This document shows, in pieces, positions 1-36,602 of a stretch of DNA of 36,602 bases (position 1 is the stretch's first letter; every line of letters begins with the position of its first letter). The stretch covers positions 1-36,602 of the forward strand of contig JAXIOF010000101.1 of assembly GCA_034190545.1 (NCBI GenBank), given 5' to 3'. Both the position numbers and the translations under genes were made by a program. Origin of the DNA: Candidatus Afararchaeum irisae (GTDB lineage Archaea > Halobacteriota > Halobacteria > Halobacteriales > Afararchaeaceae). The notes below the pieces were generated by a model that searched no databases, was not told where the DNA came from, and saw only the letters and a list, made by a program, of their open reading frames with translations.

Positions 1-60
1 GGGTGTACTAACTGTTCTGGTATGTCCTTCGAATTCATTATAGGAATCTACTAGTCTCCC

Positions 61-99
61 ACCAAAAAAGCATATACTACTCTAAGCCCAACTCAGTGT
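61..99 (+). promoter_or_regulatory. Promoter of the BlaI-like gene, probably leaderless
   Basis: An A-rich stretch runs into a TATA-like element (CATATAC, 71-77) 23-29 bases before the ATG at 100. Archaeal transcription usually starts about 25 bases after the TATA box, so the mRNA would begin at or next to the start codon. No Shine-Dalgarno sequence is present. Bases 1-60 hold several TACTA words and a small dyad (ATTC-ATTATAG-GAAT), which might bind the repressor itself; this is inference. Confidence 0.45.
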
Positions 100-501
100 A
101 TGCTCGGAAGCCTGGAGGCAAAGGTACTGGGGGTTTTAGAGGACGAGGAGGAGGCGAGTGTGAGAGAAGTCGTCGACGGTCTTGAGGAGAGGGGAGAGGA
201 CAAGGCATACACGACGGTGGGGACTATACTCGACAGACTCTACGAGAAGGACATAATCGAGAGAAGGGAGGAGCCTTACAAGGGCGGGTCGAGGTACGTC
301 TACGAGTACGTCGACTTCGAGGAGGACTACCTCAACGAAATTCTACGTGACGTAGTCGACCTCTTCGGCTGTGAAGGTATAGACAGTCTCCACGAGAAGA
401 TCTCCGAGAAGAAGGGTGAGGAGATCTGTAACGGCGAGTCCGACACTGACACCGACGAAGACCCGAAGGAGAAAAGCCCTACGGGGGAGACGTCTGACTG
501 A
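100..501 (+). CDS. BlaI/MecI/CopY-family winged-helix repressor
   Basis: A 133-residue DNA-binding protein. Residues 1-70 fit the BlaI/MecI/CopY fold: a first helix after the start, then AYTTVGTILDRLYEK (about 36-50) as recognition helix, followed by the wing and a YVYEY strand. Residues 71-110 would be the dimerisation helices. The last 25 residues are low-complexity acidic (DTDTDED) and unlike the family core. In bacteria such repressors are inactivated by a membrane metalloprotease sensor, and here the next gene, four bases downstream, encodes a membrane zinc protease, so a two-gene signalling unit is likely. The archaeal ligand or stress is unknown. The family call is firm; the regulated genes are inference, with autoregulation the simplest expectation. 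Confidence 0.8.
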   Translation: MLGSLEAKVLGVLEDEEEASVREVVDGLEERGEDKAYTTVGTILDRLYEKDIIERREEPYKGGSRYVYEYVDFEEDYLNEILRDVVDLFGCEGIDSLHEKISEKKGEEICNGESDTDTDEDPKEKSPTGETSD

Positions 502-505
502 CATA

Positions 506-1438
506 ATGGCAGTGGAAATACAGTCTCTCCCTTTTGCTGGGAGCTACCAACAGCTTCTCCTTTATCTGTCTCTCGCGGGTGCTGGCTGGTTCGGTCTTCT
601 CACCGTGTACTACGCCGCGCTCTCGAAAAGGAGAGCCGTCGTGTCGATGTTCGCGAGCTTCGGGGTCGCGGGAATCATGACAGTCTGGTCGACGAGCGGT
701 ATGCTCGTAGTCATAGGTAGTCTCCGTCTACTCACGGGATTTCCTTCTATGTCGTGGGGGATACTCGTCTCAGTCGTCGAGCTCGCACACGTCATATCTA
801 TAGCACTCCTGTCGTCGCTCTTCGTCTTCAACCAGTGGAGCGTGAGGAAGATGTTCGACAGGTACGAAGACCTCGCCAACACCGAGGTCACACGTGACCT
901 AAACGAGATGGTAGACGTAGACATCTTAATAGACGAGTTCGAGGTCGGGAGTCTGCGTCTTTTAGCCGTCGACGACATAGAGGCGGGAGCCCACACTATG
1001 GTGATAGCGAGTCCGTCACTTGTCTCACCAGCGCTCGGCGAGGACGTCGTCGTAGTCAAGAGTCCTCTCGTTAGAATGCTCGAACCCGAGGAGCTTGAGA
1101 CAGTTCTAGCACACGAACTCGCACACATAGAGGAGCTCGACGGCAGGTTCCGTCCCTACTTCGAGATACTAGCCAACATACTATCCTTCGACCCTCTGGT
1201 TCAGAGGATAAAGAACTCGATACGTAGGAGACAGGAGTACGGAGCCGACGAGAGGGCGGTCGAGGTCACCGGAAACCCGCGGTGTCTCGCGCGTGCTCTC
1301 GTCAAGGTGTCGGAGTACGAGTCGGAGATGGGCGGCTTAGGTCTAGACGTCAAGCAACGTGCCGAACGTCTCGTGAGTATGGGTAAAGAACAAGAACAGA
1401 ACAAAAGTCAGAGACAGAAACAGAAGAAGACGGCGTAA
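506..1438 (+). CDS. Membrane M48/M56 (BlaR1/HtpX-like) zinc metalloprotease
   Basis: A 310-residue integral membrane protease. Residues 1-120 hold about three hydrophobic segments; the cytosolic catalytic part carries the zinc motif HELAH at 203-207, and the QEYGADERA segment about 45 residues later supplies the third ligand (Glu), as in M48/M56 peptidases. The start is taken at the ATG at 506, four bases after the repressor stop. An upstream in-frame ATG at 416 would add 30 Arg/Ser-rich residues lying inside the previous gene and is unlikely. The C-terminus ends in a Gln/Lys-rich low-complexity tail. Pairing with a BlaI-type repressor suggests it is the sensor/protease that relieves repression, as BlaR1 does. 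No penicillin-binding sensor domain is present, so the signal must differ. An HtpX-like quality-control role is the alternative. Confidence 0.75.
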   Translation: MAVEIQSLPFAGSYQQLLLYLSLAGAGWFGLLTVYYAALSKRRAVVSMFASFGVAGIMTVWSTSGMLVVIGSLRLLTGFPSMSWGILVSVVELAHVISIALLSSLFVFNQWSVRKMFDRYEDLANTEVTRDLNEMVDVDILIDEFEVGSLRLLAVDDIEAGAHTMVIASPSLVSPALGEDVVVVKSPLVRMLEPEELETVLAHELAHIEELDGRFRPYFEILANILSFDPLVQRIKNSIRRRQEYGADERAVEVTGNPRCLARALVKVSEYESEMGGLGLDVKQRAERLVSMGKEQEQNKSQRQKQKKTA

Positions 1439-1440
1439 AA

Positions 1441-1460
1441 TAGAATAGATTAGAATAGAT
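1441..1460. repeat. Perfect 10-bp tandem repeat in a convergent gap
   Basis: TAGAATAGAT occurs twice in tandem directly after the protease stop codon, followed by a degenerate third copy (TAGACTGCAT). The array supplies extra stop codons and sits between two converging genes. Similar TAGAATAGA words follow other genes in the window (10043 and about 31461). Function unknown; it may be termination-associated or slippage-derived. Confidence 0.7.
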
Positions 1461-1480
1461 TAGACTGCATTTATCTTAGC

Positions 1481-4351
1481 TTAGCTCCACTCTTCTTCCC
1501 ACGTCTCGAGAAGCTCTTCCTTCGTCTCAAGACCGTCCTCGGGGAGAGCGTGGTTTATGACGTACGAGCCTTCCTCGTGGACGTTGTCCCACATCTCCTG
1601 GTGAGCGACGGGAGCCTCGTCCCAAGGCGTGAGATGCGTCTCGGGTATCTCGAAGATGCCCTGCTCTATTGCGGAGTTCATCTGCTTGACCTCGTACTGG
1701 TTCTTCATGTGCGTACCGAATATCTCGGTCGACGGCATGTAGATACGTCTCTGACGCATCCAGACCTGAGGCGCGTAGAACGAGTAACGGTCTCCTTCCA
1801 TCTCCTCGGAGAAGACGACCTTACCCATGTACGACGAACACATCATAGTCGAGGCGGAGAGTGTGTTCTGTCCCGCTCTCTCGAATATGACCTCGGGGTT
1901 TCCACGCGGGTTGTCGGGGGTCTTGAGTATCTGACCCACCGCGATACCTATCGGCTTGAACATCTTGTTCATGTAGTCGCCGATAGCCGCCGAGAGCTCG
2001 TCGGGGTTGCTCGGACCCGGAAGCTGGGGCATCGTGTCGAGCCACTCGAACCTGTCGCTCTCTTCGTCTATCTCGTCGAGTGATACGACGCCCTCGACGT
2101 CGTAGCTGTCCTCGACGTACTCCTTCTGTTCGTCGGTCTCTGTGACAACAGCCACACGTGCGTCGTTGTCTATAGCCGCCTCTATGGCTTCCTCTCCGAC
2201 CTCGTCCTCTACGCCCTCGACGTCCTCGGGCGTACCGTACCAGACCATGACGCCCTCTCCGGCGCGGAGGTCGGCACGTCTGTACATCTCCTCGGGAGTC
2301 GACTCGCCACCCTTTCCGATAAACGCCATCTCGTATCCCGTCGAGGCTCCGTAGAAGGCGAGACGTCCGCCGTCGTCGAGGAGCTGGTACGAACGCGAGA
2401 AGGCGTGCGCTCCGGCGTGTGATATGACGTAGTCGGCGAGGTCGCCGTCGTTCTTCTCACGGTACTCGTCGAGGAGAGGCTGACCCGCTTCGACCCAGTC
2501 GTCCCACTCGTCAGGGTCGTTCGGAACCATATGCATCGCGTCTTCGAGAGCCTCCTGCTTCCTGTTGATCGCGGCGTGAGCACCTGCTCCCTTGGCTCTC
2601 TCAGCACGTTCGTCGCTCGAGACGAGCCCCGTGACGTTGAGTCCACGTGACGAAGCCATCATGACTGCGTCTCTTCCCGTACCCGTCGAAGCTCCCTCTA
2701 TGAATATGTTCTTGTCGGGCTCGACGTCGAGGTTGGTGAAGAGGGCACGGTAGATCGTACCCATCGTGAGTATGTAGCTTCCCGCCTCGGTGAGGTCGAG
2801 ATTCTGGGGAGGCTTGAAGAGCTGGGGACCCTGTGCGACCATGAACTGCTGGTGCGACCCGTCGGGGGTCTGGTATCCCTGTATCTCGAATCCGGCGTCC
2901 ATCGGGTCGCGTCCGACGTTGGGCGAGAGGACGTCGAACTGTCCCGCATAGACGTGGACGAGGTCGCCTACCTCTATACGTCCCTCTTCCTTGAGAGCCT
3001 GTCCCGTCTCGGCGACGAGAGCGAGACCTCCCGATCCGGTTATGTGGTAGTCCTTGTCGTAGTTCTTGTAGGTCGAGACGGGTATTCCCGTTATAGCCCA
3101 GACATCGTTGTAGTTGACCTCAGACGTCAGCATGTAGAGGAGGGCGTCGTTGGGACCCGGCTCCTCGACAGGCACGACGACTTCCTTCTCGGCTCCGTCC
3201 TCGACGGGCTCACCGTGGTCGGGCTCTCCCGTCTCCTCGTCTCCCGTGAGTGCCCACGCGAGCTGATAGTCGGGAACGGGAGTCGCTCCGGGGTAGAAGG
3301 GTGAGTCGGGCGGAAGTACGACGCCGTCCTCTATGAGCTCCTCCTTCGTCTCCTCGTCGGGGACGAGCGGGGGGTTGTGGGGCTTGAGGGGAAGCGGGTT
3401 CGAACTCCCGTCGAGGAAGTCCTGTATACCCGTCTTACCGAGGTCATCGTCGACGACGACCTCACCGAAGAGCTCTCCCTCTGCTTCGAGTCCGTCGGAT
3501 ATTCCGTTCTCGAATCCCTCTTCGATAGCCTCGACTGCGGCTTCGACTGCGGGTGTACGTCCGAACTCCTCCGACTGTGTGAGTATACGGCTGTACTCGG
3601 CGTCGTCGGATAGGTCGGGGTAGTCGTCTCCCGACTCCCACCGCTCACGGTCGGACTGTCTCTGGGAGTGTGCGTCTTCGAGAGTATCGTCTTCTCCCGT
3701 GATGTAGCCGTAGGCGAGGTCGTGTGCTCTGTTGACGGCGGCTTCCTTGTCGACTACCTCGTCGACGAATCCCATCTCGAGAGCCTCATCGGCGGAGTAG
3801 TTCCTGCCGTTGAGGATCATGTAGGCAGCCTGCTTGTATCCCTCGTCGCCGTTCTCGTCGTAGGCGAGTCTCGGAAGACGCTGTGTGCCTCCGTATCCGG
3901 GTATTATATACAGGTTGATCTCGGGCTGTCCGAACTCGGCGTCTCCGTCGACGACCGTGTAATGGGTCGACATCTGGAGCTCGTTTCCTCCTCCGAGCGC
4001 GACTCCGTTGACTGCGGAGACTACGGGGATGTCGAGGCTCTCTATCTTGTCGAAGGCTGTGTGTGCTGTCTCGCACATCGCCTCGACGTCGTCGGCTTCG
4101 TCCTGTTCGAGGAACTCCTCTATGTCGGCTCCCGCGACGAAAGCCGTGGTTCCCTCACCCGTGATGACCGCTGCGTCGGCTTCCTCCTCTATCTCGTCGA
4201 CTATCCCGTTAAGCTCGTTGAGAGCCGTCGAGTTGAGGGCGTTGACGGGCGGGTTCGAAACTGTTATCTCTGCGACTGTTCCGTCGTCGTGGGCGAAGTA
4301 CTCGACCACGAAGTTCTCGTACTCCTCGTTAGCTTGTCTTATTGTTGACAT
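1481..4351 (-). CDS. Enoyl-CoA hydratase / crotonyl-CoA reductase-like fusion
   Basis: A 956-residue two-enzyme protein. Residues 15-290 are a crotonase-fold enoyl-CoA hydratase with an AGADI oxyanion loop and both catalytic glutamates in canonical contexts (GGGNEL, E124; FGQPE, E144). After a Pro/acid-rich linker (about 300-395), residues 396-956 resemble zinc-independent medium-chain reductases of the crotonyl-CoA carboxylase/reductase and acryloyl-CoA reductase group: SEVNYNDVW (413-415 NYN), GFE (488-489), nucleotide loop GASTGTG (553-559) and GTH (H881). It would hydrate/dehydrate a 3-hydroxyacyl-CoA and reduce the enoyl-CoA, possibly with CO2 addition. The domain order equals the last two domains of propionyl-CoA synthase, without its N-terminal acyl-CoA synthetase. 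A second Rossmann-like stretch (about 700-850) makes the reductase unusually long. The domain calls are firm; substrate and carboxylation are inference. A GGTGG sequence lies just before the ATG. Confidence 0.82.
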   Translation of the reverse strand: MSTIRQANEEYENFVVEYFAHDDGTVAEITVSNPPVNALNSTALNELNGIVDEIEEEADAAVITGEGTTAFVAGADIEEFLEQDEADDVEAMCETAHTAFDKIESLDIPVVSAVNGVALGGGNELQMSTHYTVVDGDAEFGQPEINLYIIPGYGGTQRLPRLAYDENGDEGYKQAAYMILNGRNYSADEALEMGFVDEVVDKEAAVNRAHDLAYGYITGEDDTLEDAHSQRQSDRERWESGDDYPDLSDDAEYSRILTQSEEFGRTPAVEAAVEAIEEGFENGISDGLEAEGELFGEVVVDDDLGKTGIQDFLDGSSNPLPLKPHNPPLVPDEETKEELIEDGVVLPPDSPFYPGATPVPDYQLAWALTGDEETGEPDHGEPVEDGAEKEVVVPVEEPGPNDALLYMLTSEVNYNDVWAITGIPVSTYKNYDKDYHITGSGGLALVAETGQALKEEGRIEVGDLVHVYAGQFDVLSPNVGRDPMDAGFEIQGYQTPDGSHQQFMVAQGPQLFKPPQNLDLTEAGSYILTMGTIYRALFTNLDVEPDKNIFIEGASTGTGRDAVMMASSRGLNVTGLVSSDERAERAKGAGAHAAINRKQEALEDAMHMVPNDPDEWDDWVEAGQPLLDEYREKNDGDLADYVISHAGAHAFSRSYQLLDDGGRLAFYGASTGYEMAFIGKGGESTPEEMYRRADLRAGEGVMVWYGTPEDVEGVEDEVGEEAIEAAIDNDARVAVVTETDEQKEYVEDSYDVEGVVSLDEIDEESDRFEWLDTMPQLPGPSNPDELSAAIGDYMNKMFKPIGIAVGQILKTPDNPRGNPEVIFERAGQNTLSASTMMCSSYMGKVVFSEEMEGDRYSFYAPQVWMRQRRIYMPSTEIFGTHMKNQYEVKQMNSAIEQGIFEIPETHLTPWDEAPVAHQEMWDNVHEEGSYVINHALPEDGLETKEELLETWEEEWS

Positions 4352-4444
4352 TCAATTACCACCGAATCTGTCATTATTGACGTATTGGTTCCCGAGTATT
4401 AAGGTATCGATTAACACCGAAAGGACAAAACGCGTCTCGGACGT
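4352..4444. promoter_or_regulatory. Divergent promoter region, fusion enzyme / mer
   Basis: These 93 bases separate two divergent genes. Rightward, AGTATTAA (4396-4403) is a TATA-like element implying a transcript start near 4425 and a short leader for mer. Leftward, a CAATAATG-like element (about 4369-4377, reverse strand) precedes the fusion gene, whose mRNA also has a GGTGG sequence near the ATG. No clear operator palindrome was seen. Confidence 0.4.
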
Positions 4445-5395
4445 ATGATACGTATGGACAGTCTCGAAATAGAGCTCGTAGCCGAGGAACCCGTCGACGA
4501 ACTCGTCGAACTCTCCGAGGTCGCAGAGGAGGAGGGCTTTGAGGGAATCTGGATCACCGACCATTACAACAACAGGAACCCCATCGTGGCTCTAACAGCT
4601 ATAGCGCGTGCGACAGACGAGATAGGGATAGGAACGGGGATCACCAACCCCTACTACGCACATCCGGCGTGGACTGCGAGCGCGATGGCGACACTCGACG
4701 AGATGAGCGACGGAAGGGTGCGTTTCGGCTTAGGACCCGGGGATCCTAACACTCTCAAGGCGCTCGACGTCGAGAGGGAGTCTCCCTTATACGAAGTACT
4801 CGACGCCGTCAAGCTCTCGCGGGGTCTCTTCCGTGGCGAGAGTATGGACGTAGACGGTCTCGCAAACGGAGCGAAGCTCAACTACGACTCACGTGATATC
4901 CCCGTCTACATAGGTGCTCAGGGTCCCAACATGCTCAGAATGGCGGCGGATCACGGCGACGGAATACTCATAAACGCGTCACATCCCGACGACTTCAAGT
5001 GGTCTCTCGAACAGATAGGCGAGACAGATGCTGAGATAGTCGCCTACACCTCGTTCTCCGTAGACGAGGATCCCGAGAAGGCGGCGGAGGCGGCACGTCA
5101 GCCCGTCTCTTTCGTCGCGTCGGCGTCGCCCCCGCCTGTACTCGACAGACACGACGTAGACAAGGAGATCGCCGACGAGATAGGCGAGAAGATTGAGGAG
5201 GGCGATTTCTCGGAGGCGTTCTCTCTCGTGACACCTAACATGCTCGACTCGTTCTCAGTCCACGGCACCCCTGACGACTGCAGAAAGCAGGTCGACGAAC
5301 TCTTCGAGGTCGGCGTAGACACCGTAGTCGTGGGATCGCCCCTCGGTCCCGACCCCGAGTCTGCGATACGTCTCGCCGCCGACGCTCTCGACTGA
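4445..5395 (+). CDS. mer: Coenzyme F420-dependent methylenetetrahydromethanopterin reductase (Mer)
   Basis: A 316-residue bacterial-luciferase-like (LLM) TIM-barrel protein. It matches Mer closely along its length: WITDHYNNRN (36-45), the GITNPY segment, GDPNTLKAL, IPVYIGAQGPNMLRMAADHGDG and the late SFVASASPPPVL stretch. Mer reduces methylene- to methyl-tetrahydromethanopterin with F420H2 in methanogens. Haloarchaea keep homologues although they do not make methane, where the role is probably methylene-to-methyl pterin/folate reduction for C1 metabolism. There are two plausible starts, the ATG at 4445 or at 4454; neither has a Shine-Dalgarno sequence. It stands alone, divergent from the CoA fusion gene. 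Confidence 0.85.
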   Translation: MIRMDSLEIELVAEEPVDELVELSEVAEEEGFEGIWITDHYNNRNPIVALTAIARATDEIGIGTGITNPYYAHPAWTASAMATLDEMSDGRVRFGLGPGDPNTLKALDVERESPLYEVLDAVKLSRGLFRGESMDVDGLANGAKLNYDSRDIPVYIGAQGPNMLRMAADHGDGILINASHPDDFKWSLEQIGETDAEIVAYTSFSVDEDPEKAAEAARQPVSFVASASPPPVLDRHDVDKEIADEIGEKIEEGDFSEAFSLVTPNMLDSFSVHGTPDDCRKQVDELFEVGVDTVVVGSPLGPDPESAIRLAADALD

Positions 5396-5396
5396 A

Positions 5397-5441
5397 ACTT
5401 ATAGCCATTACATCTATTACACGGGGTTGCGTACGAGTAGT
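5397..5441 (+). promoter_or_regulatory. Promoter of the toxin-antitoxin pair
   Basis: ACTTATAG (5397-5404) is TATA-like, immediately after the mer stop codon. A transcript start near 5428-5430 would leave about a dozen bases before the ATG at 5442. It would exclude use of the in-frame TTG at 5427, which supports the later start. Confidence 0.4.
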
Positions 5442-5801
5442 ATGCCCATCGACATAGAGAGCTTCGAGGAGGACTCGGAGACTGAGCTACGTTCCGAGGG
5501 GAAGACTAACTCCGAGGAGATACTCTCTTTCTTAGCCTCGAACCCCGATAAGGCATACACTCCGAAGGAGATACACGAAGAAACCGGTGTCGCAAGGGGA
5601 ACTGTCGGCGTCGTTCTGTCGCGTCTGGAGAAGAGGGATCTCGTCCGTCACCGCGGAGAGTACTGGGCAGTAGGTGATGTCGAGGATCTCGACAAGACAC
5701 TGACTTCGATGTCGGTGTCACGTGCTGTGACACAGCGTCTCGGAGCCGAAGACCCCGAGGAATGGGGTCGCGGCGTCGAGTCTGAGACGGAGAACCCATA
5801 G
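5442..5801 (+). CDS. Winged-helix (MarR-like) protein, probable antitoxin
   Basis: A 119-residue protein with an acidic N-terminus and a winged-helix domain at about 22-75: NSEEILSFLASNPDKAYTPKEIHEETG, then RGTVGVVLSRLEKRDLVRHRGEYWAV as recognition helix and wing. The stop codon abuts the start of the next gene (TAGATG), whose product is PemK/MazF-like. This arrangement is typical of a type II toxin-antitoxin operon in which the antitoxin also represses its own promoter. I chose the ATG at 5442; a TTG at 5427 would add five residues but lies at the predicted transcript start. The DNA-binding fold is clear, the antitoxin role is inferred from position. Confidence 0.7.
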   Translation: MPIDIESFEEDSETELRSEGKTNSEEILSFLASNPDKAYTPKEIHEETGVARGTVGVVLSRLEKRDLVRHRGEYWAVGDVEDLDKTLTSMSVSRAVTQRLGAEDPEEWGRGVESETENP

Positions 5802-6137
5802 ATGCCTAACGACTACGGATATGGTGAAGTCTGGTGGGGTCCTGCACTACATAAGTCGTCTCCTGCCTACCGACCCTGGCTGATAATAAGCGATGAAAGA
5901 CATCCTTTCTCGAAGGACGAATGTATCGTGCTCGCTATGACTTCTCAGACACATTCCGAAGGAATCGAAGTACAGGACACTGACTGGGTTCGAGGAGGCT
6001 CCGACAAGGACTCGTATGTCTCACCCTGGTACGTGACTACGGTCAAGAAACGTGACCTCGACAGCCAACAGGGCGAACTTAGGGCGGCTACTGTCGAGAA
6101 AGCAGTCGGTAAGCTGAGTAGATATATAGAGGTCTGA
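5802..6137 (+). CDS. PemK/MazF-like toxin (endoribonuclease family)
   Basis: A 111-residue protein with the PemK/MazF layout: an early strand around GEVWWG, then YRPWLIISDERHPF, the central CIVLAMTSQTH strand, and a C-terminal helix (TVEKAVGKLSRYI). MazF-family members cleave mRNA and are neutralised by the partner protein. It is directly coupled to the upstream winged-helix gene. Codon choice (more GAA, AGA, ATA and AAG-to-AAA variation) and lower local GC look less like the neighbouring housekeeping genes, which suggests recent acquisition. Catalytic residues cannot be confirmed without alignment, so some members of this haloarchaeal branch may not be toxic. Confidence 0.72.
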   Translation: MPNDYGYGEVWWGPALHKSSPAYRPWLIISDERHPFSKDECIVLAMTSQTHSEGIEVQDTDWVRGGSDKDSYVSPWYVTTVKKRDLDSQQGELRAATVEKAVGKLSRYIEV

Positions 6138-6155
6138 CACGTGCCTACCGTGAAG

Positions 6156-6184
6156 ACTTAGTAGGCAGTCTGTCATCTCATACC
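6156..6184 (+). promoter_or_regulatory. Putative leaderless promoter of the phosphoribosyltransferase gene
   Basis: ACTTAGTA (6156-6163) lies 22-29 bases before the ATG at 6185, which matches the TATA position for a leaderless transcript. No Shine-Dalgarno sequence is seen. Confidence 0.35.
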
Positions 6185-6751
6185 ATGGAAAGGCTCAGAG
6201 AGTCGCTTCTCAACGCTCCCGTGGTCTCGAAGGGAGACTACGACTACTTCGTCCATCCGATCACCGACGGCATACCTCTTCTCGAACCGTCTCTTCTCCG
6301 CGAGATCGTGACGGGGATTCTGCGTAAGTCAGAGGTCGAGAAGGCGGACAAGATAGTTGCCCCTGAGGCGATGGGTATACATATCTCGACCGCTGTCTCG
6401 CTCGCGACCGACGTCCCTGTCGTCGTCGTGAGGAAGAGGGGATACGGCTTAGAGGGTGAGACACAGGTGCGCCAGACGACGGGCTACTCCGAGAACGAGA
6501 TGTACATAAACAACGTCAACGAGGGTGACACCGTCGTGCTCCTCGACGACGTCGTCTCGACGGGTGGCACACTTTCGTCTATCGTCGGAGCACTCGAAGA
6601 CATAGGTGCTGACGTAGCCGACGTCGTGACAGTTATACAGAAGAGGTCGGACGAGAGAGAACTAGATACCAAGTTCAAGAGCCTCATAGAGGTTGACGTA
6701 GTCGACGGAGAGGTCGAGATACTCAGCGATACTACTGACACCGATTCCTAA
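6185..6751 (+). CDS. hpt: Hypoxanthine/guanine (or adenine) phosphoribosyltransferase
   Basis: A 188-residue type I phosphoribosyltransferase. The PRPP-binding motif VVLLDDVVSTGG is at 117-128 and the EAMGIHI segment (61-67) fits the pyrophosphate-binding loop. Length and sequence style match the archaeal HGPRTase/APRT-like family annotated Hpt in haloarchaea. It would salvage purine bases to nucleoside monophosphates in the cytosol. It is followed two bases later by the phosphatase gene and then nadK, so all three may share one transcript from the upstream leaderless promoter. Exact base preference cannot be read from sequence; archaeal members of this family vary. Confidence 0.82.
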   Translation: MERLRESLLNAPVVSKGDYDYFVHPITDGIPLLEPSLLREIVTGILRKSEVEKADKIVAPEAMGIHISTAVSLATDVPVVVVRKRGYGLEGETQVRQTTGYSENEMYINNVNEGDTVVLLDDVVSTGGTLSSIVGALEDIGADVADVVTVIQKRSDERELDTKFKSLIEVDVVDGEVEILSDTTDTDS

Positions 6752-6753
6752 GC

Positions 6754-7533
6754 ATGATACCCGGAACCGAGATGGAGAGACTGTGTGAGGAGGTCGGCGA
6801 CGCCGTCGAGTCGAGCGTCTCGAAGATAGACGGTGAGAGAGCCGACGAGGTCGTCGGAACCGGAGCCGACGGAACCCCGACGAAGTACATAGACAGGACT
6901 GCGGAGGACGCCGCACTCGAAGTCTTAGAGGAGTACGGCGACCTCAGGGTCATAAGCGAGGAGGTCGGCGAGGTCGTCTACGGAGACCCCGAGTTCACTG
7001 TCGTACTTGACCCCGTCGACGGAACCTACAACGCCTCCGTCGGAATACCTCTCTATACCGTCTCGGTCTGTATCGCCGACGGAAGAACTACACAGGACGC
7101 CGAGTACGGCTACGTCAGAGAGCTCAGATGTGACGAGCGTTTCACAGCGCGGAGAGGAGAAGGAGCCTACTTAGACGGCGAGAGGATAGAGATGTCAGAC
7201 GACACGGATCTACACAGAATGAGCGTTGGCATATACAACACACACAGAGTCGACGTATCGAACTTCAAACGTCTCAGGGTCTTGGGATCGGCGAGTCTCG
7301 AGATGTCGTACGCCGCCGCAGACCGTCTCGACGCTTTCATGGATCTACGTTCGAAGCTACGTGTCGTAGACTTCGCCGCCTCGAAGCTCATAGTCGAGGA
7401 GGCGGGGGGTGTAGTCACCGACTCCGACGGCGGCGAGATAGAGATGCGCTTACGTCCCGACGAGTGCTCCGACGTCGTCGCGTCGACTCCGGAGATACAT
7501 CCCGAAGTCCTCGACGAGGTGACCGACGGATGA
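6754..7533 (+). CDS. suhB: Inositol-monophosphatase-family phosphatase (IMPase/FBPase/NADP phosphatase)
   Basis: A 259-residue metal-dependent sugar-phosphatase fold. Metal ligands are visible: SEE (E69/E70), DPVDGT (D86, D89) and VVDFAAS (D206). Archaeal members hydrolyse inositol-1-phosphate, fructose-1,6-bisphosphate and sometimes NADP. Its stop overlaps the nadK start (ATGA). In Methanocaldococcus jannaschii the two activities are fused in MJ0917, a bifunctional NADP phosphatase/NAD kinase. That makes NADP phosphatase a realistic role here, with FBPase as the main alternative. The family is firm, the physiological substrate is not. Confidence 0.8.
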   Translation: MIPGTEMERLCEEVGDAVESSVSKIDGERADEVVGTGADGTPTKYIDRTAEDAALEVLEEYGDLRVISEEVGEVVYGDPEFTVVLDPVDGTYNASVGIPLYTVSVCIADGRTTQDAEYGYVRELRCDERFTARRGEGAYLDGERIEMSDDTDLHRMSVGIYNTHRVDVSNFKRLRVLGSASLEMSYAAADRLDAFMDLRSKLRVVDFAASKLIVEEAGGVVTDSDGGEIEMRLRPDECSDVVASTPEIHPEVLDEVTDG

Positions 7534-8375
7534 GGATAGGCATTGTCTCACACTACGTACGTGACTCCGACGGCGACACTGCGAAGGAACGTGTCGATCT
7601 ATCGGAGGAGGTCGTGACACGTATAGCCGAGTTCCTCGACGGGGAGGGGATCGAGTACACCTTTAACAAGGGAACCGGACGCGCGCTCGGATCGGAGGAC
7701 GCAGTCGCGATAGACCAGATGGACGCCGACGTCATAGTAACTGTCGGAGGCGACGGCACTATACTCAGAACCATAAGACAGCTACGTGATCCCGTCCCCG
7801 TTCTCGGGATCAACACGGGACGTGTCGGCTTCCTCGCCCACGTCGACCCCACCGACGCAGTCGAAGCAGTCGCCGAGGTTCTCGAAGGCTTCGAGACCGA
7901 GAGCCGTGCACGTCTCGGGATAGAGCTAAACGGAACTAAGCTACCTCCGGGACTCAACGAGACCGTGATAGTCACGTCACGTCCCGCGAAGATAATGGAG
8001 TTCGACGTCTACCACGCGGGTGAACACGTCGAGTCGGTGAGATCCGACGGCATAGTCGCGGCGACACCGACGGGGTCGACCGCCTACTCGATGAGTGCGG
8101 GTGGTCCCCTCGTAGATCCGAGCGTCGAGGCTTTCCTCGTCGTACCTCTCGCTCCGTTCCGTATGAACACCGTACCGTGGGTTCTCGACTCGGAGGACGA
8201 GACTGTGATAGAGCCCAGGAGAGCCGAGAGGGAGGGCGCAGTAGTCATAGATGGATCACATATCACCAACATTGAGCCTGGAGACGAGATACGGTTTACG
8301 CGAGCCGAGAAGGACGCTCTCTTCGTCAAGACTGAGAAGACCTTCTTCGACAACGTGAGGGAGAAGCTTCTGTAA
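7530..8375 (+). CDS. nadK: NAD kinase
   Basis: A 281-residue NAD kinase, which phosphorylates NAD to NADP with ATP or polyphosphate. The diagnostic GGDGT motif is at 73-77 and is followed by GINTGRVGFLA and ATPTGSTAYSMSAGGP, both canonical. The start is the ATG at 7530, which overlaps the upstream stop by four bases (ATGA). A longer in-frame start at 7464 would add 22 Arg-rich residues inside the previous gene and is rejected. Translational coupling to the phosphatase gene suggests balanced synthesis of opposing NADP-making and possibly NADP-degrading enzymes. Confidence 0.93.
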   Translation: MRIGIVSHYVRDSDGDTAKERVDLSEEVVTRIAEFLDGEGIEYTFNKGTGRALGSEDAVAIDQMDADVIVTVGGDGTILRTIRQLRDPVPVLGINTGRVGFLAHVDPTDAVEAVAEVLEGFETESRARLGIELNGTKLPPGLNETVIVTSRPAKIMEFDVYHAGEHVESVRSDGIVAATPTGSTAYSMSAGGPLVDPSVEAFLVVPLAPFRMNTVPWVLDSEDETVIEPRRAEREGAVVIDGSHITNIEPGDEIRFTRAEKDALFVKTEKTFFDNVREKLL

Positions 8376-8385
8376 ACTACCTCAC

Positions 8386-8429
8386 CCCAACAACCGCAAG
8401 ACTGTTACTGTAAGCACGGCTATGTTGGG
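8386..8429 (+). other. 7-bp inverted repeat before the glyoxalase-like gene
   Basis: CCCAACA (8386-8392) and TGTTGGG (8423-8429) are perfect complements separated by 30 bases. The right arm ends two bases before the ATG at 8432. If transcribed it could form a hairpin that occludes the start; it could also be chance. No convincing TATA element was seen here. Confidence 0.3.
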
Positions 8430-8431
8430 AC

Positions 8432-8845
8432 ATGGTAGGAGGCTACATCGACCACACGATGATAAGGGTTGAGGACAGGGAAGAGAGCATCGAGTGGTAC
8501 CGTGAGATGCTCGACTGGGTCGTCCACAGGGAGGTCAACGCCGACGGATTCGACCTAATATTCATGGGTCCTGAGGACGTCGACGACGACCAGCATCTCA
8601 TAGAGATGACTTACAACCACCCCGACCCCGAGACGGGAGAGAAACAGACTTACGACTTCGGAGACGCGTGGGGGCATTTCGCCATAGCGGTTGACGACGT
8701 CTACGAGGCTTACGACGAGCTCATGGAACGCGGCGTCGACGACTACCGTGACCCCGATTCGTGTGGCGGCTCTTACGCCTTCGTCAAGGATCCAGACGGA
8801 CACGAGATAGAGCTAGTCGAGAGGGACGTCGAAGACCCCTTCTAA
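8432..8845 (+). CDS. VOC-superfamily protein, glyoxalase I-like
   Basis: A 137-residue protein with two beta-alpha-beta-beta-beta modules. The four metal ligands of glyoxalase I are in register: H8 (IDHTM), E58 (LIEM), H82 (WGHFAIAV) and E127 (HEIELVE). It would isomerise a methylglyoxal-thiol adduct. Haloarchaea lack glutathione, so the thiol partner would differ, probably gamma-glutamylcysteine (inference). The following regulator gene starts seven bases after the stop, so the two are probably co-transcribed. A related dioxygenase or epimerase activity in the same superfamily is possible. Confidence 0.78.
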   Translation: MVGGYIDHTMIRVEDREESIEWYREMLDWVVHREVNADGFDLIFMGPEDVDDDQHLIEMTYNHPDPETGEKQTYDFGDAWGHFAIAVDDVYEAYDELMERGVDDYRDPDSCGGSYAFVKDPDGHEIELVERDVEDPF

Positions 8846-8851
8846 TCCAAG

Positions 8852-9214
8852 ATGAAGATGACCGACGAAGACAACCAACTCAGCGCCGACGAGAGGAGGG
8901 TGTTACGACACATAGAAGACGAGGGCGAAGCCTATCAGAGTCAGATCTGGAAGGAGCTCGATATCAGCAGCAAGAAGGCGAGCCGTATAGTCTCAAAGCT
9001 CGCCGACGCGGGTCTCGTCGAGCGCGAGGAGGCGGTCTACGAGGGCAACAGGACTTACGTCGTGAGACCCGTGCGTCAGAGCCTTGACTACTCGCTCCTG
9101 ATGGCGGGCGACATGATCTCGCCCTTCATAGGAACCGAGGAAGAGGTCGACCCGATAAGCTCAGACGCCTTCACACAGTGGATACTCGAACTCAGCCACG
9201 AGGAGGCTGGATAA
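8852..9214 (+). CDS. Winged-helix transcriptional regulator (MarR/IclR-like)
   Basis: A 120-residue protein. Residues 10-72 form a winged helix: LSADERRVLRHIEDEG, QSQIWKELDISSKKASRIVSKLADAGLVERE, then a YEGNRTYVV wing. The C-terminal 45 residues (MAGDMISPFIG...) are not recognised and may be a dimerisation or ligand-binding tail. It resembles haloarchaeal HTH proteins of the COG2512 type. It lies between a glyoxalase-like gene and a small membrane zinc-ribbon protein, each separated by six bases, so the trio is likely one operon. Target genes are unknown. Confidence 0.72.
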   Translation: MKMTDEDNQLSADERRVLRHIEDEGEAYQSQIWKELDISSKKASRIVSKLADAGLVEREEAVYEGNRTYVVRPVRQSLDYSLLMAGDMISPFIGTEEEVDPISSDAFTQWILELSHEEAG

Positions 9215-9220
9215 ATAAGT

Positions 9221-9514
9221 ATGTTCGGCATTGAACAGCTACCACAGGCTACGTCTCCCTACTCTATACTCATCTTCAGCACAGCCGTCTTCATGGGTCT
9301 CGCACTCATACAGCTTCTGAGAGGCTGGATGACACGACGCCGTGCGGAGGATGAGGCGGTTGAGACCGAGTGGGGAAGCATGGCTCCGTGTCCCGAGTGT
9401 GACGAGATGACCGAGGCACAGTACAGGTACTGCAGGAACTGTGCGTCCGACACCGGAACCGAGTACACCGACGACCCCGGCGTAGACGGCTCCGACAGCA
9501 GCAGCATGCTTTAG
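9221..9514 (+). CDS. Small membrane protein with a zinc ribbon
   Basis: A 97-residue protein. One hydrophobic helix spans about 13-35 (YSILIFSTAVFMGLALIQLL), followed by a basic patch (RRRAED). A cytosolic zinc ribbon follows, with CPEC (66-69) and CRNC (80-83), and then an acidic Ser/Asp tail. I recognise the architecture, a membrane-anchored zinc ribbon common in haloarchaea, but not a specific function. It is tightly spaced after the winged-helix gene, and the helix-plus-ribbon design suggests an accessory or assembly role. Confidence 0.6.
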   Translation: MFGIEQLPQATSPYSILIFSTAVFMGLALIQLLRGWMTRRRAEDEAVETEWGSMAPCPECDEMTEAQYRYCRNCASDTGTEYTDDPGVDGSDSSSML

Positions 9515-9528
9515 TTTAGATTATCGGT

Positions 9529-9768
9529 CTACTCTTCGGTTCGGCTCTGTCTTCTCTTTCTCCTCATCGCCTCCTCCTTCACACGTTTTAATACGACGAC
9601 CCCCCAGATCACGAGGACTACTCCGACGACGGGGAGGACACTCGCTGCCTTAGTAGCAGTAGAAAGGGGTGTCGATGGATTGCTCAACAGACCTCCTAAG
9701 ACTAGTAGGACGAGTCCGCCTAACACGAGATACAGCCCTTTTCTTCTCTCCGACTCTATGTCCTCCAT
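9529..9768 (-). CDS. Small two-helix membrane protein
   Basis: A 79-residue protein converging on the zinc-ribbon gene. It has two hydrophobic helices (about 11-28 and 43-60) joined by a short Ser/Thr loop, and a very basic C-terminus (MRRKRRQSR) that predicts an inside location for both ends. I do not recognise the family. Coding is supported by composition and by an isolated position with its own likely promoter: an AT-rich CTTTTTTGTTA stretch on the reverse strand about 25 bases before the start. Function unknown. Confidence 0.5.
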   Translation of the reverse strand: MEDIESERRKGLYLVLGGLVLLVLGGLLSNPSTPLSTATKAASVLPVVGVVLVIWGVVVLKRVKEEAMRRKRRQSRTEE

Positions 9769-9865
9769 GAAAGTAGAGTTGGTCTCGGCGTAACAAAAAG
9801 GGTTCCCCCTCGGGCGTCAGTAGTTTTTTTAAACTTTCAGCCGTTTTTACTAGGTAGGCGATAAA
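9769..9865. promoter_or_regulatory. Divergent promoter region
   Basis: The segment holds a T-rich TTTTTTTAAAC tract (9824-9834) that could serve as the rightward TATA region, and on the other strand a CTTTTTTGTTA stretch (about 9792-9802). A GCGATAAA sequence precedes the rightward ATG. No palindrome of note. Confidence 0.3.
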
Positions 9866-10045
9866 ATGGGGATGGGCTCCTACGATGAGAGCGAACAGCA
9901 GAAACACGAGGGAAAGGTCGACGAGAACGTCGGGGAGAACGACCAGATAACTACTGAGTCTTACGATGGGGACGTCTCGTACGAGACTCCCGAGGCGGAC
10001 GAGCTTCTGGAGAGGTTCAAGAACGACGTACAGGACGAAGAGTAG
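9866..10045 (+). CDS. DUF5786-like small haloarchaeal protein
   Basis: A 59-residue acidic protein starting MGMGSYDESEQQ and ending ELLERFKNDVQDEE. The MGSYDE start, a central Asp-Gly-X-Val-X-Tyr motif (YDGDVSYET) and a C-terminal helix with LLERF match my memory of the DUF5786 family, short proteins found across haloarchaea. Function is unknown. It lies alone between a divergent small membrane protein and the ABC exporter genes. Confidence 0.65.
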   Translation: MGMGSYDESEQQKHEGKVDENVGENDQITTESYDGDVSYETPEADELLERFKNDVQDEE

Positions 10046-10078
10046 AATAGACGTATCTTCTCTTCACAGCTTAATTCA

Positions 10079-10114
10079 GCAGGCTTAATCCTGCGAGCGA
10101 CGTATCTCGTGTAG
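10079..10114 (+). promoter_or_regulatory. Leaderless promoter with operator-like palindrome over the TATA box
   Basis: GCAGG (10079-10083) and CCTGC (10090-10094) form a perfect inverted repeat around CTTAAT (10084-10089), the likely TATA element 26-31 bases before the ATG at 10115. A dimeric regulator bound here would block TBP, so repression is the natural reading. The geometry is seen directly; the regulator is unknown. Confidence 0.45.
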
Positions 10115-11071
10115 ATGCCTCTTGCTATAGAGACTGAAGGTCTGGAGAAGGAGTACGGCGACCTCAAGGCACTTGAGGGCGTCGACATAGAGGTCGAGGA
10201 CGGCGAGTTCTTCGGTCTTCTGGGACCCAACGGCGCGGGGAAGACCACTTTCATCAACATACTCGTCGGACTCGTCAAGAAGAGCCGCGGTGAGGCGAGG
10301 GTCTTCGGCTACGACGTTGAGGACGACTACCAGAAGGTGCGTGACATAGTGGGTATCGCGCCCCAGGAGTTCAACGTCGACCGTTTCTTCTCGATACAGG
10401 AAGTTCTCGAACACAAGGCGGGATACCACGGTGTCGCGAGCGACGAGGCGACGAGGAGGGCGGAGAAGGCTCTCCGAACCGTCGGGATATACGACAAACG
10501 TGACACGAGGTTCGACTGGCTCTCGGGGGGTATGAAGAGGAGGTTCATGCTCGCACGTGCGATGGTCACCGATCCCGACCTCCTCATACTCGACGAGCCC
10601 ACCGCGGGGGTCGACGTACAGCTAAGACACGACCTCTGGGACATAATACGTGAGATGAATCAGGACGGTACGACTATACTCCTCACGACCCATTACATAG
10701 AGGAGGCGGAACGTCTCTGTGAGCGCGTCGCGATACTCGATGAGGGCGAGAAGATAGAGGTCGCGAGCCCCGACGATCTCACCGACAGAGGGGTCGACAG
10801 GCTGAGGTTCAGGCTCAGGGAGACGCCCGAAGAGGCTCCGTCGGTCTGCCGTGACAATCCCCAAGTCGTCGGAACAGAGCTACGTGACGGCGAGGTCGTC
10901 GTCGAGTCGGACTGCTGTGGCGAGGTTGCCCCCGAGGTCATAAAGGAACTCGAATCAGAGGGACACGAGATACTCGACATGGAGATGTCACGGACTTCTC
11001 TCGAAGAGATATTCGTCGACATGACTAGGGAGGAGACAGACTCCGAAGCAGAAGCCGAGGGGAGGTGTTAG
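10115..11071 (+). CDS. ABC-2 type exporter, ATP-binding protein
   Basis: A 318-residue ATPase. Walker A GPNGAGKTT is at 37-45, the Q-loop at Q84, signature LSGGM at 136-140, Walker B LLILDEP at 156-162 and the switch histidine at H193 (TTHYIEE). The C-terminal 90 residues contain CRD and CCGE cysteine clusters and a regulatory domain of the DrrA/CcmA-type. It energises the permease encoded one base downstream. Substrate is unknown; relatives export drugs, lipids or polysaccharides (YadG/DrrA-like). The TATA-overlapping palindrome upstream suggests regulated expression. Confidence 0.9.
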   Translation: MPLAIETEGLEKEYGDLKALEGVDIEVEDGEFFGLLGPNGAGKTTFINILVGLVKKSRGEARVFGYDVEDDYQKVRDIVGIAPQEFNVDRFFSIQEVLEHKAGYHGVASDEATRRAEKALRTVGIYDKRDTRFDWLSGGMKRRFMLARAMVTDPDLLILDEPTAGVDVQLRHDLWDIIREMNQDGTTILLTTHYIEEAERLCERVAILDEGEKIEVASPDDLTDRGVDRLRFRLRETPEEAPSVCRDNPQVVGTELRDGEVVVESDCCGEVAPEVIKELESEGHEILDMEMSRTSLEEIFVDMTREETDSEAEAEGRC

Positions 11072-11072
11072 A

Positions 11073-11840
11073 GTGTCTGTAGCATCTAGGGGGTTCGTGA
11101 CACTCCTGAGACGCGAGACGATGAGATATCTCAGGAGACCCCGGAACACGTTCGTGCCGCCTCTCATCACCAACATACTCTACTTCTCAGTCTTCGGAGT
11201 CATACTCGGAGGACGCATAGACGAGATACAGGGCTTCTCGTACATACTCTTCATTCTCCCGGGTCTGATAGTCCTCGGCATGATCTCGAACTCGTTCGAG
11301 AACTCGTCTTTCTCAATCTTCCACGGCAGATGGAACGAGTACATACACGAGGTCATAACCTCGCCTCTCTCCTATACGGAGATGGTTCTCGCCTACATAC
11401 TTTCGAGCGCGTTGAGGGGCGTCCTGATAGGAATCCTGATCGGTATCGTCGGAGCCTTCTTCACACCCGTTAGCTTCGCGCATCCCGTCTACATCGTCGG
11501 CTTCATCTGCGTAATCTCACTCCTCTTCGCGTCGCTCGGCGTGATAGGAGGACTCTGGGCGGAGGACTTCGACTACCTCACCGTGATGAACCAGTTCATA
11601 GTCCGTCCCCTCGTCTTCTTCGGCGGAGTCTTCTACTCGTTAGAGATACTCCCGTCGCCGTGGGACACAGTCTCTCTCCTCAACCCGATGGTCTACATGG
11701 TCAACGGTCTGCGTTACGGAATGATAGGCTACTCCGACGTCGATCCCAACGCCGCCTTCGTCGTACTCTCGGTACTCACCGCTGTCGTAATAGGCGTCGA
11801 CGTCTACCTCTTCAGAAGAGGCTACGGATTCACGGAGTGA
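11073..11840 (+). CDS. ABC-2 type exporter, permease
   Basis: A 255-residue membrane protein with about six hydrophobic segments and the ABC-2 core features: an amphipathic N-terminus (LLRRETMRYLRRPR), an early EITSPL-like coupling region (YIHEVITSPLSYTEMVLAYI), and the late LNPMVYMVNGLRYGMIG motif typical of YadH/NodJ-type permeases. The GTG start at 11073 lies one base after the ATPase stop, so the two are translationally coupled. With the ATPase it would form a dimer-of-dimers exporter. Cargo cannot be deduced. Confidence 0.88.
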   Translation: MSVASRGFVTLLRRETMRYLRRPRNTFVPPLITNILYFSVFGVILGGRIDEIQGFSYILFILPGLIVLGMISNSFENSSFSIFHGRWNEYIHEVITSPLSYTEMVLAYILSSALRGVLIGILIGIVGAFFTPVSFAHPVYIVGFICVISLLFASLGVIGGLWAEDFDYLTVMNQFIVRPLVFFGGVFYSLEILPSPWDTVSLLNPMVYMVNGLRYGMIGYSDVDPNAAFVVLSVLTAVVIGVDVYLFRRGYGFTE

Positions 11841-11855
11841 GGGTAAAGAGTGGAG

Positions 11856-11877
11856 AAGAGTAGAACTCCTGACTCTT
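11856..11877. terminator. Small inverted repeat between converging genes
   Basis: AAGAGT (11856-11861) and ACTCTT (11872-11877) are complementary around a 10-base loop, in the 39-base gap between converging stop codons. It could be a bidirectional terminator or RNA 3' end structure; the stem is short and chance is possible. Confidence 0.3.
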
Positions 11878-11879
11878 AC

Positions 11880-13259
11880 TTACTCAACCAGACTCTCGCC
11901 GTCGATCTCATCGGGCGCGTCTATATCCATCAGGTCGAGGACAGTCGGAGCCACATCGGTAATTGAGGCGTCGTCGGCGTCTATCTCGACTTCGTCGTCG
12001 GTGTCGACTATCAGAGTAGCGTCGTCGAATGTGTGCATTCCGTTCCTCTCGCCCTTCTTGTAGACGGGCTTGTCGGGACCGAAAGACGCCTTGAGGTCGT
12101 ATCCTCGGTTGGGGACACAGACGACATCGGGTGTTATACCGAACTCGTCGCCGTCGTAGACCTCCTCCCTCACGTATACCTCGTCGATAACCTCGTTACC
12201 GTCGGGGTCTTCGAGGTCTTCGAGCATCCCGACGAGTTGGTCGCGCACCTCGTCGTAGTCGTCTTCTGAGACGCTTCCTCTTGGCTCGCGTCCTTCGAGG
12301 TTTATGTAGAAACGTCCGGGTATCAGGCTGTATGCCTTTGTGTCGTCGGTGATGTTTTCGAGACTCGTCTCGACTTCGCAGTCTCCCTCCTCGGCTTCGA
12401 CGTCGACTGACTGCCATCCCTCGTCACGCAGCCACGCATTCATGTCTATCTCGTGTTCGAGTCGGCAGAAGCCGTGGTCGGCGGCGACTATCATCGACGT
12501 GTCGTCGTCGAGCCTCTCACGGATCTCGCCTATGACCTCGTCGACTCTCTCGTAGAACTCCACGAACTCGTCGCCGAGTTGGTCGCCCTCCTCGTAGTTC
12601 TCCCAGAGGAAATGGTTGACCCTGTCGGTCGCCATGAAGACGTGCCAGAGGAGCGACCAGTCCTCGTTCTCTATGAAGTGGTAGAGAGCCTCGGCGCGTG
12701 CGTCGAGTGTCTCCCTCGCGTTACGTATGAACTCCTCCTTGTCGTCGTGTCCTAAGCTGGCGTCGACGTCTACGCGGTAGTCTATCGACTTGAGGTACTC
12801 GATGACCTCGGGGTCGTTCGAGACCGACTCTATCTCTGGTGTGAGGAAGCCCGAGACCATAGTACCGTCTATCTCCTCGGGCGGGAATGTCACGGGAACG
12901 TTCGAGACGACGCTTCTCCTTCCCGAGTCTCCGACTACGTCCCAGACGCGTTTCGACTTGACGTGTTTTCCGAGGGGTATGTAGGTGTCGTAGGAGCCTC
13001 TCTCGCGTTCCTGAAAGCCGAGAACCCCCGTCTTCCCGGGGTTCGTACCCGTCGTCATCGCAGGCCAGCACGCACTCGACTCTGGGGGAACGACTGCGTT
13101 CATGCTATCGATACCGCCGCCCGAGATACGTTCTATGTTGGGGAGCCTGCCGTCTTCGATGAGATCCTTGAGGAGAGACTTCGGCACACCGTCGATTCCT
13201 ATGAATGCGACCTTCTGACTCTGATCCTCGTCAGACCTGAATCTGTCTAGAAGTCCCAT
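11880..13259 (-). CDS. Alkaline-phosphatase-superfamily phosphodiesterase/pyrophosphatase
   Basis: A 459-residue enzyme of the type I phosphodiesterase/nucleotide pyrophosphatase group. Metal and nucleophile signatures are visible: GIDGVP (D23), PPESSACWPAMTTGTNPGKTG with the nucleophile at S61 or S62, TDRVNHFLW, AADHGF, and GMHTFDD near the C-terminus. Haloarchaeal genomes often carry several such enzymes near glycosylation or nucleotide-sugar genes. No signal peptide is seen, so it is probably cytosolic. Substrate is unknown. It is divergent from a thioesterase gene, with both having TATA elements at leaderless distance. Confidence 0.82.
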   Translation of the reverse strand: MGLLDRFRSDEDQSQKVAFIGIDGVPKSLLKDLIEDGRLPNIERISGGGIDSMNAVVPPESSACWPAMTTGTNPGKTGVLGFQERERGSYDTYIPLGKHVKSKRVWDVVGDSGRRSVVSNVPVTFPPEEIDGTMVSGFLTPEIESVSNDPEVIEYLKSIDYRVDVDASLGHDDKEEFIRNARETLDARAEALYHFIENEDWSLLWHVFMATDRVNHFLWENYEEGDQLGDEFVEFYERVDEVIGEIRERLDDDTSMIVAADHGFCRLEHEIDMNAWLRDEGWQSVDVEAEEGDCEVETSLENITDDTKAYSLIPGRFYINLEGREPRGSVSEDDYDEVRDQLVGMLEDLEDPDGNEVIDEVYVREEVYDGDEFGITPDVVCVPNRGYDLKASFGPDKPVYKKGERNGMHTFDDATLIVDTDDEVEIDADDASITDVAPTVLDLMDIDAPDEIDGESLVE

Positions 13260-13322
13260 AAGCCAACTTCGTACCCCAACATATATCCTTTAACTTTTAT
13301 CCGACGACGACGACTTCGTAGT
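13260..13322. promoter_or_regulatory. Compact divergent leaderless promoters
   Basis: Only 63 bases separate the two starts. Leftward, ATATAT (13281-13286) sits 22-27 bases before the ATG at 13259. Rightward, CTTTAACTTTTAT (13288-13300) sits 23-35 bases before the ATG at 13323. The two TATA regions adjoin, so simultaneous initiation may be mutually exclusive. Confidence 0.45.
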
Positions 13323-13727
13323 ATGCCGAGGAAGTCTTCTATAGACGTCAGATGGGGTGACACCGACGCGGGAGGTCTGATCTACTACCCACAGATCTTC
13401 TCGTTCTTCGTCAAGGCGTTCAACGCCTACTTCGAGCCGATCTCCAACCATCTCATGGAAGAGATGAGAAACGAGGGGATCAAGATACCCACCGTGACCG
13501 CCGACTGTGACTTCTACACTCCTCTCAAGGCGGGAGACACAGCGGTCGTAGAGGCGGAGGTCGTCGAGATGGGTGAGACGTCTCTGAGATTCGAGTTCGA
13601 GGTCACGAGGGACGGCGACGACGTCGCCGACGCCTCCGTCAAACACGTCTTCACCGACAACGACTTTAACTCCGTGAGGATACCCGACGAGGTGAGGGAG
13701 TTTGTCGCCGAGACAGAGGATCTGTGA
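13323..13727 (+). CDS. Hot-dog acyl-CoA thioesterase (4HBT/YbgC type)
   Basis: A 134-residue single hot-dog domain protein. The motif RWGDTDAGGLIYYP (10-23) carries the catalytic Asp of the 4-hydroxybenzoyl-CoA thioesterase family (D15, equivalent to D17 in the Pseudomonas enzyme). The later strands (AVVEAEVVEMGETSLRFEFEVTRDGDDVADASVKHVF) fit the fold. It would hydrolyse an acyl- or aroyl-CoA in the cytosol, as a tetramer. Substrate is not predictable. It is a single gene with its own leaderless promoter. Confidence 0.82.
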   Translation: MPRKSSIDVRWGDTDAGGLIYYPQIFSFFVKAFNAYFEPISNHLMEEMRNEGIKIPTVTADCDFYTPLKAGDTAVVEAEVVEMGETSLRFEFEVTRDGDDVADASVKHVFTDNDFNSVRIPDEVREFVAETEDL

Positions 13728-13783
13728 CTGTAAGTATGAGTAGAACGACAGCCCCAAAGGCTTCGAGTCCGTATCTCACGTAG

Positions 13784-14425
13784 ATGTCGACCAATAAAGA
13801 CAGCACTAGCAAGACAGAGATAGCCCATCTCGTCGCGGCGTGGCTAGCTCTCAGCTTGGCCGTCACGCTTCTTTTCGCCGATCCCCTCTCGTCTCCGTCG
13901 GTGCTCGGAGATCCCCTAGCACTCGGAGTCGTCTTCGGAATCTCTTTCGTCACCGCGGGCGCGGGCTTTCTCCTCCACGAACTCGCACACAAGGTCGTAG
14001 CACAGCGTTACGGCTACTGGGCTGAGTTCCGTGCCGACCCCGAGATGCTCGTGATAGCCGTCGTGAGCGGTGCTATCGGCTTCCTCTTCGCCGCTCCCGG
14101 CGCTGTTCAGATCTACTCGTACGGAAGAAGAAGTATAACCGACCGTGAGAACGGAGTCATATCGGTAGCGGGTCCGGTCACGAACCTGGGACTCTTCGCC
14201 GTCTTCGGTCTCACAACCGCAGTCGCGGGAACCATGGATATCGGGATTGCCGAGCGCGCGGGACGGTTCGGTATGTTCGTAAACGCCTTCCTCGCGGCTT
14301 TCAACATGATACCCTTCGGTCCTCTCGACGGCAGGAAGGTTCTGTCGTGGAACAAGGGCGTCTTCGCGGGAGTCATCGGACTGAGTGTTGTTCTCGTCGT
14401 CTACTCGTCGGGCTTCCTCGGCTGA
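13784..14425 (+). CDS. M50-family intramembrane zinc protease (site-2 protease-like)
   Basis: A 213-residue membrane protein with about five or six hydrophobic helices. The zinc-binding HELAH is at 65-69 in the second helix and the second M50 motif NMIPFGPLDG (174-183, D182 ligand) is in a later helix. No PDZ or CBS domain is present, giving a minimal core form common in haloarchaea. M50 proteases cut transmembrane segments of regulators or signal peptides. The partner substrate is unknown. It is followed at 40 bases by purM, which has its own TATA element, so it is probably monocistronic. Confidence 0.82.
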   Translation: MSTNKDSTSKTEIAHLVAAWLALSLAVTLLFADPLSSPSVLGDPLALGVVFGISFVTAGAGFLLHELAHKVVAQRYGYWAEFRADPEMLVIAVVSGAIGFLFAAPGAVQIYSYGRRSITDRENGVISVAGPVTNLGLFAVFGLTTAVAGTMDIGIAERAGRFGMFVNAFLAAFNMIPFGPLDGRKVLSWNKGVFAGVIGLSVVLVVYSSGFLG

Positions 14426-14436
14426 CAACCATAACC

Positions 14437-14465
14437 GATTTTAGAACTCCTGCCTCAGATGGAAC
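14437..14465 (+). promoter_or_regulatory. Putative leaderless purM promoter
   Basis: GATTTTA (14437-14443) lies 23-29 bases before the ATG at 14466, the spacing expected for a leaderless transcript. An out-of-frame ATG occurs at 14459 but is upstream of the predicted transcript start. Confidence 0.4.
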
Positions 14466-15428
14466 ATGGACTACGCTGAAGCGGGTGTGGACATAGAAGC
14501 GAGCGAGCGTGCTGTATCCGCGCTCGCCGACGAGATAGAGATGGAACACGGCGACTACGCGGGTCTTCTCGAACTCGGTGACTACGTCCTCGGACTCACT
14601 ACCGACGGAGTGGGTACGAAGATACTCGTCGCCGAGGCGGTCGACGACTACTCGACTATAGGCATCGACTGTATTGCTATGAACGCCAACGACCTCATCG
14701 CCATGAATCTCACACCCGCTGCCTTCGTCGACTACCTCGTCGTCGACGAGCCGAGCGAGGACGTATCACGTGAGATAGGCGAGGGGATAAAAGAAGGTGC
14801 CGAGAGGGCAGGAGCCAAGATCGTGGGTGGAGAGACCGCTGTGATGCCCGAGGTCGTCGACGGCGTAGACCTCGCCGGAACGTGTCTCGGAATCGGAGAG
14901 CCCGACGAGGTAGTAGACGGCTCTGAGGTCGAGGCGGGAGACGTCGTCGTCGGACTTCCTTCGAGCGGCGTCCACTCGAACGGTCTGACTCTCGCGAGGA
15001 AGGCGGTGACACGGGAGTACTCGTACGACGACCAACTTCCGTACGACGGAAGGACGGTAGGAGAGGAGCTCTTAGAGCCGACACGTATCTACACAGAGGC
15101 TCTCGATATAGCAGACGAGTACGACGTACGTGGGATGGCACATATCACGGGAGGCGGCTTCAGTAACCTGGGACGGATCTCCGACCACAGGTACGTCGTC
15201 GACGACCCCCTTCCGATACCCCCTGTCTTCGACTTCATAAAGGATCTCGGCGATGTCTCCGAGAAGGAGATGCACACGACATTCAACATGGGAATGGGCT
15301 TCGCCTTAGTCGTCCCCGAGGAAGACGCCGACGAGATCGCCGCTGGCGACGACAACGAGTACGAGGCGAAGGTCGTCGGACGTGTCGAGGACGGCGAGGG
15401 AGTCGAGGTCAGAGGGATCGAGCTATAG
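14466..15428 (+). CDS. purM: Phosphoribosylformylglycinamidine cyclo-ligase (AIR synthetase)
   Basis: A 320-residue PurM, which closes FGAM to aminoimidazole ribonucleotide with ATP in purine synthesis. Diagnostic stretches: YAEAGVDIEA at the N-terminus, TTDGVGTKI (49-57), DCIAMNANDLI, KIVGGETAVMPEV, the GLPSSGVHSNGLTL loop and HITGGGFSNL. Length is slightly shorter than bacterial PurM, as in haloarchaea. The glycosyltransferase gene begins four bases after the stop and may be co-transcribed, though no functional link is apparent. Confidence 0.95.
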   Translation: MDYAEAGVDIEASERAVSALADEIEMEHGDYAGLLELGDYVLGLTTDGVGTKILVAEAVDDYSTIGIDCIAMNANDLIAMNLTPAAFVDYLVVDEPSEDVSREIGEGIKEGAERAGAKIVGGETAVMPEVVDGVDLAGTCLGIGEPDEVVDGSEVEAGDVVVGLPSSGVHSNGLTLARKAVTREYSYDDQLPYDGRTVGEELLEPTRIYTEALDIADEYDVRGMAHITGGGFSNLGRISDHRYVVDDPLPIPPVFDFIKDLGDVSEKEMHTTFNMGMGFALVVPEEDADEIAAGDDNEYEAKVVGRVEDGEGVEVRGIEL

Positions 15429-15432
15429 TAGA

Positions 15433-16422
15433 ATGAAGGTATGTGTCTACGTCGAGTGGGAGTCTCAGGTCTCCAAGAGCGGCATAGGAACCTCGGCTCG
15501 TCAACAGAGGAAGGCTCTTAGGAAGAACGGTGTCGAGGTCACCGACGACCCCTCCGACGACTACGACGTCCTCGATGTCAACACAGTGGGTCCAAAGAGC
15601 CTCTACCATCTCAAGAAGGCACAGACGAACGGAAAGCCGGCTGTCGTTCACGCCCACACGACTGCGAAGGACTTCCGTGACTCTTTCCGTGGGAGTAACT
15701 TACTCGCCCCCGCTCTCCGACGTTATCTCAGCTTCTTCTACTCCCGGGCTGACGCAGTGATCGTGCCGAGCGACTACACGAAAGGTGTCGTAGAAGGCTA
15801 CGGCATCGATCCACCCGTTCACTCAGTCTCAAACGGCGTCGACATAGAGTCGCTTGAGGGACACGACGAACTCAGAGACGAGTACCGTGACAAGTACGAC
15901 CTCGACGGAACAGTCGTATTCGCAGTCGGACACGTCTTCGAGAGGAAGGGACTCTCGACCTTCTGTAAGCTCGCACAGCGTCTGCCAGATACCGACTTCA
16001 TCTGGTTCGGTCCCGTAATGGACAACCCACTCGGCTCGAAGCAGACTAAGAGATGGATAGAGAACCCGCCCGACAACGTCGAGTTCACCGGCTTTATCGA
16101 CGACATACGCGGCGGCTTCGGGGCGGGCGACGTCTTCCTCTTCCCTACGAAAGAGGAGAACCAGGGAATCGCAGTCTTAGAAGCCATGGCGTGTGAGAAG
16201 GGCGTAGTCGTGAGCGACCTCCCCGTCTTCGACGAGTTCCTCACCGACGCCGAGAACTGCTTCAAGGGTGACAGTCTCGACGAGTACGAGGAGGCGATAG
16301 AACGCATGAGGGACGACGAACTAAGGAACGAGATGGGGAAGAACGCGAGACGCGAAGCCGAGAAGCACTCGCTCGAAAACGTGGGTGAGAGTCTGATAGA
16401 TGTCTACGACTCCCTACTCTGA
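15433..16422 (+). CDS. GT4-family glycosyltransferase
   Basis: A 329-residue GT-B glycosyltransferase. The N-terminal domain opens MKVCVYVEWE and includes the SGIGTSARQQRKAL loop. The C-terminal domain begins at VVFAVGHVFERKGL and ends with the nucleotide-sugar EX7E motif (EENQGIAVLEAMACEKGVVVS), as in GT4 enzymes. It would transfer a sugar from an NDP donor to a lipid or glycan acceptor. I chose the ATG at 15433, because an in-frame start at 15382 lies inside purM. It converges, one base apart, on a YbhN/AglD-like membrane protein gene; such pairs are common in glycolipid or glycan modules. Confidence 0.85.
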   Translation: MKVCVYVEWESQVSKSGIGTSARQQRKALRKNGVEVTDDPSDDYDVLDVNTVGPKSLYHLKKAQTNGKPAVVHAHTTAKDFRDSFRGSNLLAPALRRYLSFFYSRADAVIVPSDYTKGVVEGYGIDPPVHSVSNGVDIESLEGHDELRDEYRDKYDLDGTVVFAVGHVFERKGLSTFCKLAQRLPDTDFIWFGPVMDNPLGSKQTKRWIENPPDNVEFTGFIDDIRGGFGAGDVFLFPTKEENQGIAVLEAMACEKGVVVSDLPVFDEFLTDAENCFKGDSLDEYEEAIERMRDDELRNEMGKNARREAEKHSLENVGESLIDVYDSLL

Positions 16423-16423
16423 G

Positions 16424-17452
16424 CTAAGTCTCTATCCTACGCAGGTCGACGCTCAGATACATCGAACTTATTCCTCCTACCAGAACCGTGAACCAGTAGA
16501 CACAGAGACGGTAAAGTAGTGCCGCAGCCGACGCCGCGGGTAGACCCAGACCCGTTAGGCTGAATATCGTGACGGCGATAGCAATCTCGACACCTCCTAA
16601 GCCGCCGGGAAGAGGCAGAAAGCCCGCGAGACCGCTTACCGGTATTATGAGGAGAGTCGTCCCGAGAGGTACATCGTAGCCGAGCGAAAGTAAGCTTGTG
16701 TAGAGAGGGAGTATGAAGAAGAACCAGCCGATATGTGAGAAGACAACTGCGGTCGCCATCTCACGTCTGTTCTCCGAGAAGAGGTCGAGTGTCTCGAAGA
16801 AGCCGTCTATCCGCTCCTTTACGTCCTCTTCTCTGAGAGCGGTTCGGAGGTTCGACGACAGTTTCCCGACAGTCTTACGCAGAAATCCTGTGACTCTCAG
16901 AACAAACGACTCGACTAAGTCACGTCTGTGCCATATGAAGAGGGCGGCGGAGACGGCGACGGCGGCTACTACGACGAAGACCGCGGCGTAGTTCCTGACG
17001 TCGGGGTTGAACGATCTCCTCGTGACGAAGTACGAGAATCCCACGATACCGTACGAGAAGAAGGGGATGAGGTTGAGAAAGTCGGCTGTTATTACGGCTG
17101 CGAGGCTGTGTTCGTAGTCTATGTCGGACGACTTCGAGAGAACGTAAGCGATGAAGGGCTCGCCTCCGAGCTGTCCGAGCGGAGTGATATAGTTCGCAAA
17201 CATAGCGCTCAGGAATATCACGGTTATACGTCCTCTCGAAATCGCGTGGTCTATCACAGACAGGACGTGGTTCCAGACTGCACTCCACGCCACGAGACAG
17301 ATGAAAGACGAGACGAGTCCGAGCGAGAAAACCCCGAGGTCGGTCTTCGAGAGGGTAGAGACTACCTCGTTCCATCCGATTGCGTAGACGAATAGGAGTA
17401 TTATGACGGCGGCAACCCCGAATCCGACCAGAAGACGCAGACGTCTTCCCAT
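16424..17452 (-). CDS. YbhN/LPG-synthase-TM-like membrane protein (flippase-like)
   Basis: A 342-residue polytopic protein with about eight hydrophobic helices. It carries the motifs of the lysylphosphatidylglycerol synthase transmembrane family: FANYITPLGQLGGEPF and, near the C-terminus, GFLPLPGGLGGVEIAI. Family members include lipid flippases and the membrane part of archaeal AglD-like proteins. It is the last gene of a three-gene leftward set after shikimate kinase and chorismate mutase, five bases after the latter. The link to a GT4 gene across the convergent junction suggests a lipid-linked sugar role, but that is inference. Confidence 0.75.
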   Translation of the reverse strand: MGRRLRLLVGFGVAAVIILLFVYAIGWNEVVSTLSKTDLGVFSLGLVSSFICLVAWSAVWNHVLSVIDHAISRGRITVIFLSAMFANYITPLGQLGGEPFIAYVLSKSSDIDYEHSLAAVITADFLNLIPFFSYGIVGFSYFVTRRSFNPDVRNYAAVFVVVAAVAVSAALFIWHRRDLVESFVLRVTGFLRKTVGKLSSNLRTALREEDVKERIDGFFETLDLFSENRREMATAVVFSHIGWFFFILPLYTSLLSLGYDVPLGTTLLIIPVSGLAGFLPLPGGLGGVEIAIAVTIFSLTGLGLPAASAAALLYRLCVYWFTVLVGGISSMYLSVDLRRIET

Positions 17453-17457
17453 GCGAC

Positions 17458-17856
17458 TTATCTCTCCGGTGTGTGACTGTCTGTGTCTGTATCCGTGTCT
17501 GTGTCTCGGTCGTCTGGTTCTGACCCTGTGACGTGGCTTCTCTGTTTCTCCTTGCTCATCTCTATGAGAATCTCGAATATCTCACACGTCCTCTCGGGGT
17601 CGATTCCGAGTGCCTCCGCCTTCTCTGCGACCCTGTCGTAGACGACCTCCTCACGCTCGGGGTCGTTTATCTCCTTCCCCTCCTGCATCTTGACCTCGGC
17701 GATGCTCTCGGCGATATACGTACGACGCGCTATACTCTCGACTATCTCCTCGTTGACCCCCTCTATCTCCTCACGGAGACTCTCGAGGTCTAGACTACCC
17801 TCGCTCCGTCGTTGTCGGTCTCGACTTCCAGAACCGTTCCCGGGTGTTTCTCCCAC
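17458..17856 (-). CDS. Chorismate mutase (AroQ class)
   Basis: A 132-residue helical chorismate mutase converting chorismate to prephenate for Phe/Tyr synthesis. The AroQ pattern is present: LREEIEGVNEEI (R28), ARRTYIAESIAEVK (R44/R45, K56), NDPEREE (D65, R68, E69) and a late MSKEKQ (Q95). No ATG, GTG or TTG lies in frame near the conserved core, so the ATG at 17856 is the only standard start. This makes the gene overlap the end of shikimate kinase by 67 bases and adds about 20 non-conserved basic residues. The C-terminus is a hexamer-encoded TDTDTDTDS tail. Order and overlap indicate an aromatic amino acid operon. Confidence 0.88.
   Translation of the reverse strand: MGETPGNGSGSRDRQRRSEGSLDLESLREEIEGVNEEIVESIARRTYIAESIAEVKMQEGKEINDPEREEVVYDRVAEKAEALGIDPERTCEIFEILIEMSKEKQRSHVTGSEPDDRDTDTDTDTDSHTPER
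17475..17504. repeat. Degenerate hexamer array in the chorismate mutase tail
   Basis: Hexamers CTGTGT, CTGTAT, CCGTGT, CTGTGT follow each other in frame and encode alternating Thr-Asp on the reverse strand. The array is in a non-conserved tail, so length changes by whole units would not disrupt the enzyme. The complement (ACACAG) matches the array at 27358-27408. Confidence 0.6.
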
Positions 17857-18644
17857 TCTTTAACTACCTCCTTTATGTCTTGTCTGTCTCCTATCGCAGC
17901 GTACGATGGACCTGTGCCGCTCAGACCAGCGCCGTCTACGTGTTCGAGGGCATCGACAGCAACCGAAGGATCGAATCCGAGAGCCGCCGAGTAGGCGAGT
18001 CCGTTTATCGTCATCGCTTCGGCGTACTCTCCGTCCCTCGCCACCTCGAAAGCTCTGTCGACGACCGACCCCACGAGACGTGACCTCTCGACGTCTGTGT
18101 CGGCACTCTTCGCGGTCTCGTCGGGGACGTAGACTGCGACGTCCCAGTTTACCTCCTCGCGCTTGATTATCTCGTCCTCCGAGTTGTCAGTGAGGACGAC
18201 TCCTCCGAGCATAGAGGCGGCGGCGTCGTCTATCGCTCCGGTGATCGTGACTCCGGCGTCCCTCGCCGCCTCGACCCCTATACGTGTCGCCTTCCTCCTG
18301 TCGAATCCCTCTGACTCTCCGATGGCGTCGAGTGTCGCTAAGACTGTCGCGTTCGCCGCCGCGCTACTCGACTTGAGACCGCTCGCCATAGGCACGTCGC
18401 TCGAAGTCTTTACGTGTGCTCCGTCGTCGACGTCGAAACGTTCGAGCACGAGTTCGGCGCATCTCTCTATCAGGGACGTATCGGCGTCAGGCTTGTCTTC
18501 TATCTCCCCCGTGACGCCTCCGTCTCCGCCGACCTCGACTTCCGCCGACGTGTAGAGGTCGACGGCGAAGGCACTACCCTTGAGAGTAGCTATCGCATTT
18601 ATAACCGTCGCAGCGCCGGGTGCCTCTGCCTCGCCTCTTCTCAT
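17790..18644 (-). CDS. aroK: Archaeal shikimate kinase (GHMP family)
   Basis: A 284-residue GHMP kinase, the archaeal replacement for bacterial AroK; it phosphorylates shikimate at the 3-position with ATP. The GHMP ATP loop PMASGLKSSSAAANA is at 85-99. The N-terminal EAPGAATVINAIAT and the C-terminal GLSGTGPSYAAIG motif are both typical of archaeal shikimate kinase rather than homoserine or mevalonate kinase. It is the first gene of a leftward operon with chorismate mutase. A TATA-like GGTTAAGTGG on the reverse strand (about 18672-18681) lies near 30 bases before the ATG. Confidence 0.9.
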   Translation of the reverse strand: MRRGEAEAPGAATVINAIATLKGSAFAVDLYTSAEVEVGGDGGVTGEIEDKPDADTSLIERCAELVLERFDVDDGAHVKTSSDVPMASGLKSSSAAANATVLATLDAIGESEGFDRRKATRIGVEAARDAGVTITGAIDDAAASMLGGVVLTDNSEDEIIKREEVNWDVAVYVPDETAKSADTDVERSRLVGSVVDRAFEVARDGEYAEAMTINGLAYSAALGFDPSVAVDALEHVDGAGLSGTGPSYAAIGDRQDIKEVVKEWEKHPGTVLEVETDNDGARVV

Positions 18645-18759
18645 TCTTTCTTCTTACTGCGCTTCGGTGCCACTTAACCATGCCGGATGCTTCCAATCTA
18701 AGCTAAGTATATACGTCTAACCACCAAGTATAATCCCGTCGAGGGACAACCTACTACAA
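18645..18759. promoter_or_regulatory. Divergent promoter region aroK / elp3
   Basis: In 115 bases, leftward GGTTAAGTGG (18672-18681, reverse strand) would drive aroK. Rightward, GTATAATC (18728-18735) sits 25-32 bases before the elp3 ATG at 18760, a near-leaderless arrangement. A second AT-rich GTATATAC word (about 18707-18714) lies between them and could serve either direction. No strong palindrome beyond GTATATAC itself. Confidence 0.42.
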
Positions 18760-20367
18760 ATGAGTACCGACGCTGACTCCGACGCCTTCGAGAGGGTCAA
18801 GAGAGAGCTCGCCGACCTCGTAGTCTCGGGGGAGGTCGACCGTGACGAGCTCGAATCCGTCAAGAACTCCGTCTGCGGAAAACACGGTGCAGAGAAGGTT
18901 CCGAAGAACTCCGACATACTCGAAGCAGTCCCCGACGAAGAACGCGACGAAGCCGAGTCTGTTCTCCAGACGACCCCTGTGAGGACTGCGAGCGGTGTCA
19001 CACCCGTGGCGGTGATGACCTCGCCGGCTCCGTGTCCTCACGGGAAATGTGTCTACTGCCCCGGAGGACCCGACTCGGAGTTCGAGTCGCCTATGTCGTA
19101 TACGGGGGAGGAGCCCGCGGCGATGAGAGGCAAACACAACGACTACGATCCCTACGATCAGGTCACACAACGTCTGAGCGACCTGAGGGAGACGGGACAT
19201 CTCGTCGACAAGGTCGAACTCATACTCATGGGCGGGACTCTCACCTCGCGGTCTCTCGACTACCAGGAGTGGTTCGTGAGAAGATGTCTCGAAGCCATGA
19301 ATACCTTCGGCACATCGGAGGGCGAGGACAACGACTGGAAGCCTTTCGAGGAGGTCGAGACGAGAAACGAGACCGCCGACGTACGTAACATAGGCACGAC
19401 CTTCGAGACAAAACCCGACTGGTGCGGCAAGGAACAGATCGACCATATGTTACGTCTCGGGGGAACGAAGGTCGAGATGGGAGTCCAGACTACAGACGAC
19501 GAGACACTCCGTCTCACACACAGGGGGCACGGCGACGCCGAGACGCGCGAGGCGAACAGACGTCTACACGACGCCGGCTTCAAGGTCGGCTTCCACATGA
19601 TGCCCGGGCTCCCGGGACGTGACCCCGAGGATGACATCGACGACTTCCGCGAGATATTCGACAACCCCGAGTACCGCCCCGACTACCTCAAGATATACCC
19701 CACTCTCGTCGTCGAGGACACGGGTCTCTACAAGATGTGGCAGCAGGGCGAGTTCGAGCCTCTCGGAAACGAGGAGGCGGCGGACGTAGTCGCCCGAGCG
19801 AAGAGGATGATTCCCGAGTACACGCGTCTCTCACGCGTACAGAGGGACATACCCGCCGACAACATAGAGGCGGGCGTCTGGAAGTCCAACCTCCGCCAGT
19901 TAGCGCGCCACCGTCTCGACGAGATCGGAGGCGACTGTGACTGCATAAGATGTAGAGAGGTCGGTATGAACGACGAGGCTCCCGACGACCTCGACTTCGG
20001 CTTCGACATGACCGAGTACGGCTGTGCGGGAGGCGACGAGAAGTTCCTCCAGTACAAGTCGGAGTCGGGACTCTTAGCGGGATTCCTGCGTCTGCGTTTC
20101 CCCGGACAGACAGTCCGTTCCGAACTCGAAGACTCCGCGATAGTCAGGGAGGTACACGTCTACGGAGACGAGGTCGGCGTCGGAAGACAGGGCGACGGAT
20201 TCCAGCACTCGGGTCTCGGAACCGACTTGGTCGAGAGGGCGGAGGAGATGTCGCGCGACGCGGGCTACTCACGTCTCTCGGTCATAAGCGGAATAGGCGT
20301 ACGTGAGTACTACAGGTCTCTCGGCTACGAGAAGGACGGTCCTTACATGGTGAAGGACTTCGAGTAA
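18760..20367 (+). CDS. elp3: Elp3: tRNA U34 carboxymethyl synthase (radical SAM/acetyltransferase)
   Basis: A 535-residue Elp3. The radical SAM cluster motif CPHGKCVYC (C92, C97, C100) is followed by the PGGPDSEFE family stretch, the mid-domain LLMGGT, VEMGVQTTDDE and GFHMMPGLPG motifs, and a C-terminal GNAT domain ending HSGLGTDLVERAEE and VISGIGVREYYRSLGY. It makes the cm5U34 modification in anticodons. Archaeal Elp3 works without the other Elongator subunits. It begins with a likely leaderless promoter and is followed six bases later by priS, so it heads an information-processing operon. Confidence 0.95.
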   Translation: MSTDADSDAFERVKRELADLVVSGEVDRDELESVKNSVCGKHGAEKVPKNSDILEAVPDEERDEAESVLQTTPVRTASGVTPVAVMTSPAPCPHGKCVYCPGGPDSEFESPMSYTGEEPAAMRGKHNDYDPYDQVTQRLSDLRETGHLVDKVELILMGGTLTSRSLDYQEWFVRRCLEAMNTFGTSEGEDNDWKPFEEVETRNETADVRNIGTTFETKPDWCGKEQIDHMLRLGGTKVEMGVQTTDDETLRLTHRGHGDAETREANRRLHDAGFKVGFHMMPGLPGRDPEDDIDDFREIFDNPEYRPDYLKIYPTLVVEDTGLYKMWQQGEFEPLGNEEAADVVARAKRMIPEYTRLSRVQRDIPADNIEAGVWKSNLRQLARHRLDEIGGDCDCIRCREVGMNDEAPDDLDFGFDMTEYGCAGGDEKFLQYKSESGLLAGFLRLRFPGQTVRSELEDSAIVREVHVYGDEVGVGRQGDGFQHSGLGTDLVERAEEMSRDAGYSRLSVISGIGVREYYRSLGYEKDGPYMVKDFE

Positions 20368-20372
20368 TAGCC

Positions 20373-21524
20373 ATGAACGACCGCACCCAGTCGTACGTGA
20401 GGGGACGTTTCGGCGACTACTACCGGCGCACGTCTATCGATCTTCCACGTAGCCCCGACGACCGTGAGTGGGCATTCATACCCTTCTCGGGAGGCATGGT
20501 GAGACACAGGTCTCTCCTCGACCTGGGTGACCTCGAAACCTGGCTCGCCGACCAGAAGCCTCGACACGTCTACTTCTCGAGTGCGAGGTACGAGAGCCCC
20601 GAGGCGTCGTCGATGAAGGCGAAGGGATGGACGGGAGCCCAGTTAGTCTTCGACCTCGACGCCGACCATCTACGTGAGACATCACCCGACGACTCCTACT
20701 CCGAGATGCTCTCGAACTGTAAGACTGCACTCGTGAGACTCGTCGAGTTTCTAGTCGAGGACTTCGGCTTCGACGACGTCGAGACGGTCTTCTCGGGAGG
20801 GCGCGGCTACCATGTCCACGTCTACGACGACGAGGTTCAGAGACTCGGAAGCGAGGCGAGGCGTGAGATAGTCGACTACGTACAGGGGATGGGATTCGAC
20901 CCCCAACTCGCCTTCTCCGACGAGACTGCGGCGGGCGACTTCGGGAGGACGCCCACAGGGGTCAAGAAGCTTGAGTCGGGAGGATGGGGAAGACGTATAC
21001 GTGACTACATACTCGACTTCGCCGACGAAGTCGCTGAGACCGAGGACGGTACTGCCGTCGAACGTCTCCGTGAGTTCGAGGGTGTGGGACAGAAGAAGGC
21101 GGAGAAGCTACTCTCGGTCTTCAGAGATCCCGACAGAAGGGAGGAACTGGCGCGGGGTAACCTCGACGTAGTCGGCGGAACACGGGGCTTCTGGGAGACA
21201 CTGATGCGTGAGGCGGTCTCCGAGAGACGTGCCGAGGCTGACGAGCCCGTCACGACCGACACCAAACGTCTGATACGTCTCCCGGGGTCGCTCCACGGAG
21301 GCACGGGTCTCAGGGTCACACGCGTCGAGGTCGACGAGATAGAGTCTTTCGACCCCCTCACCGACGCCGTAGTCTTCAGCGACAGCCAGATACAGGTCGA
21401 GTCTTCGGAGCCGACGACCGTCGAGGTCGGAGGAAGAAGCTTTAATATAGACGAGGGAGTCAGTAAAGTCCCAGAGTACGCCGGAGTCTTCGCGGTACTT
21501 CGGAAGGACGTAGAGCTCGCATAA
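20373..21524 (+). CDS. priS: DNA primase small (catalytic) subunit PriS
   Basis: A 383-residue archaeo-eukaryotic primase catalytic subunit, which makes RNA primers with PriL. Active-site acidic residues sit in LVFDLDADH (D94, D96). GGRGYHVHV (the SGGRGYHVHVYD segment) and the late KRLIRLPGSLHGGTGL motif are typical. The Cys knuckle of some PriS proteins is largely absent (only NCK), as in other haloarchaeal primases I recall. Between elp3 and the GINS gene, spaced by five and seven bases. The PriS-GINS pairing is widely conserved in archaea. Confidence 0.95.
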   Translation: MNDRTQSYVRGRFGDYYRRTSIDLPRSPDDREWAFIPFSGGMVRHRSLLDLGDLETWLADQKPRHVYFSSARYESPEASSMKAKGWTGAQLVFDLDADHLRETSPDDSYSEMLSNCKTALVRLVEFLVEDFGFDDVETVFSGGRGYHVHVYDDEVQRLGSEARREIVDYVQGMGFDPQLAFSDETAAGDFGRTPTGVKKLESGGWGRRIRDYILDFADEVAETEDGTAVERLREFEGVGQKKAEKLLSVFRDPDRREELARGNLDVVGGTRGFWETLMREAVSERRAEADEPVTTDTKRLIRLPGSLHGGTGLRVTRVEVDEIESFDPLTDAVVFSDSQIQVESSEPTTVEVGGRSFNIDEGVSKVPEYAGVFAVLRKDVELA

Positions 21525-21531
21525 CATAGCC

Positions 21532-22245
21532 ATGGATCTCAACGACCTCAGACACACACAGTCGAAGGAGAGGGAGACCGACTCGTTACGTGACCTCCAC
21601 GACTCGTTCTACTCCGACGCCGCAGAGTACATCGAGGGTCTCAGGGAGGAGCGTGACAGTCTCGACAGTCCTTACTCCGACGAGGCACAGAAGCTCAACG
21701 ACGCCGTACAGACCTCACGTCAGGTTGTCGAGTCGATATACAGGAGACGTGTTGGCAAGATAGTCAAGCTTGCGTCTCTGTCGGCGAACGGCACCTCGGT
21801 CGACGAGTCGGGAATGACCGACGAGGAGCGTGAGCTCTACGACTCTATAGTCGGTCTCATACGTGACAACCACTCGAAGGTCGTCGAACGTCTCGAGGAG
21901 GGCTCGCCTCTCGATGTCGAAGACGAAGAAGACGTTGAGAGTGACGGAGAAAGAAGTCATCAGCCCGAACACGAGGCTGAGACCGACACGTCTCAGACCG
22001 ATGAACTGACGCGGCACACCGACGACTCTGTCTCCGAAGCCGATCGCGAGACCGACCGTGACGACTACAAGACTGTCCGTCTCCTCGATGACCTCCCCGA
22101 GTTCGTGGCGACCGACGGCAGATCCTACTCTCTCTCGGAGGAGGACGTAGTCGTGCTTCCCGAGCCCAACGCCGACGTCCTCGTCGAAAACGAGGTCGCC
22201 GTCGAGGTCGACTCATCAAAGGACTCATCAAAGAAAAGACATTAG
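21532..22245 (+). CDS. GINS replication complex subunit (Gins51-like)
   Basis: A 237-residue GINS protein, part of the archaeal CMG helicase. The helical A domain occupies about 1-125 ([36 protein letters not shown]). A long acidic disordered linker (about 128-180) follows, then a small beta B domain ([45 protein letters not shown]). A-then-B order is that of Gins51. It follows priS at seven bases. The tail encodes a tandem DSSK repeat. Confidence 0.9.
22210..22233 (+). repeat. Perfect 12-bp tandem duplication at the end of the GINS gene
   Basis: GACTCATCAAAG occurs twice in tandem (22210-22221 and 22222-22233) and encodes DSSKDSSK just before the stop. It is in frame and outside the conserved domain. 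Confidence 0.8.
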
Positions 22246-22271
22246 ACGGTTCGAGTGTTAGGTCGGATAAG

Positions 22272-23951
22272 ATGTTCGACGAGGACGATCTAGAGGAAAT
22301 AAGAGAGTCTAGACAGGAGTGGGAGGAAGAGACGCTGGGACCCACGCTCGACAGGTTCGGGGAGCGTGAGGACGAGTTCACGACCGACTCGGGCATAGAG
22401 GTCGACCAGATATACACGCCCGACGACATCTCCGACCTCGACTACGACGAGGATCTCGGCTTTCCGGGCGAGGAGCCCTACACCCGCGGCATATACTCGA
22501 CGATGCACCGCGGACGTCTCTGGACTATGCGTCAGTACTCGGGATTCGCTACCGCCGAGGAGACCAACGAGAGGTTCCATTACCTCTTAGATCAGGGTCA
22601 GACGGGTCTCTCAGTCGCCTTCGACCTCCCGAGTCAGATGGGACGTGACTCCGACCATCCACTCTCACAGGGTGAGGTCGGCAAGGCGGGTGTCGCGATA
22701 GACTCTCTCGCCGACTACGAGACTCTCTTTGACGGGATTCCCTTAGACGAGGTCTCGACGAGCATGACTATAAACGCCCCTGCGTCGATAATGCTCGCTA
22801 TGTACATAGCGGTCGGGGACAAACAGGGTATCGACCGCGAGGAGCTCAGAGGCACTATACAGAACGACATACTCAAGGAGTACATCGCACGTAACCTCTA
22901 TGTCTATCCTCCCGAACCCTCTATGAGGATCGTCACCGACATATTCGAGTTCTGTTCTGACGAGGTTCCCAACTTCAACACTATATCTATCTCGGGATAC
23001 CACATCCGTGAGGCGGGTGCGACCGCCGTACAGGAGCTCGCCTTCACTCTAGCAGACGGCAAGAAGTACGTCGAGGAAGCCGTCGAGGCGGGACTTGACG
23101 TCGACGAGTTTGCCCCGCGTCTCTCTTTCTTCTTCAACGCTCACAACGAGATATTTGAGGAAGTCGCCAAGTTCCGCGCGGCGAGACGTATATGGGCTGA
23201 TGTCATGGAGGAGGAGTTCGGAGCCGAGAACCCGAAGAGCAAGATGCTGCGTTTCCACACACAGACTGCGGGTTCGACACTCACCGCACAGCAGATAGAG
23301 AACAACATCGTCCGTGTCGGATACCAGGCTCTCGCCGCCGTCTTAGGAGGCACACAGTCTCTACACACGAACGGAAAGGACGAGGCTCTCTCCCTCCCGA
23401 CAGAGGAGTCGGTACGTACCGCACTGAGGACACAGCAGATACTCGGTCATGAGAGCGGTGTAGCCGACACGATAGATCCCCTCGCGGGATCCTACTACGT
23501 AGAGAGTCTCACAGACGAGATAGAGGAACGCGTCTACGACTACTTCGACGAGATAGACGAACGCGGAGGCGTCCTCTCGTGCATAGAGGAGGGCTGGATA
23601 CAGGACGAGATACAGGACGCCGCCTACGAGCGTCAGCAGGAGATAGAGGAGAACGAACGTATAATCGTCGGAGTCAACAAGTTCACAGTCGACAAGGAGC
23701 CCGAGGAGGACATACACGAGGTCGACGAGAAACAGCAGGAGAGACAGATACAGAAGGTCGAGGAGCTCCGTGACGACAGGGACGATGACGCAGTAGACGA
23801 GGCACTCGAAGAACTCAAGGATGCCGCCGAAGGCGATGACAACCTAATGCCTTACATAATAGACGCGGTCAAGGCGTACGCCACGGTTGGGGAGATAGCT
23901 GACGCACTCAGGGACGTCTTCGGAGAGTACAGAGTGGGGGCTGATTACTGA
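22272..23951 (+). CDS. mcmA: Methylmalonyl-CoA mutase, large (catalytic) subunit
   Basis: A 559-residue mutase TIM-barrel chain, which interconverts methylmalonyl-CoA and succinyl-CoA. [16 protein letters not shown] carries Y89, the tyrosine typical of methylmalonyl-CoA mutase rather than the Phe of isobutyryl-CoA mutase. [21 protein letters not shown] and [14 protein letters not shown] are all canonical. The cobalamin-binding domain (DxHxxG) is absent, so a separate small subunit must be encoded elsewhere, as usual in haloarchaea. It overlaps the epimerase gene by one base (TGATG). A second coding-density argument: no internal stops and strong conservation end to end. Confidence 0.94.
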
Positions 23952-24343
23952 TGTCGGTCGAGTTCGACCACGTAGGGATCGCGGTAGAGGACGCCGACGA
24001 GGCACTCAAGACCTACCGCGACGTAATCGGCATGGAGTTCGACTACGAGGAGGAGTTCGGAGGCATGCGTGTCATCTTCCTCGAAGCCGGCGAGGGCGAG
24101 TTCGAACTACTCGAACCACTCGATGACGACGGTGCGGTTGCGCGACACTTAGAGAAGAGGGGCGAGGGAATACAGCACGTCGCAGTAAAGGTCGACTCGA
24201 TAGAAGACGAGTTAGAACGTCTCGAAGACCTCGGAATACGTCTCATAGACGACGAGCCGCGTCCGGGTGCTGGCGGTAAACAGGTTGCTTTCCTCCATCC
24301 CGGGGACACCCACGGAGTCCTCTTAGAGCTCTGCGAGTACTAG
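23951..24343 (+). CDS. mce: Methylmalonyl-CoA epimerase
   Basis: A 130-residue vicinal-oxygen-chelate protein that interconverts (S)- and (R)-methylmalonyl-CoA. FDHVGIAVEDADEA (metal ligand H7), IQHVAVKVDS (second His) and the terminal GVLLELCEY (Glu) fit the family, as does HPGDTHG. It is translationally coupled to the mutase gene by a TGATG overlap, so substrate made by a propionyl-CoA carboxylase elsewhere can be passed on. Confidence 0.93.
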   Translation: MSVEFDHVGIAVEDADEALKTYRDVIGMEFDYEEEFGGMRVIFLEAGEGEFELLEPLDDDGAVARHLEKRGEGIQHVAVKVDSIEDELERLEDLGIRLIDDEPRPGAGGKQVAFLHPGDTHGVLLELCEY

Positions 24344-24370
24344 TTATCGCCGTCTACGCCGTTTTCTCGA

Positions 24371-24394
24371 AGTATAAATCAGTACATTTATACT
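24371..24394. promoter_or_regulatory. Perfect 9-bp inverted repeat in the cytochrome operon promoter
   Basis: AGTATAAAT (24371-24379) and ATTTATACT (24386-24394) are exact reverse complements around CAGTAC. Each arm contains a TATA box (TATAAAT), in opposite orientations. It lies 74-97 bases before the halocyanin ATG at 24468, implying a 5' leader of roughly 45-70 bases for the rightward transcript. It could be a bidirectional promoter, an operator masking TBP binding, or both. The leftward neighbour is not a gene start, which favours an operator or a small unannotated leftward transcript. Confidence 0.55.
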
Positions 24395-24467
24395 ACTATG
24401 ATTGTAAAAACACACGTTAAGCCGTGCATATGAGACCGAATAACACACCTTGGGAGAGGGTGATAAG

Positions 24468-25202
24468 ATGGGAGTAAAGAGACGTGACTTCATGACGATG
24501 GCTGCGGCTACCGCTGCGGGCGCAGGTGCCACGGCGGCGGGTGTATCGCGCGAGGCGTCGGCACAGGACGGCGCGACACAGGTCGGAATGCACAGCGAAG
24601 GGACGACCTACTACTTCGATCCGATAGGACTCCACGTAGAACAGGGAGACACCGTCGAGTTCGCCATAGAGAGCGGTGCCCACTCGTCAACGGCTTATAA
24701 GAAGGGCAACGGCGGAGCGCAGGAGACGAGGATACCTGAGGGAGCTAAGGCATGGGACTCAGGGACTATTAGCGGACAGGGATCGACATTCAAACACACA
24801 TTCAAGACGCCGGGAACCTACGACTACTTCTGCATACCACACAAGTCGCTAGGTATGGTCGGAAGGATAGTCGTCGGCGAGCCCGGTGGTCCCGCCGAGG
24901 GAAGCATGCCACCCGACGGCGATGTCCCCGAGAGCCAGACGATCGTCGACCAAGGCTCCGTCTCGTTCTCTCAGTTCTCGGGGGGCGGCGACGGAGGCGG
25001 TGGCGGCGGTGGTGGTAGTGGTAGTGGAGGCGGCGGTGGAGGCGGCGAGGGCGGAGTAGCCTTACACGAACTCGGTGTGCCGTACCAGGCGCATTTCGTG
25101 GGATTAGGAGCTATCTTCGCCGTCCTGACATCTGTCGTCTACTCGTTCTTCTTCCTCAAGTACGCCGACAGTCCCGAACACACGGATCAGAGAGACAGGT
25201 GA
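24468..25202 (+). CDS. Tat-exported halocyanin-like blue copper protein, C-terminal anchor
   Basis: A 244-residue exported electron carrier. The twin-arginine signal reads KRRDFMT (4-10) followed by an Ala-rich h-region and an ASA-QDG cleavage-like site near 30-33. The plastocyanin domain has all four type I copper ligands: H72, C122, H125 and M130. A glycine-rich linker (about 175-205) leads to a C-terminal transmembrane helix (about 213-235), so the copper domain is tethered outside the membrane. GAGGGTGATAAG before the ATG at 24468 is a strong Shine-Dalgarno; an upstream in-frame start at 24450 lies in that leader and is rejected. It heads the cytochrome b operon and probably accepts electrons from it. 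Confidence 0.88.
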   Translation: MGVKRRDFMTMAAATAAGAGATAAGVSREASAQDGATQVGMHSEGTTYYFDPIGLHVEQGDTVEFAIESGAHSSTAYKKGNGGAQETRIPEGAKAWDSGTISGQGSTFKHTFKTPGTYDYFCIPHKSLGMVGRIVVGEPGGPAEGSMPPDGDVPESQTIVDQGSVSFSQFSGGGDGGGGGGGGSGSGGGGGGGEGGVALHELGVPYQAHFVGLGAIFAVLTSVVYSFFFLKYADSPEHTDQRDR

Positions 25203-25208
25203 TAAAAG

Positions 25209-25583
25209 ATGGGAAAGTACGGAGACATACAACGTTACGAACCGCCCAGAGAAAGCCTAATAGGGATGATCGCGATATCGGTTCTTACGCTGATCGAGTT
25301 CGTCCTCGTGGGCTTCTTCATCTGGGGAATAAGTTCAGGTGCAACGTCGGAGGCTGCAAACATCTTCCTCGGGGGAATACTCGCCTTCATCTTCATAGAC
25401 CTCGCGTTTATGCTCATGGTCTACAAGATGGAGTTCCTCCCCGATGTCCTCGTTCTCAAGAAGAGGAGAAAGAAGTACGAGGACATCTGGACCGCCGAGG
25501 AAGACGTCGACGGAAGCAGTCTCCGTGACAGACTCGAAGAGGAGTTCAAGAAGTCGAGCTCACCCTTTGAGAGGAAGACATAA
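25209..25583 (+). CDS. Two-helix membrane subunit of the cytochrome b operon (DUF7318-like)
   Basis: A 124-residue protein with two hydrophobic helices (about 17-40 and 53-74) and basic loops and tail (KKRRKKYEDIW), followed by an acidic C-terminus. It resembles the small membrane protein I recall next to cytochrome b in haloarchaeal quinol-oxidase clusters (DUF7318). It starts seven bases after the copper-protein stop, and its own stop overlaps the cytochrome b start (TAATG). It is a likely accessory subunit; function beyond that is unknown. Confidence 0.65.
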   Translation: MGKYGDIQRYEPPRESLIGMIAISVLTLIEFVLVGFFIWGISSGATSEAANIFLGGILAFIFIDLAFMLMVYKMEFLPDVLVLKKRRKKYEDIWTAEEDVDGSSLRDRLEEEFKKSSSPFERKT

Positions 25584-26386
25584 TGAAACGAGAGAACCTA
25601 CCCGACCACTCCGACTGGATACGTGACAAGGAGAAGGATCTGTCGACGTTCGAGAGTGGCTACCTGAGGAGTCTCGCGTACCTCGACAAACGCCTCGGGC
25701 TCGTCGACTACATGGAGACGATGGAGAACCTCTACTACAAGACGTATCTCCAGCTTCCGACTTCACACACACAGCAGTACGAGCTCGACAACAAGTTCTG
25801 GTACTGGTACCCGCTCTACGCGCTCGGAAGCTTCTCTATACTCGCGTACCTATTTGCCGCCGTAACCGGAGCGATACTCGGACTCTACTACGCACCGGGT
25901 GCCGAGGGTGCGACGGGCGCGGTCACGCAGGCGTACAGCTCGATAAGCTTCATAATGACCGATCTCAACTTCGGTCTCTTCCTCCGGTCGTTACACCGGT
26001 GGAGTGCCCAGATTATGGTCGCGGCGGTCTTCCTCCATATGCTCCGTGTCTACTTCACGGGTGCCTACAAGGAGCCGCGTGAGATCAACTGGCTCATCGG
26101 AATAATCCTGATATCGCTCACGTTGGTCTTCGGATACTCGGGATACCTTCTCCCGTGGGATCAGCTCTCTGTCTGGGCTTCACAGATCGGAGCCGAGATG
26201 GCGCTCTCGATACCCGTGATAGGTGAGTGGACCGCACAGCTTCTCTTCGGCGGATTCACGCCGTCGGGAAGCACACTCATGAGGATGTACATACTCCATG
26301 TCTTCATCCTCCCACTCGCCGTCACGGGTCTGATCGCCGTACACGTCTGGATCGTCTGGGTACAGGGAATAGCCGAGCCACACTGA
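25583..26386 (+). CDS. Cytochrome b, N-terminal (b6-like) half
   Basis: A 267-residue di-haem cytochrome b6-type protein with four helices. Haem ligands are H138 and H152 in one helix and H239 and H254 in another. The 14 residues between H239 and H254 are the b6-type spacing, not the 13 of mitochondrial cytochrome b. The GYLLPWDQLSVWA segment also resembles the b6 PWDQ motif. There is no cysteine in the chain, so no covalent extra haem as in b6f is expected. About 65 N-terminal residues precede the first helix. It would oxidise menaquinol together with the next gene product. Confidence 0.9.
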   Translation: MKRENLPDHSDWIRDKEKDLSTFESGYLRSLAYLDKRLGLVDYMETMENLYYKTYLQLPTSHTQQYELDNKFWYWYPLYALGSFSILAYLFAAVTGAILGLYYAPGAEGATGAVTQAYSSISFIMTDLNFGLFLRSLHRWSAQIMVAAVFLHMLRVYFTGAYKEPREINWLIGIILISLTLVFGYSGYLLPWDQLSVWASQIGAEMALSIPVIGEWTAQLLFGGFTPSGSTLMRMYILHVFILPLAVTGLIAVHVWIVWVQGIAEPH

Positions 26387-26401
26387 GAGGTGAAACATAA
26401 C

Positions 26402-27310
26402 ATGGACAAAGACAAACAAGAAAACCAAACACAAGCCGACGACTTTGAAGATGAGGAACTCCTGAGGGTTCCCGACGGCGGTGAAGAAGAAGGCGAGGAA
26501 GGTATACTCGCCGAGATGTCGGAGGACGAGCTAGAGGACAAGCTCGACGAGCTTGAGGATCTACAGGAGAGACTCGCAGCCTTAGAGGAGACAGACTACG
26601 CCGAGGATGTCCCGACATTCGAGGACAGGAAGGAGAATACGTCGGGTCTTGCGAATCTGACCTACGAGTTCTTCGAGAGGTCGAAACGCGAGAAGAACAG
26701 GGTCATGGATCAGAAGAGATACCGAGAAGTGTCTCTCCAGCCCTTCTGGCCCCACGAGATGGTACGCAACCTCTCGATTGCGGCGTTCTTCTCGGGAATG
26801 ATAATACTTGTAGCGGCGTTCCTGCCGCCACACATATCAGAGCCCGCCAACCTGAGTAAGACACCGTTCATAATACTCCCCGACTGGTACCTCTACTGGT
26901 CGTTCGGACTCCTCAAGCTGGGTCCGATCAACCCCGGGCTCGCCTTCTTGGGGGGACAGAAGATAATGCCGGACAGAACCTACGGAGTCTTAGCTAACAT
27001 AGTCGTGGTCGGCATCATAGCCGTCCTACCGTTCCTCAACACGGGAACCGCACGCCGACCCGTCGAGGAGCCGTTCTGGGCGTCGCTCGGGGTCGGGGGT
27101 GTCGTCTTCGCCTTCACCATAAGCGTCCTCGCTATCAAGAACCTCGTCGTGAGCTACCCCATATTCGGCTTCACGGTGAATACGTCGTTACTCTTCGACC
27201 TCACGTTCCTGTTACCCGTCGCGGCGGCACTCGTGACGTATCCGATACTCAAGAGCTTCCAGAAGGGGTACATGTACGACCTCAACAGGAGGTACTACCG
27301 TCTCAGGTAG
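26402..27310 (+). CDS. Cytochrome b, C-terminal (subunit IV-like) half with acidic N-terminal extension
   Basis: A 302-residue protein with a 105-residue acidic, partly coiled-coil N-terminus, then WPHEMVRNL and about four helices. The Qo-site motif PDWY is at 160-163 (family form PEWY/PDWY). PDWY is associated with menaquinone-type, low-potential systems. I chose the ATG at 26402: GAGGTGA at 26386-26392 is a Shine-Dalgarno at good spacing, and a GTG at 26390 falls inside it. With the preceding gene it forms a split cytochrome b, as in b6f. The acidic extension is unusual in length and may interact with partner subunits. Confidence 0.86.
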   Translation: MDKDKQENQTQADDFEDEELLRVPDGGEEEGEEGILAEMSEDELEDKLDELEDLQERLAALEETDYAEDVPTFEDRKENTSGLANLTYEFFERSKREKNRVMDQKRYREVSLQPFWPHEMVRNLSIAAFFSGMIILVAAFLPPHISEPANLSKTPFIILPDWYLYWSFGLLKLGPINPGLAFLGGQKIMPDRTYGVLANIVVVGIIAVLPFLNTGTARRPVEEPFWASLGVGGVVFAFTISVLAIKNLVVSYPIFGFTVNTSLLFDLTFLLPVAAALVTYPILKSFQKGYMYDLNRRYYRLR

Positions 27311-27357
27311 TTTCAGAGTAGCATAGAACAAGAACAGAACGGAACAGAACAAACACA

Positions 27358-27408
27358 ACACAGACACAGAGAAGACGTATGGGAACACAGACACAGACAC
27401 AGACACAG
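27358..27408 (+). repeat. ACACAG hexamer array across a start codon
   Basis: Four perfect ACACAG copies (27385-27408) encode TQTQTQTQ directly after the ATG at 27379, and two more copies lie upstream at 27358-27369. The array therefore flanks the start codon on both sides and adds an unconserved N-terminal extension. A related array occurs at 17475-17504. Confidence 0.8.
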
Positions 27409-27699
27409 AAACAGACCGACGACACCAAACCCGACCCCGGTCCCGAGACTACTTCCGAGACTCGGGACGTCGTGGTGACAGAGCGCGCCTACAAGGCAGC
27501 CACGGTGTTTACGACACTAGCCTCGGTGTCGATGATATTCGCGGGCTTCTACCTCATAGACCGTTCTATAGGCTGGCCTGCGCGTGGAGACCCGAACGTA
27601 GTAACCGGGATTGGGGTTTTACTCATACTCGGCGCAGCCGGACTCTACGTCTTCTCTATGAGATTCAAGACAATCGAGGAGATAAAGAATGGCAGATGA
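27379..27699 (+). CDS. Two-helix membrane protein of the cytochrome b cluster (DUF7315-like)
   Basis: A 106-residue protein. The first 37 residues are polar low complexity (TQ repeats and PGPETTSE), followed by two hydrophobic helices (about 41-60 and 73-92) and a basic C-terminus. Position and layout match the small membrane proteins that accompany cytochrome b in haloarchaea, which I recall as DUF7315. It overlaps the next gene by 11 bases. The true start could be later, since the N-terminus is repeat-encoded. Function unknown. Confidence 0.6.
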   Translation: MGTQTQTQTQKQTDDTKPDPGPETTSETRDVVVTERAYKAATVFTTLASVSMIFAGFYLIDRSIGWPARGDPNVVTGIGVLLILGAAGLYVFSMRFKTIEEIKNGR

Positions 27700-27964
27700 A
27701 TTCATAATCGGCGGCGGACTGTTCACGGGCGGTGGACTACTATGGCTGATATTCGGAGGTCTCTACAAGACTTCCAGTTTCCAGAACCAGCTCGGATTCC
27801 CGGAGGAGACGGCTCCTCCTACGATAGGCATACCCCACGACCTCGGCGTCTTCTTCGCCGACGTCTCGATGGCGGTGATGCTTCTGGGTCCGCTAGTATT
27901 CTGGGTAGTAGTCCCCCTCCTAAAGTCAGTTGTACTTGCCGCCGGAGACGCCTCGGAGGAGTAG
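27689..27964 (+). CDS. Two-helix membrane protein of the cytochrome b cluster (DUF7314-like)
   Basis: A 91-residue protein with a glycine-rich first helix (about 7-26, GGGLFTGGGLLWLIFGGLY) and a second helix (about 53-78). It starts inside the end of the previous gene (11-base overlap), so expression is coupled. The family is recalled as DUF7314 from cytochrome b clusters of haloarchaea. A membrane accessory subunit is the likely role. It closes the operon. Confidence 0.6.
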   Translation: MADEFIIGGGLFTGGGLLWLIFGGLYKTSSFQNQLGFPEETAPPTIGIPHDLGVFFADVSMAVMLLGPLVFWVVVPLLKSVVLAAGDASEE

Positions 27965-28006
27965 GCTACGAAGACTGAGTAGGAGAACAGTTAAAAAGAC
28001 AGTTTC

Positions 28007-28033
28007 TTTTAAACCGCTTACCTATATACCTCA
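28007..28033 (+). promoter_or_regulatory. Putative leaderless promoter of the stress-protein gene
   Basis: TTTTAAAC (28007-28014) lies 20-27 bases before the GTG at 28034. A second AT word, CTATATA (28022-28028), is too close to be the TATA box if the GTG is leaderless. Confidence 0.4.
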
Positions 28034-28429
28034 GTGAAAATACTAGTTCCGGTGCGTTACCCTCTTGGCGAAAACAGCATAAGTACCTTGAAGAGAGCCG
28101 TCGAGATAGCCGACGAGAGGGACGCGAGTCTCATAGTTCTCCACATAGACCTGTTTCAGGACTCGAAGAGAGTAGAAACCTCAGACCTCAGGCGGGAGGT
28201 CGAGTCGAAGATGGGTAAGATAGACGCTCACTACTCTGTGAGAGAGGGATTCCTCGTCGAGGAGTCGATACTTCAGGAAGCCGCGTCACGTGACACCGAC
28301 ATGATAGTTATAGGAAGGACACAGACGGGAAGGTGGAGACGTGCCCTCAGACGTATGATAGGAAACAGTCCCGACATAGAGAGATTCCTGCGTGAACGCC
28401 TCGAAGCCGAGATTCACGTCGTGTCGTGA
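28034..28429 (+). CDS. Universal stress protein (UspA family)
   Basis: A 131-residue single Usp domain. It opens MKILVPVRYP (GTG start) and contains a TLKRAVEIADERDASLIVLHI helix-strand, then DTDMIVIGRTQTGRWRR and a C-terminal EIHVVS strand. The nucleotide loop G-R-T-Q-T-G keeps only part of the ATP-binding Gly-x2-Gly-x9-Gly-Ser pattern, so ATP binding is uncertain. Stand-alone gene; its stop shares the TGATCA hexamer with the stop of the converging MscS gene, with no base between them. Confidence 0.8.
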   Translation: MKILVPVRYPLGENSISTLKRAVEIADERDASLIVLHIDLFQDSKRVETSDLRREVESKMGKIDAHYSVREGFLVEESILQEAASRDTDMIVIGRTQTGRWRRALRRMIGNSPDIERFLRERLEAEIHVVS

Positions 28430-29464
28430 TCAGGGGTCTGACTCTGACTCTGACTCGTGTACCGACACGTGGCTCTCCGTCTCTGTCTCCGCCTCCGTCT
28501 CCGCCTCCGTCTCCGCCTCCGTCTTCATCTCCGACTCCGCCTTCTCGGACTGGGTTCTTAGGCTGACTGAGTTTCTCTCGTCGTCTATGATGAGATGTGA
28601 GTGGGGGTAAGGTATGTCTATGTCGTTCTTCTCGAACTCCCTTCGTATACGGCGGTTGATCTCCGACTCGACCTTGCGTATGTAGTAGGGGTCACGGAGC
28701 CAGTACATGAGTGTCAGACGAACCCCGTGATCGGCGAACTCCGATACGAGACACCGGGGTTCGAGGGGGTATTCGGCGTTTCCTATACGTACGTCTCCGT
28801 GTGTGCTTATGACCTCGGGCATACTACGTGCTGACTCGGTCATGACCTCCCTCGCCTTCTTGATGTCGCTCTCGTAGCTCACAGTGACGTCGGTCTCTTG
28901 TCGTGTCCTGAGATCCTCAGCGCTGTAGTTGTTGACGTCCCTCTTCCTTATCTCTGAGTTGGGTATCACGAGGAAGGTGTTGTTGGTAGTGAATATCTTG
29001 GTGTAACGTATAGTGACGTCGTCGACGAATCCCTTCTGACCAGTGTCAACTAGCTCTATCATGTCGCCTATCTCGTAGGGCTGGTCACCTAGGACGAATA
29101 TTCCGTTTATTATGTCTCCGACGAGGGGCGCGAGTATTATACCTAAGACCGCCGAGAAGACCGTCGCAGTCAGAAAGACAGAGGTGAGTGAGATTCCAAA
29201 GGCTATCCTCGCCGCGGTTATGACCGAGATCGCAATTATCGAGTACCTCACGAGACGCAGAGTCGTCTTGGCTATGCTCTCACGCTGAACCCACGAGTAG
29301 ACGGGACGTCCGAGGAAGCTCACAGCCGTCTTCGAGAGCCTGTATCCTATGAGGATGACTACGACGCCTGCGACTAACTCGGGAACCCTGTTGACGACCC
29401 AGTCGACGAACTCGGTCATCTGTGCTTCGACGTAGGACTCTACCTCCTCCCTCAGACTCGCCAT
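28430..29464 (-). CDS. MscS-family mechanosensitive channel
   Basis: A 344-residue small-conductance channel protein. Three N-terminal helices (about 28-45, 70-90 and 95-125, the last pore-lining, SAVLGIILAPLVGDIINGIFVL) precede the beta domain (EIGDMIEL, VDDVTIRYTKIFT, NSEIRKRDVNNYS) and the cytoplasmic vestibule domain. The last 45 residues are low complexity (ETEA repeats), encoded by a 12-bp tandem array. It would release solutes on osmotic downshift, relevant in a halophile. It starts divergently from endonuclease III. Confidence 0.9.
   Translation of the reverse strand: MASLREEVESYVEAQMTEFVDWVVNRVPELVAGVVVILIGYRLSKTAVSFLGRPVYSWVQRESIAKTTLRLVRYSIIAISVITAARIAFGISLTSVFLTATVFSAVLGIILAPLVGDIINGIFVLGDQPYEIGDMIELVDTGQKGFVDDVTIRYTKIFTTNNTFLVIPNSEIRKRDVNNYSAEDLRTRQETDVTVSYESDIKKAREVMTESARSMPEVISTHGDVRIGNAEYPLEPRCLVSEFADHGVRLTLMYWLRDPYYIRKVESEINRRIRREFEKNDIDIPYPHSHLIIDDERNSVSLRTQSEKAESEMKTEAETEAETEAETETESHVSVHESESESDP
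28488..28523. repeat. 12-bp tandem array in the MscS tail
   Basis: TCCGCCTCCGTC occurs three times perfectly in tandem, with degenerate copies on both sides, encoding alternating Glu-Thr-Glu-Ala on the reverse strand. Unit length is a multiple of three, so copy-number change would only alter tail length. A SESESES tail at 28433-28460 is a second hexamer array. Confidence 0.8.
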
Positions 29465-29535
29465 GTACTAAGATCGACCGTCAGTGGATTAGTGCTTTCG
29501 GTGATCTTTTGCCTCTCTGTTTCCAAGACGGTCTG
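29465..29535. promoter_or_regulatory. Divergent promoter region mscS / nth
   Basis: Rightward, GATCTTTTG (about 29502-29510) sits 26-34 bases before the nth ATG at 29536. Leftward, CACTAATC on the reverse strand (about 29487-29494) sits 23-30 bases before the mscS ATG. Both fit near-leaderless transcripts. Confidence 0.35.
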
Positions 29536-30201
29536 ATGAACTGTGTTACTTTTAAGAAAGTCCTCGAAGATCTCGGCGACAAGTACGACCCGACTGTCGA
29601 GAAGAGAGACGCGTGGAATGTGGTACTTCGGACGGTACTCTCACAGAACACCACTGACGATAACTCGCGTGAGGCGTACGAGAGTCTCGTCGAGGAACAC
29701 GAGACATCCGACGAGATACTCGACGCCGACGCCGAGGAGGTCGAGGAACTCATACGTCCCGCGGGTCTCGCTTCCTCGAAGTCGGAGTACATACGTAACG
29801 CCGCACGTCACATAGCCGACGAGAGAGACGGTAAGACCGACTGGATAGCCGAGGCTGACGAGACTGACTTCGACGACGTGTACGACGAACTAACGAGTAT
29901 CAAGGGGATAGGACACAAGACTGCGGATGTCGTTCTCCTCTTCTCGTCGGACGCCAGTATCTGCCCCGTCGACACGCACGTCCAGAGAGTCACTAGCCGT
30001 CTCGGTGTCGCCGACGGTCTTTCGAGACGTAAGACGCGCGACCGCCTCCTCGACCTACGTGACGACTGTGGTCTCGACCTCAGGGAGGCACATCTGTCTC
30101 TGATACGCCACGGACGTGAGGTCTGTACTGCGAGGTCGCCGTCGTGCGGTGACTGTCTCGTGTCCCAGAAATGCGAGAAGGTCGGCGTAGAAACTAATTA
30201 G
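29536..30201 (+). CDS. nth: Endonuclease III (DNA glycosylase/AP lyase)
   Basis: A 221-residue HhH-GPD glycosylase for oxidised pyrimidines. LSQNTTD (35-41), the helix-hairpin-helix IKGIGHKTADVV with the catalytic Lys (K128) and PVDTHVQR with the catalytic Asp (D146) are canonical. The 4Fe-4S loop C-x6-C-x2-C-x5-C (C197, C204, C207, C213) is complete. I start at the ATG at 29536; a longer frame from 29422 overlaps the divergent MscS gene and lacks similarity. Converges on the CBS-domain gene six bases away. Confidence 0.93.
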   Translation: MNCVTFKKVLEDLGDKYDPTVEKRDAWNVVLRTVLSQNTTDDNSREAYESLVEEHETSDEILDADAEEVEELIRPAGLASSKSEYIRNAARHIADERDGKTDWIAEADETDFDDVYDELTSIKGIGHKTADVVLLFSSDASICPVDTHVQRVTSRLGVADGLSRRKTRDRLLDLRDDCGLDLREAHLSLIRHGREVCTARSPSCGDCLVSQKCEKVGVETN

Positions 30202-30207
30202 ATTATA

Positions 30208-31401
30208 TCATATCTCAGTTCCGAACCTTCTGAGGAGCATCTCAGCCTGCTGCTGATCGCTCTGGAACTCCTTAGTGTCGAGGACGTTCCTCTCTAGCTT
30301 GTTACGTGCGAGATGTATCGCGTGTTCGGCACCGTATCCCTCGCCTGTTCCGGCGAACTGTCCCTTGTCGGTGAAGAGGCGGAGACGTGCGAGTATCAGG
30401 GGACTCCCTCTGAGCTGTTCCTTGTGCTTGTGGAGGTCGACGTGTGCTTCGAGAACCTGCATCTCGGAGTACTTGTCGGAGACGTTCTCTATGACGTTGA
30501 CGACGTCGCTTCTCGTCATGTCGTCGAGGAGGTCTATGTTGGCTATCCTGACCTGCATCTGTGTCTCCTCTTCGAGCGACAGCGCCCGGAGTACATCGGT
30601 CTTCGTGAGAATTCCTTCTGTCTCTCCGTCCTGAGTCACGACGAGAGACGAGTACCCCATCTCTAGCATCTCGTCGACTGCCTCGTTGACGTCGGTCTCG
30701 GGGGTCGTCGTCGCGACGGGGGAGCTCATCACGTCGTACGCGGGTAGGTCGAGCATTCTGTCCTCGCCGCCCTCACGTGATCCGAAGCCACCGTGGGACT
30801 CCTGTGACCTGCCGTCGGCGAAGCTTCCCGACGAGCCACCCTGACTCTTCGACATCTCACGCACCGAGAAGTCTATGACGTCGTGTATCGTGACTATTCC
30901 CTCTAAGCTACCGTCCTCGATCACGGGTACGCGTGAGATACCGTTCTCACGGAACTCGTTTATTATCTCCCCCACGGTCGTTCCGGGGGTTACGGTCACG
31001 AGGCTCTGGCTGTATATCTGATCGACCGTCAGAACGTCGAGATGTGAGTTGACCTCGTCGAGGAGGGTGTCGGCGGTTACGACGCCGTAGAGACTCCCAC
31101 CTTCGAAGACTGGGAGAACCTTCGAGCTACTCTCGACCATCAGACGTGCCGTCTCCCTCACGTCCTCGGTTCTGTCGACCTTCGAGGGATGTGTCATGAC
31201 CGTCTTCGCCTTCTGCTTCGGCTTTATGTGTGACGAGATGAGCTGTCTCTCGGTCACGAGCCCCTCGTAGTTGGAGTCGTTAGTTATTATGACTGCCTTG
31301 AGATTGTCCTCCTCGAAAGCGCTTGATATCTTGGATAGAGGCGTCTCGGGATCGTACTCGTCGAACTCCGTAGAAGCCATCTCTGCTATGTCCATACTCA
31401 A
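30208..31401 (-). CDS. CBS-domain protein with ribosome-hibernation-factor-like C-terminus
   Basis: A 397-residue cytosolic protein. Four CBS motifs are visible: about 10-65, 66-122, 126-184 and 224-280, with a Gly/Ser linker (about 188-215) before the last. Residues 282-380 resemble the RaiA/HPF fold: VRIANIDLLDDMTRSDVVNVIENVS, VLEAHVDLHKHKE, ARLRLFTDKGQFAGTGEGYGAEHAIHLARNKLERNVL. CBS pairs bind adenine nucleotides, so this would be an energy-sensing regulator of ribosome dormancy. Haloarchaea and other euryarchaea carry related CBS proteins. The CBS part is firm; the HPF part is by motif and structural pattern only. Two adjacent helical or ligand-binding alternatives cannot be excluded. Confidence 0.8.
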   Translation of the reverse strand: MSMDIAEMASTEFDEYDPETPLSKISSAFEEDNLKAVIITNDSNYEGLVTERQLISSHIKPKQKAKTVMTHPSKVDRTEDVRETARLMVESSSKVLPVFEGGSLYGVVTADTLLDEVNSHLDVLTVDQIYSQSLVTVTPGTTVGEIINEFRENGISRVPVIEDGSLEGIVTIHDVIDFSVREMSKSQGGSSGSFADGRSQESHGGFGSREGGEDRMLDLPAYDVMSSPVATTTPETDVNEAVDEMLEMGYSSLVVTQDGETEGILTKTDVLRALSLEEETQMQVRIANIDLLDDMTRSDVVNVIENVSDKYSEMQVLEAHVDLHKHKEQLRGSPLILARLRLFTDKGQFAGTGEGYGAEHAIHLARNKLERNVLDTKEFQSDQQQAEMLLRRFGTEI

Positions 31402-31470
31402 AATCTAACGCGCCTCGACTTGAAATTTGTTACTGTTGGTGACCCAAACACCGAACTAGACTAGAATAGA

Positions 31471-32229
31471 CTATACTACCGAGACCGCCATCTCGATGTT
31501 ACGTGTGCTCGCGACGTACATTCCGAGGAAAAGCATAGCGTTGTAGGCTCCGTGTATCAGTGCGGGCACCACGAGGTTCGAGGTTCTCTCGTAGAGACCT
31601 CCGAGTATGAGAGAAAGGACGAAGACTACCCCGAGGTAGACGAGCTTACCCTCCAAGCCTCCCTGTATCGACGACGCGTGTCCGACCGAGAATATCAGAC
31701 TGGCTATCCCTACCGCGGGAGCCGCGTCGAACGTCTTCCTGAGGACTCCCTGTATGACGCCTCGGAAGAGTAGCTCCTCTCCGGGTCCTATCAGTAGGAA
31801 CGAGAGGGGCACCAGAAGCAGAAAGACCTCGGGGTCGTTCTCTCCCACCGACTGTATCCGGTTCGTAGCCGACTCTATACCGAGGCTGTTGAGGAGTAGG
31901 CTGATCGCCATTACAGAGACGAGAAAAGCGAAGAAGCCCGCGATCACCCAGCCTATGTCTCTCAGACTCGGCACACGTGCCTCTATGAATCCGAGACCGA
32001 GACCCCTGAGACGGAGATAGATATACGCGACGCCTCCGAATGAGACACCCTGTAGGAGAACGACCGAGAGACCCAGACGTACTGTCGTGCTTTCGAGTCC
32101 TACCCCGACTGACCGAAGGAAAAGTCCCGTGAAAGCCGTCACGGCTGTCCCTATCAGAAAAGCCGACACAGCCACCATGACCGCAGAGAATGTCTCCGAC
32201 GCTTTGAGTCTGTAGCTCTGGTTCATCAC
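31471..32229 (-). CDS. CPBP-family intramembrane protease (CAAX/Abi type)
   Basis: A 252-residue protein with about seven or eight hydrophobic helices. The CPBP motifs are present: GEELLFRGVIQG (E151, E152, R156), SVGHAS (H184) and PALIHGAYNA (H226), which together form the glutamate-based metal-free or metal active site. Members process prenylated or peptide substrates or act in bacteriocin immunity and regulation. It has its own gap of 49 bases after pgi on the same strand. Substrate unknown. Confidence 0.85.
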   Translation of the reverse strand: MMNQSYRLKASETFSAVMVAVSAFLIGTAVTAFTGLFLRSVGVGLESTTVRLGLSVVLLQGVSFGGVAYIYLRLRGLGLGFIEARVPSLRDIGWVIAGFFAFLVSVMAISLLLNSLGIESATNRIQSVGENDPEVFLLLVPLSFLLIGPGEELLFRGVIQGVLRKTFDAAPAVGIASLIFSVGHASSIQGGLEGKLVYLGVVFVLSLILGGLYERTSNLVVPALIHGAYNAMLFLGMYVASTRNIEMAVSVV

Positions 32230-32278
32230 ACACAGTTAGCCGTAGAGGTCAAAAAGGGTTTTCTCTCAGACCCAGACC

Positions 32279-33637
32279 TCAGACCTCGAAGAGCGTCTCG
32301 TCGATATCACGGACGTAGCCGTCGTATCCCTCGTAGCCGTCTCTCTCGAGGACTGAGTAGGTCGCCTTCTTGCCTAGCTCCACACCCGGCTGGTTGAAGG
32401 CGTCGACCCCGTATAGCTCCGCCGCGGCTGTGACGGCTACCTCGTAGGTGTAGAGTAGCTCACCCATGCAGAACTCGTTCACAGAGTCGAGTTCGAGACG
32501 CAGGCTCGGACGGTTCGACTCGACGAGCGCAGCCTCTATCGCCCTGAGTTCGACGTCCATGAGTTCCGAGAGGCTGTGTCCCGAGAGATACGAGTACTCG
32601 TCGAGGTACCTGTCGCCCTCAGTGTCGCCGTCGGTTCTCGGAACCTCGAAGCTGTAGTCGTTGTCCTTAACCCTCACGAGGTTTACGAGCTTGTTGTTGG
32701 GTCCGTCGACGAAGAGCTGGAGCTGTGAGTGTTGGTCGGTAATACCCATCGACTTCACGGGGCTCTGTCCGACGTTGACCTCCGAGCCGTCTTCACGTCT
32801 CTTGCCGAGTGACTCCGCCCAGAGCTGTGCGTACCACTCGACGAAAGAGAAGAGACGTTCTGAGTACGGCATCATCACGCTCATCGTCTTGTCCCTCTCG
32901 ACATCGAGGAAGTAGCTCACACCTCCTAGTGCGTATCCGGGGTTGTCGTAGACCGACCCCCCCGAGCATCTCTCGCGTGCCTCTAACGCGCCGTCGACCA
33001 CTCTCTCGATGTCTGCACCCGCGAAAGCCGCTGATAAGAGCCCAACGGGCGAGAGAGCCGAGAAACGTCCCGGGACATTCTCGGGAACCTCGAACGACCT
33101 CAGGCTCTCTCTCTCGACGAGGTCTCTCAGGACGCCGTCTCTCCCCGTCGTCAGTACGACGTGGTCTCTCCAGTCGAGACCCTCTTTTTCGAGTTCGTCC
33201 CTCACGACGAGGAAGTTCGCCGCGGTCTCTGCGGTCGATCCGCTCTTTGAGACGACGTTGAATACCGTGTTTTCGAGTCTCACTGAGTTGAGAACCTCGC
33301 CCATCAGGTCGGGATCGAGGTTGTCGGGAAAGTAGACGTTGGAGTCGGGTCTCAGGGAGTTGGTGAGTGCCGCGCCTCCGAGAGCACTGCCTCCGACGCC
33401 TATGTTGACGAGGAAACCGAAGTCTTCTCTGAGGTCGTCGGCGACCCTCTGTATCCCCTCTATGTCTACGTGTCTCGGGAGATCCGCGAAGGCGTAGCCG
33501 AACTTTCCTTCCTCTCTTCCTCTCTGTAACGTCCCGTGTACCTCCGAGAGACTCTCGTCCAGCTCGTCGAGGTCATCGTCAGAGACGCCGTGGTCACCGA
33601 CCCTTTCTTCTAAGACGTTAGAGAGGTCTACACGCAC
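32279..33637 (-). CDS. pgi: Glucose-6-phosphate isomerase
   Basis: A 452-residue Pgi, which interconverts glucose-6-phosphate and fructose-6-phosphate. NIGVGGSALGG (78-88), SKSGSTAET (130-138) and a late QPGVELGK motif are diagnostic. Length is nearer the bacterial and haloarchaeal form than the cupin-type archaeal PGI. The GTG start at 33637 lies two bases after the hom stop (33640), so hom and pgi are co-transcribed with the ACT gene. That neighbourhood (Asp-family amino acids plus sugar metabolism) is not an obvious pathway unit. Confidence 0.93.
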   Translation of the reverse strand: MRVDLSNVLEERVGDHGVSDDDLDELDESLSEVHGTLQRGREEGKFGYAFADLPRHVDIEGIQRVADDLREDFGFLVNIGVGGSALGGAALTNSLRPDSNVYFPDNLDPDLMGEVLNSVRLENTVFNVVSKSGSTAETAANFLVVRDELEKEGLDWRDHVVLTTGRDGVLRDLVERESLRSFEVPENVPGRFSALSPVGLLSAAFAGADIERVVDGALEARERCSGGSVYDNPGYALGGVSYFLDVERDKTMSVMMPYSERLFSFVEWYAQLWAESLGKRREDGSEVNVGQSPVKSMGITDQHSQLQLFVDGPNNKLVNLVRVKDNDYSFEVPRTDGDTEGDRYLDEYSYLSGHSLSELMDVELRAIEAALVESNRPSLRLELDSVNEFCMGELLYTYEVAVTAAAELYGVDAFNQPGVELGKKATYSVLERDGYEGYDGYVRDIDETLFEV

Positions 33638-33639
33638 CC

Positions 33640-34647
33640 CTACTCACCGCCTGTATCACTGTCGCCGTCGAAGCCGTGTTTTCTGGCTATAGCGGTCAGA
33701 TCGCTCACGAGCGCGCTCGCCGTCTCCTCGTCTCCCGCACCCTTTCCGGAGACGGTTATCTCGCCCGCGAACTCGGTCTCGAATGAGACGACATTTAGTG
33801 TGCCGCCGACGTCGAGCGAGTGCTCCTTGGGGATAAGACGTGGCTCGACCTTGAGTTCGTCTCTCGTGACCTCTCCTATGAGCTTTACTACGTGTCCCGA
33901 CTCGTCGGCGAGCCTGAGAGCGTCAGGTGTTATCTCGGTAATTCCGGTGACATCGACGTCGTCGAGTGTACTCTCGCCGTCGAAGAGGACGTTCGAGAGT
34001 ATCACGCATTTGAGCGCGGTGTCGATACCCTCGACGTCGAATGTCGGATCGGTCTCTGCTATTCCCATGTCCTGTGCCTCTCCGAGGACGTGTTCGTACG
34101 ACAGACCCTCCTCGAGCATCCGTGAGAGTATGAAGTTACACGTCCCGTTGAGTATGCCTCTCGCGGCGTAGACGTCGTCGCCCGCGAGCGACTCCCTCAC
34201 CGTGTTTATGACGGGCATCGCACCCCCTACTGCGCCCTCCATACGTACCTCGACACCCTCCTCGTCTGCGGCTTCCATCAGCTCGGAGTACCTCATCGCT
34301 ACGGGACCTTTGTTCGAGGTCACGACGTGCGCGCCGTTCTGTATCGCGGCTGTTATGTGCGAGAAGGCGGGCTCTGCGTCGCCGAGTGTCGTCGGAGTCG
34401 CCTCAACTAAGACGTCGTACTCCGTCTCACGTAACGCAGCCATCAGGGGCTTTCCGTCCCCGACGTCGCCCGTCTCCTTCTTCGTCTCCTTCACCTCTTC
34501 GAGGTCGAGACCGTCGTCGTCGACCGTGACCGTGTCGGAGTCAGCCACGAGTACGACGTCTACTTCCACGGGTGTGTCGTCTAGAACTACGTCAGCGAAC
34601 CCTCTTCCGACAGCGCCGAATCCGACTAGTGCTACTTTCATTGTCAT
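33640..34647 (-). CDS. hom: Homoserine dehydrogenase
   Basis: A 335-residue NAD(P)-dependent enzyme, aspartate semialdehyde to homoserine. Rossmann loop GFGAVG is at 9-14, then VTSNKGPVA (K113), GGAMPV and NGTCNFIL (167-174). It has no C-terminal ACT domain; the ACT regulator is the separate upstream gene, whose stop overlaps its start by four bases (ATGA). That suggests a split two-subunit regulated enzyme. Either of two ATG codons six bases apart could be used (34647 or 34641). Confidence 0.93.
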   Translation of the reverse strand: MTMKVALVGFGAVGRGFADVVLDDTPVEVDVVLVADSDTVTVDDDGLDLEEVKETKKETGDVGDGKPLMAALRETEYDVLVEATPTTLGDAEPAFSHITAAIQNGAHVVTSNKGPVAMRYSELMEAADEEGVEVRMEGAVGGAMPVINTVRESLAGDDVYAARGILNGTCNFILSRMLEEGLSYEHVLGEAQDMGIAETDPTFDVEGIDTALKCVILSNVLFDGESTLDDVDVTGITEITPDALRLADESGHVVKLIGEVTRDELKVEPRLIPKEHSLDVGGTLNVVSFETEFAGEITVSGKGAGDEETASALVSDLTAIARKHGFDGDSDTGGE

Positions 34648-35141
34648 ACTCCTATTGGCTCCATCTTTAAGAGATCCTTTCTCTCACATATCTCGTCGAG
34701 GTGATCCATAGCCTCGTCTATCTTCTCGTCTGAGGTCGCGTTTACCGTGAGACGCGCGCTCGAAGTCTTCTCGGGATCGTCGGGTATAGCGAGAGAGAAG
34801 TCGACGACCTTGACTCCGTCTATCTCTATGCTCTCTATCGTGTCGGTTATGTCGCCTCTTATTATGTGTCCTACGAGAACTAGAGTTACCGACTCGTGGA
34901 ACTTCTCCTCACCGAACTGGGCTATACGGACGCCCTTGCTCCGGAGGTCTTCGATCAGATCCTCGTGTCTTCCCTCGACAATCTCGAAGGTGATCTCGAC
35001 GGGAAGTGTCCCGCGGGGTGTGACGTTACCCCTCTGATGTGTGACGCTCACTATATTCCCTCCGTGTTCGGAGATAGGTGACAGAGCCTTGAGGAGCTCC
35101 CCCGGCTCGTCGCTCAGCTCCAGAGTCATAGTGACTATCAT
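34644..35141 (-). CDS. ACT-domain regulatory protein for homoserine dehydrogenase
   Basis: A 165-residue protein with two ACT-like modules: residues 3-78 (MTLELSDEPGELLKALSPISEHGGNIVSVTH...) and about 90-160. It overlaps hom by four bases on the same strand. ACT domains bind amino acids; the likely ligand is Thr or another aspartate-family product, and the protein would regulate Hom as a separate subunit. Its promoter has a TATA-like element at leaderless distance. Confidence 0.85.
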   Translation of the reverse strand: MIVTMTLELSDEPGELLKALSPISEHGGNIVSVTHQRGNVTPRGTLPVEITFEIVEGRHEDLIEDLRSKGVRIAQFGEEKFHESVTLVLVGHIIRGDITDTIESIEIDGVKVVDFSLAIPDDPEKTSSARLTVNATSDEKIDEAMDHLDEICERKDLLKMEPIGV

Positions 35142-35180
35142 ATATGCTTGGTACGGGATGTCGCCGAGACCATAAATTGT
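35142..35180 (-). promoter_or_regulatory. Leaderless promoter of the ACT-hom-pgi operon
   Basis: On the reverse strand AATTTATG (35171-35178) sits 30-37 bases before the ATG at 35141, in the 43-base gap after radB. It would allow the operon to be expressed separately from radB-gfcR upstream. Confidence 0.4.
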
Positions 35181-35184
35181 TTTC

Positions 35185-35883
35185 TCATTCTACGCCGTCT
35201 GACGTGATCGAGAAGTCGGTTGACTCTCCTGTCTCGCGCGAGAGATGTTTTTCGAGTACAGCCTCACGTCTCCCGCCTTGGATGGTGAGACGTAAGATAG
35301 TCTTAGTCCAGTGCTCTATGCTCTTTCCCCCTAAGGGACTGTAGTCTTCTTCGTCGTCTTTTCCGTCTATGTTGGTGTATATCTGGTTCGTGACGACGAC
35401 TGCGACGCCGTGTTTGCGTGCGAGCGACGTGAGATGTGCGACCTGACGTGTGAGACGTTTGAGAGGGGATCTGTCGCCCTTGTCACCGCCTCCGTCGAGA
35501 TCCTGTATCCTGTAGAGACCCGTCGCCGAGTCGAGAACTACTAAGTCTACCTCCGACGCGACGTTCTCGACGTCTCTGACGGCGGCGTCCTGTTCCTCGA
35601 AGTCATAGACCTCGTTTATTATGAAGTCGCGCGCTGTCTCCTCGTACGACTCACCCGCTATCTGACGGAACCTCTCTAAGCTTATACCCTCGGTGTCGAT
35701 GTAGACGACGCTCCCGCCCGAACGTATAGTCTCGACCGCTGTCTGGAGACAGATGTTGGTCTTTCCAGTCCCCGGCGAGCCGTATATCTGTGAGACTGAG
35801 CCGCGTTTGAACCCACCGCCGAGGAGCGAGTCGAGCGAGTCGCTTCCCGTAGTGAGACGCCTGTCGTGAGCTACGTCCGACAT
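35185..35883 (-). CDS. radB: DNA repair and recombination protein RadB
   Basis: A 232-residue RecA-family recombination mediator, the short archaeal RadA paralogue. Walker A GSPGTGKT is at 35-42, Walker B LVVLDS at 114-119, and VVVTNQIYTNIDG is typical. There is no N-terminal HhH domain, as expected for RadB. It binds DNA and regulates RadA and Hjc. It starts 12 bases after the gfcR stop on the same strand, so the two are likely co-transcribed. Confidence 0.93.
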   Translation of the reverse strand: MSDVAHDRRLTTGSDSLDSLLGGGFKRGSVSQIYGSPGTGKTNICLQTAVETIRSGGSVVYIDTEGISLERFRQIAGESYEETARDFIINEVYDFEEQDAAVRDVENVASEVDLVVLDSATGLYRIQDLDGGGDKGDRSPLKRLTRQVAHLTSLARKHGVAVVVTNQIYTNIDGKDDEEDYSPLGGKSIEHWTKTILRLTIQGGRREAVLEKHLSRETGESTDFSITSDGVE

Positions 35884-35895
35884 TCGTTTTAGTCT

Positions 35896-36504
35896 CTACT
35901 CGACTGGAACGACCTGTATCAGAGAGTTGATCCTGACGCCGTCTATGACTGTCTCGTTCGACTTGTTGGCGAGGACTGCGGCACTTATCGGCTTGCCGTT
36001 CTTCTCCTCGACGAAACGTATCGCCTCGGTCATAGTCGTGCCGCTCGTGACGACGTCGTCGACTATGACGCATTTCTTGCCTCCGACGTCGGCGAAGTTC
36101 CGGCTGAAAGAGCCCCGAAGGCTGTCGTACTCCTCGCCCGTCCATTTCTGCTTTCTCGGTGTGTAATCGGCGAGCTCACAGCCGAGCTCCTCAGCCACGA
36201 GGCTCGCAACGGGGGTGCCTGCCTTCGCAATTCCGACGACGACCTCGACCTCGTCGCCGACGTCCTCACGTATGAGGTCGACGAGAGCCTTCGAGACTAG
36301 GCTGAGACGTTCCGAGCTTCCGCCTATCGCCGACCAGTCGACGTGTATGTCCGACGGAACTTCCTCGCCCTCGCCGCTGTCCTGCGACAGGAGCCAGTTG
36401 ACGGTCTCCCGCGAGACGTTTAGCTCGTCTGCTATCTCGCCCGTCTTGAGCCCCCTGTCCTGGAGCTCCCGAGCGCTCTCCATGAGATCGTCGATGTTCT
36501 TCAT
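35896..36504 (-). CDS. gfcR: GfcR-type HTH/phosphoribosyltransferase-like transcription regulator
   Basis: A 202-residue protein. An N-terminal HTH (about 5-42, ELQDRGLKTGEIADELNVSRETVNWLL) precedes a PRTase domain with the PRPP-type motif VIVDDVVTSGTT (about 147-158). It matches the haloarchaeal orotate-phosphoribosyltransferase-like regulators, of which GfcR controls sugar metabolism in Haloferax volcanii. A linked pgi gene is present two genes away. Whether it is a transcription factor or has residual PRTase activity cannot be told from sequence. Confidence 0.88.
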   Translation of the reverse strand: MKNIDDLMESARELQDRGLKTGEIADELNVSRETVNWLLSQDSGEGEEVPSDIHVDWSAIGGSSERLSLVSKALVDLIREDVGDEVEVVVGIAKAGTPVASLVAEELGCELADYTPRKQKWTGEEYDSLRGSFSRNFADVGGKKCVIVDDVVTSGTTMTEAIRFVEEKNGKPISAAVLANKSNETVIDGVRINSLIQVVPVE

Positions 36505-36602
36505 GCCGAAACCTAAACGTGTCTGACGTTAGTAGTTTGTGCTTGTACTCAGCACAAGATAGCGCGGAGCCCCCTTCCTCAACGAGCAGCGCAGAGAGCC
36601 CA
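36505..36602. other. Right-edge noncoding segment with inverted repeat
   Basis: The 98 bases before gfcR contain a perfect 7-bp inverted repeat, TTGTGCT (36537-36543) and AGCACAA (36551-36557), around TGTACTC. It could be a gfcR operator or the hairpin end of an RNA or gene lying off the window. Beyond it the sequence turns GC-rich (AGCGCGGAGCCCCC) and reads like start or end of an unseen element. I see no gene in it. Confidence 0.35.

Follow-up and report, generated by a model that had tools for sequence, protein, structure and literature searches.

A propionyl-CoA synthase-type dehydratase-reductase lacking the ligase domain in Candidatus Afararchaeum irisae

Propionyl-CoA synthase (PCS), an enzyme of the 3-hydroxypropionate bicycle, is the textbook case of a nanometre-scale reaction compartment, in which the toxic intermediate acryloyl-CoA is kept enclosed. 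Here we analyse a stretch of 36,602 bp (the window) from the haloarchaeon Candidatus Afararchaeum irisae, in which a single gene encodes a hydratase and a reductase in one chain with no synthetase in front of them, and ask what such a protein does and how it is related to the complete PCS. The assembly comprises 1.9 Mb, is 98.9% complete, and is the sole genome of its family in the genome set. The features of the window are collected in Table 1.

Table 1. Positions of the features discussed, in the coordinates of the window
Feature	Position	Strand	Basis or remark
Peptidase gene	416..1438		convergent neighbour
Dehydratase-reductase gene (ECH + RED), 956 aa, 105 kDa, pI 4.05	1481..4351	-	ORF; 6eqo match; AlphaFold
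PCS-type reductase domain (RED), residues 331-956	1484..3361	-	ADH_zinc_N; Ccr matches; identities
ECH (crotonase) domain with PCS-type C-terminal extension, residues 1-330	3362..4351	-	Pfam ECH_1; 49% identity
Intergenic region, 93-94 bp to divergent gene	4352..4444	-	no ligase-domain remnant (sequence reading)
Luciferase-like/Mer-type gene	4445..5395		divergent neighbour
MarR-like regulator and PemK/MazF-like protein	5427..6137		the second directly after the first
Methylmalonyl-CoA mutase large subunit	22272..23951	+	PF01642 1.3e-236; TIGR00641 above cut-off
Methylmalonyl-CoA epimerase	23951..24343	+	TIGR03081 above cut-off

Domains, fold and predicted function

The uninterrupted frame of 956 codons that had been predicted is present and starts with ATG; its coordinates held, and its strand, which the original prediction did not give, is minus, the plus-strand translation containing several stops. 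The encoded protein (ER protein) is acidic (21% Asp + Glu, pI 4.05), as expected for a haloarchaeal protein. A Pfam search recovered both domains, ECH_1 at residues 24-212 (1.8e-39) and ADH_zinc_N at residues 559-672 (1.2e-16). Both catalytic glutamates ascribed to the hydratase were located, E124 (motif GGGNE) and E144 (motif GQPE), both kept in every PCS row of the alignment that covers those positions. The reductase half is of the proposed Ccr type (TIGR01751, 1.6e-58) and consists of the MDR/Ccr fold, a PCS-specific linker and an insert around residues 676-817, on both flanks of which Ccr chains align. The Ccr enzymes share this fold at about 30% identity but, unlike the ER protein, have neither a fused hydratase nor the PCS-type insert.

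Residues 8-952 of the ER protein match residues 887-1840 of the trifunctional PCS of Erythrobacter sp. NAP1 (PDB 6eqo) within one chain (phmmer 4.3e-290). A template-free AlphaFold model (pLDDT 89.5, pTM 0.83) superposes on the same structure including the placement of the domains; 6eqo is also its best Foldseek match (TM 0.94, 48% identity, 2.6 A, 965 columns), with Ccr far behind. The full-length match and the superposition with the last two PCS domains indicate that the fusion is not a product of chance. Domain order, linker, insert, catalytic residues and predicted placement are the same in both proteins, but the Erythrobacter enzyme carries an N-terminal ACS domain of about 880 residues that the ER protein lacks. 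The notion of a PCS-like hydratase and enoyl-CoA reductase without the synthetase was thus sound, but understated the kinship, since homology to PCS extends through the entire protein, with the domains in the same arrangement. Three-domain PCS of the same archaeal class, with carriers including Natrinema zhouii, Natribaculum, Natronococcus and Natronomonas, have chains of about 1,790-1,870 aa that keep the ligase domain, and several are encoded on megaplasmids. They are about 50-54% identical to the ER protein across all 956 aa (ECH domain with extension, 49% over 315 aa; reductase domain, 51-55%).

With a probability of roughly 0.75, we read the ER protein as a ligase-less member of the PCS family, a bifunctional 3-hydroxypropionyl-CoA dehydratase and NADPH-dependent acryloyl-CoA reductase. 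Another enzyme would supply the CoA ester of 3-hydroxypropionate, or acryloyl-CoA itself; the ECH domain (E124/E144) would convert 3-hydroxypropionyl-CoA to acryloyl-CoA and water, and the acryloyl-CoA would be handed to the adjoining reductase, which is placed relative to the ECH domain as in PCS and would reduce it with NADPH to propionyl-CoA. We infer the substrate, the use of NADPH, the channelling, the source of the CoA ester and each of these enzymatic steps from homology. An ATP-dependent step is not expected, because the ligase domain is missing. Downstream, propionyl-CoA carboxylase, epimerase and mutase would lead from propionyl-CoA to succinyl-CoA; the mutase and epimerase genes lie in the window, the mutase outside any operon with the ER gene, and a propionyl/acetyl-CoA carboxylase is encoded elsewhere in the genome. 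For Haloferax mediterranei, a route to propionyl-CoA by way of 3-hydroxypropionate has been proposed (reviewed in PMC7137286 and PMC6631277), and this proposal provides a precedent for such chemistry in the class.

A different substrate range, in which the protein would act as a 3-hydroxybutyryl-CoA dehydratase and crotonyl-CoA (trans-2-enoyl-CoA) reductase yielding butyryl-CoA or a longer product, appears unlikely. The reductase fold is that of Ccr, and crotonases often accept a broad range of substrates; but the full-length kinship is with PCS and not with Ccr, the score against the curated Ccr model (198.3 bits) falls well below the equivalog cut-off of 378.55, the PCS-invariant residues are retained, and the neighbourhoods of the nearest stand-alone reductases (described below) fit a C3 acyl-CoA better.

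The missing ligase and the kinship of the reductase

The original prediction of an absent synthetase was confirmed, as the chain begins at the boundary between ACS and ECH and the gene upstream is divergent, with no readable remnant of a ligase. When the ligase domain of a haloarchaeal PCS was searched against the entire genome, no PCS-type ligase came up; the matches were ordinary ligases with identities of about 36%, and the top one is a genuine acetate-CoA ligase (AcsA). The further suggestion that the acyl-CoA ligase is a separate protein found no support in the genome, which encodes AcsA, an acetate-ligase-like protein of 547 aa, an ADP-forming ligase and MenE, none of which adjoins the ER gene, and no dedicated 3-hydroxypropionate or acrylate ligase was identified among its genes. 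A ligase on another contig (C40) was considered as a partner and rejected, as it belongs to a menaquinone operon and resembles MenE. Likewise, no upstream 3-hydroxypropionate route was identified in the genome, in a search that left out malonyl-CoA reductase. The original view of a bifunctional module leading from 3-hydroxyacyl-CoA to acyl-CoA therefore stands by homology for its PCS-type hydratase and reductase, but not for its separate ligase protein. The isolated ligase domain of a bacterial PCS functions alone (PMC11599936), and the PCS steps are therefore separable.

The ER gene has no operon partner. Its wider neighbourhood consists of ordinary chromosomal genes, among them those for primase, GINS, cytochrome b and the methylmalonyl-CoA mutase and epimerase, and an AT-rich stretch in the intergenic region is likely its promoter. 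The divergent neighbour encodes a protein resembling F420-dependent methylenetetrahydromethanopterin reductase, which in this haloarchaeon passes the cut-off of PRK02271 but not that of TIGR03555.

The reductase domain is most similar to stand-alone haloarchaeal reductases (66-72% identity), which occur in Haladaptatus, Haloferax marinum, Natribaculum luteum and others and lack an ECH domain. The reductase tree included six of them, and the window protein branches as sister to the six together; the joint group (ER/R) is supported at 100/100, and the six without the window protein at 98/92. Twenty positions separate ER/R from the bacterial and haloarchaeal PCS sampled, a position being counted as group-specific if at least 90% conserved in PCS with the PCS residue never found in ER/R. 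The same groups also differ by two indels: a gap of three residues close to residue 750 and an insertion of two residues close to residue 385. Tree grouping, positions and indels together mark an old, separate branch of PCS-type reductases, not a fresh truncation.

These results bear directly on whether the gene is an ordinary haloarchaeal PCS that lost its ligase domain in a recent deletion or through an assembly error. Full PCS is common in haloarchaea, and the ER protein starts exactly at the ACS/ECH boundary, both as a truncation would have it. Set against this are the gene's own start with a divergent neighbour and no ligase remnant, the lack of a PCS-type ligase elsewhere in a nearly complete genome, and a reductase domain that is only about 53% identical to PCS and shares its group-specific residues and indels with the stand-alone enzymes. 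The GC3 of the ER gene (0.747) also lies within one standard deviation of that of the other genes (0.703 +/- 0.049), and the gene is therefore not a recent arrival. Taken together, a recent truncation or an assembly error is very improbable, and both were rejected.

How the two-domain form arose is a separate matter. In a Ccr-rooted tree, a topology that unites all PCS and one that joins haloarchaeal PCS to ER/R were indistinguishable (AU p 0.50). The ECH tree rooted on solo ECH put the window outside all PCS under LG+G4 (91/81) but with haloarchaeal PCS under a mixture model on shared columns (81/57); since the ECH of the window is a long branch and the answer shifts with model and columns, no direction was taken from the ECH trees. 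Both a loss of the ligase and an ER/R branch that preceded ligase fusion are compatible with the trees. It is conceivable, if on balance doubtful, that ER/R lies outside all PCS and that the window protein is a surviving pre-ligase stage; the trifunctional PCS would then have been built stepwise, possibly in haloarchaea, from reductase and dehydratase with the ligase added last, and the sealed chamber would have come later.

Neither domain looks degenerate, as few near-invariant PCS positions are changed (14 of 82 in ECH, 17 of 170 in RED). Residues N413, N415, D416, S578 and R582 are invariant across 35 relatives, and D416 aligns with D1302 of the Erythrobacter PCS in 6eqo. A reductive carboxylase fixing CO2 on the enoyl-CoA as Ccr does, and giving methylmalonyl-CoA directly, can practically be dismissed, because in spite of the Ccr-type fold and a weak carboxylation side activity that a 2019 study reportedly found in bacterial PCS, the PCS residue at D416 is kept in all relatives and the score stays under the Ccr cut-off. 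Residue M865, which corresponds to T1753 in Erythrobacter, is not diagnostic, since methionine is common in PCS at this position (23 of 35 rows).

Stand-alone reductases and their gene clusters

The stand-alone PCS-type reductases are annotated as 'zinc-binding dehydrogenase', and for most of them the same cluster contains an acyl-CoA ligase and, as a separate gene, a member of the crotonase family. An IclR regulator, a BCCT transporter and an ADP-forming acyl-CoA ligase accompany the reductase in Haladaptatus, Haloferax marinum and one Natrialbaceae genome; the first two also have a crotonase-family gene and a Rieske oxygenase, and two more genomes share the ligase and the crotonase. With an additional EamA protein, the cluster is complete on the Haladaptatus sp. 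YSMS36 plasmid (L137, 4362-14420) and in Haloferax marinum (L035, 6744-16199), and partial at three other loci (L040, L036, L039). A further genus has an AMP-forming acyl-CoA ligase directly beside the reductase, and malate synthase slightly further away.

The best solved relatives of the cluster ligase are the archaeal 4-hydroxybutyrate and 3-hydroxypropionate CoA ligases; a weaker match is DddX, a DMSP lyase with acryloyl-CoA as its product. In Psychrobacter, a BCCT transporter is likewise part of the DddX cluster, and reduction of acryloyl-CoA to propionyl-CoA with NADPH is a proposed next step there (PMC8163506). The reductase-BCCT cluster, of which no description was found, is a candidate DMSP-, betaine- or acrylate-type catabolic pathway, and the neighbourhoods of the stand-alone reductases support a C3 acyl-CoA, with acryloyl-CoA reduction as the probable common chemistry. 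The ER genome, examined for DMSP or betaine uptake, has no BCCT transporter, and the source of its substrate therefore probably differs from that in the cluster genomes.

Together with PCS, the ligase-less ER protein and the stand-alone reductases of the same branch form a series of three, two and one domains, in which one can ask which domain seals the PCS chamber and how multi-enzymes assemble or come apart. The ER protein offers a natural test of whether containment of the toxic intermediate depends on the ligase part. The series also places PCS chemistry in salt-loving archaea, with the reductase in clusters that likely serve osmolyte- or acrylate-type catabolism rather than CO2 fixation.

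Distribution

The reductase family occurs in 20 of 394 haloarchaeal genomes, and none of its members was found in other classes of the phylum in a sample of 394 genomes. Three-domain PCS is present in 12 of the 394 genomes (one match, G311, is partial) and the stand-alone reductase at seven loci (one copy, G292, is split in two frames), one genome having both; the two-domain form was encountered only in the window. The E-R fusion, which had been thought undescribed in haloarchaea, is thus not new there as such, because complete PCS contains it, but the ligase-less two-domain form is.

A species-level genome collection yielded 343 relatives, and the best 80 of these are three-domain PCS except for one stand-alone reductase (Haloferax marinum), some of them truncated at contig ends and two interrupted by apparent frameshifts. 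A two-domain form may still exist in bacteria among the other 263 relatives. An apparent second case in Oscillochloris sp. RM1_1_4 (L068, 5371-10937), with separate A and ER frames, was rejected as a one-base deletion or frameshift: the frames are collinear with intact PCS, reading resumes without loss and the MAG has low coverage, which points to a sequencing error. Viral contigs yielded no relative, and phage records gave short crotonase matches only.

Complete PCS was also found in Aneurinibacillus (Bacillota; L053, L076), a genus outside the phototrophs with which the 3-hydroxypropionate bicycle is usually linked. On the megaplasmid of Natrinema zhouii (L139, 9463-24319), the three-domain PCS lies near an IclR regulator, a thiolase-like pair, an AMP-ligase and a second enzyme of the methylmalonyl-CoA mutase type with MeaB.
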